64,000 bases of DNA from Prosthecobacter vanneervenii (lineage in GTDB: Bacteria; Verrucomicrobiota; Verrucomicrobiia; Verrucomicrobiales; Verrucomicrobiaceae), in assembly GCF_014203095.1 (NCBI RefSeq), contig NZ_JACHIG010000009.1, positions 124,001 to 188,000 of the forward strand, in the 5' to 3' direction. Of the stretch, positions 1-64,000 are shown piece after piece (the stretch's first letter is position 1; each line of letters starts with the position of its first letter). The notes below the pieces were generated by a model that was not told the origin of the DNA, made no database searches, and saw only the letters and a program-made list of their open reading frames with translations. The translations under genes and the position numbers were made by a program.

Positions 1-758
1 CGGTTCTCCACATCTCGCACTATGACTTTCCCACGGCCCATCACCCACTTCCACGAACCGTCTTTGCACCGCATGCGAAACTCATGGACAAAATCGTCCG
101 ATTTGCATGTCAGGTGGTCATTCACCGCCTTCTCTGTTCCGGCCAGATCGTCCGGATGCACCAGGGGGTGCCAGCCGTTTTCTGAACCGGGTATCCACTC
201 ATTGGCCCCAAAGCCAAGCATCATTTTGAACTGGCTGGAACGAAAGATCTTGTTGCTCGCGAGATCCCAGTCCCACACGCCAAACCCAGAACTTTCCAAG
301 GCAAACTTCCACCTTTGCTCGCCTTCCTGCAAACGCTGCTCTGCCTGAACCCGCTCGGTAATGTCACGCCCCACCGACTGCATCTCCTGCAAATGCCCCT
401 GCGCGTCAAAAAAGGCGCGGTTGACGAATTCCATCCACCGCACGCGCTTTTTGCCGTCATAAACCCGGTTCTCAATCACTACCACCGGAGTCTTCGGCGA
501 GAGCATTCGGAGCCGGCCCTCGATCAGAGAAAGATCGTCTGCCACGACTGAAGGCTGCCAGGGCATGCCTATCAGTTCTTCATGCGTCTTGCCAAAAAAG
601 CGGCAGTACACCTCGTTCACATACGTGATGGTGCCATCCGGTCGAAAACGGCAGATCAGCTCCGTCAAATCCTCCACCACCGTGCGGTAGGAATCTGGGG
701 TCAGCAACGCATGCGGGGGCGCAGGCACCGCAGTGGTTGAAGTCTTGCGTGTCTTCAT
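1..758 (-). CDS. PAS-domain sensor protein (C-terminus outside window)
   Basis: Open frame from an ATG at 756-758 running off the left edge, about 252 residues seen. Residues about 25-145 form one PAS plus PAC unit (ICRFRPDGTITYVNEVYCRF at the start, SVGRDITERV at the PAC end). A second PAS_3-like unit follows (WKFALESSGFGVWDWDL, then HPDDL). This chain of PAS units is typical of sensory histidine kinases or diguanylate cyclases, but the output domain lies outside the window, so the enzyme class is unknown. No signal peptide or membrane segment is seen, so sensing is probably cytoplasmic. Confidence 0.85.
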   Translation of the reverse strand, partial: MKTRKTSTTAVPAPPHALLTPDSYRTVVEDLTELICRFRPDGTITYVNEVYCRFFGKTHEELIGMPWQPSVVADDLSLIEGRLRMLSPKTPVVVIENRVYDGKKRVRWMEFVNRAFFDAQGHLQEMQSVGRDITERVQAEQRLQEGEQRWKFALESSGFGVWDWDLASNKIFRSSQFKMMLGFGANEWIPGSENGWHPLVHPDDLAGTEKAVNDHLTCKSDDFVHEFRMRCKDGSWKWVMGRGKVIVRDVEN

Positions 759-818
759 TTCAGCACAGCGTCACCATACCCTAGTGTGGTGCACAAGCCA
801 CCTCACAGATGAGGGGGG

Positions 819-1685
819 TCAGGGAATGTAGCCCATGGATTTCATCCATTCGGCCACACGGTCTGGCCAGTCATTCACAGGGCCGCCGCTCTTGCGCATG
901 CCAAAGCCATGGCCGCCTTTGGCGTAAATGTGCAGTTCGCAGGGGATGTTAAGCTTCTTGTACTCAATGTAGAGCAGGGCGCTGGCGCTGGCGGGCCAGG
1001 GATCGTCATTGGCATGCACAAGGCACATGGGCGGCGATTTGGCCGTGACTTCAAAGCCCGGCAGAAGATGCGAGATGTCATCTTTGCTCACAAGGTAAGC
1101 CGGATACACGGGAATGGCGAAATTCGGCGTGGCATCCTCCACATCCAGCGCGGGATCAGTCGTATAGGTCCGCTCATTCGCATGCAGAGACGTCATGACC
1201 GTAAGATGCCCGCCGGCAGAAAAACCCAGGATGCCGATGCGGTCCGGCTTCAGCCCCCACTCCTGAGCGCGATGGCGGATGATTCCCATGGCGCGCTGTG
1301 CATCCTGCAGCGCCTCGCGGCCAGGATCTTTGGGGTCGCGCTTTGGCACGCGATACTTGAGCAGGATGCCGGTGACACCATGCTTCACCAGGAAATCGCA
1401 CACCTGAGACCCCTCATGTTCATAAGCCAGGATGCCATAGCCGCCACCAGGGCATACCAGCACCGCAGTGCCATTGGGCTTCTCAGGCTTGAAGACCGTG
1501 ATCATAGGATCGGTCACATTGGTGATGCGAACCACGTCCTCCGCAGACTTTTTCGGCACCTCCTTTTCAGCCTCGATCTTCACCCCCGGCTTTTCAGGTG
1601 CTCCGCCAGGCCAGAGTTTCACAACGACGGGATCCGCAGCAAAAAGCGACGAAGAGACAAGCAGAAGAGCGGGAAGGAGCTTCAT
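819..1685 (-). CDS. Secreted alpha/beta hydrolase, acetyl-xylan-esterase-like
   Basis: 288 residues with a short signal peptide (MKLLPALLLVSSSLFA). The alpha/beta hydrolase fold shows an oxyanion region (VLVCPGGGYGILAYEHEG), the nucleophile elbow GFSAGG and a late histidine in GGHGFG. Family knowledge: secreted proteins of this type (BD-FAE/xylanase-esterase group) remove acetyl or feruloyl groups from plant polysaccharides. The substrate here is inferred only. It ends next to the truncated PAS gene and starts just downstream of an unrelated unknown gene on the same strand. Confidence 0.8.
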   Translation of the reverse strand: MKLLPALLLVSSSLFAADPVVVKLWPGGAPEKPGVKIEAEKEVPKKSAEDVVRITNVTDPMITVFKPEKPNGTAVLVCPGGGYGILAYEHEGSQVCDFLVKHGVTGILLKYRVPKRDPKDPGREALQDAQRAMGIIRHRAQEWGLKPDRIGILGFSAGGHLTVMTSLHANERTYTTDPALDVEDATPNFAIPVYPAYLVSKDDISHLLPGFEVTAKSPPMCLVHANDDPWPASASALLYIEYKKLNIPCELHIYAKGGHGFGMRKSGGPVNDWPDRVAEWMKSMGYIP

Positions 1686-1707
1686 GGTGCCGCTATTGGA
1701 GCGGAAT

Positions 1708-2991
1708 TCACCGCGCAGCGCAAGGCAGCATCATCGCATCCCGCATGCCGTGGAGAATTTTTTTGTCCGCCGGACAAACGGTGGCCAGCACGCCACCGAG
1801 AGCAGGATCATGGTCCTCCTCCGATGTGGCAAAGTAATACGGGCACAACCGCACCCGGCTCTGCATGGCGCGCGTCGCCTGCCTGTCCTCATCCCACGCT
1901 GGATGTGAGACCACCCTGGCACGGTGAAACTCCTGAAGCACAAAGGGATTGCTCGGGAAACTGGCCAGCGCCTCATCAATCGCTGCGCCCCACTGCTCAT
2001 GGGAAAGATCATGGCCGATGAACACACCGCGCGAGCCCCATCCGCGTTCAGAAAACCCACTGATTTTCAGCACTAACTGCCGGAGTTTGCCGCCAAAGGA
2101 TTTCATCTCATGCCAGCTCTGGATGTCGAGCTTGGGCCACACGGCAAAGGGCGGCAGCGGCACAGGATCAACCACCCAGCCCATGGGAATGCACTGCTGC
2201 AGCAGCGCCAGATGTTCGGCACTCAGCACTGATTTCCAGTACCCAGCCAGCGTGGGCGACCAAAACAGCGCCAGCCACAGCTTTTCCTCCAGAAAGGCTT
2301 TGATCGGCGGCGTGAAGCTCAGTTCCCCACGCTCCGCCATGCGCAGCATCACATCGGCATTTTCCACATTCTCGAGATCAAACAGCTCAAAGAAACGGTA
2401 AATAGCTGCACCATTGAGCTCATAAGGCTGCACCTCCCAGGGCCGCAGCACACGCCGCCCCAGCCTCTCGGCCAGCCAGCTCATCTCAGGGAGGTAGTCG
2501 CCGGATTCACGAGAGATGAGGATGTCCTCACTTGGAAAAGCAGCGGCAAAGCCTTCGATCATGCCGGCTCCGCCACCGATGACATCTTGTCCGAGCGCCG
2601 CGTACGTTTCATTCAGCCACGCCGTCAGACCAATGCCGCCGGGCAGTGAATCCAGCTCTGAAATCGTCACCCCCGTTTCCGTTAGCACCAGATCCGGCCG
2701 CAGCACTCGCGGCAGGTCATCATGCCAGCGCGGATTCCGACCTAGATCGAGAACACGCTGCGGCTTGCCCTGATCCAGCAGCTTCGCCACCCAGGGATAT
2801 GACTCATGAAAGTACAACCGGTTGCACGCCCGCTGAAACGCCCTCAGCGCAGAGCCCAGAGCACGGATCAGCTCCACGGTCTTCTCATCCAGCGCAAAGG
2901 CCTCTGGCGAAAGCACCCATTCCTTCTCCGCAAAAAAGCCCTCCTCCGGAAAGGAGGCACGGATTTGGGAAATGTTAGAGACGTCGGACAA
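1708..2991 (-). CDS. Unrecognised 427-residue protein, possible ATP-grasp-like C-terminus
   Basis: I do not recognise the family. The protein is soluble, without signal peptide. The last third has a run LVLKISGFSERGWGSRG followed by VLQEF, which resembles the ATP-binding lysine and glycine-rich loop of ATP-grasp enzymes; this is a resemblance only. Start is uncertain. A TTG at 2989-2991 sits 8 bp after the stop of the upstream small gene, while the first in-frame ATG (3096) would overlap that gene by 97 bp. I chose the TTG. It probably belongs to an operon with the two genes upstream. Confidence 0.6.
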   Translation of the reverse strand: MSDVSNISQIRASFPEEGFFAEKEWVLSPEAFALDEKTVELIRALGSALRAFQRACNRLYFHESYPWVAKLLDQGKPQRVLDLGRNPRWHDDLPRVLRPDLVLTETGVTISELDSLPGGIGLTAWLNETYAALGQDVIGGGAGMIEGFAAAFPSEDILISRESGDYLPEMSWLAERLGRRVLRPWEVQPYELNGAAIYRFFELFDLENVENADVMLRMAERGELSFTPPIKAFLEEKLWLALFWSPTLAGYWKSVLSAEHLALLQQCIPMGWVVDPVPLPPFAVWPKLDIQSWHEMKSFGGKLRQLVLKISGFSERGWGSRGVFIGHDLSHEQWGAAIDEALASFPSNPFVLQEFHRARVVSHPAWDEDRQATRAMQSRVRLCPYYFATSEEDHDPALGGVLATVCPADKKILHGMRDAMMLPCAAR

Positions 2992-2999
2992 TGCTGAGA

Positions 3000-3227
3000 C
3001 TACGGTTTGGTTTGCGCGAGGGAAACAATGATGATCGCACAAAACATCATGATGGAAACGCTGATAAGACTGGCTGTCAAAAACCAAAACATCCATGGAT
3101 CATATTGGCGCTGAAACACAGCGGCTCTTCCCTGCCACCAATGCTCGATCCGGCCGCGCTTGATAGCCCTCACAGCCAAACTTAAGAAGTACAGCGGAAT
3201 CAGCAGGAGCAGCCAACGCCATGACAT
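3000..3227 (-). CDS. Small two-helix membrane protein
   Basis: 75 residues beginning MSWRWLLLLIPLYFLSLAV. There are two hydrophobic segments (about 4-20 and 47-68) separated by a basic loop (RAIKRGRIEHWWQGR). No family recognised. It begins 21 bp after the stop of the alpha-2-macroglobulin gene and ends 8 bp before the next gene, so all three are probably co-transcribed. The ATG at 3225-3227 was preferred over a TTG two codons earlier. Confidence 0.55.
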   Translation of the reverse strand: MSWRWLLLLIPLYFLSLAVRAIKRGRIEHWWQGRAAVFQRQYDPWMFWFLTASLISVSIMMFCAIIIVSLAQTKP

Positions 3228-3248
3228 GGCCAAAGTGAGCGTCTCATT

Positions 3249-6200
3249 TTACTTGCCCGCCACCTTCGCATTGCTGGCGGGCAGGGTGCGGATACGCTGG
3301 GTTGGGCTGAGGCCGTATTTCTCAGGCTGGTACATGGCTTCGATCCGCGCTGGCGGCGCAATGGTGTCCCCCTCGGCGATGACACGGGCCAGGTATTGCA
3401 GGCTGAACTTGCCCTTGGCAGGTGCGTAGTCGGTGAAGAACAGCGCACGGTCAGTGCGGATCTCGCGGTGGTCGCAGAACCACGCCTGCGTCCCATCAGG
3501 GAGCTGGTCGCCCTCGCGCTCGCTCTGCGTGCCGAACTCGGGATTGATGGCTTCAAAGACACCGGGCAGACCGTCGTCGATGGCAAGATAACGATCTCCG
3601 CCACCAATCTCGATTTTCAGGGTGACGACGACCATGTCTCCGACACGCAGATCCTCGATGCCGGAGGTGGATCCGTCCATGTTGAGCTTTTCATAGCTGC
3701 GCTCGATGGCGTAGCCTTTGTTCTCACCGGCAAAGTCACGCTGTGGTGGAAAGCTGCGTGCCTCGATGCGGCCAAAGACCTCCCGCCCAGCAGGCAGCTC
3801 AACGCTGAGTGGCTTGGAGCTCAGCGCCTGGTTCAGCGCAAAGTTTACACGGTTGCTGGAGAATCCAGCCGCCAGATTCAAAGGCACGGCCTGGGTGTCC
3901 CAATGGCCGGTCGCTGTGAGCGGTTCACCGGATTTTTTCAGGCTGCGCTCATAAGCGGCAAGCGCGGTGAGCGTCCAGGCATTGGTGAAAGTGTTCCCCC
4001 ATTCACCGCGCCCGTTGCGGGACTGCAGGATGGAAAGCGCCAGATGCTCCGCATCTTCAGTGAGCCCAAGGTGGGTGTAGCAGATGAGGCGCAGTGCTTT
4101 GTTGGCACCGTTGCCAGCCCAGTGGCTCCAGACGACCGGACGCGGAGCAGGCGCGGTTGCTTTGGGCTTGGGCTCCGCCTTGGCGGTCTTGGCTTTGCTG
4201 TCCGCTTTTGAAGGGGCCGCGTGCTCGACGGGCCTCCAGCCGAGCGTATCCTTGATCTGCTGCTCGGGTGCATTAGTCAGGCACATGGAGAGAGCCAGAT
4301 AAAGCCGGGCGATTTCGGGTAGGTGCTCTCGTTTGCCAAAAAGCAGGTTCTGATAGGCTGGCTCAGGCTTGCCAGCCTTGGCCAGCGTGTAGAGCGCCAG
4401 GGCAGAGTCCGTGATGTTGTAGAGATCCTTTTCCTCATCCAACCCGCGCAGCTTCTTGGAAAGAAACTCGACGAGCTTGTTGATCGTGTCCGCAGGTACA
4501 TCCGCCCCCATGTCTCGTGCACGCAGGAGCATCATGCCGCCATAGGCGCTGCCCCAGAAACTGGACTCTGTGCCGCCGGGCCAGTAAGCCAGGCCGCCTT
4601 CGTCCGTGGTCATTTGCAGCAGCCTGTTCACGCCAGCCTGGATGGCCTGCTTGGCCTTGCCACCGCCGAGCTGGTCCGGGAACAGGGTGTCATATTTGCC
4701 CAGCGCCAGCCAGGGCATGGTGGAGGAGGTGGTCTGCTCCACGCAGCCATAAGGATAATGCAGCACGTAGTCGATGGCATCGCGCGCCTCATAGAGACGG
4801 CTGTTGCTGATGCCGAGAGTCAGCGACCCCTCGCCTTCGAGCAGGGCGGGATTCACCTCCTTGATGAGATTTTCATTCGGCTGATCCGCCTTCAGCAGCG
4901 GGTAGCTGACATAGCGCAGCTCCGGCACCGGATGATTCACCTCAAAGGTCGATTCCATGCCATCGCTGACAGCCGCAGGCCATTCCACACTGCGCACGGT
5001 CCATTTCCATTTGGCCGTACCCAGCTGCACAAACTGCACCGGGAAGGCGGTGGCGGCAGTCTGACCGGCTTTGATCTGCAGGGTGATCTTCTGCAGCTTG
5101 GCAGTGCCACCAGCCGGAGCTTTAAGAGACGCGGGAATGAAATCGCGCTTTTCCTGGATGAAGCTGGCGGTGTCATCGAGCTCGAGGGAAACCTCCACCG
5201 CACCCGCATTGGGCGTGGTGTTGTGCACCACGGCTTTGACGAGGTATTCGTCTCCCAGACGGGCAAACCGCGGCACGGCTGGCTCAATCATGAGCGGCTT
5301 GTTGATCTTGAACGCGGACTCCGCATGGCCAAACCGGTCGGCACCATGAGCCGCCACGGCCATGATGCGGTAGCGCGTGAGATTGTCCGGCGCAGTCACA
5401 CTGGCGGTCAGCCTGCCCTGCCCGTCCGTGGTACCGGAGGCCAGCCACAGCGGAGTCGCCACAAAGTTTTTGCGCACTTCCATGTTCGGTCCGTTGCCAT
5501 CCCCATCCCCACCACCCACAAGGAAGCCCTTGTTGCCGCGATCACGCTCCGCAGCCTCTTCAGAAAGCAGGCTGCCAAACGAGGTGAAGCTGTCCACAGC
5601 GAGCGGAAACTCCGCATGGAAATACGCCGAGGGATCAGGCGTCTCGTGCTTCATGAGGCTGAGCACGCCTTCATCCACGGCATAAAGCGTGACGTCCGCT
5701 CCAGGCATCACCACACCTTTGGCATCGGTGATGGTGGTGGTGATTTTCACCTCCTCTGCCGGACGCACTTCGTCGCGGTCGGGCTTCACTGCGATCTTCA
5801 GGTCCTTCGCATCTGAATCCACCTTGAGCTCGCAGTAGCCGATGCGGTATTCAGGCATCTTGTGCTGCTTGGTGCTGGCGGCGGATCCACGGATGACGAT
5901 GACGGAGACGAACACATTCGGGAACTCATCCTCCGCCAGCGGCACCCGGATGATCGGATTGTCGAGCGTGAGCTCGGTGACAAACTGACGGTGCAGCTTG
6001 TTGCGCTCCACGGTGACCAGGGCGGTGCCTGCGATGGGCGTTTTGACCACGATGACTGCATCTTCGCCGGGCTTGAGCGTTGTTTTTTCCGGCAGCAGAT
6101 TCATGCGGTTGCCGTCCTCCATCGCCCAGGGAAATTCCTTGCCACCCACAGCATAGAAGGGCATGCGGGAGAGCACCTTGGCGCCTTTGGCATCCGTCGC

Positions 6201-9200
6201 TTCCGCCGTCACAAAATACACACCACCAGCCGCAGGGGTGAATGGAATGCCGATGGAAGGAGCCGAGCCGGCCGTCGCAGGCTTCAGATCCACGCTCTGC
6301 TTCAGCTCCTCCCGCAGAATGACCTGGTCCTTGGTGGTCGATCCGCCGCCTGCGGTGGCAATTTTAAGCGTGTGGTATTCCTGGCGCTCGACCTTGAATT
6401 CCACATGCACAGGCCCTGCGGCAGGTGCGCCCTTGGAGTCTATCGCCACGACCTCAAGCTGCATGGCCTTGCCAGCGGTGCCAAAGTAGTCAGGCCCTTT
6501 GAGCCCGAGCAGAAAGTTGGCGCCAGGCACTTCAAACTCAGCGGCGGAGCTGATGGTTTGTTCATTGATGTCGGTGACTTCGGCATTCACCCGCACCCGC
6601 TGCGGCAGGGCGGCGCGGTCTGGCGGCGGCTGCGGCATCTCCAGCGTGGCGGCACCGTCTTCACCCAGGAAGATGTTACCGTTCACAAACCACTCGCTCT
6701 CTGTCTGGTCATTGCTGTTTCCAGAGTAGTCCCCATCGGCATCGCGATCCTGCGCATAATGCGCCCAGGCAGGTGCCTCGCCAAAGTGATACGCGCTGTA
6801 GGCTTCTGGCGGCTGATAGTCGCGCTGGGAGCTGGCGCTCCATTGCACCTTGGCCGCCGAAAGCGCCTTGCCCATGTAGTAGTTCGCGCTCAGCGGAAGA
6901 TGAATGCGGTCAGGCTGGAATTTGATGCCCTGGGTGTCCAGCTTGACCTCGAAGGTGTTGGGCTTGTAATCGTCGATCCTGAAAGACATGCCGCCGCCGG
7001 AATCACTCTGGCTGTTGGGATTGGGCGACTTGAGATTGATCGAAAGATCATACCACCCCGCCGGCCCGGTGGGCAGCACCACATCATCAGCCCAGGCTCC
7101 ATTTGTGGCGAACTTCACCGGCTTGTCCACGACCACACGATAGCGCGGATCACGAATGACGAGCCGCCCCTCCACCTCAGCAGGATCAAGGCTGAGGTCA
7201 TCGCCCGAAAGCAGGCGTGTGTGCGCCTTGAAGTGCGCGGTGTCACCGGGCTTGTAAAGCGGACGGTCGGAAAAGACAAAGGTGCGACGCTGAGGCTGCC
7301 ACACGTTTTCATAAGCCTGCGAGATGTCGTAGGGAATAGAAATGCCGCCGTCTCCACACTCAATGACGGCGCAGTCGCCATTCTTTTCCGCCAGCACAAA
7401 GGCAGGCGTGGCCCCCGGAGCAGTGGCAATGCCGCTGGCATCTGTGTCGCCATAGCCGATGAGCTTCAAATCATTGTCCACCAGCGTGAGCCGCACACCG
7501 GGCACCGGGCTCCCCGTTTCCAGGGAGGTTACAAAGATCATGGACTCACGCCGATTGCTCTTCTGCATGATCCCAAGGTCGGTAAACTGCACCAGCGTCT
7601 GTGTGATGACGCCCTTCCCCTCCACTCCTGCTGCGGCACTGCCTTCGAGTTCGATGAACAAAGGCGCTGCGGGAAAATCTCCCAGCACCTCGCGCCAGTT
7701 CAGCTTTAGGATCTCGCTGTGGTCCAGCGGCTTGCTGACTGGAAAGCTGCGGTCATACACCTGGGTGCCCGGATAAGCATCGATGGACTGCGTCTTGTAA
7801 GCGGCCTTCTGCTTGTCATTGCCGTAATAAGCGGTGCGATAGCCACGGTACAAATCCAGCGCCTTCAGCAGCTCAGGACCATTGAGGCGCTTGGCGCGTA
7901 CTCGCACCTGCTTGACGTTGGCGGCGCTGAATTCATAACCCGCATCTCCCTTGGCCAGCTGGGCGCTGATGAAAGTCGGCGCTGCCACATAAGGGGGATT
8001 GGGGACGAAGGTAACCTCATCTTTGAAGTTGGCCTGCAGGGGCAGATTATCCCCCGAAGTCATCGCGGCATCGACAGTGACGGAGTACTTCTTGTTTGGC
8101 TCAAAGGGGCCGGAGAACCGCAGCGTGCGGCCCAAAATCTCGACCTTCAGCCCTTTGAGCGGACCTTCATCTTTGTTGACAACCGCTGCCAGTTTTTGCC
8201 CCAATGAAAGGCGCTGAATGGAGACAAAGGGTGCCAGCTTCTGCGCAAAAGCAGCTCTCATCTCATCAGTGATTTCTTCATCCGACGAAGGCATGAGGCG
8301 TTTGTTGAAATCGACATCGATGTAGTAGTCGTCATCGAAAGGCGTGTGCGCGCCAATGCCATTAACCGCAAAGGGCTTGATCTCACCTAGCTGGATGTCA
8401 TCTCCCGTCGCAATCTGATTGACCCCCGAGGTGTTGCTCAGTGTCTGCGCGATGCTGAGCTGCCATTTGCCCACGGCCAGAGGCGTCTCAGGCTCGACGA
8501 TGATGGCGCTGAGCCGCGCCGCATCATCCGTGAGCGCTGGCTTCACCTTGGAAATCTGCTCCGCCCAGGTGGCCTGCGGATCACAGCTCATACGAGTAAA
8601 GTCCTTGCCCGTGGCATGGCGAATTTTGGCCACCACCGGATGCGGTGAAGATTCAGACACAAACTTGACGTGCTTGACGGCCTCAGCGGGGTTCACGCTG
8701 TCGTTGAACTCAAAGAGAAGACGTGGCGTGCGGTTCTGCGAACTGTCATCCAGCCAGCGTGGGTGTTGATCGATGATGCGAAAGCTCGCACTGTTCACGG
8801 AGTCGAGCTTTTCCGCAGCGACAGGCTTGCCCGTCAGGTCGGCCAGACCGGAGCGCAGCTTGAATTCATAGCTGCTGGCAAACTTGGGCGCCTGCGTGAG
8901 GTGATACTGGCCGCTGCGCGTGCTCGTCCATTCAAAGGTGCCGGTGAGTTCAGGCACAACGACGAGCGGAGAGGTCGCAGCATTTTTACCGATCTGATCT
9001 TTCCCCACCATTGGGGTGGGAAACACGACTTCGATCGTGGATTCCGGAGCCAGCTCTTCCGGACTGATGGTGATGTCCGCATGCAGTTCCTGGGCAGGCG
9101 GCGGATTGGAGTCAGATTTTCCTTTGGCAGGAGCCGCATGCGAAGCAGCGGCAAAAGCCAGCGCCATGGCTGGCAGCAGCGCGAGGCTGAAAATGGTTTT

Positions 9201-9203
9201 CAT
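3249..9203 (-). CDS. Bacterial alpha-2-macroglobulin family protein
   Basis: 1984 residues with a signal peptide (MKTIFSLALLPAMALAFA, cut near SHAAPAKG). Family knowledge: bacterial alpha-2-macroglobulins are periplasmic protease traps that guard the cell after envelope damage, and they use a CxEQ thioester. The thioester motif is present as YGCVEQTT at roughly residue 1465, in the complement-like domain. The MG2-type stretch (RTFVFSDRPLYKPGDTAHFK) and the macroglobulin hinge (TTDGQGRLTASVTAPDNLTRYR) are also clear. It lacks a lipobox cysteine, so it is probably soluble in the periplasm, unlike E. coli YfhM. No penicillin-binding protein 1C gene lies beside it. Confidence 0.95.
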   Translation of the reverse strand: MKTIFSLALLPAMALAFAAASHAAPAKGKSDSNPPPAQELHADITISPEELAPESTIEVVFPTPMVGKDQIGKNAATSPLVVVPELTGTFEWTSTRSGQYHLTQAPKFASSYEFKLRSGLADLTGKPVAAEKLDSVNSASFRIIDQHPRWLDDSSQNRTPRLLFEFNDSVNPAEAVKHVKFVSESSPHPVVAKIRHATGKDFTRMSCDPQATWAEQISKVKPALTDDAARLSAIIVEPETPLAVGKWQLSIAQTLSNTSGVNQIATGDDIQLGEIKPFAVNGIGAHTPFDDDYYIDVDFNKRLMPSSDEEITDEMRAAFAQKLAPFVSIQRLSLGQKLAAVVNKDEGPLKGLKVEILGRTLRFSGPFEPNKKYSVTVDAAMTSGDNLPLQANFKDEVTFVPNPPYVAAPTFISAQLAKGDAGYEFSAANVKQVRVRAKRLNGPELLKALDLYRGYRTAYYGNDKQKAAYKTQSIDAYPGTQVYDRSFPVSKPLDHSEILKLNWREVLGDFPAAPLFIELEGSAAAGVEGKGVITQTLVQFTDLGIMQKSNRRESMIFVTSLETGSPVPGVRLTLVDNDLKLIGYGDTDASGIATAPGATPAFVLAEKNGDCAVIECGDGGISIPYDISQAYENVWQPQRRTFVFSDRPLYKPGDTAHFKAHTRLLSGDDLSLDPAEVEGRLVIRDPRYRVVVDKPVKFATNGAWADDVVLPTGPAGWYDLSINLKSPNPNSQSDSGGGMSFRIDDYKPNTFEVKLDTQGIKFQPDRIHLPLSANYYMGKALSAAKVQWSASSQRDYQPPEAYSAYHFGEAPAWAHYAQDRDADGDYSGNSNDQTESEWFVNGNIFLGEDGAATLEMPQPPPDRAALPQRVRVNAEVTDINEQTISSAAEFEVPGANFLLGLKGPDYFGTAGKAMQLEVVAIDSKGAPAAGPVHVEFKVERQEYHTLKIATAGGGSTTKDQVILREELKQSVDLKPATAGSAPSIGIPFTPAAGGVYFVTAEATDAKGAKVLSRMPFYAVGGKEFPWAMEDGNRMNLLPEKTTLKPGEDAVIVVKTPIAGTALVTVERNKLHRQFVTELTLDNPIIRVPLAEDEFPNVFVSVIVIRGSAASTKQHKMPEYRIGYCELKVDSDAKDLKIAVKPDRDEVRPAEEVKITTTITDAKGVVMPGADVTLYAVDEGVLSLMKHETPDPSAYFHAEFPLAVDSFTSFGSLLSEEAAERDRGNKGFLVGGGDGDGNGPNMEVRKNFVATPLWLASGTTDGQGRLTASVTAPDNLTRYRIMAVAAHGADRFGHAESAFKINKPLMIEPAVPRFARLGDEYLVKAVVHNTTPNAGAVEVSLELDDTASFIQEKRDFIPASLKAPAGGTAKLQKITLQIKAGQTAATAFPVQFVQLGTAKWKWTVRSVEWPAAVSDGMESTFEVNHPVPELRYVSYPLLKADQPNENLIKEVNPALLEGEGSLTLGISNSRLYEARDAIDYVLHYPYGCVEQTTSSTMPWLALGKYDTLFPDQLGGGKAKQAIQAGVNRLLQMTTDEGGLAYWPGGTESSFWGSAYGGMMLLRARDMGADVPADTINKLVEFLSKKLRGLDEEKDLYNITDSALALYTLAKAGKPEPAYQNLLFGKREHLPEIARLYLALSMCLTNAPEQQIKDTLGWRPVEHAAPSKADSKAKTAKAEPKPKATAPAPRPVVWSHWAGNGANKALRLICYTHLGLTEDAEHLALSILQSRNGRGEWGNTFTNAWTLTALAAYERSLKKSGEPLTATGHWDTQAVPLNLAAGFSSNRVNFALNQALSSKPLSVELPAGREVFGRIEARSFPPQRDFAGENKGYAIERSYEKLNMDGSTSGIEDLRVGDMVVVTLKIEIGGGDRYLAIDDGLPGVFEAINPEFGTQSEREGDQLPDGTQAWFCDHREIRTDRALFFTDYAPAKGKFSLQYLARVIAEGDTIAPPARIEAMYQPEKYGLSPTQRIRTLPASNAKVAGK

Positions 9204-9384
9204 GGCGAACGTCAGGTTCGTCCAGAGAGTAGCACGCCTCCTGCGAGGGCGAGGATATTTTTGGAGACTTTTTGGAAGCCCTCAGGCTCACAAGGATTCA
9301 ACTAATCACCCTTGATCGTCTTAAGAATACAACATCGCATTTGACTTTCCCCCGGCGCTTGGTTCACCTCACCATACCACAACC

Positions 9385-10629
9385 ATGGACGAGGCCAAAA
9401 GATCCCAGCGCCTGATTATTGTGCTTGTCGTTGTGCTTCTGGGTATCTCTATCAGCACAGCACTTCAAGTTTTTGTGCTGCAGCAGGACACACCTCAGTT
9501 CTATTCATCAGCGGCGCTGGACGCTGTCCTGGCAGAGCCTCTGAGTGTTTCCGCCTCAGCCTCCGAGAATCGTCTCCAGGACTGTTTCAACATGGTCATG
9601 GACGAGTTGGAGTCCGAAGAAATGCAGAGTCGTGCCGTGTCCAGTCTCCTGGTCACCTCCCCCTCCTTGACCATGTGCCCGGTTAAGTTGGAAGGCTGGC
9701 ACTTCAAAAACAGTACAGTTATTTATGTTGGCGCCCAGGGCAGCCAATCGGCTTACACCACCGCTTTTCTTGACGCTTTGATGGATGAGTTTGCCGCTTT
9801 TTCAAAACTATCCGAGGAACCTGTTTCACAAAAACGCGGTGCTTATGCTGTATTGAAACGGGCATCACCAGCGGTTCGTATACTAGATGACTGGCTGGAG
9901 CCCGCCGTCAGTGGTGTGATCACAGGCGGAATCTCAGGTCTTCTAGCCGGGCTGCTTCTGGCATTCATTTTGATCAGGCCTGAGAGAGCTTCTCATTCCA
10001 TCACCACCTCCGATTCGGCTGAGGCGCTTGGCATGAAATCGATCCCCAGGCAAATTCAAAGCTCTTGGAGTCACAGAAGACATCCGTTGGTCTGGGGAGT
10101 TTCAGCGGGCGTACTTTTAGGTCTGTCCGTCCAAATCATCCAGCTCGCAAGCATGCCCGCTGAATTCAGATCGCTGGCCAAATTGCAGGCAGTCAGCAAA
10201 ACCAGCAATGGCCCTGTCCCGGACAGCTCGGGGAACATTAAAGACTACGGCCAAATCATTCGTGACCTGGAGTCACGTGAAATGGCTTTGAGAGCCATGC
10301 GGCGTGTCAAAAAGCTCATGCCTGAAGCAAAAGAGCGAGATGTCGACATACGTGTAGCAATGACCAGAGGCAGTGCTGTCTTCAATGTGCTGGCGACAAG
10401 TGACGAGCCACAATACACGCGGATTTTTCTCAACGCACTTCTGGACGAGTTTATCATCGCTGGAATGAAAGCGGACAACCGCCAGGTGAAAGACGCCATT
10501 GTGCTAGATCGGGCGACTCCAGCATCTGAAAACATCGTAGAATGGACTGTTCCGCTGCTCACAGGAGTATTCTTTGGGGCATGGGTTGGGATCATTTTCG
10601 GCATAATCGCCAAATGGCTTGGCCAGTAG
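9385..10629 (+). CDS. Duplicated Wzz-like chain-length/polysaccharide copolymerase membrane protein
   Basis: 414 residues with four predicted membrane helices (about 11-30, 172-195, 224-243, 386-410). The protein reads as two copies of a Wzz module, each a helix, a periplasmic domain, a short proline motif (KRASPAVRIL; LDRATPASE) and a second helix. Wzz proteins set the length of O-antigen or exopolysaccharide chains. There is no C-terminal tyrosine-kinase domain. No polysaccharide genes are adjacent, so the role is inferred from architecture. Base composition is slightly more AT-rich than its neighbours. Confidence 0.6.
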   Translation: MDEAKRSQRLIIVLVVVLLGISISTALQVFVLQQDTPQFYSSAALDAVLAEPLSVSASASENRLQDCFNMVMDELESEEMQSRAVSSLLVTSPSLTMCPVKLEGWHFKNSTVIYVGAQGSQSAYTTAFLDALMDEFAAFSKLSEEPVSQKRGAYAVLKRASPAVRILDDWLEPAVSGVITGGISGLLAGLLLAFILIRPERASHSITTSDSAEALGMKSIPRQIQSSWSHRRHPLVWGVSAGVLLGLSVQIIQLASMPAEFRSLAKLQAVSKTSNGPVPDSSGNIKDYGQIIRDLESREMALRAMRRVKKLMPEAKERDVDIRVAMTRGSAVFNVLATSDEPQYTRIFLNALLDEFIIAGMKADNRQVKDAIVLDRATPASENIVEWTVPLLTGVFFGAWVGIIFGIIAKWLGQ

Positions 10630-10736
10630 GGCTGTGATGCATAGTCCGCAGAAACGATAACCCTTCGGTCCTGTACTGAGATCTTCAGTTACAGCCAGAT
10701 GACGCAGAAAACGTGCAGTAATATGGCGGCTGGCTT

Positions 10737-11879
10737 TCAGAGCACTTCCGCAGCCTGACGCCGCGCCCAGGCGTCCGCCTCAATCAGAGCTTCCAGATCC
10801 GGATGCTCCACCACCTGGTGCGCGGTCATGACGCGCTCCACAGTCTGCCAGATGCCGGGAAAACTGAGTCTGCCTCCCAGAAAGGCATCCACCGCCACCT
10901 CATTGGCCGCATTGAGCACGGCAGGCAGCGTTCCCCCCACAGTGCCGGCATGGCGGGCGAGGTTGATCGCCGGAAAGTCGTCCACCCGGGGGGCCTCGAA
11001 ATGCAGCGCGCCGACTTTGGCAAAGTCGAGCGGTTTGAGATTGTTCGGCACGCGGTCAGGCCAGGTGACGGCGTACTGAATGGGAAAGCACATGTCGCTG
11101 TGGCTGAGCTGGGCGATCACGCTGTTGTCGGCAAATTCGACCATGCTGTGCACGATGCTCTGCGGGTGCACGACGACCTCGATCTTGTCCATCGGCACTT
11201 CGAAGAGCCACTTGGCCTCGATCATTTCCAGCCCTTTGTTGAAGAGCGTGGCGCTGTCGATGGTGATCTTGCGCCCCATGGTCCAGGTAGGGTGCTTCAG
11301 CGCCTGGGCCACGGTGACGCCCGGAAGCTGATCCGCAGGCAGCTGACGGAAGGGCCCGCCGCTGGCGGTGAGAAGGATGCGTTGCACGCTGCTGTGGCGG
11401 TGGCCTTCCAGGCACTGAAAGATGGCGTTGTGCTCGCTGTCCACGGGCAGGATGTTCACGCCTTTACGCTTGGCGGCTTCGGTCACAGCCTCACCGGCCA
11501 TGACGAGGATTTCCTTGCTGGCCACAGCAAGGTGCATGCCGCGCTCGATGGCGGCCAGTGCCGGAGCCAGTCCGGCGGTGCCCACGATGGCCACCAGCAC
11601 CATGTCAGCATCCGACTCATTCACCAGATCCACCAGCCCCTGAGCACCTGTATGGAGGACAACGTCTGCAGGCAGCAGGGCACGCGCCTTGTCTGCAGCA
11701 GCGGCATCCGTCAGGGCCACCTGCTTCACGCCCGTCTCGCGCACTTGGGCCACCAAGGACTCGACACTGCTGTTGGCGGCTAGCCCGACGATCTGCATCC
11801 GCTCAGGGATGTCTCGCGCGACCTTGAGGGCGCTGGTGCCGATGGAGCCGGTGGAGCCGAGGAGGAGAACTTTGCGCAT
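10737..11879 (-). CDS. dxr: 1-deoxy-D-xylulose 5-phosphate reductoisomerase
   Basis: 380 residues, the usual length. The N-terminal NADPH-binding motif is LLGSTGSIGTSALKVA. The substrate and metal region shows LPVDSEHNAIFQCLEG, LTASGGPF and the invariant MGRKITIDSATLFNKGLEMIEA. It converts DXP to MEP in the non-mevalonate isoprenoid pathway in the cytoplasm. It follows cdsA by 18 bp on the same strand, the common cdsA-dxr order. Confidence 0.97.
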   Translation of the reverse strand: MRKVLLLGSTGSIGTSALKVARDIPERMQIVGLAANSSVESLVAQVRETGVKQVALTDAAAADKARALLPADVVLHTGAQGLVDLVNESDADMVLVAIVGTAGLAPALAAIERGMHLAVASKEILVMAGEAVTEAAKRKGVNILPVDSEHNAIFQCLEGHRHSSVQRILLTASGGPFRQLPADQLPGVTVAQALKHPTWTMGRKITIDSATLFNKGLEMIEAKWLFEVPMDKIEVVVHPQSIVHSMVEFADNSVIAQLSHSDMCFPIQYAVTWPDRVPNNLKPLDFAKVGALHFEAPRVDDFPAINLARHAGTVGGTLPAVLNAANEVAVDAFLGGRLSFPGIWQTVERVMTAHQVVEHPDLEALIEADAWARRQAAEVL

Positions 11880-11897
11880 CAGGTCTGCTGCTTTGGC

Positions 11898-12806
11898 TTA
11901 TCGCGCGATGGCGGACAAGTAAAAATAAAACACCGGCGCGGTGAAGAGCAGGCTGTCGGTGAGATCCAGTATACCGCCGATGCCGGGGAGAGTATGGCCG
12001 CTGTCCTTGATGGCCACGCAGCGCTTGAGCACAGACTCAGCCAGATCTCCGGTGACGGCAGTAGCGCACAGTACCGGAGCCAGCAGCATGCCGTGCATCC
12101 AGGTGATCGGGGCCAGCTTTTCGGGCATGGTGGCCAGCAGAATGGCGGCGGCGGTAAAAGAGCCGATGAAGGCCCCCACAAACCCCTCCCAGGACTTTGC
12201 CGGGCTGATGTGCGGGATCATTTTATGCTTTCCAAACAGCACGCCCACCACGTAGGCCCCCATGTCACTGAACTTGGTGACCATGATGAGGAAGAGCACC
12301 AGGAAGATGTCCGTGATACCCTTGCCGTCGGCATGGAAGTACATCAAACGCACCATGAATCCAAAAAAGATGACGGTATAAACAGTGCCAAACACCGTGT
12401 TGAAAATGCGCTGTAGAGTCAGCGTGCCTTCCAGCTGGTGCCGATAGCAGAGGATGAAGGAGCCATGCACGCTGGCGGTCAGGGCAGCCAGGTCAAACTC
12501 CATCGGCGGCGCCTTGTGCTTTGAGGTCGTGTACCACAGCACCACGCCCCAGTACACAATGCAGATGACAAAACCCAGCGCATTGAAGGAGCGTGCATGC
12601 GGATCATTCCTCAGCAAACGGAAGTACTCGACCGCGCCCGCGACCCCAAAGAAACCGGTGATCGCTATGATCAGCCACGTGTTCTGCCACTGCAAAAACG
12701 CCACAGTCAGCAGCGTCCACAGCGACAGCGTGCTGAACAAACGGGACGCAAAAACTCGACGCTTGCTGGGCGCGGTGGACGGCGGTGCGGCGGCGGTTTC
12801 TGACAT
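11898..12806 (-). CDS. cdsA: Phosphatidate cytidylyltransferase
   Basis: 302 residues and several membrane helices. The CTP-transferase signature is recognisable at the C-terminus (LKRCVAIKDSGHTLPGIGG, then ILDLTDSLLF). Two positions differ from the textbook signature (HGG is IGG, DR is DL), a variation I believe is common in this phylum. The enzyme makes CDP-diacylglycerol for phospholipid synthesis. The start at MSETAAAPPS (12806) is preferred to an upstream ATG that adds 21 low-quality residues. It leads the operon with dxr. Confidence 0.93.
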   Translation of the reverse strand: MSETAAAPPSTAPSKRRVFASRLFSTLSLWTLLTVAFLQWQNTWLIIAITGFFGVAGAVEYFRLLRNDPHARSFNALGFVICIVYWGVVLWYTTSKHKAPPMEFDLAALTASVHGSFILCYRHQLEGTLTLQRIFNTVFGTVYTVIFFGFMVRLMYFHADGKGITDIFLVLFLIMVTKFSDMGAYVVGVLFGKHKMIPHISPAKSWEGFVGAFIGSFTAAAILLATMPEKLAPITWMHGMLLAPVLCATAVTGDLAESVLKRCVAIKDSGHTLPGIGGILDLTDSLLFTAPVFYFYLSAIAR

Positions 12807-12906
12807 GCGGCGGGTTGGGGTGCGCCATTTAGAGCCTATCCCGCCGTGTAGAGCAATGCGATTTCGCATTTGGCTTTCCTTCTTGCACCGTTAATTTGCC
12901 CTCAGC

Positions 12907-13545
12907 ATGGCGGCCTACCTCATTCAGTCCGGCGACACTCCGTTCGGCATCGCCCGCAAATTCGGCATGAGCTTTGACCGTTTCAAAGCCTTGAACCCGG
13001 GTCTGTGCGACGCCAAAAACAACTGCCGCATCCTCTTCCCCGGCCAGGTGCTCCAGGTGGACGCCGCTGCAGGTGCGTCCCCTGCACCTGTCAGCCCCAC
13101 GCAGCCAGCCGCCGGTTTCGTGCCGCAGGCACCACCCTGGATGGAGTCCGCCCTGCGGGAGCAGGGAGTGGCCGAATGGAACCCTGGGGACAACCCACGC
13201 ATCATCGAATACCTGGCCAGCGTGGGCGTGCGCGGTGGGGATGAGACCAGCTGGTGCGCCGCCTTTGTGAACTGGAACCTGCTAAATTCGGGGTTTCCCG
13301 GCTTCCACACCGGCCTCGCCGGGCAATGGATCAGCTACGGCCGCCCCGTGTCCCCCACCTACGGCTGTATCGTGGTCATGCAGCCCCTCAGTGCCGGAGC
13401 CAGCGGCCATGTGGGCTTTCTCCACGCGATGGACCAGAGCAATGTCTGGCTGCTCAGCGGCAACAGCGCCAACCGAGTCCGCATCTCCGCCTACTCCCGG
13501 GGCAAGCTGGCACCCGGCCAGTGCTTCCGCTGGCCTCCAGTCTGA
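12907..13545 (+). CDS. LysM plus TIGR02594-type (CHAP-like) amidase
   Basis: 212 residues. An N-terminal LysM (YLIQSGDTPFGIARKFGMSF to FPGQVLQV) is joined by a proline-rich linker to a TIGR02594 domain. That domain has a candidate catalytic cysteine in TSWCAAFVNW and histidine in GHVGF. LysM binds peptidoglycan and this domain family is thought to cleave it. There is no signal peptide, which is odd for a wall enzyme. It could be exported by another route or belong to a tail-like delivery system. Confidence 0.8.
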   Translation: MAAYLIQSGDTPFGIARKFGMSFDRFKALNPGLCDAKNNCRILFPGQVLQVDAAAGASPAPVSPTQPAAGFVPQAPPWMESALREQGVAEWNPGDNPRIIEYLASVGVRGGDETSWCAAFVNWNLLNSGFPGFHTGLAGQWISYGRPVSPTYGCIVVMQPLSAGASGHVGFLHAMDQSNVWLLSGNSANRVRISAYSRGKLAPGQCFRWPPV

Positions 13546-13551
13546 GCAAAA

Positions 13552-14541
13552 TCACAGCCCCCCAGCAAAAAACGCGCGTAGCTCGTGCAGCCCGTGCCCT
13601 TCGGAGCAGACGTCGGTCAGATTGGCCACCGCAGCTGGAATGTGCTGCTCATAATGGGGCTTGCCCAGGTTTCGACTGAGGTTGGCATAGGCCCCGAGCG
13701 CCTGCATAAGCCGCTGGGCGGCGCAAAGGTAAAAGATCTCCCGCAGTTCCTGCAGTTTCAGGCCCCGGTGCTCAGCGTAGTAGCGCAGCAGATCGGCACG
13801 CTCTGTCCGCGTCAGGTTTACATAAGGATCATAGAGCAGCGATGCGAGATCGTATTCCGCCAGCCCGAGTCGCAGCCCCTGGTAGTCCACCAGCCAGGCA
13901 TCCGCCCCACGGATTAGCACATTCTGGCTCTGGAAATCCCGGTGCACCAGACAGCGCGGCAGGCGGGCCAGGCGGCGGCGCAGCTGCTTGAGCGCATCAT
14001 GCGCAGCATTGAATTCCGCGCCATCAACGTCCCAGCCCAGATAACCGCCGACAAAATGCTCCAGGAAATACTTCTGCTCCCAATCATAGAGCGCCTCGTC
14101 AAAGCCCGGCTCCAGCTCATTGAGATCTCCCACAGCCAGCTGCTTTTCCCCCACCTGATGAAACTTGGCCGCCTCCCGCAAGGTGGCTTGGTAAAGCGGA
14201 AAACGTTTCTCCCACGGCTGGCTGTCGTAGGACTGGAGATCCACCCGGCCCAGATCCTCCAGCCAGACGCACAGGCGCTGCTCATCAAAAGCATAGATCT
14301 CCGGCACGTTCGCGCCGATCTTCCTCAGCCGGTGGGTGGCGGGTACAAACTTGGGATTGTCCCGGCGCGCCAGGGTGTAAACCATGAGGATCATGGGGGC
14401 ACGCTCCGTCTGCCATTTGAGACGATAGAAATGCCGGTCGGAGGCCCCCTTGAGAATGACCTCCACATCACATGGCGTCGCTTTCAGCTCAGGAAAGTGT
14501 TCGCGGGTGAAAATGAGCAGGGCCTCGTGTTCAGGGAGCAT
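13552..14541 (-). CDS. AmgK-like sugar kinase (aminoglycoside phosphotransferase fold)
   Basis: 329 residues from MLPEHEALLIFTREHFPE. An upstream ATG in the same frame would overlap the neighbouring gene and was rejected. The kinase catalytic loop LVHRDFQSQNVLI and metal aspartate in WLVDYQG are intact. Its partner, 62 bp upstream, is a sugar-1-phosphate nucleotidyltransferase. This pairing matches AmgK/MurU, which recycle MurNAc and GlcNAc from peptidoglycan straight to UDP-sugars, bypassing MurA. The function is inferred from the pairing and motifs. Confidence 0.75.
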   Translation of the reverse strand: MLPEHEALLIFTREHFPELKATPCDVEVILKGASDRHFYRLKWQTERAPMILMVYTLARRDNPKFVPATHRLRKIGANVPEIYAFDEQRLCVWLEDLGRVDLQSYDSQPWEKRFPLYQATLREAAKFHQVGEKQLAVGDLNELEPGFDEALYDWEQKYFLEHFVGGYLGWDVDGAEFNAAHDALKQLRRRLARLPRCLVHRDFQSQNVLIRGADAWLVDYQGLRLGLAEYDLASLLYDPYVNLTRTERADLLRYYAEHRGLKLQELREIFYLCAAQRLMQALGAYANLSRNLGKPHYEQHIPAAVANLTDVCSEGHGLHELRAFFAGGL

Positions 14542-14603
14542 GGTCGGGAAAAAGGGAATGACGGGCGCGAAAGGCGGAATGTCCACCGCAAAGCCGTGCG
14601 GGT

Positions 14604-15533
14604 CTAAAAATCGGAATCCTCGGCTCTGCCAGCGGCGGTGACACCGCTGCGGACGATGCAGCGCTTGAGCTCCGCACCCGCCAGCACCCGGCCTCCAGGC
14701 CAGACGATGCAGTCTTCCAGCTGCGCACGCGCCTCGATCACAGCCCCGGCTCCCACGACATTGATGCCACGCAGCACCGCACCGGCCTCGATTTGCGCGG
14801 CGGGATCGATGGCAGGGCCATACATGCCATTCAGAGCTGAGTGTGCCGACAGGTAGGCTGTGCGGCTGCCGAGGTCCCACCAGCTGCCTTCATCCACCAC
14901 CACGGCACCCAGCTTGGCACCGGCGCGGATCATGTTGAGGAAAATGGGGATCACGGACTCCACCTTGCCGGGGGTAATCCAGTCATGGATGGCCGGATCG
15001 CAGGCATAGATGCCGGTGAAGAGGTATTTCCCCTCGTCTCCGGTTCCCAGCTTGTTGCGGATGTCTGTCACCAGGCCAGTGCCGGGATCAAAGGCCACAT
15101 GCAGGGAGGGGCCATGACTACGCAGGATGAGAGTGACGAGATTGCCCTTGGTGCGATGCTCATCTAGAAGCGGCTTAAGCGGCAGGTCCGTGAGAATATC
15201 GCCGTTATAGACAAGAAAGGGATCGTTGCCGAGCAGGTCGCGCACATTGGAGATGCCACCGGCGGTTTCCAGCCGCACAGGGCTCTCATTGCGAAACTGG
15301 ATCGGTACGCCTCGATAGCCCTGCCCGGGAAAGGCCTGCCCATAGGCTTCGGGAATATGGTGGGTGTTGACCACCAGCTTGGAAACCCCAGCCGCAATCA
15401 GGTGATCGAAGGCATAAGTAATGAGGGGACGGTGAAACACCGGCACCAGCGGCTTAGGAAGCTGCTCCGTCAGAGGTCTCAGTCTCTCGCCAATGCCTGC
15501 GCCCAATACAAATGCCTGTTTCACGCGCGGCAT
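14604..15533 (-). CDS. MurU-like sugar-1-phosphate nucleotidyltransferase with beta-helix tail
   Basis: 309 residues. The nucleotide-binding signature is LGAGIGERLRPLTEQLPKPL and the metal/substrate aspartate lies in LVYNGDIL. The last 80 or so residues form hexapeptide-like repeats (left-handed beta-helix), which P. putida MurU (about 220 residues) lacks. It could therefore also be a mannose- or glucose-1-phosphate transferase. The adjacent AmgK-like kinase favours MurNAc-1-phosphate uridylylation. Confidence 0.75.
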   Translation of the reverse strand: MPRVKQAFVLGAGIGERLRPLTEQLPKPLVPVFHRPLITYAFDHLIAAGVSKLVVNTHHIPEAYGQAFPGQGYRGVPIQFRNESPVRLETAGGISNVRDLLGNDPFLVYNGDILTDLPLKPLLDEHRTKGNLVTLILRSHGPSLHVAFDPGTGLVTDIRNKLGTGDEGKYLFTGIYACDPAIHDWITPGKVESVIPIFLNMIRAGAKLGAVVVDEGSWWDLGSRTAYLSAHSALNGMYGPAIDPAAQIEAGAVLRGINVVGAGAVIEARAQLEDCIVWPGGRVLAGAELKRCIVRSGVTAAGRAEDSDF

Positions 15534-15579
15534 TTACGCGGACAAGGTGGCGGCGCAAACGGAAGTTGGCGCCTGAGGC

Positions 15580-16323
15580 TCAAGCCGCCTTTTTCTTTCT
15601 CAGCCAGGCCACCAGGGCCACGATGCCCGCTACCGAGACCAAAGTCGCGGTCGTGCCGCCGCCTTGGGAACCCGTGCCGCACAGGGCGCACATGGCATCG
15701 GGGGCATCCAGCGTTGCGTCAGCAGTACCAGCTGCGGACTCCTCCGTGATGGGCGGAGGAGCCTTGGAGCGCGGCGTGAAGGTTTTCAGGTCCAGCACGT
15801 AGCTCGTCTCTCCTGGAAAGAGGATCTGGAAGCGCTCCACCTTTTTGCCCAAGGCGGTGTTGTGATAAAGCACGCTGAGAGTGCCCGCCGGCAGCGCCTT
15901 GATAGAGTAGCCCGTCGACCCCGCAGGCAGCTTGGTGCGCCAGGTGCCGGTGAGCATGACAGGGTCTTCGGGCTGCTTTAGAGGTACATTTTCCGCAGCC
16001 GTGAATTCCCAGGAAAGCTCAGGCTTCACCTCAGCCACGGGGTCCAGCACCACCTCCACCACCTTCTGCACATACTCCTGCGCCTTGGTCTTCAGCTTTT
16101 CTTGCTGCTCTGCCGGGGTGACGCCCAGATCGGCATTGGTCAGATAGGGGGCCACATTGGGGTCCGGCTCAAAGCTGCGCGGGTCGATCTCGATCTGCAG
16201 TAGGTACTCGCCGCCCTGCTCAAAATGGGACCTGACAGCCACGTCCGGCAGGGGGTGCGCCATGCCACTGGGCGTAAAGGCCAAGACGGCTAGCAGACTG
16301 AGGCTGGAAACGATTCTATTCAT
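15580..16323 (-). CDS. Periplasmic protein with C-terminal anchor, unknown function
   Basis: 247 residues. The signal peptide (MNRIVSSLSLLAVLAF) fixes the start at 16323 rather than an upstream ATG. The mature part begins HPLPDVAVRSHFEQGGEYLL, a beta-rich domain, and ends with CALCGTGSQGGG, one membrane helix and RKKKAA. The N-terminus recalls the periplasmic domains in front of HupE-type proteins, but the multi-helix part is absent. Function unknown. Confidence 0.65.
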   Translation of the reverse strand: MNRIVSSLSLLAVLAFTPSGMAHPLPDVAVRSHFEQGGEYLLQIEIDPRSFEPDPNVAPYLTNADLGVTPAEQQEKLKTKAQEYVQKVVEVVLDPVAEVKPELSWEFTAAENVPLKQPEDPVMLTGTWRTKLPAGSTGYSIKALPAGTLSVLYHNTALGKKVERFQILFPGETSYVLDLKTFTPRSKAPPPITEESAAGTADATLDAPDAMCALCGTGSQGGGTTATLVSVAGIVALVAWLRKKKAA

Positions 16324-16474
16324 CCGGTCAGCGTGGCACGCCCGGGCCGCTGTGACGACCTTTTTTGAAAAATCCCACATTTTTTTGATTGTCAGGGTGG
16401 GCGGCAGTCGTTTTGAATGGGTGTAAATCCGCCTGGTCACTTCCCTGACGGAAAGCTTACCACCTCAACTCAAC

Positions 16475-16729
16475 ATGAAATCCATCCTCACTACCCTCGC
16501 CGTTCTTGGCCTCTCCGTGTCCGCTTTCGCTGGCTGCGGCAAAACCGAAACCACCAGCGGCAAGCTCAAGTCCGTTGATTCCGACTCTAAGTCCATCGTG
16601 ATCGAAGCTGACGGCAAGGACGTCAAGCTGACCCTGACCGCCGCCGTCTCCGGCGCTGACAAGCTCGTCGGCAAGAAGGTGACCGCCGTCAGCTCCCACA
16701 AGAAGGTGGAATCCCTCAAGGAAGGCTGA
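16475..16729 (+). CDS. Small exported protein, possible lipoprotein
   Basis: 84 residues with signal sequence MKSILTTLAVLGLSVSAFAG followed at once by cysteine, a near-lipobox (FAGC). The mature part is a compact beta-rich domain (SGKLKSVDSDSKSIVIEADG, then KKVTAVSSHKKVESLKEG), resembling small DUF5666/OB-like exported proteins. Its own terminator follows directly, so it is a single-gene unit. Function unknown. Confidence 0.7.
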   Translation: MKSILTTLAVLGLSVSAFAGCGKTETTSGKLKSVDSDSKSIVIEADGKDVKLTLTAAVSGADKLVGKKVTAVSSHKKVESLKEG

Positions 16730-16760
16730 TCCTATTTTGCGGTGACCTAATCACCTGTTG

Positions 16761-16790
16761 AGCCCGGAAGCGCCCCTTCCGGGCTTTTTT
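16761..16790 (+). terminator. Rho-independent terminator
   Basis: GCCCGGAAG pairs with CTTCCGGGC across a short loop and is followed by TTTTTT. It ends the transcript of the 84-residue exported protein. Confidence 0.9.
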
Positions 16791-16814
16791 GTGTCTCAAA
16801 GCACGCCAAGCTTG

Positions 16815-16826
16815 TGCGAATTCGCA
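16815..16826. promoter_or_regulatory. 12-bp perfect palindrome upstream of the Cys-rich lipoprotein gene
   Basis: TGCGAATTCGCA is a perfect palindrome about 110 bp ahead of the small Cys-rich gene, followed by an AT-rich tract suitable for a promoter. It may be an operator. No regulator is linked to it. Confidence 0.3.
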
Positions 16827-16936
16827 ATTATTCTTGAGATTAGCTGAAATAATTTGTTTTCTTTATCCTCTTAATCGTCTGAGCACGGGCCCAAAAGCCT
16901 CTGCCAGCCACAAGACACCAACACTACCACATCATC

Positions 16937-17116
16937 ATGAAGTCACTTCTCACCCTTGCCCTCGTGTCCTCCAGCCTGCTGCTGAGCAACTGCTCCAACG
17001 GCCACTGCATCTTCGCGAAGAAGAAGGAAACCTGCACCTCCTGCTGCAGCGCTCCTGCCGCCAAGAAGACCACGGCTCACGCCGCCTGCTGCGCCACCCC
17101 TGCGAAGAAGAAGTAA
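16937..17116 (+). CDS. 59-residue cysteine-rich lipoprotein
   Basis: A short frame, MKSLLTLALVSSSLLLSNC then SNGHCIFAKKK, with a lipobox-like cut before Cys19. Seven cysteines in all (19, 24, 33, 36, 37, 51, 52), two as CC pairs, are interleaved with lysines. This density suggests metal binding or thiol chemistry at the membrane, but no family is recognised. A strong terminator lies 20 bp downstream. The NsrR-like regulator follows. Confidence 0.65.
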   Translation: MKSLLTLALVSSSLLLSNCSNGHCIFAKKKETCTSCCSAPAAKKTTAHAACCATPAKKK

Positions 17117-17136
17117 TTTCCAGCACATCGGATCTC

Positions 17137-17166
17137 AAAGCCCGGAGGGAAACCTCCGGGTTTTTT
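17137..17166 (+). terminator. Rho-independent terminator
   Basis: CCCGGAGG, a GAAA loop, CCTCCGGG and TTTTTT. It closes the Cys-rich lipoprotein gene and insulates it from the nsrR-like unit. Confidence 0.92.
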
Positions 17167-17224
17167 GTGGCCGCGTCACGCAGATCTTGTCAGCCATTGT
17201 GCCTCCTTTGGCAGCAGCTCTTTA

Positions 17225-17247
17225 AACATGCACGCCGGGTGCAAGTT
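17225..17247. promoter_or_regulatory. NsrR-type operator
   Basis: AACATGCA, seven bases, TGCAAGTT: an inverted repeat with one mismatch. It has the same 8-7-8 layout as the published NsrR consensus AANATGCA-N7-TGCATNTT. It sits 27 bp before the start of the NsrR-like regulator, so autoregulation, with co-control of the downstream cytochrome, is the natural reading. Confidence 0.75.
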
Positions 17248-17274
17248 TAGTCGGATGCCCTCGTAAATCGAATC

Positions 17275-17715
17275 ATGCGACTCAGCCTTTTCTCCGACTA
17301 CTCCCTGCGCGTGCTCATGTTTGCAGCCCTGAAGGGAGAGGCCTTTTCCCTCAGCGAGGTGGCTGAGGCCTACAGCATCTCGCGGCACCACCTTGTGAAG
17401 GTGGTCAACTATTTGGCCAAGCTCGGTTATTTGGAAACCCGACGCGGCAGAGGCGGCGGCATCTCTCTAGGCATGCCAGCTGAGGAAATCCGCATCGGCA
17501 TGGTGGTGCGCCGAACCGAGGATTCGCCCATCATCGTGGAGTGCTTCGATCCGCAGCACAATACCTGCCCAATCAATGGCTCCTGCCGCCTCAAAGGCGC
17601 CCTGGCCCAGGCCGTAAATGCCTTCTACGAAACCCTCGACCGCCATACGCTGAGCGACCTCGTCGCTGGCAATGCCGGAGCGGGCATGAAAAAACAGCTG
17701 CTGCCAAAGGACTGA
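17275..17715 (+). CDS. nsrR: Rrf2-family regulator, NsrR-like
   Basis: 146 residues. An N-terminal winged helix (MRLSLFSDYSLRVLMFAALK, then YSISRHHLVKVVNYLAKLGY) is followed by the NsrR-style segment GGISLGMPAEEIRIGMVVR. The cluster ligands are C-x7-C-x5-C (CFDPQHNTC, CPINGSC). NsrR proteins carry an iron-sulfur cluster destroyed by nitric oxide, which relieves repression. The cytochrome gene lies 19 bp downstream and an NsrR-type site lies upstream. An iron-sulfur-independent Rrf2 role is less likely given the cysteines. Confidence 0.85.
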   Translation: MRLSLFSDYSLRVLMFAALKGEAFSLSEVAEAYSISRHHLVKVVNYLAKLGYLETRRGRGGGISLGMPAEEIRIGMVVRRTEDSPIIVECFDPQHNTCPINGSCRLKGALAQAVNAFYETLDRHTLSDLVAGNAGAGMKKQLLPKD

Positions 17716-17734
17716 CGCCCCACCTCTCACAGCC

Positions 17735-19081
17735 ATGAACTTCTCGATCCCCCGCACTTCCTGCCAGCGCTCTTTCCTGCTGCGTTTGAGCTTGGTCATG
17801 CTGCTCTCAGCTTCCCTCCTCCAGGCCGAGGATGAGTACGAAAACGCCCCCATCCGCTATTCTGAGACCGAGCCCAACGACGCCGCCCAGCGGCTCGAAC
17901 GCCTGATGGCCGCAGGCAAGGTCAAGATCGACCGCACGGACGCATGGACCGTGCTGCGTGATGTGATGAAGCAATTCGACATCCCGCAGGAATCCCAGGT
18001 CATGGTCTTCTCCAAGACCAGCAAACAGAACGACCGCATCAGCCCGCAGACACCGCGCGTGGTTTATTTTGGCGACAACGCCTACGTCGGCTACTGCCTT
18101 GGCGGCAGCATCGAGGTGGCCACGGTGGACCCAAAGCTCGGCCCCATTTTTTACCTGCTCGATCCCAACGAAGAACCCTCCAAGCCTCTGCAGTTTCAGA
18201 GGGACAACAGCTGCCTGAGCTGCCACGGCGGCCCCTTCTCCCCCGGCGTGCCCGGCGTCATCGTCCGCTCCGTGTATCCAGGACCTGAAGGCCACCCCAT
18301 CATGAGCCAAGGCAGCACCGTCGTGGACACCACCACCCCCTTCAGTGACCGCTGGGGTGGCTGGTATGTCACCGGCAGACACGGAAACATCCTTCATCGT
18401 GGCAACGTCACCGCCACCGAGAAGAACGACCAGAGCATCGACATCAATTTCAAAGCTGGTGCCAACATCTCCAACCTCGGCAAGTTTTTCGACACCAGCC
18501 CCTACAAGCGTAAGCAGAGCGATATCGTGGCCCTCATGGTGCTGGAGCACCAGACCAGCGTGCAGAACATCCTGACCAAGGCCAACCACACCTCCCTGCG
18601 CGCCATGCACATGCAGACAAGCCTCCAAAAAGAGCTGGGAGAGACTGTCACCACTGAACCCACCGGCAGCGCACGCCGCATCATCGACCACAGTGCCGAG
18701 GACGTGGTGGAGGCGCTGCTCTTCAAAGACGAGGCCGCCCTGCCCGAAGGCGGCATTGAGGGAGATCCCGCCTTCCAGACCGCCTTCACCAAAAACGCCC
18801 CGCAGAGCAGCGACGGCCGCAGCCTCAAGGACTTCCAGCTCCTGCACCGCCTCTTCAAATACCGCTGCAGCTACATGGTCTATTCCCTCACCTTCCAGCA
18901 CCTCACCGCCCCGCTGAAGCAGACCGTGCTTAACCGGTTATGGACCATCTTGGACGGCAAGGACACCACCGGTCACTTCGCCTACCTCTCCGAAAAAGAA
19001 CGCGGCCACATTCGCCGAATCCTGGCCGAGACACTTCCCGGTGTCCCTGATTCATGGAAGAAAGCGGTGGCGGCAAAGTGA
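17735..19081 (+). CDS. Exported monoheme cytochrome c-type protein, NsrR-linked
   Basis: 448 residues with a signal peptide (hydrophobic run to SLLQAEDEYE). A single heme motif, CLSCHG, lies near residue 170. The rest is a large alpha/beta domain (PRVVYFGDNAYVGYCLGG, then GGWYVTGRHGN) that I do not recognise as an enzyme. It starts 19 bp after the NsrR-like gene and is probably in the same transcript. That makes a role in nitric oxide handling or electron supply plausible; this is inference from context. Confidence 0.7.
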   Translation: MNFSIPRTSCQRSFLLRLSLVMLLSASLLQAEDEYENAPIRYSETEPNDAAQRLERLMAAGKVKIDRTDAWTVLRDVMKQFDIPQESQVMVFSKTSKQNDRISPQTPRVVYFGDNAYVGYCLGGSIEVATVDPKLGPIFYLLDPNEEPSKPLQFQRDNSCLSCHGGPFSPGVPGVIVRSVYPGPEGHPIMSQGSTVVDTTTPFSDRWGGWYVTGRHGNILHRGNVTATEKNDQSIDINFKAGANISNLGKFFDTSPYKRKQSDIVALMVLEHQTSVQNILTKANHTSLRAMHMQTSLQKELGETVTTEPTGSARRIIDHSAEDVVEALLFKDEAALPEGGIEGDPAFQTAFTKNAPQSSDGRSLKDFQLLHRLFKYRCSYMVYSLTFQHLTAPLKQTVLNRLWTILDGKDTTGHFAYLSEKERGHIRRILAETLPGVPDSWKKAVAAK

Positions 19082-19129
19082 GCTGTGCTGCGAGTTGAAA
19101 ATGTGCGCACCATCTCCACCCTTGCGCCG

Positions 19130-19510
19130 ATGAAACAGCTCCTCGCCCTCCTGCTCCTCGCATTCTGCCTCACCTCCTGTGGAGAAAAACAGCCTCCTGA
19201 GGTGGATTTCGCGGACAAGGACATCGAGCTGCTGAACGAAGGCAAGGAGGCCCATTACAAAGGCAAGCCCTACACCGGCCTTGTCCGCAACAAGCACTCC
19301 AACGGCAAGACCGCCGGTGAGTACCCCTACCAGAACGGCAAGATGCAGGGGGTGATGAAGGAGTGGTGGGAAAACGGCCAGCAGTCCGCCGAAACGAACT
19401 TCGACAACGGCCAGCGCCACGGGCTCAACCGCTACTGGGACATGAAGGGCCGCCAGACCAAGGAGCAGATATACGACCACGACAAGTCCGTCAGCGAAAA
19501 GCATCTCTGA
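19130..19510 (+). CDS. MORN-like repeat lipoprotein
   Basis: 126 residues starting MKQLLALLLLAFCLTSC, a clear lipobox. The mature part has YwqK/MORN-variant repeats (KPYTGLVRNKHSNGKTAGEY; MKEWWENGQQSAETNFDNGQ). Such repeats are common in bacterial lipoproteins of unknown role. The upstream in-frame start was rejected because it buries the signal sequence. Confidence 0.75.
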   Translation: MKQLLALLLLAFCLTSCGEKQPPEVDFADKDIELLNEGKEAHYKGKPYTGLVRNKHSNGKTAGEYPYQNGKMQGVMKEWWENGQQSAETNFDNGQRHGLNRYWDMKGRQTKEQIYDHDKSVSEKHL

Positions 19511-19548
19511 ACTTGGAACTTTAAACCTGAAACTTTAATCACAAGTTC

Positions 19549-20259
19549 GTGGCCGCTCCCGTCATCGCGCTGCTCATCATCGCCCTGGTTTCCCTGCTGG
19601 TGGTGCGTGTGGGTGCCACGGCGCTGATGATGACCGGCATCAGCTGGGACACCGCCAGCTTTCAGGCCTACTCGGCCTTCTTCGGCGTGGGCTTCACCAC
19701 GAAGGAAGCTGAGCTGGTGGTCAATCACCCCGTGCGCCGCCGCATCATCCGCGATCTCATTCTTGCTGGAAACGTGGGCCTGACTTCCGCACTGGCCACA
19801 CTCATCGTGACCCTGCTGCAGAGCAGCTCTGGCGGGGATACCATGCTAATGCTGGGCTGGCTGGCCGCCGGACTGGTGGTGATGCTGATGATCTCGCGCC
19901 TCGCGTGGTTTCAAAAAATTCTCGATCACGTCATCCAGCGCACGCTGGAGCGCACCGGCATGGTGCGTGCGCTGGACTATGAGCTGCTGCTGCGCATTCA
20001 GCACGGCTATGTGGTTTCGGAGATCGAAGTGCTTGCTGGCACCTTCCTCGCAGGACGCACGCTGCGCGAATCGCGCCCGTGGGACCGAGGAGTCGTCATT
20101 CTTGCCATCACGCGCGATGGTAAAACTCACTCCGGAATTCCCGCACGGGATGATCTCATCAAGACTGGAGACATCCTCACTGCCTACGGCAAGGAACCTC
20201 ATCTTCTGGCCATGACTCAGCCATTTGAGCCCTCCTCCAAAACCTCACCCAAATCATGA
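19549..20259 (+). CDS. Membrane protein with C-terminal TrkA-C (RCK_C) domain
   Basis: 236 residues from a GTG start. Three hydrophobic segments fill the first half. The second half is an RCK_C domain (VLAGTFLAGRTLRESRPWDR, then IPARDDLIKTGDILTAYGK), a cytoplasmic ligand-binding regulator of ion transport. It has no recognisable pore or RCK_N domain, so it may be a regulatory partner. It overlaps the next gene by 4 bp (ATGA), so translation is coupled. Confidence 0.75.
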   Translation: MAAPVIALLIIALVSLLVVRVGATALMMTGISWDTASFQAYSAFFGVGFTTKEAELVVNHPVRRRIIRDLILAGNVGLTSALATLIVTLLQSSSGGDTMLMLGWLAAGLVVMLMISRLAWFQKILDHVIQRTLERTGMVRALDYELLLRIQHGYVVSEIEVLAGTFLAGRTLRESRPWDRGVVILAITRDGKTHSGIPARDDLIKTGDILTAYGKEPHLLAMTQPFEPSSKTSPKS

Positions 20260-20966
20260 ACCTCTCCCAGCAAGTCTGCGTTATCACCGGCGGAGCCAAA
20301 GGCATCGGTCTCGCCACCGCCCACGCCCTGCTCGCACGCGGTGCCCGTTTAGCATTGCTCGACCTCGAAAACGTGGTGCTGGATCACCCTGACGCTCTCT
20401 CCATCCGCTGCGATGTCTCGCAAGCTGCGGAGGTTCAGGCTGCTCTGGATCAGGTCACCGAACAACTCGGCCCCATCTCCGTCTGGGTAAACAACGCGGG
20501 TCTCGCACGGCATCGCTGGATACCCGACTACACCGAAGCCGAGATCGATCTCATGCTCGCAGTGAATCTCAAGGGCACCATCCTCGGCTCTCAGGCAGCC
20601 CTGAAGTCCATGATCCCGCACCGGCGTGGCCACATCATCAATGTCATCTCCACCGCCAGCCTGCGTGGCATCCCGAGCGAAACCGTGTACTGCGCGGCCA
20701 AGTGGGGCGTGCGCGGCTTCACGCAGGGCCTGGCAGAAGAAGCCGCCCCGCATCGCATCCGCGTCACCGCCATTCTGCCCGGTGGTGTGGACACCGCCTT
20801 CTGGGACGACGCCTCCCAGCGCCAGGCCCCAAAGCAGCTCTTTCTCAAGCCCGAGCACATCGCCGACGGCATCATTCGCTGCCTGGAGATGGACGACTTC
20901 TGCGTCCCGCGCGAGCTGGTGCTGCGCTCTCTGGATGATAGCGACTTCACAGTGAAGCCGGCATAG
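20256..20966 (+). CDS. Short-chain dehydrogenase/reductase
   Basis: 236 residues, classical SDR size. The cofactor loop is TGGAKGIG, the structural motif NNAG, and the catalytic pair YxxxK is YCAAK. The acidic residue after beta-2 (LLDLEN) suggests NAD(H) preference. Substrate unknown. Translationally coupled to the TrkA-C protein. Confidence 0.9.
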   Translation: MNLSQQVCVITGGAKGIGLATAHALLARGARLALLDLENVVLDHPDALSIRCDVSQAAEVQAALDQVTEQLGPISVWVNNAGLARHRWIPDYTEAEIDLMLAVNLKGTILGSQAALKSMIPHRRGHIINVISTASLRGIPSETVYCAAKWGVRGFTQGLAEEAAPHRIRVTAILPGGVDTAFWDDASQRQAPKQLFLKPEHIADGIIRCLEMDDFCVPRELVLRSLDDSDFTVKPA

Positions 20967-21109
20967 ACCTCGCGCCGCACGAGGATGCGGCATGATTCTC
21001 CCGCTACTCACGTATTCTCCCCTGGAAACAGCACCTTCTGGACTCAGACCAACACTGCTGGTGTGCTTGCTCCGAGCGCTTGCGGGTTCTGAATCTTGGG
21101 CACCAAATC

Positions 21110-21886
21110 ATGAGCACACCGTTTTTCTCCAGGGCATCCCGGCGCACCTTTCTCAAGGCCGCATCACTCACCGCTCTCGGCAGCATGCCCTGCAGCCAAG
21201 CCGCAGAAAACACAGTGAGTCCGAGTCAGGACCCGCCGCCATCCGGCTTTGTCCCGCTCTTCGATGGTCGCACCTGGGCAAACTGGCAGCATGAGCCACA
21301 TCTCGACGGCGTGTGGGAAATCGCTGATGGCACCATCCGCCTGCGCACCGACGAACCGCCACGCCAGCGCGGCAAGGACTACAACCTCTCCACTGCGAAG
21401 CAATACAAAGACTTTGTGCTGCTCATCGACTGGCGTCTCACCGGCAAACCCGTGGTGAAACCGCACCAGTGGCTCATGGACGACGGCCAGTTTCATACCG
21501 ATGCCGCCGGCAAGGTGATCATGAAGGACAATCTCACCTGGGGAGACAGCGGCATCTACCTGCGTGGTGCACGTGCCGCACAGGTAAACATCTGGTGCCA
21601 GCCCTGCGGCAGCGGCGAGGTGGGCACCAAATTCAAGGACACTGAGGCCACGAAAGAAGAACGCATGAAGACCATGCCCAGCGTCCGTGCCGACAAAGGC
21701 CCCGGCGAATGGAACCGCTTCTTCATCACCCTGCGCGGCGACCGCGTGGATGTGACGCTCAACGGAGTGGACATCATCCAGGGCGCACGCGTGAAACAGA
21801 TTCCGGCCGAAGGACCCATTACCCTCCAAAACCACAAGGATGGTGTGGAGTTCCGCCGCATCTTCATCAAGGAGCTCGATCACTAG
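21110..21886 (+). CDS. Exported DUF1080 (3-keto-disaccharide hydrolase-like) protein
   Basis: 258 residues with a Tat signal (RRTFLKAA, cut near SQAAEN). The mature part is a LamG-like beta-sandwich of the DUF1080 family (FVPLFDGRTWANW, GDSGIYLRG, FRRIFIKEL). Family members are abundant in Verrucomicrobia and Planctomycetes and some hydrolyse 3-keto-glycosides. The true substrate is unknown. Confidence 0.85.
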   Translation: MSTPFFSRASRRTFLKAASLTALGSMPCSQAAENTVSPSQDPPPSGFVPLFDGRTWANWQHEPHLDGVWEIADGTIRLRTDEPPRQRGKDYNLSTAKQYKDFVLLIDWRLTGKPVVKPHQWLMDDGQFHTDAAGKVIMKDNLTWGDSGIYLRGARAAQVNIWCQPCGSGEVGTKFKDTEATKEERMKTMPSVRADKGPGEWNRFFITLRGDRVDVTLNGVDIIQGARVKQIPAEGPITLQNHKDGVEFRRIFIKELDH

Positions 21887-21920
21887 CCTGCGATCACAAG
21901 CTGCAAAAATTTCCACTGCC

Positions 21921-23012
21921 ATGAACACCCGCCGCACCTTTCTGACCTCTCTCGCCGGGCTTGCGGCCACCAGCGGTCACGGCCTCACCCCTTCCCTCAT
22001 GAACGACGCATTTCAGATCATCCAGAAGCAGATCAAAGACGGCACCCTCGAATCCGCCGTGCTGCATGTGCGCAGGAAGCAGGACACCTTTCAGCAGGCC
22101 TTTGGCAAAGCTGCAAATGCCGATGCCATTTTCCTCCTTGCCTCCATCACCAAAACCATGACCGCCACGGCGGTGATGGTGCTGGCGGAGCGAGGCGAAC
22201 TGCAGATCACCGATCCTGCAATGAAGTTCATTCCCGAGTTCAGCGAAGGCGCGCGCAAGGAAATCACCATCGAGCACCTGCTCACACACACCTCCGGCCT
22301 TCCGGATCAGTTGGAAGACAATGCCGCACTGCGCGCACGCCATGCACCGCTGGCAGAGTTTGTGCAGGGTGCTATCCGCACACCGCTGCTGTTTGCCCCC
22401 GGCACGAAGTTCCACTACCAGAGCATGGGCATTCTGCTGGCGGCGGAAATCGTGGAGCGCATTACCAAAAATCCGCTGCCAGACTTTCTTGCCAAGGAAG
22501 TTTTCACACCTCTCGACATGAAGCACAGCGCCCTCGGACTGGGCCGCTTCAAAATCGCAGACACCATCCGCTGCCAGACCGAGCACGCCGCGCCCGAATC
22601 CGGTGCTGGCGATCCCAAAGCCGCCTCTTGGGATTGGAACAGCCCCTACTGGCGCAATCTCGCCGCGCCCTGGGGTGGCGCCCATGGCTCAGCCGGCGAC
22701 GTGGCTCGATTTCTTGACTCGTTTCTGCATTTCTCCGGCAAAGTGCTGCGTCCAGAAACCGTGCGTCTGATGCTGCAAAATCACAGCGAGGGTCTCGGTG
22801 CACGGCGCGGCATCGGCTTTGCCCTGGGCCCAGAGGGCTTTGGCAAAGGCTGCTCAGACAGGAGCTTTGGCCACTCGGGATCTACCGGCACTCTGGCCTG
22901 GGCAGACCCGGCCACGGACACCACGTGCGTCATCCTTACCTCGCTGCCGTCTCGCATTTCCGCAGACACGATACTACATCCCGTGTCAGACGTGGTGGCC
23001 AGGTCGCGCTGA
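21921..23012 (+). CDS. Exported serine hydrolase, class C beta-lactamase fold
   Basis: 363 residues with a Tat signal (MNTRRTFLTSLAGLA). The SxxK nucleophile is SITK at about residue 86, followed by EHLLTHTSGL. The YxS motif (FHYQSMG) replaces the more usual YxN, and a late GHSGSTG resembles the HxG box. Members act as esterases or D-amino peptidases. The exact substrate cannot be told. Confidence 0.88.
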   Translation: MNTRRTFLTSLAGLAATSGHGLTPSLMNDAFQIIQKQIKDGTLESAVLHVRRKQDTFQQAFGKAANADAIFLLASITKTMTATAVMVLAERGELQITDPAMKFIPEFSEGARKEITIEHLLTHTSGLPDQLEDNAALRARHAPLAEFVQGAIRTPLLFAPGTKFHYQSMGILLAAEIVERITKNPLPDFLAKEVFTPLDMKHSALGLGRFKIADTIRCQTEHAAPESGAGDPKAASWDWNSPYWRNLAAPWGGAHGSAGDVARFLDSFLHFSGKVLRPETVRLMLQNHSEGLGARRGIGFALGPEGFGKGCSDRSFGHSGSTGTLAWADPATDTTCVILTSLPSRISADTILHPVSDVVARSR

Positions 23013-23016
23013 AATT

Positions 23017-24606
23017 TCAACGCGCCGCATGCTCGCGGATTTCCTGCTCGCTGAGCGCGTGTTCATAGACGGCCATTTCAGCCATGCGTCCGACGAACTG
23101 GCGTGCATCCTTGTTTCCCGCAGCCTCAAACAGGCGGCCAAAGCGCAGCGCACAGGCGGTGGTCTTTTCCGTGCCAAGCAGCTCGGTGTCGCCCACCAGC
23201 CTGCCGTCCAGGTACATTTCCAGCGTGCTGCCACGGCGCTGGCAGACGAGATGCTGCCAGCGGTAGGGCGTGTAAAGCGGGGTGCTGTACACATTCATGC
23301 CATCCCTGCTCCCAGGAGGCCAGCGGAAGAGAAAGCGCACCCGGCCTGGCCGCAGGGCATTGCGTGCATCGCGCCGCGTCAGTTGCAGCAGTGAGAGCGT
23401 GTCGTGCTCATCGTCCAGCGCATGCAGCACCGCCAGCACGCTGCTGTGATACGCATCGCTGGCAAACCAGAGCTCCACCGCAAACTCATCGGGCGGGGTC
23501 CACTCGCCATCAGCGCGCAGATACTGCGGTTCATTCTCAGCAGCAAAGGCCAGGCTGCCGTCAGCTTGGGGCAGGATGCCGCCTAGAATGCGCAAAGCTT
23601 TGCCGCCCGGACCCGCATCTGCAATACTCCCTTCCGCAGCCGCCTGACCACGCCAGTAGTGCAGCGGTTTGGACTTGAGAATTCGCTGCGCATAATCCGC
23701 TCTCATAACAAGCGGAGGGATCCGCAGATCAGGTGCGCTGAGCATCTCACGTGGATCGATGCCGCGCAGCGTTTTCGCCTGTGGGTCCAGCTCCGAAGAC
23801 TGCTGCGCGCTGAGCAGCCGAGTCCGCAGCGGGCTGCCATCCTTGGAGAGCATCGCCAATTCCGCCTGTCCCTGATAGACCATCACCTGCGTCTTGCCCT
23901 GGCCTTCCACATTCACGCCAAACTCCGTCCCCAGATCCACCACCGCACCTCCCGGCGTCTCGATGGTGAACCCCTCCGCTCCTTGATTCACATGTGCACG
24001 CACATTGCCACGCCTGCACGTGATGCGCTCGGCATCTTGCAGCGTGATGTCTGCCGGACCTTCAATGTGGACACTGACTCCGCTCAAGAATGCGAGCGTG
24101 AGACGTCCGCTCTCAAAACGCAGATTTCCCGCGCCCACCAGTCCTCCGACAAGTGGTTGATTCGCCTGCGCAGCATGCCATTTCACCGCATCCATCCGCA
24201 CCACCAGCGCGAGATTTTCACGACCTGCGGAGGCCGTGTCTGTCTGCTGCGGCGACTGCACGATGAGCAGTACCGCAAACACCGCCGCCAGACAGGCTGC
24301 CAGCGCGGCCACAGGCCGCCACCAGGAGGCCACAAACGGGCGCGGCTGCTGGCGCAGCGCTGCCCGGATTTGCTCCTCGGCAAAGTCTTCTCTCACCGCC
24401 GCCAGCCCCAGCTCGTCCTGCAATTCCAGCCAGCGGGGCTCAGGTGCCTGCACAGCCTGCAGGCTTCCAAAGGTGCGCAGTTCCGTCACCAGTTCTTTTC
24501 TCAGCGCAGCATCTTCACGCAGCCGCTTCAGCAACTCCGCACGGCGTGCCTCCGTCATCTCTTCGCCAAACCATGCAGCGATGATATCATGCAGCTCCTC
24601 AGACAT
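23017..24606 (-). CDS. FecR-type anti-sigma factor with C-terminal LamG domain
   Basis: 529 residues. The cytoplasmic anti-sigma part is followed by one membrane helix (VAALAACLAAVFAVLLIV), a FecR domain (GAVVDLGTEFGVNVEGQGKT) and a LamG/concanavalin-like domain (LHYWRGQAA to GRMAEMAVYEHALSEQEI). It overlaps the ECF sigma gene by 8 bp, so the two are made together. The surface LamG domain may bind a carbohydrate that triggers the sigma factor. Confidence 0.88.
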   Translation of the reverse strand: MSEELHDIIAAWFGEEMTEARRAELLKRLREDAALRKELVTELRTFGSLQAVQAPEPRWLELQDELGLAAVREDFAEEQIRAALRQQPRPFVASWWRPVAALAACLAAVFAVLLIVQSPQQTDTASAGRENLALVVRMDAVKWHAAQANQPLVGGLVGAGNLRFESGRLTLAFLSGVSVHIEGPADITLQDAERITCRRGNVRAHVNQGAEGFTIETPGGAVVDLGTEFGVNVEGQGKTQVMVYQGQAELAMLSKDGSPLRTRLLSAQQSSELDPQAKTLRGIDPREMLSAPDLRIPPLVMRADYAQRILKSKPLHYWRGQAAAEGSIADAGPGGKALRILGGILPQADGSLAFAAENEPQYLRADGEWTPPDEFAVELWFASDAYHSSVLAVLHALDDEHDTLSLLQLTRRDARNALRPGRVRFLFRWPPGSRDGMNVYSTPLYTPYRWQHLVCQRRGSTLEMYLDGRLVGDTELLGTEKTTACALRFGRLFEAAGNKDARQFVGRMAEMAVYEHALSEQEIREHAAR

Positions 24607-25162
24607 TTTGCACCTCCTTCACGACACACTCCCGCAGGAGCTGGTTGGCACGATAGTGAAGTTGGTAGATCGCCCCGGCAGAGGTTTGCAGCGCTTCTGC
24701 CAGCGCCTGCACCTTCATCCCCTCCAGGCCCGCATGCACCACACGCCGCAGCTTGTCCGGCAGCTTGGCGATGCAGCGCAGCAGGGCCTCAATGTGTTCA
24801 GGCTTTTCATGCGCGGCCGCTACATCCAGCTCGGCACCCACAATCTCCGCCACCTCGGCACGGAAGCGGTCGAGGGCGCTGGACCTCCGCTGGCTGCTGC
24901 GAAAGTGCATGAGCACCTTGTTGCGTGCGATGCCTCTCAACCACGCGCCCATGTCATCGCCACGCTTGAAGCTGTGCAGCGAGCGATACGCCGCGATGAA
25001 GGTCTCCTGCGCCAGATCGTCCACATCCCCGGTGTTGAAAACCTGCGCGCCAATGTAGCTGCGCAGCATCAGTCCGTGCGCCTGCACCACCTGCATGAAG
25101 GCGGCGGAGTCTCCGCGTGCCACGGCGTCCAGCACGGAATCCATCTGGGAGGGATCAGTCAT
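24599..25162 (-). CDS. ECF sigma-70 factor
   Basis: 187 residues. The region 2 core is DVDDLAQETFIAAYRSLHSF, with GAWLRGIARNKVL. Region 4 is IAKLPDKLRRVVHAGLEGMK with its helix-turn-helix. It directs RNA polymerase to its own regulon and is controlled by the downstream FecR-type partner. A 10-bp palindrome lies 26 bp upstream of its start. Confidence 0.92.
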   Translation of the reverse strand: MTDPSQMDSVLDAVARGDSAAFMQVVQAHGLMLRSYIGAQVFNTGDVDDLAQETFIAAYRSLHSFKRGDDMGAWLRGIARNKVLMHFRSSQRRSSALDRFRAEVAEIVGAELDVAAAHEKPEHIEALLRCIAKLPDKLRRVVHAGLEGMKVQALAEALQTSAGAIYQLHYRANQLLRECVVKEVQNV

Positions 25163-25187
25163 CAGCCACAGTTTGCCGCAGACTCGC

Positions 25188-25220
25188 GGATCTCACACAA
25201 AAACATTTTTTGTGAGATCC
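25188..25220. promoter_or_regulatory. 10-bp perfect inverted repeat in divergent promoter region
   Basis: GGATCTCACA and TGTGAGATCC are separated by 13 A/T-rich bases, midway between the ECF sigma gene and the PSD1 cytochrome gene. No T-run follows on either strand, so it looks more like an operator (or hairpin in the leader) than a terminator. Confidence 0.5.
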
Positions 25221-25279
25221 CCGCCTTGGCGGCAAATCAGTCATCATAGATCACGTTCTTCTGGCACGTTATTTCCACC

Positions 25280-28200
25280 ATGACCAAGTTCACCAGCCTC
25301 CTTCTGCTTTCCGCCCTCGGCCTCCACGCCGCCGAAGCTCCCGTGCCGGCCAAGATCGAGTTCAATCGCGATGTGCGGCCCATCCTCTCAGACAACTGCT
25401 TCTACTGCCATGGCAACGACCCCAAGCACCGCGAGGCCGACCTGCGGCTTGACATCCGCGAGGAAGCCCTGAGCGCCAAGGCCTTCATCCCCGGCAAGGG
25501 CGCGGAGAGCGAGCTGGTCTCACGCATCCTCACCACCGATGAGGACGACCTCATGCCGCCGCCGGATTCCCACAAAAAGCTCACGCCGCAGCAGAAGGAG
25601 ATCCTGAAAAAATGGATCGACCAAGGAGCGGCCTACCAGCAGCACTGGGCTTATGAAAAGCCGGTGAAAGCTGCTGTTCCCGCAGGTAAAAACGGCGTGG
25701 ATGTTCTGGTGCTGAAGCGCCTGGCCGAAGTCGGACTCAAGCCCTCACCTCAGGCCGATCCCCGCACGCTCATCCGCAGACTCTACCTGGATCTGATAGG
25801 CCTGCCGCCCAAACCGGAGGAGGTGGCCGCCTTTGAGCGCGATCACTCCCCTGCCGCATACGCAAAGCTCGTTGACAGCCTGCTCAAAAATCCGCACTTC
25901 GGCGAACGCATGGCCATCGGCTGGCTGGATGTGGTGCGCTTTGCCGACACCATTGGCTACCACAGCGACAACCCGCACAATGTCTGGCCTTACCGCGACT
26001 ACGTCATCAACGCCTTCAATAGCAACAAGCCCTTTGACCGCTTCACCATCGAGCAGATCGCCGGCGACTTGATGCCAGACGCCAGCCAGGAGACACGCGT
26101 GGCCTCCGCCTTCAACCGCCTGCTGCTCACCACCGAGGAGGGTGGTGCCCAGGCCAAGGACTACGAGCAGCGCATGCTGACCGACCGCGTGCGTGCTGTA
26201 GGCAATGCATGGCTGGGGCAGACCACCGGCTGCAGCCAGTGCCACGATCACAAGTTCGACCCCTGGACCATGCGCGATTTTTATTCCCTCGGTGCCTTCT
26301 TTGCCGACATCAAGGAGCCGATCCTTGGCCGCCGCGAGCCCGGCATGCTGGTGCTGGATAAGGCAGGGCAGAAGAAGCAGGCGGACATCGCCCAGCGACT
26401 AGCCGCACTGCAGGCCGACTTTGCCAAGTCACGCCCGGAGCTCGCCACAGGTCAGGCGGCGTGGGAAAAGCAGGCGCAGGAAGCCGTGACCTCCAGCAGC
26501 CAGTGGCAGCCGCTGAAGCAGGTCACTGCAACCTCGGCCAAGAAAAACGTCACCCTCAAAGCAGACAAGGAAGGCGTTATCCGCGGCACCATCGACGCCA
26601 AGCGCAATGAGCGGAAACAGAACGACGGCACCGATACCTACACCCTTACCGCCAAGCTGCCTGCAGGTACCACCGGAATCCGCATCGAGGCTCTGAAGGA
26701 AAAGCTGCGCGGCATCGGCCTCGCATCTAATGGCAACTTCGTGCTGAGCGAGATCGCCCTCACCAGCGGTGGCAAAAAGCAGTCAAGAAAACTCACCGTC
26801 TCTCACGCCAGCGCCACCTATGAGCAGAAGACCTTTCCTGCATCAGCCGCTATCGACGGCATCGCAGATCAAAAGAACAACGGCTGGGGCGTGTTGGGCG
26901 GCACCGGAGCTGATCAGGCGCTCTATCTTGAATTGGCGCAGCCACTCGCTGAAGCCGACTCCGCGGTCTCTTTCACGCTCACTTTCGCCTGGGGAGACAA
27001 TCACGAGATCGCCAACCTGCGCCTGAGCACCACCAGCGCGCCCAAGCCCATCCGCGCCCCCGGCACCGCCCTTCCCTCCGCTGAGATTGCCGCCATCCTG
27101 AAGACCGCACCTGAAAAGCGTACCGCTGCACAGAAAGGCCAGCTCTCCGCTGCCTACAAGCAGATCGCCCCTGAGCTCCGCGAGCTTCGCTCCAAAATCG
27201 CCACCGTGGAAAAAGAGAAGGCAGATTTCGAAAACAGCGCACCCAAATGCATCGTCTCAGTCAGCGACATGAACAAGCGCACCGTGCGCATCCTGCCACG
27301 CGGCAACTGGATGGATGAAAGCGGCGCGGTGATGAAGGCCGCCCTGCCCGGCTACCTGCCCAAGCCCAAGATCGAAGGCCGCGACCTCACCCGTCTCGAT
27401 CTGGCGCAGTGGCTCGTCTCCAAGGACAATCCTCTCACCGCCCGCACCGTCATGAACCGCCTGTGGAAGCAGTTCTTCGGCATCGGCTTGAGCAAGGTGC
27501 TCGACGACCTCGGTGCCCAGGGCGAGCCCCCGGTGAACCCAGCACTGCTGGACTGGCTGGCCTGCGAGTTCATGGACAGCGGCTGGGACATGCAGCACAT
27601 GATCCGCATCATCGTGGATAGCGCCACCTACCAGCAAGTCTCCACCTCCACAAAGGCACTGAGCGCCGCCGACCCCTACAATCGCGAATGCGCCCGCCAG
27701 AGCCCCTTCCGCCTGGATGCCGAACTCGTGCGTGACAATGCCCTCACCATCTCCGGCCTGCTCGTTCCAAAAATCGGCGGCCCCAGCGTGAAGCCCTATC
27801 AACCCGCCAAGTATTGGGAAAACCTGAACTTTCCCACCCGCGAATGGCAGAACGACAGTGGCGAGGGCCTCTATCGCCGTGGCCTCTACACCTGGTGGCA
27901 GCGCACCTTCCTCCAGCCCTCCCTGCTGGCCTTTGACGCCCCCAGCCGCGAAGAATGCGTGGCCGAGCGCAACCGCTCCAACATCCCGCAACAGGCCCTC
28001 GTGCTGCTGAATGACCCGACCTATGTCGAGGCCGCTCGCTCCTTCGCCGCCCGCGTTCTTTCCGAATGCAACGGCGACACTAGCCAGCGCATCACCTGGG
28101 CCTTTGAGCAGGCTTTGCAGCGCAAGCCAAGCACCGAAGAGTTGCAGACACTGACCTCTCTCCACGACAAGCAGTTCGCCGATTATCAAAAAGATGCCGC

Positions 28201-28330
28201 CTCTGCCGAAGCCCTGCTCAAAACCGGTGCAGCCGCAGTCCCTGCCAGCCTTAACAAGAGTGAGCTCGCAGCCTGGACACATGTCACACGCGTGCTGCTC
28301 AATCTGCACGAAACGATCACCCGGAGCTGA
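25280..28330 (+). CDS. PSD1 protein: planctomycete-type cytochrome c with DUF1549/DUF1553
   Basis: 1016 residues with signal peptide. The cytochrome-like PSC1 motif is CFYCHGND near residue 40. DUF1549 follows (RTLIRRLYLDLIGLPPKPEE, then HFGERMAIGWLDVVRFADT), with a second CSQCHDHKFDPW, a coiled region, and DUF1553 at the C-terminus (PLTARTVMNRLWKQFFG, RSNIPQQALVLLNDP). These proteins sit at the cell surface and usually pair with a DUF1501 protein, as here (3 bp gap). They are linked to uptake or breakdown of complex polysaccharides. Confidence 0.93.
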   Translation: MTKFTSLLLLSALGLHAAEAPVPAKIEFNRDVRPILSDNCFYCHGNDPKHREADLRLDIREEALSAKAFIPGKGAESELVSRILTTDEDDLMPPPDSHKKLTPQQKEILKKWIDQGAAYQQHWAYEKPVKAAVPAGKNGVDVLVLKRLAEVGLKPSPQADPRTLIRRLYLDLIGLPPKPEEVAAFERDHSPAAYAKLVDSLLKNPHFGERMAIGWLDVVRFADTIGYHSDNPHNVWPYRDYVINAFNSNKPFDRFTIEQIAGDLMPDASQETRVASAFNRLLLTTEEGGAQAKDYEQRMLTDRVRAVGNAWLGQTTGCSQCHDHKFDPWTMRDFYSLGAFFADIKEPILGRREPGMLVLDKAGQKKQADIAQRLAALQADFAKSRPELATGQAAWEKQAQEAVTSSSQWQPLKQVTATSAKKNVTLKADKEGVIRGTIDAKRNERKQNDGTDTYTLTAKLPAGTTGIRIEALKEKLRGIGLASNGNFVLSEIALTSGGKKQSRKLTVSHASATYEQKTFPASAAIDGIADQKNNGWGVLGGTGADQALYLELAQPLAEADSAVSFTLTFAWGDNHEIANLRLSTTSAPKPIRAPGTALPSAEIAAILKTAPEKRTAAQKGQLSAAYKQIAPELRELRSKIATVEKEKADFENSAPKCIVSVSDMNKRTVRILPRGNWMDESGAVMKAALPGYLPKPKIEGRDLTRLDLAQWLVSKDNPLTARTVMNRLWKQFFGIGLSKVLDDLGAQGEPPVNPALLDWLACEFMDSGWDMQHMIRIIVDSATYQQVSTSTKALSAADPYNRECARQSPFRLDAELVRDNALTISGLLVPKIGGPSVKPYQPAKYWENLNFPTREWQNDSGEGLYRRGLYTWWQRTFLQPSLLAFDAPSREECVAERNRSNIPQQALVLLNDPTYVEAARSFAARVLSECNGDTSQRITWAFEQALQRKPSTEELQTLTSLHDKQFADYQKDAASAEALLKTGAAAVPASLNKSELAAWTHVTRVLLNLHETITRS

Positions 28331-28333
28331 ACC

Positions 28334-29752
28334 ATGAGCACCTTTTCTCCACTCACACGCCGAGCCATCCTCAGCCGCACCGCACAAGGTCTCGGCGGCG
28401 TGGCACTGGCCTCGCTTCTTCAGCCGCAGCTTTTGCGCGCAGCTTCTCAAGGAGTGCTGGGTCGTCTTCCGCTGCCGCAGAAAGCCAAGCGCGTCATCTG
28501 GCTGACCATGGCGGGCGGGCCTTCCCAGCTCGAGCTTTTCGACTACAAGCCCAAGCTCGCGGAGATGGATGGCAAGCCCATGCCGGAATCCTTCACCAAG
28601 GGCCAGCAGCTTGCCCAGCTTCAGGGGCAGAAGCTTGTGTGCAAAGGACCCATGTTCAGCTTCCAGAAATATGGCCGCTGCCAGATGGAGCTCTCCGAGC
28701 TGCTGCCGCACATCGGCAGTGTGGCGGATGACATCTGCCTCGTGCGCTCCATGACCACCGAGGCGATCAATCACGACCCCGCCCACATGTTCATGAACAC
28801 CGGTGCTCAGATCGCCGGACGCCCGAGCATGGGCGCGTGGGTAACCTATGGTCTCGGCAGCGAGGCCGATGACCTCCCAGGCTTTGTGGTCATGATGTCC
28901 ACCGGCAAGGGCCGTAATCCCCAGCCCATTGCCGCACGCCAGTGGAGCAGCGGCTTCCTGCCCTCCAAATTTCAAGGCGTGCAGCTCCGCTCGCTGGGCG
29001 ATCCTGTGCTCTACCTCACCAGTCCAAGCGGCGTCACCCGCGAGCGTCAGGGCCGCGACTTTGCCGCCATCAACTCGCTGAACAAGCAGCATGCCTCGCT
29101 CTGCGACGATCCCGAAATCGCCACCCGAATCGCCCAGTATGAAATGGCCTTCCAGATGCAGGCCAGTGTGCCGGAGCTGATGGACATCAGCGGCGAAGGC
29201 GCCAAAACCCTGGAGCTCTACGGCTGCCAGCCCGGCGATGGCTCCTTCGCCTCGAACTGCCTCCTAGCCCGCCGCCTCGCGGAGCGCGGCACCCGCTTCA
29301 TTCAACTTTACCATCGCGACTGGGACCACCACAGCCTGCTGCGCGAGGAACTACCCCTGCGCGCCAAAGAAGTGGATCGCGCCTGCGCGGCACTCATCAA
29401 GGACCTCAAGCAGCGCGGCATGTTTGACGACACCCTCATCGTCTTCAGCGGCGAGTTTGGCCGCACCCCCATGGCCCAGGGAAACAAAGGCCCTGTAGGC
29501 CGCGACCACCATAACAAAGCCATGTCCATGTGGCTCGCCGGAGCAGGCATCCAGCGCGGCGTCACTTTCGGCAGCACCGACGATCTCGGCTACGCCGCTC
29601 AGGAAAACATCACCACTGTGCACGACCTCCACGCCACCATGCTCCACCAGCTCGGCATCCAGCACGACGCCTTCAGCTTCAAATTCCAGGGACTGGACGC
29701 CCGCCTCTCTGGCGTGGAAGGAGCCAAAGTCATCAAGAAAATCCTCGCATGA
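28334..29752 (+). CDS. DUF1501 protein (sulfatase-like fold), copy 1
   Basis: 472 residues with a Tat-like signal (TRRAILSRTAQGLGGVA). DUF1501 hallmarks are IWLTMAGGPSQLELFDYKP, NHDPAHMFMNTG, EFGRTP and TTVHDLHATMLHQLGI. The fold is related to alkaline phosphatase/sulfatase, but activity is unproven. It is the standard partner of the PSD1 protein encoded just upstream, and overlaps the next gene by 4 bp. It is roughly three-quarters identical to a second copy at 33334. Confidence 0.93.
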   Translation: MSTFSPLTRRAILSRTAQGLGGVALASLLQPQLLRAASQGVLGRLPLPQKAKRVIWLTMAGGPSQLELFDYKPKLAEMDGKPMPESFTKGQQLAQLQGQKLVCKGPMFSFQKYGRCQMELSELLPHIGSVADDICLVRSMTTEAINHDPAHMFMNTGAQIAGRPSMGAWVTYGLGSEADDLPGFVVMMSTGKGRNPQPIAARQWSSGFLPSKFQGVQLRSLGDPVLYLTSPSGVTRERQGRDFAAINSLNKQHASLCDDPEIATRIAQYEMAFQMQASVPELMDISGEGAKTLELYGCQPGDGSFASNCLLARRLAERGTRFIQLYHRDWDHHSLLREELPLRAKEVDRACAALIKDLKQRGMFDDTLIVFSGEFGRTPMAQGNKGPVGRDHHNKAMSMWLAGAGIQRGVTFGSTDDLGYAAQENITTVHDLHATMLHQLGIQHDAFSFKFQGLDARLSGVEGAKVIKKILA

Positions 29753-30687
29753 AATTCGCCCCATTCCTTTTCCTCGCCGCATCCCTCAGCGCCTCCGCCT
29801 TCGACATCACCATCGCAGACAAAGACCACGTTGATGTCTCCGCCGGTGGCAAGGTCGTGGCCCGTCTCATGATGGCGAACGATCTGAGCACGCCGGAGAA
29901 ACACCACGAGACCTACAAGCCCTACCTTCACGTCTTCGACTCCAGCGGCACGACCCGTCTGACGAAGGGCCACGGCTTCAATTTCACCCATCACCGCGGC
30001 ATCTTCCTCGGCTTCAGCAAGATCAGCTACGGCGGCAAATCCTATGACCGCTGGCACATGAAAGGCGGCGATCAGGTCGTCACCAAAGTCGCTCCAGGAG
30101 ACTCCAGCTTCACCGCCTCCATCGACTGGCAGGGAGACACCAAGGACGCCTTCCTTACAGAGGAACGCCGATTTACCTTCTCCACTCCGGCAAAGCCCTT
30201 CTACCTCGGCATCGACATGACCAGCGCCATCAAGCCCGTCAGCGGCGAAGCCGAGATGAGCGGAGACCCCGAGCACGCGGGCGCGCAGTTCCGCCCCTCG
30301 GAGAAGGTCGACACCAAAACAACCACCTACATCTTCCCCGGCGAAAACATCGATGCCCACAAGGTCAAGGACCTGCCCTGGGCCGCCGAGATCTTCACCG
30401 TCGAGGGCAAGACCTTCACCGTCGTGATCCTCAATCATCCCGACAATCCGAAAGATACCGCCACCTCCGCCTACCGCGACTACGGCCGCTTTGGCATGTT
30501 CCCCAAAGGCAAAGCCACGCCCGAGTCCCCCTTCAAACTGCACTATCAGTGGCTCATTGCCGAGGGAGACGTGCGCGATGCCGCCGCATTACAAGAGGCC
30601 TGGAACGCCTTCGCAGGAAAAAATATGCCCGTTCCCGCGCTGACCATCAAAGTCTCGGAGCAGCCAAAGCCCAAGAAGGAAAAATGA
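29749..30687 (+). CDS. PmoA-family (DUF6807) exported protein
   Basis: 312 residues starting at an ATG overlapping the DUF1501 stop, with signal MKFAPFLFLAASLSASA. Family features are HETYKPYLHVFDSSG, GHGFNFTHHRGIFLGF, a late DNPKDTATSAYRDYGRFG and HYQWLIAEGD. Despite the PmoA name this family is not methane monooxygenase. It is common near sugar catabolism genes of this phylum. Confidence 0.85.
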   Translation: MKFAPFLFLAASLSASAFDITIADKDHVDVSAGGKVVARLMMANDLSTPEKHHETYKPYLHVFDSSGTTRLTKGHGFNFTHHRGIFLGFSKISYGGKSYDRWHMKGGDQVVTKVAPGDSSFTASIDWQGDTKDAFLTEERRFTFSTPAKPFYLGIDMTSAIKPVSGEAEMSGDPEHAGAQFRPSEKVDTKTTTYIFPGENIDAHKVKDLPWAAEIFTVEGKTFTVVILNHPDNPKDTATSAYRDYGRFGMFPKGKATPESPFKLHYQWLIAEGDVRDAAALQEAWNAFAGKNMPVPALTIKVSEQPKPKKEK

Positions 30688-30793
30688 GGCGGCCCCAGCG
30701 ACTCCAGAAATACCAAAATTGGTTATTGAGCGACTAGGATTCGACCGGAATTTTGGTTGGTTACTCTGCCCCGCTCACAAAAAACGCGCCCCC

Positions 30794-33331
30794 ATGCCTT
30801 CCCCCAGGTTTACCACCCTCACGTCGCTGCTACTGCTGACGACACCCTTCCTCACTCCCGCTCTGGCCATTAATGAAAAGAACGCCGGCCCGGAAAAGGT
30901 CGAGCTGAAGTTCAAGCTTCCGCCTCCCACCCCTCTCTCTTGGGAGGAGGAGATGAAGACCTTCAAAATCGAGAAAGGCTTCCGCATCGAGCTCGTGGCC
31001 AGCGAGCCCATGATCGAGTCCCCCATAGCAGTGAGTTTTGATGACCAGGGCCGCCTCTACGTGGTGGAAATGCGCGGCTACATGCACGACCTCGCCGGCG
31101 CTGGCGAAACCGAGCCCACCGGCCGCATCTCCCTGCTGGAAGACACCGATGGCGACGGCCGCATGGACAAGGCCACTGCGTTTCTCGACAAGCTCGTCAT
31201 GCCCCGCGCGGTCATGGCCGTGAACGGCGGCGTCCTCGTTGCCGAGCCGCCCAATCTCTTGTTCTGCAAAGACACCGACGGCGATGGCAAGGCCGATGTG
31301 AAAGAGGTCGTGACCAGTGACTACGGCACCCTCGGCGGCCAGCCTGAGCACATGGCCAACACTCCAGTCTGGGCCATGGACAACGCCATCTGGAGCGCCG
31401 GTTACTCCACCCGCTTCAAGCTGCGCGGCGGCGTGTGGCAAAAAGACAGCGGCCTCGGTCGCGGCCAGTGGGGCCTCTGCCAGGACAACTACGGCAGACT
31501 CTACTTCAACTACAACTCAGACATGCTGCGCGCAGACCTCCTGCCCACGGAGGCCTTCACTCGTAATCCGCTCCTGCGCAACGCCTCCAGCATCAACGCC
31601 AAGGTGGCTGCGGATCAGACGCTCTTTCCCTCCCACCCCACACCAGGAGTAAACCGTGGCTATGATCCCAAATCTCTCCGCGCCGACGGCACGCTGACCA
31701 AGCCCACCGGCACCTGCGGCGCACTCATTTATCGTGGCGATGCCTTCCCTGCCGCCTATCGCGGCAACGCCTTCATTCCCGAGCCCTGCGCCAATCTGGT
31801 GAAGCGCTTCACCATGAGCGAAAATGACGGCATCGTGAAGGCCACCAATACGGCCAAGACCACCGAATTCCTCACCTCCACCGATGAGCGCTTCCGCCCC
31901 GTAAACGCCGCCGATGGCCCCGACGGAGCACTCTACATCGTGGACATGTATCGCGGCATCATCCAGCACCAGAGCTTCCTCACACACTACCTCATCGCCA
32001 ACATCAAGGACCGCAAGCTGGAGACTCCCTTCAATCAGGGCCGCATCTGGCGCATCGTGCCAGACACCAAGGAGCGCCCGCAGCCCGTGAAGGTAAGCAA
32101 GGAAGCCAAGATGCTCACGCACGCCAACGGCTGGGTGCGCGACACCGCCCAGCGCCTCATCGTGGAATCCAGCGATTCCTCCGCCATTCCATCGCTGAAA
32201 GAGCTACTCGCCAGCGACTCTCCGATCACACGTCTGCACGCCCTGTGGACGCTCGACGGCCTCTCCGCCGCCACACCAGATCTGCTCCGCACCGCGCTCA
32301 CAGACAAAGACGCCCAGGTGCGCGCCGCCGCCGTGCGCATTTCCGGTCGCGACCTCGCACCCGACCTCATCGCGCTCACCTCCGAAAAAGACGCCCTCGT
32401 TCTCGCGCATCTCGCCATCAAGCTCACCTCCTTCAATCTCCCAGATGCCGACACCGCCGTGGCCAAGCTGCTCTCCATCAACGGTAAAAACGCCCTCGTC
32501 CGCGAAGGTGCCCTGACCGGCCTGCGTGGCAGAGAGGCAGCCTTTGCCAAGCTGCTGGCCGCCCAGCTTTCCAAATCCAACAGCGCCAGCATCACCCCTG
32601 TGATCGAGGCACTCGGCGCTCTGCTGGCATCCGCCAACAAGGCCGGTCCTTTTGAAGACATGCTTGAGCTGGCCGCAGCACAGCCGCAGGGCGGTGCCAT
32701 TCAGGTGGCCGCCATCAAGGGCCTCGCCACTAGCAGCGCTGATCCAAAATCCAAAACCACGCCCAAACTGCTCTGGCTGGAAGCCGAGCCCGCCACGCTC
32801 AAAACGCTGAAAACCGCGATGACGGACAAGACCTCTGCCAAACTCTTCACCAGCGTGGAGGCCCGTCTCGCCTGGCCCGGCAAACCCGGCGCACCACCAC
32901 CGCCGAAAATCGTTCCTCTAAACGAAGCGCAGACCGCCCTCTATGAGAAAGGCAAAACCATCTACGCCACCCTCTGCGCCGCCTGCCATCAGCCTCACGG
33001 CTTTGGTCTGGACGGCCTGGCCCCGCCGCTGGTGGACAGCGAGTGGGTGCTCGGCAAAGCGGAGCTGCCCGCGCGCATCATCATGCACGGACTCGCCGGT
33101 CCGGTGAAAGTCGGGGGCCGCAGTTTCAATCTGGCCATGCCTCCCCTGCCCCAGCTTACCGATGAAGATGTCGCTGGTGTGCTCACCTACATCCGCCGCG
33201 AATGGGAGCACAATGCCTCCCCTGTGGACACCAAGGCAGTCACTGCCATCCGCACACAAACCAAAGGCCGCACGGTCATGTGGACGGAACAAGAATTGAA
33301 AAATTTGGGCAAGAAACCGAGTTCAAAGTAA
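30794..33331 (+). CDS. PVC-type heme-binding protein (membrane-bound dehydrogenase domain, HEAT, cytochrome c)
   Basis: 845 residues. The start at MPSPRFTTLT gives a signal peptide. A beta-propeller-like dehydrogenase domain (SPIAVSFDDQGRLYVVEMRG, then ADGPDGALYIVDMYRGIIQH) is followed by HEAT-like repeats and a C-terminal cytochrome c domain with CAACHQPHG. The family oxidises sugars or derivatives at the surface and passes electrons to the heme. The second DUF1501 gene begins 2 bp after its stop. Confidence 0.92.
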   Translation: MPSPRFTTLTSLLLLTTPFLTPALAINEKNAGPEKVELKFKLPPPTPLSWEEEMKTFKIEKGFRIELVASEPMIESPIAVSFDDQGRLYVVEMRGYMHDLAGAGETEPTGRISLLEDTDGDGRMDKATAFLDKLVMPRAVMAVNGGVLVAEPPNLLFCKDTDGDGKADVKEVVTSDYGTLGGQPEHMANTPVWAMDNAIWSAGYSTRFKLRGGVWQKDSGLGRGQWGLCQDNYGRLYFNYNSDMLRADLLPTEAFTRNPLLRNASSINAKVAADQTLFPSHPTPGVNRGYDPKSLRADGTLTKPTGTCGALIYRGDAFPAAYRGNAFIPEPCANLVKRFTMSENDGIVKATNTAKTTEFLTSTDERFRPVNAADGPDGALYIVDMYRGIIQHQSFLTHYLIANIKDRKLETPFNQGRIWRIVPDTKERPQPVKVSKEAKMLTHANGWVRDTAQRLIVESSDSSAIPSLKELLASDSPITRLHALWTLDGLSAATPDLLRTALTDKDAQVRAAAVRISGRDLAPDLIALTSEKDALVLAHLAIKLTSFNLPDADTAVAKLLSINGKNALVREGALTGLRGREAAFAKLLAAQLSKSNSASITPVIEALGALLASANKAGPFEDMLELAAAQPQGGAIQVAAIKGLATSSADPKSKTTPKLLWLEAEPATLKTLKTAMTDKTSAKLFTSVEARLAWPGKPGAPPPPKIVPLNEAQTALYEKGKTIYATLCAACHQPHGFGLDGLAPPLVDSEWVLGKAELPARIIMHGLAGPVKVGGRSFNLAMPPLPQLTDEDVAGVLTYIRREWEHNASPVDTKAVTAIRTQTKGRTVMWTEQELKNLGKKPSSK

Positions 33332-33333
33332 TC

Positions 33334-34740
33334 ATGCAAACGCCATCCCCGCTCCATCGTCGCGCCTTCCTCGGCAGAACCTCCCAGGGTCTTGGAGCGG
33401 TGGCACTTGCCTCCCTGCTTGAGCACACCCAGGCCGCTCCCACACGAGGCGTCCTGGGCACCCTGCCCCTGCCGCAAAAAGCCAAGCGCGTCATCTGGCT
33501 CACCATGGCAGGTGGCCCCTCCCATCTGGAGACCTTTGATCCCAAGCCCAAGCTGGCTGAAATGGACGGCAAGCCCATGCCTGAGTCCTTCACCAAGGGC
33601 CAGCAGCTTGCGCAGCTCCAGGGCAAACCCCTGAACTGCTTCGGCCCGCAGCATCCCTTTGCCAAGTTTGGCAAAAGCCAGATCGAAATTTGCTCTCTCC
33701 TCCCGCAGATCGGCAGCGTTATCGACGACATCTGCCTCATCCGCTCCATGACGACGGATGCCATCAATCACGATCCGGCGCACATGTTCATGAATACCGG
33801 CTCGCAGATCGCCGGACGCCCCAGCATGGGCTCATGGATCACCTACGGTCTGGGCACCGAGGCCTCAGACCTTCCAGGCTTCGTCGTCCTGACATCTCTC
33901 GGCAAAGGCGGCCAGAATCAGCCCATCGCCGCCCGCCAGTGGAGCAGCGGCTTCCTTCCCTCCAAATACCAGGGCGTGCAGCTTCGCGCTCAGGGCGACC
34001 CCGTTTTGTATCTCACAAATCCCGGTGGCATCTCTCGCGATCAGCAGGGCCGCGATGTCGCCGCCATCAATGCGCTCAACAAGCAGCGCAGCAGCCTGGT
34101 GGACGATCCCGAGATCGCCACCCGCATCGCCCAGTACGAAATGGCCTTCCAGATGCAGGCCAGCGTGCCAGACCTGATGGATGTCAGTGCTGAAGGCGCA
34201 AAAACTCTGGAGCTCTACGGCTGCCAGCCCGGCGACGGCTCCTTTGCCTCCAACTGCCTCCTCGCACGCCGTCTGGCAGAGCGCGGCACCCGCTTCATCC
34301 AGCTCTATCACAAAGACTGGGACCACCACGGTGGTGTCAAAGAAGGCGTGGCCCTCAAGGCGCAGGAGATCGACCGCGCCTGCATGGCGCTCATCACCGA
34401 TCTCAAGCAGCGCGGCATGCTGGAGGAGACTCTCATCGTCTGGGCTGGCGAATTTGGCCGTACCCCGATGTCCCAGGGAGGCAGCGGCCGCGACCACCAC
34501 AACAAGGCCATGTCCGTCTGGCTTGCAGGCGCAGGCATCCAGGGAGGCATCGTCCACGGCTCCACCGACGATCTAGGCTACGCCGCCATCGACAAAGTCA
34601 CCACCGTTCACGATCTCCACGCCACCATGCTGCATCAGCTCGGCATTCAGCACGATGCTTTCAGCTTCAAGTTCCAGGGCCTGGACGCACGCCTCAGCGG
34701 CGTGGAGGGAGCCAAGGTCATCAAAGACATTCTCGCGTGA
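33334..34740 (+). CDS. DUF1501 protein (sulfatase-like fold), copy 2
   Basis: 468 residues with a Tat-like signal (HRRAFLGRTSQGLGAVA). Most blocks are identical to copy 1 (for example MFMNTG, ARQWSSGFLPSK, TLELYGCQPGDG). The main differences lie in the segment after LAQLQGK and around the DHH region. It is coupled to the PVC-type heme protein upstream, whereas copy 1 is coupled to a PSD1 protein. Confidence 0.93.
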   Translation: MQTPSPLHRRAFLGRTSQGLGAVALASLLEHTQAAPTRGVLGTLPLPQKAKRVIWLTMAGGPSHLETFDPKPKLAEMDGKPMPESFTKGQQLAQLQGKPLNCFGPQHPFAKFGKSQIEICSLLPQIGSVIDDICLIRSMTTDAINHDPAHMFMNTGSQIAGRPSMGSWITYGLGTEASDLPGFVVLTSLGKGGQNQPIAARQWSSGFLPSKYQGVQLRAQGDPVLYLTNPGGISRDQQGRDVAAINALNKQRSSLVDDPEIATRIAQYEMAFQMQASVPDLMDVSAEGAKTLELYGCQPGDGSFASNCLLARRLAERGTRFIQLYHKDWDHHGGVKEGVALKAQEIDRACMALITDLKQRGMLEETLIVWAGEFGRTPMSQGGSGRDHHNKAMSVWLAGAGIQGGIVHGSTDDLGYAAIDKVTTVHDLHATMLHQLGIQHDAFSFKFQGLDARLSGVEGAKVIKDILA

Positions 34741-34816
34741 AATGACGAATCAGTGACAAATGCCGGACGGCCAAAAACCTTGGCACATTCGGAATTCATT
34801 CGTCATCCTTGGTCCC

Positions 34817-35605
34817 ATGAGCTTTCGCACCTTCGAATCCGCCTCCATCGGCAACGGCATTCATCACGTCACGGTCAAATCCGCCGCACTGCACCGCCGC
34901 GCAGACATCAGCTTTTACGTTCCTCCTGATGCTGCTGTAGAAAAGCTCCCCCTCATCATACTCCTGCACGGAGTTTACGGCAGTCACTGGGCCTGGTTGT
35001 ACAAAGGCCGCGCGCATGAGGTGCTGGACCGGCTCATCAAAGAGGAAAACTTTCCTCCCATGATGCTGGCCATGCCCTCCGACGGCCTCTGGGGAGACGG
35101 CTCCGGCTACGTACGGCACCGCGATGCCGACTACGCAAGCTGGATCGTCGATGAAGTACCTGACGCCGCTGCTGAGATCGATGCACGCTGTCTGGGTGCC
35201 ACGCGTTTCATTAGCGGCCTCTCGATGGGTGGATATGGAGCCCTGCGCCTGGGACTGCTGAATCCGAAGAAATTCACAGCCATCAGCGCACACAGCAGCA
35301 TCACTTACGTACCCCCGCAAATGCGCGATTTTGTGGAGGAGTCACTGGTAGAATTTGAGATCACAGAAACAGACCCGCTGGCGGTCATCGAATGCGCCAA
35401 GCTCGCCCCACGCCTGCCCCACTTGCGTTTCGACTGCGGCTCAGAAGACATCCTCATCGAGCACAACCGCACGCTTCACAACGACCTGCAGGCAGCTGGC
35501 ATTCCCCATGTTTACGAAGAGTTTCCCGGCGGTCACACCTGGGACTACTGGCACGAGCATCTGGCAGACACGCTCCGCTTTTTCAGAGCCTGCCTCACGC
35601 TCTAG
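34817..35605 (+). CDS. Esterase D-type alpha/beta hydrolase
   Basis: 262 residues from MSFRTFESASIGNG. The nucleophile elbow GLSMGGYGALRLG, the oxyanion stretch IILLHGVYGSHWAW and the late histidine in GGHTWDYW are characteristic of the esterase D/FrmB/antigen 85 group. No signal peptide, so it is cytoplasmic. The substrate may be S-formylglutathione or an acyl sugar; the sequence does not decide. Confidence 0.85.
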   Translation: MSFRTFESASIGNGIHHVTVKSAALHRRADISFYVPPDAAVEKLPLIILLHGVYGSHWAWLYKGRAHEVLDRLIKEENFPPMMLAMPSDGLWGDGSGYVRHRDADYASWIVDEVPDAAAEIDARCLGATRFISGLSMGGYGALRLGLLNPKKFTAISAHSSITYVPPQMRDFVEESLVEFEITETDPLAVIECAKLAPRLPHLRFDCGSEDILIEHNRTLHNDLQAAGIPHVYEEFPGGHTWDYWHEHLADTLRFFRACLTL

Positions 35606-35608
35606 CTG

Positions 35609-37384
35609 CTACTTTTTCAAAGACCTCGCCTTGTCGGTATAAAACACCATTGGCAGGCTCAGGTGTTCCCTGTCTCCCACGGGCTGCCCCACGAGCGGGA
35701 TGGGAATTTTATACGGAAATTCAGGGCTCGGGGTGAAATCCCGGTCAAAGGCCAGCATTGGCCCGCGTGCCACCAGATCGCGCCATTCGGCATAGGGCCC
35801 GGTGTAAATGTCCGTGATGCGCTCCACCTTGGCAGACACCGGCGTCATGACAAAGCCTGCCAGCTTCGCTCCGCGCTCCTCCGCCTTGGCTTTCATGACC
35901 TCGTAGTCGGCGCGCTGGGTGCAGAGATTCACACAGGGCACATCCCCATACCAGGCCACAAAGGCGGGAGAGTCCGAAAAAGTGTACTCATCCTTCTCCA
36001 CCAGCTGACGCAGAATGGCGATGCGCTCTGGCAGAAAGGGCGGCCAGTGCGGCGGTATCTTCCCCCCCATGGTCAGGCCAAACTTCATCACCACTGGCAG
36101 ATTCACCGCCATGGGCAGCGCGGTGATCACCAGCGCCACAAGCGGCGCGCCCCAGCGCGACATGAACTCTCCAGACACCTGAAAACGCGACCACAGCACC
36201 ACCAGCATCGCTGCGCCAAAGGCGCTCATGGCCGGCATGAGCACGATGTAGAGCGCATTGTCATCCTTTTCACGGTCCGGCAGTCCTAGAAAGCTCATGC
36301 CAGCCGCCACGCAGCAAAAAACCACCAGCAGCATCCAGCGTGCAGAGCCGGCATCCGCCTTGCGAAAACGGTGCATGAGCGCCAGAAAAAACAAAAGCGC
36401 CGGCACCACATAACCCAGATGCGCAACGAGTGTGGCCATCTCATCCTGCCAGCCGATCCCCACATGCCGCAGCAGGTCATCCACCTGCAGCAGGGGCAGT
36501 CCGGGGGAAAAATCTCGCAACAGCATGTCATGCGCCGTGGCGGAGGTCTGCGCCTGCAGAAGCGCCTTCACTCCCCCCAGCGGATCTCCGCAGAGCTGCA
36601 CATTCCACCAGCCCCAGGCGGCCAGGACACCAGCCGTCGGCAGCGCCACCACGATCGCTCCAGCCTTTCCCCTTGGAAGAAATATCGCCAGCCCGATGAG
36701 CACCCCAATCACAATCCAAAGCGCCATCCAGTGGGTCAGCACCATCAGCGCGCATACCACTCCCAAGCTCATCAGCGGGAGAAAAGCCCCCCGATTTTCC
36801 ACCGCTCGCCCAGCCGCCGCCGCATACAGGCGGAAGGCCAGGGCAAACAAAAACATCAGCAGCCCACGAGGCGCACCGCTGACCATCAGCTCCCAGGCGG
36901 GCTCGCATACCAGCAGCGCGATGGCTGCGATGGCCGCCACCTGTTCATCAAACAGCCGCCGTGCCGCACCATGCGTGAAAAAGATGGTCAGCAGATACCA
37001 GCACACGCCAAAGCATGCAATCACGCGGTCCAGAATGAAAACAGCCCCTCCTGCCGTGGGGTCATAAACCTCCCAGCGCTTCATGAAGCGAAAGGCCGCA
37101 GACCACAGCAGCGGCTGCAGCGGAGGCTGCACGGTCTCCGGCATCGCCAGAGGCGTGGTCTTTTTCTGCTCCGCCTCCATTTGAGCCCAGGCATACGGCT
37201 CGATCACATGCGTCTGGTACGAGCCCGTCCTCGCCAGCTGCCGGGCCAGCTGCGCCTGGTTCATGCCCTCAGCGCTGCTCAGTCCACGAAATGTCACAAA
37301 CACATGCAGCAGCGCCATCACGATGGCGGCGGCATAAAACACCAGTCGTAGCACAGCGCCGGGGCCGGAGGAGTTGGAGGACAT
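35609..37384 (-). CDS. GT39/ArnT-like membrane glycosyltransferase
   Basis: 591 residues with about ten membrane helices. The first periplasmic loop carries a mannosyltransferase-like acidic region (SAEGMNQAQLARQLARTGSY). The C-terminal domain is soluble. Such enzymes transfer sugars from polyprenyl phosphate carriers. The start at MSSNSSGPG (37384) is chosen because the helix begins directly after it. An alternative ATG (37438) overlaps the upstream stop by 4 bp and adds 18 residues. Confidence 0.7.
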   Translation of the reverse strand: MSSNSSGPGAVLRLVFYAAAIVMALLHVFVTFRGLSSAEGMNQAQLARQLARTGSYQTHVIEPYAWAQMEAEQKKTTPLAMPETVQPPLQPLLWSAAFRFMKRWEVYDPTAGGAVFILDRVIACFGVCWYLLTIFFTHGAARRLFDEQVAAIAAIALLVCEPAWELMVSGAPRGLLMFLFALAFRLYAAAAGRAVENRGAFLPLMSLGVVCALMVLTHWMALWIVIGVLIGLAIFLPRGKAGAIVVALPTAGVLAAWGWWNVQLCGDPLGGVKALLQAQTSATAHDMLLRDFSPGLPLLQVDDLLRHVGIGWQDEMATLVAHLGYVVPALLFFLALMHRFRKADAGSARWMLLVVFCCVAAGMSFLGLPDREKDDNALYIVLMPAMSAFGAAMLVVLWSRFQVSGEFMSRWGAPLVALVITALPMAVNLPVVMKFGLTMGGKIPPHWPPFLPERIAILRQLVEKDEYTFSDSPAFVAWYGDVPCVNLCTQRADYEVMKAKAEERGAKLAGFVMTPVSAKVERITDIYTGPYAEWRDLVARGPMLAFDRDFTPSPEFPYKIPIPLVGQPVGDREHLSLPMVFYTDKARSLKK

Positions 37385-37434
37385 GACATTACATGCCACA
37401 GCAGGGCACGACGTGCAAAGAGCGAACTCTCCCC

Positions 37435-38373
37435 TCATTCGTGCGGCTCAAACACCACCCAGGCGCACTCGCGTTTGCCCTCTTCCCCTGCACAGCGCCA
37501 GTGCCAGCGGACCACTGGTTTGACAAAGGAGCCCAGCTCCCCCTCCAGGATGCGGAACTGCCCGAGCAGCTGCCCACCATCCCGCACCACGAGCGATCGT
37601 GCAGCCACCGTACCGGAGAGCGTACCTCCGCTTTCCAGAATCACGGGGCCTTCACACACAAAATCCCCTGCCACATGCCCGGAAACGCTGATCGCCCGCG
37701 CCTTCACCTCATGCAAAAATGTCACGTCGCACCCCGCCGCCACCTCCAGACGGTCGCATACCACGTTGTCGGCAATCAGCCCGTCCATGTCGAAAAGTCG
37801 CGATGGCAGCTCAAAGGCCTCCTGCTCCACCCGTTGCAGCTTTTTCAGGCACACCGGGCATGACGGCACGGAAAAGTCCCCTGCGGTCGTAATGACAAAG
37901 AGATAGTCGCTCTTCTCCCTCGGCAGAGCACGCACGGCAGCGTCCAGACCTGCAGCATCCACCGCCTCAATCCGCAGCTCCTGAGCCGCTCGCAACGCCG
38001 CAGGGCTGAATCCCCCCGGCGCGATCAAAATCCCCCGTACATTGCGTGCCCCCCCCACCTCCTGGGCAAACCTCTGCACTGTCTCCGGTGTCGCCCCCCA
38101 CTCGTTCCATGGCACCGTCTTCACCATCGCTCGCTGGGCCTTGGCGGATTTGGGCTCCTCGATCATGCCAAAATGCACCGCCCCATCTGGCATCACACGA
38201 GATCCAGCCACTTCGCAGCCCGCCTCGGTCGCGATCGCACGTGCCAGCTCAGACACCCGTGCCCAGTCCATGCCCGCGATCAGCTCCGGCGACCACCCGG
38301 CCAGTCTGTCCATGCCCCCGGCCCGCCGTAGCGAGAAGCCAGCTTCTTCCAGGGTGGCAAACGGGTCGAGCAT
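37435..38373 (-). CDS. Bactofilin fused to a Mrr-like restriction-endonuclease domain
   Basis: 312 residues. The first half has the Mrr/RecB-like fold pattern (LARAIATEAGCEV, AMVKTVPWNEWG, VRGILIAPGGFSPAALRAAQ), but the usual E/Q-x-K catalytic pair reads M-V-K, so it is probably not an active nuclease. A short SCPVCLKK segment links to a bactofilin domain (VVCDRLEVAAGC, AISVSGHVAGDFVCEG, SLVVRDGGQLLG), which forms filaments at the membrane. It precedes the glycosyltransferase with a 50-bp gap or a 4-bp overlap, depending on start. Confidence 0.75.
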   Translation of the reverse strand: MLDPFATLEEAGFSLRRAGGMDRLAGWSPELIAGMDWARVSELARAIATEAGCEVAGSRVMPDGAVHFGMIEEPKSAKAQRAMVKTVPWNEWGATPETVQRFAQEVGGARNVRGILIAPGGFSPAALRAAQELRIEAVDAAGLDAAVRALPREKSDYLFVITTAGDFSVPSCPVCLKKLQRVEQEAFELPSRLFDMDGLIADNVVCDRLEVAAGCDVTFLHEVKARAISVSGHVAGDFVCEGPVILESGGTLSGTVAARSLVVRDGGQLLGQFRILEGELGSFVKPVVRWHWRCAGEEGKRECAWVVFEPHE

Positions 38374-38548
38374 GGTGAGCGATAAGGAGGAGGAAAAGGG
38401 CCGCGCCAGGCGGCCATCCCGTACCTAAGCACATTCCAGCGGGCACCAACCACCCATTTATTCATTGTCTAGCCCCGCCCAAGTCTATGCGCAGCCATGA
38501 GCAATCCGCCTTGCCGCACCTCCAAAACCCTGTTTTCTTCCGCCACTC

Positions 38549-39754
38549 ATGTCGAAGGCAGTCAAAACCGAAGAAACGAAATTTTTCCACACTGGAAGCG
38601 CCGCTGAACCATTCACTTTTGCCTCCGGCGTGCAGCTGCCCGGCATTACCGTGGCCTACGAGACCTACGGAAAGCTCAATGCCGCCAAATCCAATGCCAT
38701 CCTGCTGTTTCACGCCCTCTCCGGCAGCCAACATGCAGCAGGTGTCACCACCGACGTCCCCGGCACAGACGGCCGCTGGACGGAGGACTGCCACAATGGC
38801 TGGTGGGATCTTTTCGTCGGCCCGGACAAGGCGCTCGACACCAAACGCTACTTCATCATCTGCGCCAACTACCTCGGCGGCTGCTACGGCAGCAGCGGCC
38901 CGGCCTCCATCAACCCGGCCACTGGCAAGCCCTACGGCAGCGACTTCCCCGAGGTGCGCACCAGCGATGTCGTCAAATCCCAGCTGGCTCTGCTGGACTC
39001 CCTGGGCATCAAACAGCTCCATGCCGTCATCGGTGCCTCTGTCGGCGGCCTGCTGGCCATCAATCTCGCCACTCTCCACCCCGAACGCGTCAAGCTCGTA
39101 GTCCCCATCGCCAGCGGCTGCCGCACCACAGTGCTCACCCGTCTGACGCTGTTTGAGCAGGTCCTGGCCATCGAGAACGACCCACACTTCCGCGGCGGCA
39201 ATTTCTATGACGGTGCAGCTCCTGAATACGGTCTCGCCCTCGCTCGCATGATCAGCCACAAGACGTTCGTCCACCTGGATGCCATCGAGCGTCGCGCCCG
39301 GCAGGACGTCAAAAACGGTGGCGACACCCTCTCGTGGTACCGCGTGCAGCACAATGTGGAGAGCTACATGCTGCATCAGGGCAAAAAGTTCGTGAAACGC
39401 TTCGACGCCAACACCTACCTGCGCATCGCCGACATGTGGTTGCGCTACGATCCTCTGCGGGACGCAGGCGTGCAGACCTACCCGGAGCTTTTTGCGCGCA
39501 GCGCCGCTGCAGGACAGCACTACCTGGTCTTCAGCATCGACAGCGATTTCTGCTTCTATCCCGAGGAGCAGGCCGAGCTGGTCAGCCACCTCGAAAAAGC
39601 CGAGGTGTCCAACATGCACATCACCGTGCACTCAGACAAAGGCCACGATTCCTTCCTCCTGGAACCTCAGCTCTACACCCCCCACCTCTCCTTCCTGCTG
39701 GAAGGCCGCTGGAACAAAGGCTCCCTTGCCCGCCCGGTGCCGGAGGTGGAATAA
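38549..39754 (+). CDS. metX: Homoserine O-acetyltransferase
   Basis: 401 residues. The alpha/beta hydrolase triad is visible: Ser in GASVGG, Asp in SDFCFYP and His in KGHDSF. Family blocks include VAYETYGKLN, NYLGGCYGSSGP and ARMISHKTF. It acetylates homoserine for methionine synthesis. No metY or metW is adjacent (a membrane protein gene follows convergently), so the pathway genes are scattered. No riboswitch was recognised upstream. Confidence 0.95.
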   Translation: MSKAVKTEETKFFHTGSAAEPFTFASGVQLPGITVAYETYGKLNAAKSNAILLFHALSGSQHAAGVTTDVPGTDGRWTEDCHNGWWDLFVGPDKALDTKRYFIICANYLGGCYGSSGPASINPATGKPYGSDFPEVRTSDVVKSQLALLDSLGIKQLHAVIGASVGGLLAINLATLHPERVKLVVPIASGCRTTVLTRLTLFEQVLAIENDPHFRGGNFYDGAAPEYGLALARMISHKTFVHLDAIERRARQDVKNGGDTLSWYRVQHNVESYMLHQGKKFVKRFDANTYLRIADMWLRYDPLRDAGVQTYPELFARSAAAGQHYLVFSIDSDFCFYPEEQAELVSHLEKAEVSNMHITVHSDKGHDSFLLEPQLYTPHLSFLLEGRWNKGSLARPVPEVE

Positions 39755-39776
39755 TGGTTGCGCGCCAGTCTGCTCC

Positions 39777-40544
39777 TCAGGCAGCTGGCTGAGCTATTTT
39801 GGCGCTGCTTTTCTGTGAAAACGCTTCATAGGCACAATACAGCCAAACGGTGCTGAAGGCGGCGATGATGTCGAACACGACCGCCACTCCGGCTTCAAGC
39901 ATCCAGTTCGGGATTTCGATCTCAAAGAGTGCCAGTCCGACGTAGAAAAGAATGGGCAGGCATGCCATCAGCAATTGGAGACATAAGATTCCCGCCATCT
40001 GCCAGTAATGCCCTTGGACAAGTTCTTCGCTCCGCCTCATGGCAGCAGTCCCGGTGAGGCCCTCACAAACCACCACATTGTCCACCAGCGCCAGCCTGGG
40101 AGCCAGATAGAAAAAGGGGAGGATCAGCAGGAGAAATGATAAAAAAAGGAAAAGCGTGCTCAGAAACTGAGTCCACCACATACGGAACCAGTTGCTCAGC
40201 CCCGCAGCCAAAGCCTGGCCGATGCCCGCAGGCGTGCCTGCGCTGTGATTCATTGCCACATGGATAACACCTGCTGTGCCAATGACGCCAAACACATTGC
40301 CAACAAGCTGGGCAAACTTGAAAGATCGGCGGGTGTCGTTTTCATCGAAAACAAATGCGTCCATGTAGCTGACCAAAAGCTCGCATGGCACCCAGACCAC
40401 CATGACCGTAAGTGCGATCAGCACAAAATGCTTCCGATAGATGAACCATGCCTTGGACAAAATTTCGCCGCTCCTGAGCGGATCTCTGGAAAAGCCTGCT
40501 ATTTGAGCAGCAGGTGGAGCATAGGGATTGAGAGATTCGCTCAT
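39777..40544 (-). CDS. Multi-pass membrane protein with N-terminal NPYAPP motif
   Basis: 255 residues with about five membrane helices. The N-terminus MSESLNPYAPPAAQ matches the NPYAP motif seen at the start of many PVC-group membrane proteins. The body resembles the DUF975/GDPD membrane-domain group (SGEILSKAWFIYRKHFVLIA). Function unknown. It converges with metX. Confidence 0.6.
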   Translation of the reverse strand: MSESLNPYAPPAAQIAGFSRDPLRSGEILSKAWFIYRKHFVLIALTVMVVWVPCELLVSYMDAFVFDENDTRRSFKFAQLVGNVFGVIGTAGVIHVAMNHSAGTPAGIGQALAAGLSNWFRMWWTQFLSTLFLFLSFLLLILPFFYLAPRLALVDNVVVCEGLTGTAAMRRSEELVQGHYWQMAGILCLQLLMACLPILFYVGLALFEIEIPNWMLEAGVAVVFDIIAAFSTVWLYCAYEAFSQKSSAKIAQPAA

Positions 40545-40701
40545 AGATTGCCTGATTGAGTCTGAATTCACCATTGAGTAGAAGTCGAGAAAAAAGCCTT
40601 TCCGCCCTGATTAAATTCATCGCCCATGATTTCGACGCATCTCATCCTGTGAAATTTGCAAATCTTGGCTAAATCTGAAGAGATACGCCCCATATTTCCC
40701 C

Positions 40702-41490
40702 ATGTCCTTTCACCTCACATTCCTCGGCACCGGCACCTCTGTCGGTATTCCGGTGATTGGCTGTGACTGTGCCGTCTGCCGCAGCACAGACCCCAGGGAC
40801 AAACGCATGCGCAGCTCGGTTTACATCCGCACGCCGGAGGCCTCCTGGGTGGTGGATACCGGCCCCGACTTCCGCATGCAATGTTTGCGGGAAAACATTC
40901 GCAGCCTGGATGCCGCCATCTTCACGCATCCGCACATGGACCATCTCACCGGCTTTGATGACCTGCGCCGCTTCACCGTGGAGGCGGATCATTTTTTACC
41001 AATCTATGGTACCGCGGAATGCCTCGCCGTGCTGGAGCGCATGTTCATCTATGCCTTCAATGGGGAGAATCGCTACCGGGGCTACCTCAAGCCTTTTCCC
41101 AAGCCGGTTCACGGCCCATTCCACATCGGCGAGACCACCCTCACTCCGCTGCCTGTGCAGCATGGCAAGGTGGACACCATCGGCTATCTCTTCACACGCG
41201 GTGGCAAAAAGCTCTGCGCTTACATCCCGGACTGCAAGACCCTTCTACCACACACGATCGAGCTGCTCCACGGCGTGGACACACTCATCATCGACGCTCT
41301 CCGCCATACCCCGCATCCCACGCACATGAGCTTCAGCGAGAGCCTTGAGGTCCAGCGCATGCTACAGCCCCGTCAGACCTGGTTCACCCACATCCAGTGC
41401 GAGATCATGCACTCCGTGGAGGATCCGAAGCTGCCGCCTGGGGTGAACATCGCCTACGACGGGCTCAAACTGGAATGGAACGTGCAATGA
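40702..41490 (+). CDS. PhnP-like metallo-beta-lactamase-fold hydrolase
   Basis: 262 residues. The metal motif is THPHMDHLTG, followed by FDDLRRF. Further ligands are in PVQHGK, YIPDCK and the late FTHIQC. The N-terminal GCDCAVC segment matches the structural zinc site of PhnP-type cyclic phosphodiesterases. No phosphonate genes are nearby, so the substrate is open. Confidence 0.85.
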   Translation: MSFHLTFLGTGTSVGIPVIGCDCAVCRSTDPRDKRMRSSVYIRTPEASWVVDTGPDFRMQCLRENIRSLDAAIFTHPHMDHLTGFDDLRRFTVEADHFLPIYGTAECLAVLERMFIYAFNGENRYRGYLKPFPKPVHGPFHIGETTLTPLPVQHGKVDTIGYLFTRGGKKLCAYIPDCKTLLPHTIELLHGVDTLIIDALRHTPHPTHMSFSESLEVQRMLQPRQTWFTHIQCEIMHSVEDPKLPPGVNIAYDGLKLEWNVQ

Positions 41491-41500
41491 AAACCTCCGA

Positions 41501-43102
41501 ATGACGAGCAACTTCCCACTGCCCATCAACGAGCCGCCTGCGGCCAGAGTGGCATCGGGCCGGTGTAAATTTCGTCATCTCATCCCAGCGCTGCTCATTA
41601 TTCCCGCGCTGACTCTTTCCGCCCACGCTCAAAACATTCCTGAGTGGAATGCGGCGGCGGAGACTGCCGTAGTCTTCAACGCCGACTTCCCGGGCTCCGC
41701 AGAGCTCGCCTCCTATTACGCCGAGCAGCGCCATATCCCCAAGGAGCGTCTCATAGGCCTGCACTGTTCCAAGGAGGACTCCATCTCGCGTGGCGAGTTC
41801 GAGACTCAGATTCGAGGCCCTCTGCTGCAGATGTTTGAGTCCAGACACTGGTGGAATGCGGTGCCTCCCACCCCTGGCACTCCATCTCAGCCCACCGAAA
41901 AGGTCCGCGTGCTGGCGATCATGCGCGGCGTGCCTTTCCAGATCCGACGTTCAGCACAAAACCCCAAACAATCCCAGGAGGACGAAGCCAGTGTGGACTC
42001 CGAACTGGCAGTGCTCGGGCTTGCCAAACCACCGATCCAAGGCGGCCTGCGCAATCCTTACTTCAACCAGCCATCTCGCTTTCCCCTGGCTCAAAACACC
42101 GCTGGCCTGCTGCTCGTAGGCAGACTGGACGGACCGGATGACGCCACCGTAAAGCGCATGATCGATGACGCGCTCGCAGCTGAGCAATCAGGCTTGCTCG
42201 GGCGTGCCGTCATTGATCTCGCACTGAAAACAGGGGCTTATCAGGAAGGAGAGGACTGGTTGAAAACCTGCGCAGACTCCTACCGCCGCGCTGGCATCCC
42301 GGTTTATATCGACCACTCAGAGGCAGTCCTTCGAGATCACTGGCCGCTGCCAGACACCATCCTCTACTTTGGCTGGTACACCGATCACATCTCCGGAGCC
42401 CTGGCTTCTCCCGAGTTTCGTTTCAAGCGCGGGGCCATCGCCTGCCACCTGCACTCTTTCAGCGCCGGCATCATCCGCACGCACGATCAGGCCTGGGTCG
42501 GCCCGCTGCTGTCCCATGGGGCCGCTGTCACATTCGGCAATGTGTTCGAGCCCTATCTGGCCCTCACCATGCATTTCGACATCTTCAACAAACGCCTCCT
42601 CGAAGGCTTCACCGTGGCCGAGGCCGCCTGGAGTGCCACCCCGGCTCTCTCTTGGATGAATGTCGTCCTTGGCGACCCTCTTTATCGTCCTTTCGGCAAA
42701 GCCCTTGGCACCAAGCTCGGAGACGGACCAGATCGTGACTACGCCCTCTATCATGGCATGATGCAGCGCCTGGCAGGCGAGCCCGACGGCCACGTCAAAA
42801 CCGCACTGACCGAGTTTGCCGAAAAGCGCCAGCGCCCCCGCCTCCTGGAGCTCACCGCCCTGCTAGCCTCGCTTCAGTCCAAGCTGCCTCAGGCGCTCGA
42901 TCTTCTGGAGCATGCTGAATCCACCGCCAAAGAGCCAGCCGAGCTGCTCAGGCTGCGTCTTTACCGCGCCGAAATTCTCCGCCGCAGTGACAAAGCCGAT
43001 GCCGCGCGCAGCCTGCTGCGCACTCTGCTGAAAGAGGACCCGTTTAAAGACCTGCCCGCCAGAGCCGCCGCAGATTCCCTGCTCAAAGATATGGGCGGCT
43101 GA
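41501..43102 (+). CDS. TIGR03790 family protein
   Basis: 533 residues with an N-terminal hydrophobic export segment (HLIPALLIIPALTLSAHAQ). TIGR03790 features are VVFNADFPGSAELASYYAEQ, HIPKERLIGL and SRGEFETQIRGPLLQMF, plus a helical C-terminal repeat region. The family is widespread in Verrucomicrobia and Planctomycetes and its function is unknown. It lies 10 bp after the PhnP-like gene. Confidence 0.8.
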   Translation: MTSNFPLPINEPPAARVASGRCKFRHLIPALLIIPALTLSAHAQNIPEWNAAAETAVVFNADFPGSAELASYYAEQRHIPKERLIGLHCSKEDSISRGEFETQIRGPLLQMFESRHWWNAVPPTPGTPSQPTEKVRVLAIMRGVPFQIRRSAQNPKQSQEDEASVDSELAVLGLAKPPIQGGLRNPYFNQPSRFPLAQNTAGLLLVGRLDGPDDATVKRMIDDALAAEQSGLLGRAVIDLALKTGAYQEGEDWLKTCADSYRRAGIPVYIDHSEAVLRDHWPLPDTILYFGWYTDHISGALASPEFRFKRGAIACHLHSFSAGIIRTHDQAWVGPLLSHGAAVTFGNVFEPYLALTMHFDIFNKRLLEGFTVAEAAWSATPALSWMNVVLGDPLYRPFGKALGTKLGDGPDRDYALYHGMMQRLAGEPDGHVKTALTEFAEKRQRPRLLELTALLASLQSKLPQALDLLEHAESTAKEPAELLRLRLYRAEILRRSDKADAARSLLRTLLKEDPFKDLPARAAADSLLKDMGG

Positions 43103-43190
43103 AAACTTCCTGTACCGTGAAAGTGGCGCTCTATGCTAAAACCCGGCCTCTCTCGACCGTTTGAACTCCGCCGTTAATTCGCACGAAACC

Positions 43191-44594
43191 ATGAAGACCA
43201 CCACGACTGTACTCTTGTCCCTTTGCCTCGCTCTCCAGGCCAGCGCAGAAATCCGCACCTGGAAGGACGCCTCCGGCACCCACGAAATCCAGGCCGAACT
43301 CGTCAGCGTGGCGGGTGGAAAAGTCACCCTCAAGCGCCAGAACGGCACGCTGGTCACCCTGGGGCTCACCGCTCTTAGCAAAGAAGACCAGGCCCTGCTC
43401 AGCGGTGGCTCCAGCGGCGCTGCACCAGGCGACTGGCCGCAGTGGCGTGGCCCTGCCCGCGATGACGTCTCCAAGGAAACCGGTCTTCTCAAAAAATGGC
43501 CCGCTGACGGCCCCAAACGTGTCTGGGTGAATGAAGACGCTGGCCTCGGCTACTCCAGCTTTGCCGTCGTCGGTGGCAAGCTCTACACCATGGGCCTCTA
43601 TGACGCAGAGGAGAAGCTCATCTGCATCGACACCTCCACCGGCAAGAAGCTATGGGAGACTCCCGTGGGCCCCATTTTGAAAAACGGCTGGGGAGACGGC
43701 CCTCGCGCCACCCCCACCGTGGCCAATGGCAAAGTCTATGCCACCAACGGCACCGGTGAAATCATCTGCGCCGATGCCGCCACCGGCAAGAAGGTCTGGG
43801 AAAAGAGCCTGACCAAGGACCTCGGCGGTAAAATCCAAGGCTGGGGCTACACCGAGTCCCCTCTCGTGGATGGCGATCTCGTCATCGTGACCCCCGGCGG
43901 CTCCAAGGGTGCCGTGGCTGCACTCGATGCCAAGACCGGCAACGTGGAGTGGCAGACCAGTGATGTGCCGGAAAATGCGCAGTACTCCTCCGTCATCCCC
44001 ATCACTCAGGGCGGCGAACGCGAATACGTGCAGCTTCTCATGAACAGCATCATGGGCGTCTCCAAAGCGGGCAAGGTGCTTTGGAAAACAGAGTTCCCCG
44101 GCAAGACCGCAGTCATCCCCACTCCCATCTACAGCGAAGGCCAGGTCTATGTGGCCGCTGGTTACGGCGTGGGCTGCAAATCGGTGAAAATCGAAGGCGG
44201 CAGCGTCAGCGAACTCTACTCCAATACGAACATGGTCAACCACCACGGCGGCGTCGTCCTCATCGATGGCCTGCTCTACGGCTACTCAGACAAAGGCGGC
44301 TGGACCTGCCAGGACTTCAAAACCGGCGAGATCATCTGGCAGGAAAAGGGCATCGGCAAAGGCGCTGTCACATATGCTGACGGCAAGCTCTACTGCCTCT
44401 CGGAAGACACCGGCACCGTCGCTCTTGTCGAGGCCACCAAGAAAGGCTGGCAGGAAATCAGCAGCTTCAAGCTCTCAGCCACCTCCTCTCAGCGCAATCC
44501 CAAAGGCAAGATCTGGACCCACCCCGTCATCTCAAACGGCAAGCTCTATCTGCGTGACCAGGAGTTCATCTCCTGCTACGATGTGAAAGGCTGA
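43191..44594 (+). CDS. Exported PQQ-like beta-propeller protein with SHD1 domain
   Basis: 467 residues with signal MKTTTTVLLSLCLALQASAE. Residues 20-75 form an SHD1-like domain (IRTWKDASGTHEIQAELVSV). A seven-bladed PQQ-type propeller follows, with repeats such as LICIDTSTGKKLWETPVG and VAALDAKTGNVEWQT. This layout is frequent in PVC bacteria. It is probably a scaffold rather than an enzyme. The stop overlaps the next start (TGATG), so the two genes are coupled. Confidence 0.85.
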   Translation: MKTTTTVLLSLCLALQASAEIRTWKDASGTHEIQAELVSVAGGKVTLKRQNGTLVTLGLTALSKEDQALLSGGSSGAAPGDWPQWRGPARDDVSKETGLLKKWPADGPKRVWVNEDAGLGYSSFAVVGGKLYTMGLYDAEEKLICIDTSTGKKLWETPVGPILKNGWGDGPRATPTVANGKVYATNGTGEIICADAATGKKVWEKSLTKDLGGKIQGWGYTESPLVDGDLVIVTPGGSKGAVAALDAKTGNVEWQTSDVPENAQYSSVIPITQGGEREYVQLLMNSIMGVSKAGKVLWKTEFPGKTAVIPTPIYSEGQVYVAAGYGVGCKSVKIEGGSVSELYSNTNMVNHHGGVVLIDGLLYGYSDKGGWTCQDFKTGEIIWQEKGIGKGAVTYADGKLYCLSEDTGTVALVEATKKGWQEISSFKLSATSSQRNPKGKIWTHPVISNGKLYLRDQEFISCYDVKG

Positions 44595-45241
44595 TGAATT
44601 TTGACATCAAATCCTTCGGAGGCAGAGCCGCATGGCTCTGCCTCTTTTTTATCCTCGCTCAATGCGGACCGCCACGGCGCACAGAATGGCATCTGCTCGC
44701 AGATGAGTTTGCCCCGGCTTGGATAGCTGCCGGAATCCCTGAAGAGGGAGCTATCACCATTCACCATGGCGAGATCACCCTCAGCCCTGGCCAGCCCATG
44801 ACCGGCGCACAATGGGCTGCCTGGAAATCCGCCGGGCTGCCCACCTCCCGCTACGCCATCGAGTATGAGGCCATGCGCGTGGAGGGAAATGACTTCTTTG
44901 GCACCGTGACCTTTCCTGTCGGCGACTCTTATGTCTCCCTCGTCGTCGGCGGCTGGGGCGGCACGCTGGTGGGCATCTCCAGCATCGACGACATGGACGC
45001 CAGCGAAAACACCACCACCGGAAACGCCTTCTTTGAAAACAATCGCTGGCACAAAATACGCATCGAAGTACGCGATGATGAACTTCGCGCCTGGATCAAC
45101 GACAAGCTTTTCGTGAACACCAGCACACGCGGGCACAAGCTCGGCCTGCGCGCCGGAGACATTGAAAAATGCACTCCATTCGGTTTTGCCAGCTACGCCA
45201 CTCAGGCGCGTATTCGCCAGGTGCAGATACGCCGCCTCTAA
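44594..45241 (+). CDS. DUF1080/LamG-like lipoprotein
   Basis: 215 residues. A lipobox follows the signal (LCLFFILAQC). The mature part is a beta-sandwich resembling DUF1080 (LADEFAPAWIAAG, NNRWHKIRIEVRDDELRAWI). Coupled to the beta-propeller gene, so the two products may work together at the cell surface. Confidence 0.7.
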   Translation: MNFDIKSFGGRAAWLCLFFILAQCGPPRRTEWHLLADEFAPAWIAAGIPEEGAITIHHGEITLSPGQPMTGAQWAAWKSAGLPTSRYAIEYEAMRVEGNDFFGTVTFPVGDSYVSLVVGGWGGTLVGISSIDDMDASENTTTGNAFFENNRWHKIRIEVRDDELRAWINDKLFVNTSTRGHKLGLRAGDIEKCTPFGFASYATQARIRQVQIRRL

Positions 45242-45294
45242 ACTGTCAGACCTGAGGCTTGACCTTACAGGCCCACCCCATATCCTCCTAAATC

Positions 45295-46074
45295 ATGGCA
45301 ACCGAGCACATTCAAAGAGGTCAGGTCATTTTCCGTGAAGGAGACAAATCCCAGGAGGCTTACTTCATCATCAGCGGCCTGGTGGAGATCACCATCAACA
45401 CCTCGCACGGTGTCCAGTCCCTCGCCAAGATGGGCCCGGGAGAAATCTTCGGCGAGATGGGCATGATCATGGACCGCCCACGCTCGGCCACAGCCACAGC
45501 ACTCGAAAACACCACGCTGGAAACCATCGCCGAAGAAGATTTTGAGCAGCAGATCATCCAGCGCTCGGATCGTCTTCATGTGTACCTGGCCACGCTCTTT
45601 GAGCGCATCCGCCGCACCGACCTGCTGCTGAGCACCACCACCAACGCCACCGTGCCACTGGTCAGCAAGCCCAAGCCGCCCAAGGAACCCGTCTTCCGCG
45701 TCAAGATTCATTCCCACTATGGTGAAACCGGCTTCAACCATCCGCCGGTGGAAAAAACCATCACCAAGCTGCCCTTCCGCATCGGCCGCAGCTACTTCGA
45801 CACGGCCGTCTCTTCCCTCGCTCGCAACGACCTCTCACTTGAGGATGTGCATCCCCACCAGCTTTCGCGCAATCACTGTGAGATCGACTTCGAGAACGAC
45901 CATTTTGTCCTGCGCGACCGCGGCAGCAAACTGGGCTCCTGGGTGAATGGGGAGCACGTTTCCGTCGATTCAGGCTGCATCAGCGCCTCACTGAAAACAG
46001 GCGAGAACAAAATCATCTTTGGCAACGCCGACAGCCCGCACCGCTACTCCATCACCATCGAGGAGCTGCAATAA
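45295..46074 (+). CDS. Cyclic-nucleotide-binding plus FHA domain protein
   Basis: 259 residues. Residues 5-115 form a cNMP-binding domain (IFREGDKSQEAYFIISGLVE, GEIFGEMGMIMDRPRSATAT). Residues about 155-255 form an FHA domain (FRIGRS, QLSRNHCEIDFENDHF, RGSKLGSWVNGE). FHA domains read phosphothreonine, so this is a small signalling adaptor. No DNA-binding domain is present and no kinase is adjacent. Confidence 0.9.
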   Translation: MATEHIQRGQVIFREGDKSQEAYFIISGLVEITINTSHGVQSLAKMGPGEIFGEMGMIMDRPRSATATALENTTLETIAEEDFEQQIIQRSDRLHVYLATLFERIRRTDLLLSTTTNATVPLVSKPKPPKEPVFRVKIHSHYGETGFNHPPVEKTITKLPFRIGRSYFDTAVSSLARNDLSLEDVHPHQLSRNHCEIDFENDHFVLRDRGSKLGSWVNGEHVSVDSGCISASLKTGENKIIFGNADSPHRYSITIEELQ

Positions 46075-46107
46075 GCAGCTCCTGGCAGGCGGTGCTCTCC
46101 GCGCAGC

Positions 46108-47490
46108 TTAAAGCGTGCGCTTCACTTCATCGGCACGGTAGCCGAAGCCCGGTCCTCGGATCGTGCTGAGGTCCACGATGCCGTTGCGGCGTTGGAAAAG
46201 TCCAGGGTGGATCTCCTGCTCAGGCAGCGATGCATCAGGGTAGAACTGCATGGCATTGCACTCCACGCCTTGGATCGTGCCTGCATGCGCAGCCAGTCGC
46301 ACGTGCGGGATCATGGCCAGCATCGGATTCGTCAGGTCCTGCACCATCAGCGGCATGCCGTGGGCCTTGGCCCAGCAAAGGCTCAGCAGCGCACCAGTCT
46401 GCGTCTTGCAGGTCTTCAGAGCCACGCCCGACCAGCCAAGACGACGGCCCAGGCGCACAAACTCCCAGTCATGCGCGCTTTCATCCAGGAACAACGGCTT
46501 GCGCGCCGAGACGCTGCGCACGTCGATCTGGTGCGCTTCCAGATCATACGGGAAAGGCTGCTCCACGTACAGAGTGCGGGCATAGATCTCCGGCTCATCG
46601 CGCAGCAGCTTGTCCAGGATGTCATTCACATATCCTGGCTCCTTCACCGTGCAGTTGAAGTCGGCGCTCAGCCATTTCACACCATTGGCAAACCCGATCT
46701 TCCCGATGCGCTGCATGCGCTCATAGTCCCAGGCCGCATCCGTGCCCCGCAGCTTCACCTTGAGGCACTTCAGCCCGTCTCGCTGAATCCAGTCCGCCAG
46801 GAGCAGTGGGTGGGCGTCCTTGGGCTCAGAGCCGGTCAGATCCGCCGCCTCCAGCGCATCCACTCCGCCGACCAGATGCCATACCGGCAGCTGCTTTGGC
46901 GCGTCCATCACCAGATAGTCCTGCGGATAACGTCCCTTGAAATCAATGCCACTGCCTTCCTCCGGCGTGATGTAGGCAGAAAGATCACGGCTCATGAACT
47001 CCGCATTATAGGTGGCGTAGATGTCACGGTTGTGCAGAACGCCATAGGCGTCATGCACGGCGATGTCGAAAGCGCTGAAGGCCACCAAAGATCCCAGGTA
47101 GGGCATCTCGTCTCCACCAGCAGCCGCATTGGCCTCCTTCAGCGTGGCAGCCAGCGGACCGTGCATGAAATCCGCACCGATCTCCATCGGATGGCCGGAA
47201 AAGCCGCTTTCCACCAGCCGCGTGGCCAGCAGGGTGGAAAAGTCCTTCATGCGCTGCGCACGCACCGCCACGCTCAGGCTGCTGGGCCACACCCAGGACA
47301 CGCTCAGCGGCGTCTCACCCCAGCCCTGCGCCGTTTTGCCGCTGCTGTCTGCAACTGTCACTCGCACCCGCAGGCACACGGCACTCGTCACGGTCTCGGG
47401 GCCAAATTTCAGTGGCACGCGCATCGTGACAGGCAGGAAATAAACTTCGGCAGCGGTGACTCGGATGTCTGTAGGCTTGGTGGAGGGCAT
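46108..47490 (-). CDS. Enolase-superfamily (mandelate racemase/muconate lactonizing) enzyme
   Basis: 460 residues from MPSTKPTDIRV; a longer frame was rejected because it lacks family similarity at the N-terminus. Catalytic features are CLKVKLRG (lysine acid-base), metal ligands in LSADFNC, YVEQPF and LDESAHD, and a second lysine in ALKTCKTQTG. The reaction (epimerase, dehydratase or cycloisomerase) cannot be assigned. It diverges from an amidohydrolase gene. Confidence 0.82.
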   Translation of the reverse strand: MPSTKPTDIRVTAAEVYFLPVTMRVPLKFGPETVTSAVCLRVRVTVADSSGKTAQGWGETPLSVSWVWPSSLSVAVRAQRMKDFSTLLATRLVESGFSGHPMEIGADFMHGPLAATLKEANAAAGGDEMPYLGSLVAFSAFDIAVHDAYGVLHNRDIYATYNAEFMSRDLSAYITPEEGSGIDFKGRYPQDYLVMDAPKQLPVWHLVGGVDALEAADLTGSEPKDAHPLLLADWIQRDGLKCLKVKLRGTDAAWDYERMQRIGKIGFANGVKWLSADFNCTVKEPGYVNDILDKLLRDEPEIYARTLYVEQPFPYDLEAHQIDVRSVSARKPLFLDESAHDWEFVRLGRRLGWSGVALKTCKTQTGALLSLCWAKAHGMPLMVQDLTNPMLAMIPHVRLAAHAGTIQGVECNAMQFYPDASLPEQEIHPGLFQRRNGIVDLSTIRGPGFGYRADEVKRTL

Positions 47491-47639
47491 GCGGGCAAAT
47501 TGAAGCGCAGCCACACGCCCGCAAAGAAAAGCTGTGTCACCGCATCCATTTCTTCTGCAATGCATGGCTTTGCATCGGCGTTTGTTTCACGGCTTCCCCA
47601 GTCCATGCTGAGCCCCGTGAAGCCCCAATTTTCATCTCC

Positions 47640-48425
47640 ATGCGCATTTGGGATCTGCACTGTCACATGTCCGGCGTCCCCGGCCTCACGCCGGAGGAGC
47701 GTCTCAGGGCGCTCCTCGTCTATGCCGACCGCATGGGCATCGAGCGCCTCTGCGTTTACATGGGCTTGAAGTGGTCGCAGGATCCCTCGCCAGCCGATCT
47801 CGTGCAGCAAAACAGCGAGGTGCTGCGCGCCATCGCCAAATACCCCGACCGTGCCTTTGGCTTTGTTTATCTCAGCGCCAAACATCCGGAGGAAAGCCTG
47901 ATGGAGCTGGAGCGCTGCGTGGCCAATGGCCCCATGGTAGGAGTGAAACTCTGGGTTGCTGAAAAGTGCAGCGTCCCTGACATCGACGCTATCATCGGCC
48001 GCGCAGCTGAGCTCAAGGCCGTCATCTTCCAGCACACCTGGTTTAAAACGAACGGCAATTATGCTGGTGAATCCACTCCTGATGATCTCGTGCAGCTAGC
48101 CAGGCGCTTCCCCGATGTCCCCATCATCTGCGGCCACACCGGCGGCACCTGGGAGCTGGGCATCCGCGCCATCCGTGCCCAGAAGAATCTATACGCCGAC
48201 CTCGCCGGCTCAGACCCCACCGCCGGCATCACCGAAATGGCCGTACGCGAGCTTGGTGCTGACCGCGTCATCTACGGCAGCGACTGCGGCGGACGTAGCT
48301 TTGCCAGCCAGCTGGCCAAGGTTCACGGCGCGCAGATCAGCGACGCCGACAAACAGAAGATCTTCTGCGACAATCTGCGCGGCCTCATGCTCCCAATCCT
48401 GAAGGCCAAAGGCATTCAGGCGTGA
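47640..48425 (+). CDS. Amidohydrolase (amidohydrolase_2 type)
   Basis: 261 residues, TIM-barrel metal hydrolase. Ligands are WDLHCHMS near the start, KLWVAEK, FQHTWF, ICGHTGG and the final YGSDCGG. Relatives open lactones or decarboxylate aromatic acids. It is divergently arranged with the enolase-superfamily gene, so the two may serve one acid-sugar pathway (inference). Confidence 0.85.
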   Translation: MRIWDLHCHMSGVPGLTPEERLRALLVYADRMGIERLCVYMGLKWSQDPSPADLVQQNSEVLRAIAKYPDRAFGFVYLSAKHPEESLMELERCVANGPMVGVKLWVAEKCSVPDIDAIIGRAAELKAVIFQHTWFKTNGNYAGESTPDDLVQLARRFPDVPIICGHTGGTWELGIRAIRAQKNLYADLAGSDPTAGITEMAVRELGADRVIYGSDCGGRSFASQLAKVHGAQISDADKQKIFCDNLRGLMLPILKAKGIQA

Positions 48426-48431
48426 CACACA

Positions 48432-48779
48432 TCAGCTCTTCTTTTTCCCAAAGCCAAAAAGACGTTTGAAGAAGCCGCCTTCGGACTTTGTCTCGGCTGT
48501 GTCCGTGGTCGGCGCATTCGGCCCGGCCAGACGACGGCCGCTTGCATCAGCTTTCTCTTTCGTCGGCTTGGCAGCAACCGGTGCTGGCCGCCCTGCGGGC
48601 GTGGGCAGGGTGGCCGTCCACCATGCGGGAGCCAGCGCAGCCACTGTTTGCCAGGCCTCCAGTCCTGCATGCCATACGAGCGAGTCGGACGACAACTTTT
48701 TAGCGCGCGCCATCTCTCCCATGGCCAGGTCATCCATCGGGCCTTCCGCCGCGCCTGCGTTGTTGTAGTACCAGTTCAT
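48432..48779 (-). CDS. GYF_2 (DUF4339) domain protein
   Basis: 115 residues from MNWYYNNAGAAEGPMDDLAM, the start of a GYF_2 domain that ends near VWHAGLEAWQ. The rest is a low-complexity lysine/alanine tail ending in FFKRLFGFGKKKS. GYF domains bind proline-rich peptides. The longer frame upstream was rejected because family members begin at this WYY. Confidence 0.75.
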   Translation of the reverse strand: MNWYYNNAGAAEGPMDDLAMGEMARAKKLSSDSLVWHAGLEAWQTVAALAPAWWTATLPTPAGRPAPVAAKPTKEKADASGRRLAGPNAPTTDTAETKSEGGFFKRLFGFGKKKS

Positions 48780-48874
48780 GAGAGATGCGTGGTAGAGGTT
48801 ACGTAGCCGGTAATGCTGCGCAAGCCGGGAGGAACCGCTTTTCTTCCCTGCCACCTCATTCTAGCCACCACTCC

Positions 48875-49699
48875 ATGAACCGCCGGAATTTCATTCTCAC
48901 CTCCAGCGCCGCGCTGGCCGCCGCATCCCTTCACGCGGCAGACGAGGCCAGGCTCACCGACTGCCATGTCTATCTTGGAGCCAATCCTTTCCGCAAACTC
49001 GGCGCTGAAAACCGCGATGAGTTCATCCAGGCCCTCGGCAAACGCGGCGTGACAGACGCATGGGCAGGTTCCTTCGAGGGCCTCCTTCGGCGCGATGTGG
49101 CTGCTGTGAACCGCTCGCTGGCTCAGGCCTGCCAGGGCACCATGCTGCGTCCCTGCGGCACCATCAATCCCACCCTGCCCGATTGGCAGGAGGATGTGAG
49201 ACGCTGCACTGAAGACCACGGCATGCGCATCATCCGCCTCCATCCCAATTACCATGCCTACGATCTCAAGACGCCCGCCTTCCGCGAGCTTCTCGCCTTG
49301 TCGGCAAAACACCGGCTGCTGATCCAGCTGGTGGTGCAGATGGAAGACGAGCGCACTCAAAATCCAGTGGTGCGCGTCGCCCCGGTGGATCTCCAGCCGC
49401 TGCCCGGCATCCTCCAGGAAATAAAGGACGCACGCGTCATGCTGCTCAATGCCAATTCCGCCATGCTGCTGCGCCACGTGCAGACCTGCCCAAACCTCTG
49501 GCTCGATTTTGCCATGATCGAAGGCGTAGGTGGCGTGGAAAACCTCCTCAAAACCTGGCCTCAGGACCGGCTGGTGTTTGGCTCCTACGCCCCCGTTTTC
49601 TACTGGGAGTCCGCCCGCTTGAAACTGCAAGAGTCCGCGCTCTCTCCCGCTCAGTCCGCCGCCGTACACTGGCAAAACGCCACCGCCTTGCTGACCTGA
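48875..49699 (+). CDS. Exported amidohydrolase-like TIM-barrel protein
   Basis: 274 residues with a Tat-like signal (MNRRNFILTSSAALAAAS). The amidohydrolase_2 pattern is partial: the first ligand pair is TDCHVYLG instead of DxHxH, and the end has GSYAPVF instead of GSD, so metal binding may be altered. IRLHPNYHAYDL is conserved. It may be a non-catalytic or differently metallated member. Confidence 0.72.
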   Translation: MNRRNFILTSSAALAAASLHAADEARLTDCHVYLGANPFRKLGAENRDEFIQALGKRGVTDAWAGSFEGLLRRDVAAVNRSLAQACQGTMLRPCGTINPTLPDWQEDVRRCTEDHGMRIIRLHPNYHAYDLKTPAFRELLALSAKHRLLIQLVVQMEDERTQNPVVRVAPVDLQPLPGILQEIKDARVMLLNANSAMLLRHVQTCPNLWLDFAMIEGVGGVENLLKTWPQDRLVFGSYAPVFYWESARLKLQESALSPAQSAAVHWQNATALLT

Positions 49700-49713
49700 G
49701 CCCCGGCCTCAGC

Positions 49714-50898
49714 CTACGCAGCCATCCGCAGAGGCTGTGTGGCAAAGCGCGGACTCCGCGCTCCCAGCAGCAGATCGCAGAGGCGTGCCGCTGCATGACC
49801 GTCTCCAGACAAATCACGCGCACGACCAGCGCTGGCATGCCAGGAGTCGTCTGTCAGCGCGGACTGCAGCACATTGCGCAGGCTTTCCACCGCAGATCCG
49901 GCATGGCGCACCACCCCGCTTTCCACGGCCTCAGCACAGAGCCATCCCTCATTCATCACGATCATCGGCACCCCCAGGGAGGCCGCTTCCTCTTGGAAGC
50001 CGCCTGAGTCAGACACCACCAGCCACGCCCCGGAGAGCAGGTGAATGGTGTCGCCATAATCCAGCGGATCCATCAGTCGCACACGCGGATGACAGTCCAG
50101 CTCTGCGGTCACCACAGCCCGCACTTCCGGGCTCGAAGGCAGCGGAAAAATCATGCACAGGTCCGGTTGTCCTTCGACAAACTCGCGTAGCGCCTTCACA
50201 GCGGTCACCAGTTCATCATCCCCAGTTGCGCCGTTGAACTCAGACACCAGCACCAGGCGTCGCCCCGCCACCCACTGCTGCATCAGTTCCACGGTCTTTC
50301 CCGGACGCCTTGAGGCCAGGGTCTGGTGCAGGGCGTCCACAGAGGTGTTGCCCACCACGTGCACGGAATCTGCAGCACTCCCTTCCTCAATCAAAATGCG
50401 ACGGCTCGCCTCAGTGGCGGCAAAATGCCCTCCCACAATCCTTCCGACCAAACGTCGGTACATTCCTTCCGGATACGGACTTTGAGCGCCGCCCGTCATC
50501 TGCCCGGCTTCCAGGTGTCCCACAGGAATGCCACGGTTAAAGGCGGCCAGAGACCCCAGCACTGCAGACTCATTGTCCCCTTGTACCAGCACTAGATCCG
50601 GTTTTTCTTCCGCCAGCACAGCATCCAGGCGGTCCAGCTGGCGGCTGCCCAGTACGTCAGCGGGTTTTCCATAGCACATGGTTTCCAACTGGTGCTGCGC
50701 ACGCAGTCCAAACAGCTCAAAAAGCCCCTTCAGCGACTCGTCACGTTGCCCCAGGGTCACCGTCACAACAGCCACCCCCCGTTTCTCCAAAGCCTTGATT
50801 ACCGGCGCAAATCTCACCAATTCCATGCCTGTGCCGATGCAGACGAGCACTTTGGAAAGGCTGGAGTTGATTATTTTGATCATCTTTATAAATACCAT
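49714..50898 (-). CDS. UDP-GlcNAc 2-epimerase-like protein (diverged)
   Basis: About 394 residues with the WecB fold. Preserved parts are LVLVQGDNESAVLGSLAAF, GHLEAGQMTGGAQSPYPEG, VVGNTSVDAL and VSDSGGFQEEAASLGVPM. The active-site HRREN stretch is replaced by SEFNGATGDDE, so epimerase activity is doubtful or the substrate differs. Start uncertain: ATGs at 50898 and 50883, no clear Shine-Dalgarno. It is preceded by an unusually AT-rich leader. Confidence 0.7.
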   Translation of the reverse strand: MVFIKMIKIINSSLSKVLVCIGTGMELVRFAPVIKALEKRGVAVVTVTLGQRDESLKGLFELFGLRAQHQLETMCYGKPADVLGSRQLDRLDAVLAEEKPDLVLVQGDNESAVLGSLAAFNRGIPVGHLEAGQMTGGAQSPYPEGMYRRLVGRIVGGHFAATEASRRILIEEGSAADSVHVVGNTSVDALHQTLASRRPGKTVELMQQWVAGRRLVLVSEFNGATGDDELVTAVKALREFVEGQPDLCMIFPLPSSPEVRAVVTAELDCHPRVRLMDPLDYGDTIHLLSGAWLVVSDSGGFQEEAASLGVPMIVMNEGWLCAEAVESGVVRHAGSAVESLRNVLQSALTDDSWHASAGRARDLSGDGHAAARLCDLLLGARSPRFATQPLRMAA

Positions 50899-51020
50899 GA
50901 TAAACAAATGCTTATCACAGACAAGGGAATTTTTATCCTTGTTATAATTTTGATTATTCTATTTTCAAAATATCTCACATTTGATAATTAAGCCTTTCAT
51001 TATCAGTTCATAATCCCTCA
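50880..51020. promoter_or_regulatory. AT-rich divergent promoter region
   Basis: About 140 bases of conspicuously AT-rich sequence in a GC-rich window, between the WecB-like gene (minus) and the sugar isomerase gene (plus). It contains several TATAAT-like and TTATAA-like words. The rest up to 51158 is of ordinary composition with no gene visible. Confidence 0.45.
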
Positions 51021-51158
51021 TTTGAGTGGTTCAGCGCAGAGCTATCGCTTCAAAGACGAACCCCCCAGTGCGTCCAAATAGCCGCAAGCTGAACTGCTCC
51101 TTGCGCTGCAGCGCTCAGCATCCATGAATCCTGCCCACTCATTTCCCCCTACTCTATC

Positions 51159-52076
51159 ATGATCAAACTCACCGGCATTGCAGACGAAGCAGGCGCATCT
51201 CTGGATGTGCAAATCCAGGCCCACAAAGAGCTCGGCTGGGACAGCATCGAGTCCCGCATCGTGGACTTTGACGGCGTGAAGGGAAACCTGCACGAGATCC
51301 CCGACGCCGTGTTCGACAAGGTCGTCGCCCATCTGGAGCAGAAGGGCATGAAGGTCTGCGGCTTCGGCTCCCTCATCGGCAACTGGGCCAAAAAAATCAC
51401 CGACGACTTTAGCATCACGGAGGCCGAAATCGGCCGTGCCATTCCCCGCATGCAGCGCCTGGGCGCCAAAATGATCCGCGTCATGAGCTACGCCGTCTGC
51501 AAAAACGACGCCGGTGCAGATCTCGAGGAGCAGTTTGCCGAAGAGCGTATCAAGCGCATGCGCATCATCAATCAGCGCTTCGCTGATGCCGGCATCACCG
51601 TGCTGCATGAAAACTGCATGAACTGGGGCGGCATGAGCCCCACCTACGTGCAGCGCATGGCGGAGGCCGTCCCCGGCATGAAGTGGGTCTTCGACACCGG
51701 CAACCCTGTCTTCATTGACGACCGCGACAAGCCCGGCCACAAGCAGGACGCCTGGGAAATGTATCAGGCTATCAAGCCCTACATGGCCCATGTGCACGTG
51801 AAGGACGGCATCTGGGACAAGACCAAGAACGACGCCGTTTACACCTTCCCCGGCGAGGGCGAAGGCCAGACCGAGCGCATCATGAAGGATCTCGTGGAAA
51901 CCGGCTACAACGGCTACATCAGCATCGAACCCCACGTGGCCGTCGTCTTCCACGGCGCCGGTGCCGCTGACAATCTCTCCCCTGAACAAAAGGCCAAGGA
52001 GCAGTATGACAGCTACATCAAATACGGACGTATGCTGGAAGCCATCCTGACCAAGGTGGGTGCCAAGCTCGGCTGA
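51159..52076 (+). CDS. Sugar phosphate isomerase/epimerase (xylose isomerase-like TIM barrel)
   Basis: 305 residues. The metal ligands of the AP endonuclease-2/xylose isomerase-like barrel are apparent: Glu in LHENCMNWGG, Asp in VFDTGNP, His in HVHVKDG and Glu in YISIEPH. It probably isomerises or epimerises a keto-sugar or inositol derivative. Ends at a strong terminator and is monocistronic. Confidence 0.87.
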   Translation: MIKLTGIADEAGASLDVQIQAHKELGWDSIESRIVDFDGVKGNLHEIPDAVFDKVVAHLEQKGMKVCGFGSLIGNWAKKITDDFSITEAEIGRAIPRMQRLGAKMIRVMSYAVCKNDAGADLEEQFAEERIKRMRIINQRFADAGITVLHENCMNWGGMSPTYVQRMAEAVPGMKWVFDTGNPVFIDDRDKPGHKQDAWEMYQAIKPYMAHVHVKDGIWDKTKNDAVYTFPGEGEGQTERIMKDLVETGYNGYISIEPHVAVVFHGAGAADNLSPEQKAKEQYDSYIKYGRMLEAILTKVGAKLG

Positions 52077-52105
52077 AAAAGCCTGCCATAACGAGTCACA
52101 ATCCC

Positions 52106-52139
52106 AAAGGCGTGCGAGTCATCGCACGCCTTTGTTTTT
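52106..52139 (+). terminator. Rho-independent terminator
   Basis: AAAGGCGTGCG and CGCACGCCTTT form a perfect 11-bp stem followed by GTTTTT, ending the isomerase transcript. Confidence 0.93.
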
Positions 52140-52159
52140 GCAGGCGCGCCCGCGAGCCT

Positions 52160-52765
52160 TCAGACCTCAAACACCCCTGTCGCCCCGGAGAGAAACATCT
52201 CCCAGTCACGCACGCGGTAGTGGTTCTTGATGAGCTGGGTCACAGGAATCTCACGTGGGGCCACCGGCCGGCGCAGCAGCTTCAGCCCTGCCTCCTCGGG
52301 CAGCTTGTTGCCCTTGCGGCTGTTGATCTTGCGGTCGGCCAGCACGCAATTTTCCCAGTTGCTCGGACCTCCGCGCGAGACGGGGATGATGTGGTCGATG
52401 TTGCCCTCATGCGGTCGCAGCTTGCGGCCCGTGTACTGGCACGTCCCGCCGTCGCGCTCCCAGATGGCCTTCGCGCAAAACTTGGGCCTGCGTTTGGGCA
52501 CTTTGTCAAAGCGCGCCAGCACCAGCACCGAAGGCACACGCACCTGTCCGTGCACCGTGCCGATGCTGTTGTCTCCAGCGCGTACTTCCAGCTTCAGCCA
52601 ATCGTCCCATGTCACGGGACGCATGTCTCCTCCGGTATGGATGTCCAGCGCAGTGGCATTGCCCGCCGCCATCATGCTGAAAGACTCCATGGGCGTTTTG
52701 GAGTCGATGGCCTGCCAGTGCCTGTTCAGCACCAGTACAATCGATTTGTTCAACATTTCATTCAT
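52160..52765 (-). CDS. HNH endonuclease, copy A
   Basis: 201 residues from MNEMLNKSIVLVLNRHWQA. HNH core: TCQYTGRKL, then GNIDHIIPVSRGG and NCVLADRKIN. There is no second Cys pair, as in the phage-type HNH group. It is closely related to copy B 174 bp upstream; the pair looks like a tandem duplication. It lies at the downstream edge of the Ro60 island. Whether it cuts DNA or RNA is unknown. Confidence 0.85.
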   Translation of the reverse strand: MNEMLNKSIVLVLNRHWQAIDSKTPMESFSMMAAGNATALDIHTGGDMRPVTWDDWLKLEVRAGDNSIGTVHGQVRVPSVLVLARFDKVPKRRPKFCAKAIWERDGGTCQYTGRKLRPHEGNIDHIIPVSRGGPSNWENCVLADRKINSRKGNKLPEEAGLKLLRRPVAPREIPVTQLIKNHYRVRDWEMFLSGATGVFEV

Positions 52766-52939
52766 GCACAGCTCCTGAGTTGGGAATTTCGGCACGAAGA
52801 AGCGGCACGTGGATGACCGCTTCTTGATGTTGGACCGCTACGCTGGCGAGAGTTTGCGTTTTGCCAAGTGGCAAGATCGTTTCCTCCCAGGAATGCCGGA
52901 TGCCGCCGGGAAAGGAGTCCCCCTCCCCGGCGGCGTGGC

Positions 52940-53524
52940 TTACTTGGTCAGAAACATCTCCCACTCCGGCACCTGGTGCGTATTACGGATGAGCTGCGTC
53001 ACTGGCAGCTCCCGGGGCACGGCAGGTCGTCGCAGCAGCTTCAGCCCGGCCTCTTCAGGCAGCTTGCTGCCCTTGCGGCTGTTCACGCGCTTGTCGGCCA
53101 GCACGCAGTTCTCCCAGGAGGTGGGGCCTCCCCGGGAGAGCGGCACCACGTGGTCGATGTTGCCCTCGTGCGGGCGCAGCTTGCGACCCGTGTACTGGCA
53201 CACACCACCGTCGCGCTCCCAGATGCCGCGTACGCCAAACTTCGGGCGTTTCTTCGGCACCTTGTCGTAGCGGGCCAGCACCAGAACGGAGGGCACGCGC
53301 ACCAAGCCACTCACGGTGCCGATGGCGTTGTCTCCATCCCGCACAGGCAGCGTCAGCCATTCCTTCCATGTCACCGGACGGATGTTTCCATCGGTCTCGA
53401 TATCGAGCGCTGTGGCCGCCCCGGTCGCGATCATGCTGAAAGCTTCCAGCGGCGTTTTCACGCCGATGGCCTGCCAGTTGCGGTTGAGCACGAGCACAGT
53501 GGATTTGGTGAGGACTTCGTTCAT
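52940..53524 (-). CDS. HNH endonuclease, copy B
   Basis: 194 residues from MNEVLTKSTVLVLNRNWQA. HNH core: VCQYTGRKL, GNIDHVVPLSRGG, NCVLADKRVN. It is around three-quarters identical to copy A, differing mostly in the N-terminal third and the tail. A strong terminator separates it from the RlaP gene upstream, so it must have its own promoter in 53525-53594. Confidence 0.85.
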   Translation of the reverse strand: MNEVLTKSTVLVLNRNWQAIGVKTPLEAFSMIATGAATALDIETDGNIRPVTWKEWLTLPVRDGDNAIGTVSGLVRVPSVLVLARYDKVPKKRPKFGVRGIWERDGGVCQYTGRKLRPHEGNIDHVVPLSRGGPTSWENCVLADKRVNSRKGSKLPEEAGLKLLRRPAVPRELPVTQLIRNTHQVPEWEMFLTK

Positions 53525-53594
53525 GGGATGCAGGGTCGTTGGTGGGCTGACATCCCGGCACGTACTTCCCGGCAGCGGTGTTCGTTCTTTGCAG

Positions 53595-53635
53595 AAAAAG
53601 GCGGCCTGAAGGGTGTTCAGCCCCTCCAGGCCGCC
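53595..53635 (-). terminator. Rho-independent terminator after rlaP-like gene
   Basis: On the minus strand GGCGGCCT and AGGCCGCC form an 8-bp stem closing a 20-base region and followed by TTTTT. Confidence 0.88.
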
Positions 53636-53652
53636 GTAGTTGATGCTGGTGC

Positions 53653-54429
53653 TCAGTTCCTCAGAGCATACCGCCGGAAGAACAGATCCAGTTCATCCAT
53701 GTCGCCCATGGAGTCCTCGGGATCATTCAGCGCCTTCAGCCTCTTCAGTTCGGTGGCGATGAAGCGCGAGAGCGTTTCATCCGGGGCCGACTGGCTCAGC
53801 TCGCATCCGGCACGCTTGCGGGCCACAAGGGCCTCCAGCGCATCACGGACTTCACGCTCATCCAGCACGGCATCCACCAGCTCCTGAAACAGCATGGGCA
53901 CCTGGCCGAGCGAGCGCTCGATCCAGCGGCAGGCCATCAGCGGGCGGAACACATAGAGGTACTTTTTCAAGCTCACCTGATCCCGTCCCTCCAGATACTC
54001 GCGCCAGTTGCCGGACGCCATGTGCAGGTAATGCGAGAAGCAGCGGCGCGGGGAGTAAAACATCCCGGCCAGCTCATCGAACTCACGCGTGAAGACCGGA
54101 TCGTGATGATACACCACCGGCGACTTCAGCCACTCCAGCAGCGGCGGATTGCTCTTCCGCAGCAGGCGCAGCGCCTTACGCAGTTCCCATCCGCTCACAT
54201 CCAGCTCTTCGCTCAGCGGCTTCTCGATCACATCGCGCCGGTCCTCGATGGACAGATACCACTCGCGGCGATGCACGTACAGAAAGCGCACATCATAGTC
54301 GCTGTCCTGCGAGGCAAATCCCCACGCACGGCTGCCGCTTTCGCAGGCATACAGCACGCGCACGTTCTGCTCGGTTTCGATCTGGGCCAGCGTACTTCGG
54401 ACTTTCAGGGACACATCATTGGCACTCAT
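53653..54429 (-). CDS. RlaP-type nucleotidyltransferase (RNA repair-associated, PF10127)
   Basis: 258 residues from MSANDVSLKVRSTLAQIE; a longer frame was rejected. Polymerase-beta-type core: CESGSRAWGFASQDSDYDVR, with GSR and DxD, then FLYVHRREWYLSI. Family knowledge: RlaP proteins recur with RNA ligases and Ro60 in bacterial and phage RNA repair loci, where they probably add nucleotides to RNA ends. Here it follows the Ro60 gene with a terminator in between. No RtcB or RtcA gene is seen in the window. Confidence 0.88.
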   Translation of the reverse strand: MSANDVSLKVRSTLAQIETEQNVRVLYACESGSRAWGFASQDSDYDVRFLYVHRREWYLSIEDRRDVIEKPLSEELDVSGWELRKALRLLRKSNPPLLEWLKSPVVYHHDPVFTREFDELAGMFYSPRRCFSHYLHMASGNWREYLEGRDQVSLKKYLYVFRPLMACRWIERSLGQVPMLFQELVDAVLDEREVRDALEALVARKRAGCELSQSAPDETLSRFIATELKRLKALNDPEDSMGDMDELDLFFRRYALRN

Positions 54430-54464
54430 TGGGAGTTGGTTTCTTTCTATGGATTGAATGGGGA

Positions 54465-54503
54465 AAATAAAAAGTGCGCCGCTCCCGCAGTGGGAAGCGG
54501 CGC
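54465..54503 (-). terminator. Rho-independent terminator between Ro60 and rlaP genes
   Basis: Minus strand GCGCCGCTTCCC and GGGAGCGGCGC form a strong stem followed by ACTTTTTATTTT. It should end, or strongly attenuate, the Ro60 transcript before rlaP. Confidence 0.9.
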
Positions 54504-54535
54504 AAGTGGTGGCTCTGCTAAAGAGCTTCAAGAGC

Positions 54536-55963
54536 CTAAAGCTCCACGGCCTCGATCGTGTGGATCAGCGCGCCTGGGTCGGAGTCCAGCAGATGCAGAG
54601 TCTCCAGCGTTTTGTCGCTGAAGCCCGCCAGGCAGCAAACCTGGCGCTCTGGAAACTGCAGGGACCCGTAACCGGTCAGGTCAAAGCTGAACACTTTCGG
54701 ATCGCAGTCGTGGCGCTCTTTCCAGCGGCGGAAGGTCTCCACAGGCGTGTGGTGCCCCACCCAGCCCTGCATGTCAGAGAGGATGATGACACGGTCATAC
54801 GCCCGGTCTGCGCACTGGAAGATGGAATTGAAGTCGGTGCCTGCCGACTGTGCCTGCCCTTGCAGCCATTTGGCCAGCGAGAGCGTGCTGTCGCGCTTGT
54901 TAAGCGTGACGTATTTGGCGTTGTTGCTGAAAAGAATGACATCGGCGTCATTCGCCTTCAGCAGCGTGGCCGCAAAGAGCGAGCCGATCTGCAGCGGACG
55001 CCCCACCATGGAACCGGAGCCATCCAGCGCGACGAGTGTGCGTCCGGGAAAGGAAGGCACATTCGCGAGCGAGATGTCCACGGCATCGCTAAGGGCCGCC
55101 AGTGCATCAGCCGCACGTGGCAGATGGCTCGCCTGCACGGCATCGAGCGCCGTCTGAAAGCGGAACGGCAGCACCAGCGATTTGCGGATGAGGTTTTCAT
55201 CCCGCAGCATCGCCAGCGCCTGGTCCACAGCCTCCGGAGCAGATTCGAGCACGTTGCGCAGGTTTCGCAGCAGGGCAAAATAGCCCAGCTTCCGCGTGCG
55301 GATGAGTTCCGACCACGCCTCACGTTTCAGCTCGGCCAGGTCGTCTTCGCCTTGGGCAGCAGCGCCAGCTTGGGTGAGTTTTGTCTCCCAAGTTTCGGCC
55401 GCAGCCAGCGTGCCCTTCACCAGCTTGCCCAGCGCTTCGGTAGCAGGCGGATGCACGAGGTTCACCACATCCACCAGAGAGAGATCAGCGTTGTCCTTGC
55501 GGTACTTTGCCAGCTGATACTCATCGAAGCGCGCCAGAGCACGACCGAGGCCTTTCTTGAGCGAATTGGGAATCACCTTCCCGTAGGCACCGCGATAGCA
55601 AGCCAGGATCTCGATGGCATCATCAGGCCGATGAACCACACGGTCATAAAACCGCGCCGTCCACGACTCTCCCTTCACGCTTTTGGCCAGCTCCGCAGCC
55701 GTGAGATGGCTCACACTGCGCATGCCGGCCTGCTTGCGGGCATACAGGGCAGCCTTGGCGACGAAACGTTTGTCTGCATGAGCCGAAATCAGCTGTCGCA
55801 GCCGCACCGTCGTGACATCGCCACTGCGATAGTGCTCGTCTTTGAGCATGGAAGTGAGCATGATGGAGGCCAGCTCCAGCTTGGCGGATTCTGTGAAGGC
55901 CTCGCCACCCGCGAGGTTAAGCGTATCGGCACGTGGGCGTTTTTTGAGGAAATTGAATTTCAT
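54536..55963 (-). CDS. rsr: Ro60/TROVE protein
   Basis: 475 residues from MKFNFLKKRPRADTLNLAGG. Residues about 25-300 are the HEAT-like TROVE ring (SIMLTSMLKDEHYRSGD, KRFVAKAALYARKQAGMRSV, LGYFALLRNLRNVL). From about 305 there is a von Willebrand A domain with MIDAS residues DGSGSM, the Thr of AGTDF and ILSDMQG. Ro60 binds misfolded RNA ends in its ring and Y RNA on its outer face. Four Y RNA candidates lie directly upstream on the same strand, the last ending only 21 bp before this ATG. Confidence 0.96.
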   Translation of the reverse strand: MKFNFLKKRPRADTLNLAGGEAFTESAKLELASIMLTSMLKDEHYRSGDVTTVRLRQLISAHADKRFVAKAALYARKQAGMRSVSHLTAAELAKSVKGESWTARFYDRVVHRPDDAIEILACYRGAYGKVIPNSLKKGLGRALARFDEYQLAKYRKDNADLSLVDVVNLVHPPATEALGKLVKGTLAAAETWETKLTQAGAAAQGEDDLAELKREAWSELIRTRKLGYFALLRNLRNVLESAPEAVDQALAMLRDENLIRKSLVLPFRFQTALDAVQASHLPRAADALAALSDAVDISLANVPSFPGRTLVALDGSGSMVGRPLQIGSLFAATLLKANDADVILFSNNAKYVTLNKRDSTLSLAKWLQGQAQSAGTDFNSIFQCADRAYDRVIILSDMQGWVGHHTPVETFRRWKERHDCDPKVFSFDLTGYGSLQFPERQVCCLAGFSDKTLETLHLLDSDPGALIHTIEAVEL

Positions 55964-55984
55964 GATGATGAGTAGTGGGTGGAA

Positions 55985-56080
55985 TGCGGAGAAAATTTGC
56001 CTGGGAGACGGCCCGTGATAAGCCGCCGGCGCCCTTGCGAGCACACCGGCTCCCGAAGTAACCCGGGCATCGCTGCCGCA
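55985..56080 (-). ncRNA. Y RNA candidate 4 (nearest Ro60)
   Basis: 96 nt. Outer stem TGCGG/CCGCA; internal loop CAGCGA opposite AATTTTCT; inner stem TGCCCGGG/CCCAGGCA (one mismatch); then TTACTTCG as in candidate 3. The enclosed part folds as a GCCGG/CCGGC hairpin without an obvious T arm, so this copy has lost or never had the tRNA-like module. Stem sequences differ from the other copies while loops are kept, which argues for a real RNA. Confidence 0.65.
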
Positions 56081-56106
56081 AGATGGTCTGGATTTCGGAA
56101 AAGGGA

Positions 56107-56252
56107 TTTGGGGAGAAAGGCGACCGGAGAACGGATGCGTTGGCATCCAACCGCTCTACCATTGAGCTACAGATGCCTGTTGGCACCTGGCAGGACTCGA
56201 ACCTGCAACAGGTCGATTTGATTCGAAGTAACTCCAGTCTCACTGCCCCAAA
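56107..56252 (-). ncRNA. Y RNA candidate 3 with permuted tRNA-like module
   Basis: 146 nt. Outer stem TTTGGGG/CCCCAAA; internal loop CAGTGA opposite GCCTTTCT; inner stem GACTGGAG/CTCCGGTC. Inside sit a canonical T arm (GCAGG, TTCGAGT, CCTGC), then the two acceptor strands AGGTGCC and GGCATCT closed by a four-base loop, then a D arm (GCTC, AATGGTA, GAGC). The order T arm, acceptor, D arm is that of a circularly permuted tRNA. Followed by TTTT. Confidence 0.78.
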
Positions 56253-56259
56253 AAAAGGA

Positions 56260-56398
56260 TCGCGGAGAAAAGCAGACAGGCTCTAACTGAGGAGCCGGGA
56301 ATCGAACCCAGATCCGGCTTTCACCGAACCCCAACTCATGGGCACCGCACTTCAGTTTGGTGTTATGTCGCGAAGAAATCCTGTCTTCACTGCCGCGA
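56260..56398 (-). ncRNA. Y RNA candidate 2 with tRNA-like module
   Basis: 139 nt. Outer stem TCGCGG/CCGCGA; internal loop CAGTGA opposite GCTTTTCT; inner stem AGACAGG/CCTGTCT. Inside: AACTGA/TCAGTT as an acceptor-like stem, an anticodon-like hairpin with TGAAAG in the loop, and a canonical T arm (CTGGG, TTCGATT, CCCGG). Followed by seven T residues. Confidence 0.78.
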
Positions 56399-56411
56399 AA
56401 TGGAAAAAAGA

Positions 56412-56509
56412 ATCTGAGGAGAAAAGCGGCCGGGGCTTCACCCTGTCGCCAGGATGATGGGATTTGAACCCACGATTTCCGGAGTATCCCCGGCCTTGCT
56501 GCCTCAGAT
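56412..56509 (-). ncRNA. Y RNA candidate 1
   Basis: 98 nt. Outer stem ATCTGAGG/CCTCAGAT; internal loop CAGCAA opposite GCTTTTCT; inner stem GGCCGGGG/CCCCGGCC, all perfect. Inside are a T arm (GTGGG, TTCAAAT, CCCAT) and a second hairpin CATCCTG/CAGGGTG. Followed by TTCTTTTTT. A terminator for the 270-residue gene lies just ahead, so transcription must start between them or read through. Confidence 0.78.
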
Positions 56510-56515
56510 CAATCT

Positions 56516-56564
56516 AAAAAGAAAATGGCGCGTGCGGCACACCGATGGGCATGCCGCACACGCG
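56516..56564 (-). terminator. Terminator-like hairpin after the 270-residue gene
   Basis: Minus strand TGCGGCA/TGCCGCA with outer GCG/CGC and a two-base bulge, followed by CATTTTCTTTTT. It separates the protein gene from the Y RNA array. Confidence 0.75.
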
Positions 56565-56588
56565 ATGGTTTGAACGTGTCGGTTTGAA

Positions 56589-57401
56589 TCAGTCGAGGAA
56601 GGCCAGATTGCTGCGCGAGGCAGCACGGTGCTCCTCGTTCATCAAGACCTGGTGCCAGTCGTGAAGCACGATGGTGGCATGGTCGGCATGGCGGATCGCG
56701 CCCCGGGCATACACGCCCGGATTGCGTCGCATCGTCTGCCAGATCCACTTCTTCGCATCAGGGTTCCGGCGGATCAGTTTGGAATACTGAGTCTCGGAGA
56801 TGCCCTGTGGGTGCTGTCGGTTGACATAGACCAGTTCGCCGCCAGTGCGGTAGAGCTGCTCCACGAGGTGCGGCTTGCTGCCGCCTCCACGAGAGATGGG
56901 CTCATGACGCAGGATGAGCTTGGGATCCACGGCCAATGGTTTTTCCACTGGCACGAAGAACCACTCGCCCTGACGGCGGAAGGCCGCGTTGTTCCTGGTG
57001 TTGGCCTGCCGGGCATTCAGGTTCTTGCGAGCCTGCGCCTGGCGCACGGGAGCCGGTTTCAGCGCCTCCTTGGCCTGCACCACGGTGGATGCAGTGCCTG
57101 GAACAGCGGCGACAAACCATTCGCGCTCATCGTGACCGCACAGAAAGCGGTCCTTGCGTTTGCTTTCCTCGTTTTTCACAAGGAGCAGCAAATGGCGGTT
57201 GTCCTCCTGCTTGTTCAGCAGGGAGAACTCCACCTCCGCAAGGCTCGCATCATCGCCCCGCAGGGCGAAGAACTGTCCGTGACGATCATGTCCGATGTCG
57301 AGCGAGTATCCCGAGGAAGCGCCCCGGCTGCGAGCCGGAGCCTCCAAACGAAGCCGTGCACCGATGGATTCAAACGCACGTTCGAGATGTTCGAGTTTCA
57401 T
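56589..57401 (-). CDS. Unrecognised 270-residue protein of the Ro60/Y RNA island
   Basis: No family recognised. Residues 1-95 look like a compact alpha/beta domain (LDIGHDRHGQFFALRG, then HLLLLVKNEESKRKDRFLCG, EREWFVAAVP). A basic linker rich in R, Q and N follows (about 112-145). The second half contains FFVPVEKPLAVDPKLILRHE, SRGGGSKPHLVEQLYRTGGE and an aromatic/histidine-rich end (RHADHATIVLHDWHQVL). No signal peptide. Its place between the tRNA array and the Y RNAs makes an RNA-binding or RNA-processing role a reasonable guess. Confidence 0.75.
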   Translation of the reverse strand: MKLEHLERAFESIGARLRLEAPARSRGASSGYSLDIGHDRHGQFFALRGDDASLAEVEFSLLNKQEDNRHLLLLVKNEESKRKDRFLCGHDEREWFVAAVPGTASTVVQAKEALKPAPVRQAQARKNLNARQANTRNNAAFRRQGEWFFVPVEKPLAVDPKLILRHEPISRGGGSKPHLVEQLYRTGGELVYVNRQHPQGISETQYSKLIRRNPDAKKWIWQTMRRNPGVYARGAIRHADHATIVLHDWHQVLMNEEHRAASRSNLAFLD

Positions 57402-57559
57402 AAAGGAATCATCGAATCATCATCCGTACGATCTGCCCGCAGACGGGCACGCTGGACGGATGTGACAGCGATCTTCCTGACAAGGATGACGCCGGTGGGA
57501 AGACTCGCCGGCTAACTGGGTTGGTGTTTCATGAGTTTATTGGTGTTAGAGGTGAAAAA
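57402..57559. other. Leader between tRNA-Lys and the 270-residue gene
   Basis: No gene seen. It holds a hairpin GCCCG/CGGGC at about 57437-57450 and GCCGG/CCGGC pairing near 57493-57513, so the leader RNA is structured. Confidence 0.35.
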
Positions 57560-57634
57560 TGGTCGGCCCACAGGGACATGCACCCTGCTATGCCGGTTAA
57601 AAGCCGGCTGCTTCGCTTTCTAAGCTTTGGACCG
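57560..57634 (-). tRNA. tRNA-Lys(TTT), atypical elbow
   Basis: Full cloverleaf with CCA encoded. Acceptor CGGTCCA/TGGGCCG, A73. Anticodon arm GCCGG, CTTTTAA, CCGGC. T arm CAGGG, TGCATGT, CCCTG: position 55 is G instead of T. D loop TAGAAAGCGA lacks GG. Confidence 0.85.
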
Positions 57635-57639
57635 TGAAG

Positions 57640-57713
57640 GCATGGAGACTGGAATGGAGCCCGGTTGTTTTTACTGTTTGAGGCTCTCTGCTTCGTGATT
57701 CCCTGCTCCATGC
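57640..57713 (-). ncRNA. tRNA-sized RNA with acceptor-like stem, identity unclear
   Basis: GCATGGAG/CTCCATGC closes a 74-nt region in the gap between tRNA-Lys and tRNA-Glu, at the array's usual spacing. CAGGGA follows the 5' strand. No clear anticodon or T arm; GAGCC/GGCTC may form an inner stem. It could be a decayed tRNA or a Y-like RNA. Confidence 0.4.
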
Positions 57714-57723
57714 AGAAAAAAAT

Positions 57724-57800
57724 TGGCACCCACGGCGGGACTCGCACCCGCTAGGCCAGATTTGAAGGACCTGTCGCTCGACGACTTTGCATTCGTGGGC
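57724..57800 (-). tRNA. tRNA-Glu(TTC), atypical elbow
   Basis: Acceptor GCCCACG/CGTGGGT, G73, CCA. Anticodon arm CAGGT, CCTTCAA, ATCTG: the universal T33 is C. T arm GCGGG, TGCGAGT, CCCGC with G55. G73 fits glutamate. D loop lacks GG. Confidence 0.75.
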
Positions 57801-57805
57801 TTTGA

Positions 57806-58046
57806 AAAATGGCGGAACGCCGAGAGCCGAGTGCTCTGGCCTGGGCACGAGACAGACTGCCAAAGGCAGCCCGGAAGGGTGAGCCCGCCGTGAGGCGGTG
57901 GGCGAATCAACAGCTCCTCATGCCGCGCTATGGCGGCACGATCTCGTTAGCACCGAACGCCTGCGCGACAGCGCATGATCAAAGCGAAGCCTATTCCGCA
58001 TAGCTGCGCAGCAGCAATTCCGGCACGCTGGTCCGGCTGACGTTCC
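57806..58046. repeat. Palindrome-rich intergenic repeat region
   Basis: A chain of GC-rich hairpins between tRNA-Glu and the 240-residue gene: CTGCC/GGCAG, GCCCGCC with GGCGGTGGGC, TGCCGC/GGCGGCA. One part (about 57912-57950, minus strand ATAGCGCG, CATGAGG, AGCTG) resembles the 66-67 nt element that splits two tRNAs of the array. It looks like an interspersed repeat and no gene is supported here. Confidence 0.45.
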
Positions 58047-58049
58047 ATG

Positions 58050-58772
58050 TTAGAAGAAGCGCTGGCGGGACTTGCTCCGAGTGAGTGCGGAAGCAGATAA
58101 GATGGCACGCTCATATGCCGTCTTCTCTGCCTCCACATCACCAGCGATGGCAGCACGCATGCGTTTTTGCGCCAACCGATCAAGCATATCGTGGCGTATT
58201 TTGGAGTCTTTCCAACGCCGGACACCAAGCAGCTTGTTCAGGTGTCCTGCACGCTTAGGATTGAGCAGAATACTTTCGATTTCACTGAGCCGGGAGTCGC
58301 CTTCAGGATCGCAGACCGGCAGTTCACGAACCATACGAGGGGCCACCTTAAGTTCGAAAAGCTGAGGCCATTTAAAACGCCAGGTGTGTTCCCAGGCACG
58401 CTGTTGGAATACATGCTCCACCATGAAATAGTGTTTCCACTCCGCTGGAAAATTGCCACGCCGTAGGCGCCTCGGCTTGATGCGCTGCAGCGGTTGATCT
58501 AGCTGCTGCAGCTGGCGACGCCGACAACGCTTGGTGGGCTCAAAGCTGCGTCTCCAGTGATATTTGATCACATTGATCTCCTTGAGTATGGCCTCGAGCA
58601 CGGGGGCATCAGGCCGTTCTTTGGCTGCGTTGGTGAGAAAGTAGCGGCGCATCCAGCCTCGCTGAACAGGCTGCTCAAGGATCACTTTTTCAGGAAAGCG
58701 ACGCCAAAGTTTTCGACGCTCGCGATCCAGCGCCAGCAGATGCTTCTCTTGAATGTCTTGTTGGGTTTTCAA
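58050..58772 (-). CDS. Unrecognised basic 240-residue protein inside the tRNA array
   Basis: Starts at TTG (58770-58772); no ATG is available nearby. The protein is strongly basic (many Arg/Lys, RRRQLQQLDQ, KPRRLRRGNF) and rich in Trp/Phe (AEWKHYFMVEHVFQQRAWEH, then TWRFKWPQLFEL). No family recognised, no signal or membrane segment. It sits between tRNA-Glu and tRNA-Arg, interrupting the array. The charge suggests nucleic acid binding. Confidence 0.65.
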   Translation of the reverse strand: MKTQQDIQEKHLLALDRERRKLWRRFPEKVILEQPVQRGWMRRYFLTNAAKERPDAPVLEAILKEINVIKYHWRRSFEPTKRCRRRQLQQLDQPLQRIKPRRLRRGNFPAEWKHYFMVEHVFQQRAWEHTWRFKWPQLFELKVAPRMVRELPVCDPEGDSRLSEIESILLNPKRAGHLNKLLGVRRWKDSKIRHDMLDRLAQKRMRAAIAGDVEAEKTAYERAILSASALTRSKSRQRFF

Positions 58773-58809
58773 TGGGTGGTGTTGGGTGGTTTATATCTTT
58801 TTGTTGAAA

Positions 58810-58885
58810 TGGCACTCCCGGAAGGACTTTCGCCTCCAGCCTCCGCGTTCGAAGCGCGGTGCTCTAGACATTGAGCTACGGGAGC
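58810..58885 (-). tRNA. tRNA-Arg(TCG), atypical elbow
   Basis: 76 nt with CCA. Acceptor GCTCCCG/CGGGAGT, G73. Anticodon arm CCGCG, CTTCGAA, CGCGG. T arm GGAGG, CGAAAGT, CCTTC: the T54-T55-C56 trio is lost and position 55 is G. D loop AATGTCTA. Confidence 0.85.
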
Positions 58886-58893
58886 ATTGAAAA

Positions 58894-58969
58894 TGGTGTC
58901 TCCGGCAGGATTCGCACCTGCGGCCTGCTGATTCGTAATCAGCCACTCTTTCTGCTGAGCTACGGAGAC
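58894..58969 (-). tRNA. tRNA-Arg(ACG), atypical elbow
   Basis: 76 nt with CCA. Perfect acceptor GTCTCCG/CGGAGAC, A73. Anticodon arm GCTGA, TTACGAA, TCAGC. T arm GCAGG, TGCGAAT, CCTGC (G55). D loop AGCAGAAA has AG where GG is expected. Confidence 0.9.
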
Positions 58970-58978
58970 ATGAAAAAG

Positions 58979-59050
58979 TGCCCATGGCAGGACTCGCACC
59001 CGCACTGGACCGCTTCTGAGGCGGTTGTCTCTGCGTTGGACTACATGGGC
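58979..59050 (-). tRNA. tRNA-Leu(CAG)-like, short variable loop, no CCA
   Basis: Acceptor GCCCATG/CATGGGC, A73, then CTT rather than CCA. Anticodon arm ACCGC, CTCAGAA, GCGGT. T arm GCGGG, TGCGAGT, CCTGC (G55). The variable loop is only five bases although leucine tRNAs normally have a long arm, so the anticodon may sit on a non-leucine body. Confidence 0.75.
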
Positions 59051-59058
59051 ATGAAAAC

Positions 59059-59201
59059 TGACAGCCTCGGGTGGAGTTGCGGCTCCTGCCGATGTGCGAA
59101 GTCTGCTCCGCACCTCATGATAACGCGCTATCACGCTTTGGCGCTGCACCACCAACTCTCCGCTTCAAAGGCGGATGCTCTGCTGATTGAGCTACAAGGC
59201 T
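59059..59201 (-). tRNA. tRNA-Gln(TTG) split by a 67-nt insertion in the T loop
   Basis: Acceptor AGCCTTG/CGAGGCT, G73 then TCA. D arm GCTC, AATCAGCA, GAGC. Anticodon arm TCCGC, CTTTGAA, GCGGA. T stem GGTGG/CCACC. The T loop would read TGCAACT (G55) but is opened after TGC by 67 nt (59079-59145). Without removal the T arm is broken. G73 fits glutamine. Confidence 0.75.
59079..59145 (-). repeat. 67-nt insertion element, copy in tRNA-Gln
   Basis: Same strand as the tRNA. Begins AGCGCC, contains GATAGCGCG and GGTGCGGAGCAG, ends GCCGC. Flanks are TGC before and AA after. About three-quarters identical to the copy in tRNA-Ala. No open reading frame, no target duplication. Confidence 0.75.
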
Positions 59202-59210
59202 TTTTTGAAA

Positions 59211-59287
59211 TGGTCGGATACCCCGGTGCCGCCCCGGGCTCCTCTTGCTTCCAAGGCAAGCGAGTGCTGCTGGCTCTCTCGTATCCG
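59211..59287 (-). tRNA. tRNA-Pro(TGG), atypical elbow
   Basis: 77 nt with CCA. Perfect acceptor CGGATAC/GTATCCG, A73. Anticodon arm CTTGC, CTTGGAA, GCAAG. T arm CCCGG, GGCGGCA, CCGGG (G54, G55). D arm GAG, AGCCAGCAGCA, CTC. Confidence 0.87.
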
Positions 59288-59296
59288 AATAAAAAA

Positions 59297-59371
59297 TGGA
59301 CGTATGCCCCAGGCTCGCACTGGGTAAGGCGGCTTTGCAGACCGCCGACTCGGCTCTTCGTCTTGCACACG
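59297..59371 (-). tRNA. tRNA-Cys(GCA), atypical elbow
   Basis: 75 nt with CCA. Acceptor CGTGTGC/GCATACG. T73 is the known cysteine identity base. Anticodon arm GCGGT, CTGCAAA, GCCGC. T arm CCCAG, TGCGAGC, CTGGG (G55). D arm GAC, GAAGAGCCGA, GTC. Confidence 0.88.
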
Positions 59372-59379
59372 AATTGAAA

Positions 59380-59453
59380 TGGTTCCCTCAGCCGGATCCG
59401 CCCCGGCACCGCTTCGTTCACAACGAAGAATGCTACAGTTACACCATGAAGGA
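59380..59453 (-). tRNA. tRNA-His(GTG), atypical elbow
   Basis: 74 nt with CCA. Acceptor TCCTTCA/TGAGGGA, A73, so the usual G-1:C73 pair of histidine tRNAs is not encoded. Anticodon arm CTTCG, TTGTGAA, CGAAG. T arm GCCGG, GGCGGAT, CCGGC (G55). D loop TAACTGTAG is one G short of the canonical form. Confidence 0.83.
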
Positions 59454-59462
59454 TGTATGAAA

Positions 59463-59538
59463 TGGAGCCTCCGGTGGGTTTCGCACCCACATGTACCTGT
59501 TTACGAAACAGGTGCCTTTCTGCGTCGGCCACGGAGGA
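59463..59538 (-). tRNA. tRNA-Thr(CGT), atypical elbow
   Basis: 76 nt with CCA. Acceptor TCCTCCG/CGGAGGC with a 1-72 mismatch, T73. Anticodon arm CCTGT, TTCGTAA, ACAGG. T arm GTGGG, TGCGAAA, CCCAC (G55). D arm GCC, GACGCAGAAA, GGC. Confidence 0.85.
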
Positions 59539-59546
59539 GTCTGAAA

Positions 59547-59621
59547 TGGTGCGGCATGTCGGTGCTGCCCCGACGCGCCCTGTTTGGAAGACAGGCATGC
59601 TTGCTGTTACATCAATGCCGC
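59547..59621 (-). tRNA. tRNA-Gly(TCC), atypical elbow
   Basis: 75 nt with CCA. Perfect acceptor GCGGCAT/ATGCCGC, A73. Anticodon arm CCTGT, CTTCCAA, ACAGG. T arm GTCGG, GGCAGCA, CCGAC (G55). D arm ATG, TAACAGCAAG, CAT. Confidence 0.87.
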
Positions 59622-59630
59622 ATTGAAAAA

Positions 59631-59705
59631 TGGTCGCTGGAGTTGGTATCGCGCCAACCTGTGCGGAACTTCAACCCGCCGCTCATCTGTCTAAGCCATC
59701 CAGCG
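59631..59705 (-). tRNA. tRNA-Phe(GAA), atypical elbow
   Basis: 75 nt with CCA. Perfect acceptor CGCTGGA/TCCAGCG, A73 as in phenylalanine tRNAs. Anticodon arm GCGGG, TTGAAGT, TCCGC. T arm GTTGG, CGCGATA, CCAAC (G55). D arm GCT, TAGACAGATG, AGC. Confidence 0.87.
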
Positions 59706-59719
59706 TTGTTTGATAAAAG

Positions 59720-59793
59720 TGGTCCCTCTGCGTGGTGATTCTCCACGGTCTGCCGGTTATCGACCGGCTGCTCTGCTGTTGAGCTACAGAGGG
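59720..59793 (-). tRNA. tRNA-Ile(GAT), atypical elbow
   Basis: 74 nt with CCA. Perfect acceptor CCCTCTG/CAGAGGG, A73. Anticodon arm GCCGG, TCGATAA, CCGGC with C33 in place of T33. T arm CGTGG, AGAATCA, CCACG (G55, A56). D arm GCTC, AACAGCA, GAGC. Confidence 0.82.
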
Positions 59794-59802
59794 ATGTTAA
59801 AA

Positions 59803-59860
59803 TGGCGGGGCACCAGAGAATGTCTGGCGCGATAGCGCCTCATTGAAACGCCCGGCGCTT
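59803..59860 (-). ncRNA. tRNA remnant with palindromic hairpin
   Basis: Ends in CCA at the array's normal spacing but is only about 57 nt. A CCAGA/TCTGG hairpin resembles a T arm. The rest is a GGCGC, TATC, GCGCC palindrome sharing its core with the insertion element. No anticodon arm. Probably a tRNA gene destroyed by the repeat. Confidence 0.4.
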
Positions 59861-59866
59861 TTGACA

Positions 59867-59957
59867 TGGCCTCGGAAGAGGCAATCGCACTCTGGACGCC
59901 TTTGCAGGGCGCAGCGGTTTTCGAGACCGTTTCCTCGTCTATGCCGGACGTACTCCG
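59867..59957 (-). tRNA. tRNA-Ser(CGA)-like, class II, weak acceptor
   Basis: 91 nt with CCA. Anticodon arm with CTCGAAA loop (ACGGT, ACCGC). Long variable arm GCGCC, CTGCAAA, GGCGT as expected for serine. D arm GTC, CGGCATA, GAC. The acceptor stem is poor (CGGAG/TTCCG only) and the T arm has an enlarged TGCGATTGC loop, so it may not be functional. Confidence 0.65.
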
Positions 59958-59963
59958 TTGAAA

Positions 59964-60036
59964 TGGCTCCCCGACGTGGATTCGCACCACGACGATCGGC
60001 TTAACAGGCCGACAGGCTACTTTACCTCACAGGGGA
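59964..60036 (-). tRNA. tRNA-Asn(GTT), atypical elbow
   Basis: 73 nt with CCA. Acceptor TCCCCTG/TCGGGGA with one mismatch; G73 fits asparagine. Anticodon arm TCGGC, CTGTTAA, GCCGA. T arm CGTGG, TGCGAAT, CCACG (G55). D arm AGG, TAAAGTAG, CCT. Confidence 0.85.
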
Positions 60037-60045
60037 TTCTAAAAA

Positions 60046-60185
60046 TGGTGGACGAGGACGGTAACGCTCCGTCTCCTGCTGGGTGCAGCGCCTCGCGCGA
60101 TAGCGCGAAATCATGTGGTGCGGAGCAGTAACTGCACAGCCGCAGGAGCGGCAAACCAGCTGTGCGCCTTGTACACTACAAGCCC
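60046..60185 (-). tRNA. tRNA-Ala(TGC) split by a 66-nt insertion in the anticodon loop
   Basis: Acceptor GGGCTTG/CTCGTCC has two mismatches but keeps G3-T70, the alanine identity pair, and A73, CCA. D arm GTG, TACAAGGCG, CAC. Anticodon stem GCTGG/CCAGC; the loop TTTGC-AC is opened by 66 nt (60087-60152). T arm GACGG, AGCGTTA, CCGTC (G55). Confidence 0.75.
60087..60152 (+). repeat. 66-nt insertion element, copy in tRNA-Ala
   Basis: Opposite strand to the tRNA. Begins AGCGCC, contains GATAGCGCG and GGTGCGGAGCAG, ends GCGGC. Flanked by TGC and AA, exactly as the copy in tRNA-Gln. Contains a TCGCGC, GATA, GCGCGA hairpin. Confidence 0.75.
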
Positions 60186-60192
60186 ATGAAAA

Positions 60193-60265
60193 TGGACGCA
60201 GGGGATGGAGTTGCACCAACCAAGACAGGCTTATGAAACCCGTCAGAGCACTGGCTCTCCCTGCA
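60193..60265 (-). tRNA. tRNA-Met(CAT), atypical elbow
   Basis: 73 nt with CCA. Acceptor TGCAGGG/CCCTGCG, T73. Anticodon arm CGGGT, TTCATAA, GCCTG. T arm GTTGG, TGCAACT, CCATC (G55, one stem mismatch). D arm is short: GAGC, CAGT, GCTC. Not initiator-like. Confidence 0.78.
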
Positions 60266-60275
60266 TTTTGAAAAA

Positions 60276-60364
60276 TGGAAACGCCCACGAGAAACACGGG
60301 GACCGCCACGGTGGGCCAATAACGGCATATGAAGTTGCTGCCGTGCGCCCCGTGCTTCGTGGGC
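60276..60364 (-). ncRNA. Long-stem structured RNA in tRNA array
   Basis: GCCCACGA/TCGTGGGC encloses CACGGGG/CCCCGTG, with AG opposite TTTC between them; inside, ACGGCA/TGCCGT and a CCAC/GTGG hairpin. The two-stem outline with a U-rich 3' bulge recalls the Y RNAs near Ro60. No credible anticodon or T arm. Ends in CCA. Confidence 0.5.
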
Positions 60365-60373
60365 ATGAATAAA

Positions 60374-60460
60374 TGGTGCGGCGTCACGGTAATGCTCCGT
60401 GCTGGCTCAATGAGCACTGGGGTTACAGTCCAGGTCGCCTGTTTAACGATCTACCGCCGC
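60374..60460 (-). tRNA. tRNA-Tyr(GTA), class II, atypical elbow
   Basis: 87 nt with CCA. Acceptor GCGGCGG/ACGCCGC (7-66 mismatch), A73. Anticodon loop CTGTAAC. Variable arm GCTC, ATT, GAGC as expected for bacterial tyrosine. T arm CACGG, AGCATTA, CCGTG (G55). Confidence 0.83.
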
Positions 60461-60479
60461 GTTCTTGAATTGGAAAAGA

Positions 60480-60554
60480 TGGCACGGCGGGTAGGTACTG
60501 CCCCCACATCCTCGGGTTTTGGAGACCCGTGCATTGCTTGTCTGCCACCGCCGT
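60480..60554 (-). tRNA. tRNA-Trp(CCA), atypical elbow
   Basis: 75 nt with CCA. Perfect acceptor ACGGCGG/CCGCCGT; G73 fits tryptophan. Anticodon arm CGGGT, CTCCAAA, ACCCG. T arm GTGGG, GGCAGTA, CCTAC (G55). D arm GCA, GACAAGCAA, TGC. Confidence 0.87.
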
Positions 60555-60580
60555 ATCTTATTGGAAAAACTTCACCGTTC

Positions 60581-60669
60581 TGCCATTCAAGGACACGGAG
60601 GCGGCCGATCACCACTCTCTCCCACAGAGTCACACACCACAGTACCACGCTCCGCGCCCTTGAATGGCA
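60581..60669 (-). ncRNA. 20-bp stem hairpin RNA
   Basis: The 20 bases at 60581-60600 pair without a break (allowing G-U) with 60650-60669 (ends TGCCATTCAAGG and CCTTGAATGGCA). The loop holds an ACTCT/AGAGT hairpin. It is not a tRNA. Strand is assumed from the neighbours. Its base overlaps the next hairpin, so the two folds exclude each other. Confidence 0.45.
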
Positions 60670-60697
60670 GATCAGCCTCTTAATGAGGTGATCTGCC
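60666..60697 (-). ncRNA. Small perfect hairpin
   Basis: GGCAGATC/GATCTGCC with an inner CCTC/GAGG stem and ATTAA loop. It looks like an acceptor stem joined directly to one hairpin. Function unknown. Confidence 0.35.
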
Positions 60698-60786
60698 AAA
60701 TCTGACCAGCCCGCAAAACGATTGCCGCTTTGAGAGTTGGTCTATAAAGAACGAACACCGCTGCCACGCACGGGATGGAATGTGTA

Positions 60787-60881
60787 GATCACCCCATCGC
60801 TGGCGTCGCACCCGCAGGTCTTTCACGGCGGATGTTTCGGTGTTTATGGCACACCTCCCAGGGAAGCCTTTTCGTGATGTC
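60787..60881 (-). ncRNA. tRNA-like remnant
   Basis: Contains an array-type T arm (GCGGG, TGCGACG, CCAGC; G55) and an anticodon-like arm GGTGT, GCCATAA, ACACC (CAT, C33). Only five acceptor pairs can be made and the D region is unclear. Confidence 0.4.
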
Positions 60882-60901
60882 AAAATTGGGCAATAAGCCC
60901 C

Positions 60902-61022
60902 CGCATTCCTCGCCTGAGCGTAGGAATAATGCGTATTTGTCGGCTGCTTTTGTTGACATTCGGTAGGAGGATGCAAACCTGTTCTCAGGTCTTGCTCTGG
61001 CGTCTCTAAACGACTCCTCCGG
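60902..61022. other. Structured region at the head of the array
   Basis: CGCATTCCT pairs with AGGAATAATGCG around a CGC/GCG hairpin (60902-60933). 60965-61022 has GGAGGA/TCCTCC ends and an ACCTG/CAGGT hairpin, and could be a decayed tRNA on the minus strand or part of a plus-strand RNA ending at the next terminator. Confidence 0.35.
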
Positions 61023-61043
61023 GAGTCAGCTCGGCTGGCCTGG

Positions 61044-61079
61044 CCCCGGTGTCCGTTGGCGCGGATGCCGGGGTTTTTT
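61044..61079 (+). terminator. Rho-independent terminator on the plus strand
   Basis: CCCCGG/CCGGGG with inner TCCG/CGGA and TTTTTT. No plus-strand gene is recognised upstream, so it implies an unannotated plus-strand transcript or stops antisense reading. Confidence 0.8.
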
Positions 61080-61092
61080 CGTGTTAAGGGTT

Positions 61093-61107
61093 GGCGGTCA
61101 CAGACCG
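61093..61107. promoter_or_regulatory. Short palindrome upstream of the tRNA array
   Basis: GCGGTC, ACA, GACCGC: a perfect 6-bp inverted repeat in the about 80 bp where the array promoter should lie, between two terminators. Possible operator. Confidence 0.3.
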
Positions 61108-61162
61108 CAAATTATTGGATGAGTTTCAGAAAGTAGTTTTGAGGGTTCGTTCGCTGCAAAGC

Positions 61163-61201
61163 AAAAAGCCCTGCCGCCTTTGGATTGGGCGAGCAGGGCT
61201 T
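61163..61201 (-). terminator. Rho-independent terminator on the minus strand
   Basis: Minus strand AAGCCCTGC/GCAGGGCTT followed by TTT. It ends transcription coming from the znuA-like gene. 61202-61512 shows no gene that I can support. Confidence 0.85.
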
Positions 61202-61512
61202 CCTACGGAAAACTGGCTTTTTCAGCCTAATCGGGCGCGCAAGCACCCTGCTCGTTGTGTGGTCCCATTACCGGGAGACTCCAATCGTGTGCCTTAATGG
61301 CGGACATATAACCTCGTCCCAATTTGACACACAGATTTGCGGTCTGACGCGCGGTCAGGGCAAATGAGTTAAGATGTGTCTCGTTGGAGTTCATGGCTTG
61401 TGTTGAAGGTAACGGATCATGACACGGCTTTATTGGGCCGTCAACATGATATTCTACATTTTTCTTAGCCAGCGATCCGCTGACACTCATTTCATCCCTA
61501 AAACTCTCACAC

Positions 61513-62451
61513 TCACGGAAAGGCTTTCTCCAAACCCTCCACATTACCCTTCATCACACTCATGAAGTCTCCCTTCTCAGGCACGTTTCCACAGGGATCA
61601 AACACAAGGCTCTGAATGCTCATCGCGGAAAGCTTTTCCACATTGTCCTTGCTGGGCTCGCCTTCCCAGATCATCCACCGAGCACGATGCCCGGCCAGCA
61701 CCTCATGGAGTTCGCCCATGGCCTTGTCATCCAGCACGCTGTCAGGCTCCCACAGCACCGACTTCAGATTCAGTCCATAGCGACGCGCCAGATAATGATA
61801 CACCGGATGGGATGCCACCAGCGGATGCTGCACCAGTCTTCGGCTCAGCGCGCTCATGCGATCATCCAAAGCCTCCAGTTCCTCTTTGAGCGCCTCTGTA
61901 TTCTTGCCGATGGCGTCCTTGGCAGCCGGCACCAGCTTGGCCAGCGCATCACTCACCGCCTGTGCCTGCAGCGCAGCCTGATTAAAGTCGAGCCACGTGG
62001 TAAAGGCGGTCCCGCTATGGCTGTGCTCTCCACCAGGGCCATGGCTGTGCGTGGCGGCATCACGCACCTCGATGTAGTTGTTGGCAAAAGCCGCCGAGGT
62101 GTCCACCACCTTGGACTCTGGCAGCGTCACCTTGTCGGCCCACTTTGAATACGTGGCCCCATTCATCAGAATCAGGTCCGCATTTTGAAAGGCGGTGATC
62201 GCTGCTTCATCCGGCTGCCAGAATGCAGGATCTTCATCCTTCGGTGCGAGGGACTTCACTTCGACCGTATCCCCGGCGATGCGCTGCGCAAAGTACTGCA
62301 GCGGATAGTTTGCCACCAGCACCTGAGGCTTGCTGGACTTTGCCGCCGCTGGCGCAGATGCAGGCGTGTTGTCTGCCGCTTTTTCCGCCGCAGGTTTGCA
62401 ACCAGCGAGAATGACGGCGATGCAGGAGAAAAGTATGGCGCGTGTTTTCAT
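61513..62451 (-). CDS. ZnuA-like zinc ABC transporter substrate-binding lipoprotein
   Basis: 312 residues from MKTRAILFSCIAVILAGC, a lipobox. The cluster A-I metal-binding fold is recognisable (VANYPLQYFAQRIAGDTVEV, DLILMNGATYSKW), with the ZnuA-type histidine-rich loop HSHGPGGEHSHSG and VASHPVYHYLARRYGL. It captures Zn (or Mn) at the membrane. No ZnuB/C genes are in the window. It lies 57 bp after mutY on the same strand. Confidence 0.88.
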   Translation of the reverse strand: MKTRAILFSCIAVILAGCKPAAEKAADNTPASAPAAAKSSKPQVLVANYPLQYFAQRIAGDTVEVKSLAPKDEDPAFWQPDEAAITAFQNADLILMNGATYSKWADKVTLPESKVVDTSAAFANNYIEVRDAATHSHGPGGEHSHSGTAFTTWLDFNQAALQAQAVSDALAKLVPAAKDAIGKNTEALKEELEALDDRMSALSRRLVQHPLVASHPVYHYLARRYGLNLKSVLWEPDSVLDDKAMGELHEVLAGHRARWMIWEGEPSKDNVEKLSAMSIQSLVFDPCGNVPEKGDFMSVMKGNVEGLEKAFP

Positions 62452-62508
62452 GATGATGGTTGATTTTGATTGGGTAAGCCCATGCCTGATCAAGGGCAAC
62501 CTGACAAT

Positions 62509-63546
62509 TCAGGCGCTCAACCTGAATTCGCCGCCCGTCAGCAATTGTTGCAGTACCTTGCGATACGGTGCCGGCATCGGCGTGGACTCCAGTTCCTCGG
62601 TCGCAATAAACCGGTGCGTCTCAGGCCATTGCCCTGCCTGCTTATGAGGCTCATGCACCCACAACGTCACCTTGTAGCGGGTGATGCCATACTGCGCTCG
62701 CACCAGCACTTTCGGCGGCGCATCTTCATGCTCGGCAGGCAGCGCTGGCAGTTTCCACAGTCCGGTGCGGCGCTTTCCGGTTTCCTGCTCCAGCAGCACC
62801 CCTTCAGCCGTGCGCAGAAAAATCACGCGCTCTGTCACAGGTGTGATCTCCTGCCGCATCTGCTTCACAGGCAGTGCTTCAGGTTCCTTAGCCCGGCAGT
62901 AGGCACGCACCGGGCATAGATCACAGGCGGGCTTGGTGGGAGAGCAGTGCGTCTGCCCCAGTTCCATCAGCGCAGAGTTCAGTGCACGCGGATCATCTGT
63001 TGCTTCCACCAGCGCCCGCGAGCGCTCCCACAGCACCTTCGCCCCTGCGGTGGAATCCACCGGCGTGGCATCATCATGCAGACGCGACAGTACTCGCGCA
63101 ATGTTCCCATCCACGATCGGCTCCGCCAGACCAAAGGCAAAACTGGCCACCGCACCCGCCGTATAGGGCCCCACTCCTGGCAGGGCTAAAATAGCTGCCG
63201 GTTCACATGGAAATACCCCTCCATGCCTCTCCATCACCTCCCGGGCCAGTTTTTGCAGGTTGCGCGCGCGCCGGTAGTAGCCCAGACCTTCCCAGGCCTT
63301 CAGCACCTCCTCTTCTTTCGCAGCAGCCAGCGTCTTAAAGTCCGGAAACTTCTCCATCCAGCGCGCATAAAACCCACGATCCAGCACCGTGGTGATCTGC
63401 GTCTGCTGCAGCATCACCTCAGAGACGAGAATGGCATACGCGTCGCGCGTCCGGCGCCACGGGTAGTCACGCGCATGCTGCGCATACCAGTTCACGAGTT
63501 CGGCAGCGATGGCGCGGGGATCCAGCCTGGCGGTTTGAGTAGGCAT
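62509..63546 (-). CDS. mutY: A/G-specific adenine DNA glycosylase
   Basis: 345 residues. Helix-hairpin-helix and catalytic site are complete: Glu in SEVMLQQTQ, ALPGVGPYTAGA and Asp in VDGNIARVLSRL. The [4Fe-4S] loop is C-x6-C-x2-C-x5-C (CSPTKPACDLCPVRAYC). The C-terminal NUDIX-like domain reads 8-oxoguanine (GLWKLPALP). It removes A mispaired with 8-oxoG. Confidence 0.96.
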   Translation of the reverse strand: MPTQTARLDPRAIAAELVNWYAQHARDYPWRRTRDAYAILVSEVMLQQTQITTVLDRGFYARWMEKFPDFKTLAAAKEEEVLKAWEGLGYYRRARNLQKLAREVMERHGGVFPCEPAAILALPGVGPYTAGAVASFAFGLAEPIVDGNIARVLSRLHDDATPVDSTAGAKVLWERSRALVEATDDPRALNSALMELGQTHCSPTKPACDLCPVRAYCRAKEPEALPVKQMRQEITPVTERVIFLRTAEGVLLEQETGKRRTGLWKLPALPAEHEDAPPKVLVRAQYGITRYKVTLWVHEPHKQAGQWPETHRFIATEELESTPMPAPYRKVLQQLLTGGEFRLSA

Positions 63547-63617
63547 CGGCCTTCACATATGAATGATCTCGCACTTTTTGCATGAGCCTTTCTCTGCTCT
63601 TGTCATTATTATCCTTG

Positions 63618-64000
63618 ATGCCAGCACTCACCAGCTACACCCACGCACTCACCTCCAGTCAGGCAGCAAAGCTGCGCACACTGCTGGAGGGGCGCGGCTG
63701 GGAGTTTCAGGCCAAGCCCTACTGCCTCTACGCCGCGGCTAAAGGAAAGGTGAACATCAGCGTCTATGAAAAGGGCCCCAAGATCGTCGTGCAGGGAAAG
63801 GAAACCGAGGAGTTCGTCACCCTGCTGCTGGAGCCCGAGGTGCTCGGAGAGGCAAAGCTCGGCTATGAGGAGGTGCACCATCCTGAAATGTTCCAGCCCC
63901 ATATCGGGGTCGATGAAAGCGGCAAAGGCGACCTCTTCGGCCCCCTCGTCATCGCAGGCGTCTATGTCGATGGCGAGGTAGCGCACCGCCTGCGCGAGAT
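63618..64000 (+). CDS. rnhC: Ribonuclease HIII (C-terminus outside window)
   Basis: 127 complete codons from MPALTSYTHALTSSQAAKLR. The N-terminal TBP-like DUF3378 domain is followed by the catalytic start HIGVDESGKGDLFGPLVIAG with the D-E pair of RNase HII/HIII. It removes RNA from RNA-DNA hybrids. An ATG 36 bp upstream in frame would add twelve hydrophobic residues; the second ATG fits the family better. Confidence 0.93.
   Translation, partial: MPALTSYTHALTSSQAAKLRTLLEGRGWEFQAKPYCLYAAAKGKVNISVYEKGPKIVVQGKETEEFVTLLLEPEVLGEAKLGYEEVHHPEMFQPHIGVDESGKGDLFGPLVIAGVYVDGEVAHRLRE

Follow-up and report, generated by a model that had tools for sequence, protein, structure and literature searches.

A tRNA gene array with an A18-G55 elbow beside RNA-repair genes in Verrucomicrobiota

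The contact between G18 and U55 is regarded as nearly universal in tRNA. What, then, is to be made of a tRNA gene array in which both positions differ, in a genome that encodes more than 40 housekeeping tRNAs elsewhere? The array is located in the window analysed here, a stretch of 64,000 nucleotides from Prosthecobacter vanneervenii. Like the L-arrays, it is additional and densely packed and, with 18 isotypes in the window, covers most amino acids.

The array and its D and T loops

The array is encoded on the minus strand of 57560-60554, a correction to the earlier description of this locus, and comprises about 19 tRNA genes with 18 isotypes in 3 kb, mostly with an encoded CCA. The figure of about 19 results from a looser structural scan together with reading by eye; the strict structural scan found 11 cloverleafs, with G55 in 11/11, and none in the shuffled window. 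Rfam or ARAGORN detects only some of the genes.

All units named in this section are on the minus strand. Upstream of the first tRNA lies a leader region (60556..60740), a candidate regulatory region; at least eight relatives have it in front of their arrays, with 70-87% conservation. The leader is followed by tRNA-Trp(CCA) (60480..60554; T loop GGCAGTA with G55, D loop containing AAG) and a tRNA-Tyr(GTA)-like gene with a long variable arm (60374..60460; T loop AGCATTA, G55). A structured unit between the array genes (60274..60364) has a three-way fold and a relative only in L089 (73%); neither this unit (60364-60274) nor the one at 57722-57636 folds as a tRNA. The tRNA-like CAT unit (60193..60265; D arm GCCAGTGC, T loop TGCAACT) matches the Rfam family Tymo_tRNA-like with 34.7 bits, below the gathering score of 40. 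Then come Ala(TGC) (60045..60185; T loop AGCGTTA, G55; two acceptor mismatches), Asn(GTT) (59964..60036; TGCGAAT), a Ser(CGA)-like gene (59806..59952; TGCGATT, split by an insert), Ile(GAT) (59720..59793; AGAATCA, G55), Phe(GAA) (59631..59705; CGCGATA), Gly(TCC) (59547..59621; GGCAGCA), Thr(CGT) (59463..59538; TGCGAAA), His(GTG) (59380..59453; GGCGGAT), Cys(GCA) (59297..59371; TGCGAGC) and Pro(TGG) (59211..59287; GGCGGCA). The remaining genes are Gln(TTG) (59058..59201; T loop TG..CAACT, split by an insert; 3' end TCA), Leu(CAG) with a short variable loop (58978..59050; TGCGAGT), Arg(ACG) (58894..58969; TGCGAAT), Arg(TCG) (58810..58885; CGAAAGT, G55; D loop AATGTCTA), Glu(TTC) (57724..57800; TGCGAGT, where TTC persists in most relatives of the genus) and Lys(TTT) (57560..57634; TGCATGT). 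A possible Ser(GCT)-like unit (57813..58044) contains several inserts and is degenerate in this genome.

Inserts of about 65 nt are present in three genes: Ala, where it lies in the anticodon loop (60086-60150), Gln (about 66 nt, 59079-59144) and Ser (59819-59882). The Ala and Gln inserts are reverse complements of each other, and the Ser insert has homologues in L091 and L092. Genome-wide REP elements were ruled out, since only two copies exist in the genome, both within the array.

Every readable T loop of the array has G at position 55, as the sequence-only reading had claimed, now among about 19 tRNA genes; position 56 is also altered (A56) in Ile and Arg(TCG). Its second observation, AG in most D loops (A18-G19), was confirmed as well, with His, Glu and Arg(TCG) as exceptions, and among 63 array tRNAs A18 and G19 each reach at least 90%. 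The numbering is secure, and an off-by-one error excluded, because the pairs 53-61 (G-C in 63/63) and 19-56 (G-C in 61/63) are kept. Of the canonical elbow contacts G18:Psi55 and G19-C56, the second is retained and the first is replaced by A/G at 18/55. G55 is not organism-wide, since the housekeeping tRNAs of this genome carry TTC and GG without exception (42/42). The predicted loss of the TruB target follows from the G55 sequence; TruB is encoded in this genome.

Joint change of both loops across Verrucomicrobiota

The array is conserved in at least three families, and the observation thus has a wider scope than first claimed. Among 577 distinct array tRNAs from 52 Verrucomicrobiota loci, 525 have G55, mostly with A18, and 52 have T55. 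GG is found in 51 of the 52 T55 tRNAs, and the G55 tRNAs with either AG or GG (n=491) divide into 473 with AG and 18 with GG. Orthologues whose stems are 85-96% identical change D and T loops jointly: the Met genes of L093 and L061 have stems that are 96% identical and loops that read GG/TTC and AG/TGC, respectively, and the stem identity across such switches is 91% for Arg(TCT), 92% for Arg(TCG), 89% for Asn and 85% for Leu. Since orthologues with near-identical stems switch both loops together, the A18-G55 swap is a matched pair that reflects coupled evolution of the elbow and not decay, and the earlier idea of a joint, co-evolved change is upheld. Positions 54-58 also co-vary (T-A 302, G-G 81, A-T 60, C-A 47). 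Housekeeping tRNAs, too, score with the covariance model CM R1 (50-59 bits), and lone matches to it were therefore not counted as arrays; two loci with such a match were inspected and are T55 singles. Housekeeping controls have TTC/GG in 19/19 cases in an Opitutales-like relative and in 12/12 in Chthoniobacter flavus, and TTC is retained in Ro60-linked arrays of other phyla.

Could the array be former phage or plasmid cargo, a mobile tRNA array that is degenerating and whose elbow has drifted? Some genes in this genome are indeed interrupted or misfolded, and horizontal spread of such arrays has been reported in other bacteria (PMC9569102). We consider this highly improbable, since 95.7% of the stem cells are paired, with 532 double-change cells and covariation above that of all shuffles and slides, both loops change jointly and the identity elements described below are conserved. 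The loss of pairing and of conserved positions that marks decaying pseudo-tRNAs was not found, although some single genes here are broken; the array tRNAs have the cloverleaf, the compensated stems and the encoded CCA of functional tRNAs. In addition, ORF240 (58050..58772, minus strand; 240 codons), a basic protein encoded inside the array and a conserved array companion (family F0), has no match in phages or plasmids, which gives no support to a phage or plasmid origin for it. Searches of ORF240 against PHROG, Pfam and NCBIfam gave no match, and no PDB fold reached E <0.001.

RNA-repair neighbours and possible function

The neighbouring features are likewise on the minus strand. ORF270 (56589..57401) has no Pfam or NCBIfam match and is conserved, adjoining Ro60 in L069 and L075. 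Three Y-RNA-like elements (56100..56520; 56405-56520, 56245-56345 and 56100-56240) have canonical TTC T arms, as had been noticed before; the third matches YrlA with 42.8 bits, below gathering. This weak match is located directly upstream of a Ro60/TROVE protein (54536..55963; E 3.2e-19; conserved start at M62 of ORF 54536-56146), so that Ro60 lies beside Y RNAs. An RlaP RNA-repair nucleotidyltransferase (53653..54531; E 2.7e-90) and an HNH endonuclease (52160..52795) follow. According to Pfam, HNH is the protein found most regularly beside G55 arrays (42/48), next to Ro60 (36), RtcB (26), RlaP (19) and slipin (13). The RtcB of this genome is a single copy on contig C12 and not beside the array.

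The elbow might be adapted to a partner encoded at the locus (ORF240, Ro60 or a special factor), with a separate tRNA pool being kept or processed as RNP until needed. ORF240, basic and of no recognised fold, accompanies 27 of the 48 arrays, and a GOLLD RNA lies within one array. In many G55 arrays ORF240 or Ro60 is missing from the vicinity, only HNH being near-constant, and we regard such a dedicated partner as unlikely.

The staphylococcal cell-wall tRNA-Gly has a U54-G55 T loop, too. In staphylococcal non-proteinogenic tRNA-Gly, positions 18-19 are UU/CU and the T stem is weakened (PMC4052509); by analogy, the altered elbow could bar charged array tRNAs from EF-Tu and turn them into donors for another amino-acid transfer pathway. 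The comparison drawn in the sequence-only reading holds only in part: positions 18-19 are altered in both, but the staphylococcal case is a single isotype with a cell-wall function, the array has A18-G19, and the weakening pairs A49-U65 and A51-U63 are absent as a pattern, pairs 49-65 and 51-63 being mostly G-C or C-G in array set A1. Non-ribosomal donors are very unlikely, also because the set comprises nearly every isotype, more than any known amino-acid transfer pathway requires, and because the recurrent neighbours include no recognised Fem-like or aminoacyl-transferase gene.

The array tRNAs have also retained many aminoacylation identity elements: G3:U70 in Ala (15/15), U73 in Cys (23/23), G73 in Asp (25/25), Asn (28/28) and Trp (15/16), C1:G72 in Pro (37/38) and A73 in Leu (49/49). 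The array elbow has a counterpart in the Rfam consensus of tymovirus tRNA-like structures (RF00233), which combines an A18-G19 D loop with a U54-G55-C56 T loop. Their crystal structure shows an elbow nearly identical to the canonical one, and they recruit eEF1A and aaRS (PMC4810234); they differ from array tRNAs in being single RNAs at a viral 3' end with a pseudoknotted acceptor. The expected poor binding to EF-Tu or the ribosome is thus not supported, given identity elements kept per isotype, nearly all isotypes and this similar elbow. Because of the repair locus, the retained identity elements and the tymovirus consensus, it is doubtful that the array tRNAs are excluded from translation.

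Another explanation is that the array tRNAs do not serve translation but act as bait, occupying or reporting phage nucleases or toxins that cleave tRNA and thereby feeding RtcB/RlaP/Ro60 repair. It would fit the repair genes associated with the arrays and the coverage of all isotypes that a broad decoy needs; moreover, competitive inhibition of an anticodon nuclease has been put forward by its investigators as a possible role of YrlA (PMC7790460), and tRNA arrays have been termed a putative antidefence system (PMC12803027). A decoy should look like its target, yet the array elbow is altered, and synthetase identity elements such as G3:U70, needless against anticodon nucleases, are kept. We therefore consider a decoy or sensor set rather unlikely.

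The best explanation, to which we assign a probability of about one half, is an L-array that serves as a stress-inducible tRNA reserve within an RNA-repair locus. It is supported by the coupled elbow change, the TTC/GG of the housekeeping controls, the near-complete isotype set, the retained identity elements, the repair neighbours and the tymovirus elbow. The locus would be activated by cleavage of ordinary tRNAs or by translation stress, ordinary synthetases would charge the reserve tRNAs and the ribosome would use them, so that translation could go on while the repair enzymes handle broken housekeeping tRNAs. The rewritten elbow, which has no place for pseudouridine 55, might permit folding without modification of T54 and pseudouridine 55, and might be a poor target for nucleases or modifying enzymes reading the canonical T loop. 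A T-loop-cutting CDI toxin cuts between 54 and 55. Counted against the reserve set are the genes that are interrupted or degenerate in this genome, the canonical elbow frequently retained by Glu, the short variable loops of array tRNA-Leu, the seldom recovered serine tRNAs and the incomplete codon set of most arrays (L087 reaches 29 tRNAs and 18 isotypes); in addition, no nuclease evaded by the altered elbow was found in this analysis. A further point against concerns leucylation, for which G18:U55, G19-C56 and U54:A58 are important contacts in the tRNA-Leu of E. coli (PMC9976931). A further proposal is more tentative: a parallel aminoacylatable set with its own elbow code (co-evolving A18-G55, varied 54-58), separable by elbow-reading enzymes, might replace destroyed housekeeping tRNAs in translation, some members being interrupted in addition by a loop-targeted element (about 67 nt), which the RNA-repair enzymes of the cell may excise before resealing the tRNA.

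Significance and comparison with known systems

Many Verrucomicrobiota possess a second, near-complete tRNA set adjoining RNA-repair genes, with A18-G55 in place of G18-U55, and this suggests a back-up for times of stress. Across the phylum, the common isotypes are all represented among hundreds of tRNAs with an alternative, co-evolving elbow, and the housekeeping set of the same cells has the standard one. The array set differs from ordinary tRNA exactly at the site read by many enzymes, a natural experiment on the roles of the elbow, pseudouridine 55 and T54. The arrays are also linked to Ro60/Y RNA repair systems, and the idea of a damage-proof reserve set can be tested directly in species already in culture, among them Brevifollis gellanilyticus and Chthoniobacter flavus.

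In mycobacteria, too, tRNA arrays occur with an HNH endonuclease and with GOLLD RNA, which in Verrucomicrobiota lies inside one array. In a comparison by description, no literature report of G55/A18 was found for the mycobacterial arrays. Around the Verrucomicrobiota arrays lie components also known from the rsr-yrlBA-rtcBA RNA-repair operons, namely Ro60, Y RNAs and RlaP and, in 26 of 48 cases, RtcB. As a precedent for the reserve set, tRNA fragments act as inducers of rsr-yrl-rtcBA (PMC7790460). The Verrucomicrobiota locus differs in including a multi-tRNA array, and its recurrent neighbours comprise no recognised RtcA or RtcR. The trn operon of Anabaena PCC 7120 and other L-arrays are alike in being an extra, dense cluster of nearly all isotypes beside a full housekeeping set, linked to RtcB, slipin and HNH; in Anabaena, the trn operon and the rtcB, slipin and HNH genes have one common repressor, TrcR, which is relieved by translation stress (PMC10272220), another precedent for the reserve set. 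In contrast to the L-arrays, with Anabaena compared by gene content, the Verrucomicrobiota arrays have the coupled A18/G55 in nearly the whole set and are physically linked to Ro60, Y RNAs and RlaP.

Elbow change in the array tRNAs

The tRNA gene array lies on the minus strand at 60554-57560, where strand reading and cloverleaf parsing gave about 19 tRNA genes. Together they cover 18 isotypes; short linkers lie between them, and most have their CCA end encoded. In the shuffled window a strict finder returned 0 cloverleafs. ARAGORN (5 tRNAs) and Rfam (7 above threshold) find only part of the array because its tRNAs are divergent. Parsing confirmed what the sequence-only reading had described: G55 is present in all readable T loops, and AG replaces the usual GG in most D loops. 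His, Glu and Arg(TCG) are exceptions. An off-by-one numbering is excluded, since positions 53-61 are G-C in 63/63 and 19-56 in 61/63 diverse array tRNAs; the stems of these 63 are 95.7% paired and their covariation far exceeds that of shuffles and slides. Housekeeping tRNAs of the same 6.66 Mb genome, which encodes TruB and in which the window occupies positions 124001-188000 of contig C9, show TTC and GG in 42/42, as do tRNAs outside arrays in an Opitutales-like relative (19/19) and Chthoniobacter flavus (12/12).

The altered elbow, the contact between D and T loop, is real and conserved, and it is co-evolved, as had been proposed. From 20-kb stretches and 80 Ro60 loci of named genomes we collected 577 distinct array tRNAs at 52 Verrucomicrobiota loci, 525 with G55 and 52 with T55. 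T55 is accompanied by a GG D loop in 51/52, and by motif count the G55 tRNAs carry AG (473), GG (18, several of which also contain AG) or other D loops (34). The Fisher value for this coupling (1e-50) ignores relatedness; the repeated switches between orthologues are independent of it. Met of L093 and L061 have stems that are 96% identical, yet L093 has GG/TTC and L061 AG/TGC, and both loops also switch together in close orthologues of Arg(TCT) (L089/L061, 91% identity), Arg(TCG) (L076/L098, 92%), Asn (L071/L104, 89%) and Leu (L071/L111, 85%). Positions 54 and 58 also co-vary (T-A 302, G-G 81, A-T 60, C-A 47). Arg(TCG) genes have A or G instead of C56, and U or C is often available at D-loop position 19, which is no more than suggestive. 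Glu is the usual exception with TTC/GG in the genus and several relatives; the Glu of the window is not. Searching with the covariance model alone added eight arrays, all predominantly G55; its training on G55 tRNAs biases this model.

Loop inserts and other array elements

Inserts of about 65 nucleotides interrupt the anticodon loop of Ala (60086-60150) and the T loop of Gln (59079-59144). They are reverse complements of each other and the only two copies in the genome. In relatives, inserts (L061 5426-5491, L064 1643-1707, L067 10260-10315, L096 6663-6727 and others) interrupt the T loop in Arg, Leu and Ser genes and the anticodon loop in Ala and Gly genes, in both orientations; many sites read GTGCAA/TTGCAC. 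Excising 64-67 nucleotides gives back seven-base loops in the relatives' Ala, Arg, Leu and Gly genes; in the three interrupted window genes (Ala, Gln and Ser) the strict finder recovered no tRNA after removal. The inserts are candidate introns or loop-targeted mobile mini-elements.

Two array units (60364-60274 and 57722-57636) have long closing stems without a tRNA fold. The leader at 60556-60740, ahead of the first tRNA, is 70-87% conserved at the same position in at least eight relatives and is a candidate promoter or operator.

Charging signals and possible function

Charging signals are retained per isotype: G3:U70 in Ala (15/15), U73 in Cys (23/23), G73 in Asp (25/25), Asn (28/28) and Trp (15/16), C1:G72 (37/38) and A73 (38/38) in Pro, and A73 in Leu (49/49). 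An anticodon stem of initiator type (GGG/CCC) occurs in some CAT genes. Against the tymovirus tRNA-like model, the CAT unit at 60265 scored 34.7 bits, under the gathering score of 40. The consensus of that model (D loop CAGU, T loop UGCAACU) has A18-G19 with U54-G55-C56, like the array. The viral RNA, which recruits eEF1A and synthetases, has an elbow almost the same as that of canonical tRNA (PMC4810234), so A18/G55 is compatible with charging and factor binding.

The most likely function, to which we give a probability of about one half, is that of an inducible reserve tRNA set whose elbow does not rely on T54/Psi55 modification and is recognised poorly by enzymes directed at the elbow. The set would be induced, its tRNAs would serve translation, and the changed elbow would evade such enzymes. 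Counter-evidence to working tRNAs comes from Leu: in E. coli, tRNA-Leu needs G18:U55 and U54:A58 for leucylation (PMC9976931), and array tRNA-Leu (e.g. 58978-59050) has short variable loops, in contrast to the long-armed housekeeping tRNA-Leu. That the array tRNAs are decoys, one of the two main rivals to the reserve set, seems unlikely to us.

RNA-repair neighbourhood

Downstream on the same strand follow ORF270, three Y-RNA-like elements, Ro60, RlaP and an HNH endonuclease. The Y-RNA-like elements have canonical TTC arms. The longest Ro60 ORF (54536-56146) overlaps the last Y RNA, and its conserved start is M62 (~55963). The Ro60 scan placed the closest named relatives in Prosthecobacter and other Verrucomicrobiaceae. 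Neighbours were counted for the 48 arrays that have five or more G55 tRNAs; with Pfam support, they include HNH (42), Ro60 (36, partly due to locus selection), ORF240 (27), RtcB (26), RlaP (19) and slipin (13); RtcB of the source genome lies on a different contig from the array.

The other main rival, an elbow suited to a dedicated protein partner, appears quite improbable. ORF240 (58050-58772, minus strand), within the array, belongs to a family of basic proteins accompanying tRNA arrays (AlphaFold2 model, pLDDT 82), for which we found no PDB fold match at E < 0.001 and no Pfam, PHROG or NCBIfam match. Its relatives occur in 24/240 genomes of the order, many with tRNA arrays in their flanks. 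A GOLLD RNA (152.5 bits) lies beside ORF240 within a Verrucomicrobiota array (L049 895-1329, = locus L068).

Among the loci examined, the altered elbow was found in Verrucomicrobiota only. T loops are canonical in the Ro60-linked arrays of Acidobacteria (L156), Aureispira (L168) and Saprospiraceae (L139 and L142), and also in the 37-tRNA array of a viral contig (L189); thus, the linkage of Ro60 and arrays is wider than the altered elbow. The association extends through Acidobacteria, Bacteroidota and one viral contig, and in L153 a Ro60 gene likewise adjoins a canonical-elbow array.

tRNA fragments induce rsr-yrlBA-rtcBA (PMC7790460), and in Anabaena one repressor is common to a tRNA operon, rtcB, slipin and HNH genes, with translation stress relieving repression (PMC10272220). 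The array neighbours (Ro60, Y RNA, RlaP, HNH, RtcB and slipin) are components of known RNA-repair systems, and we file the array as a variant of the long tRNA arrays located in RNA-repair loci.
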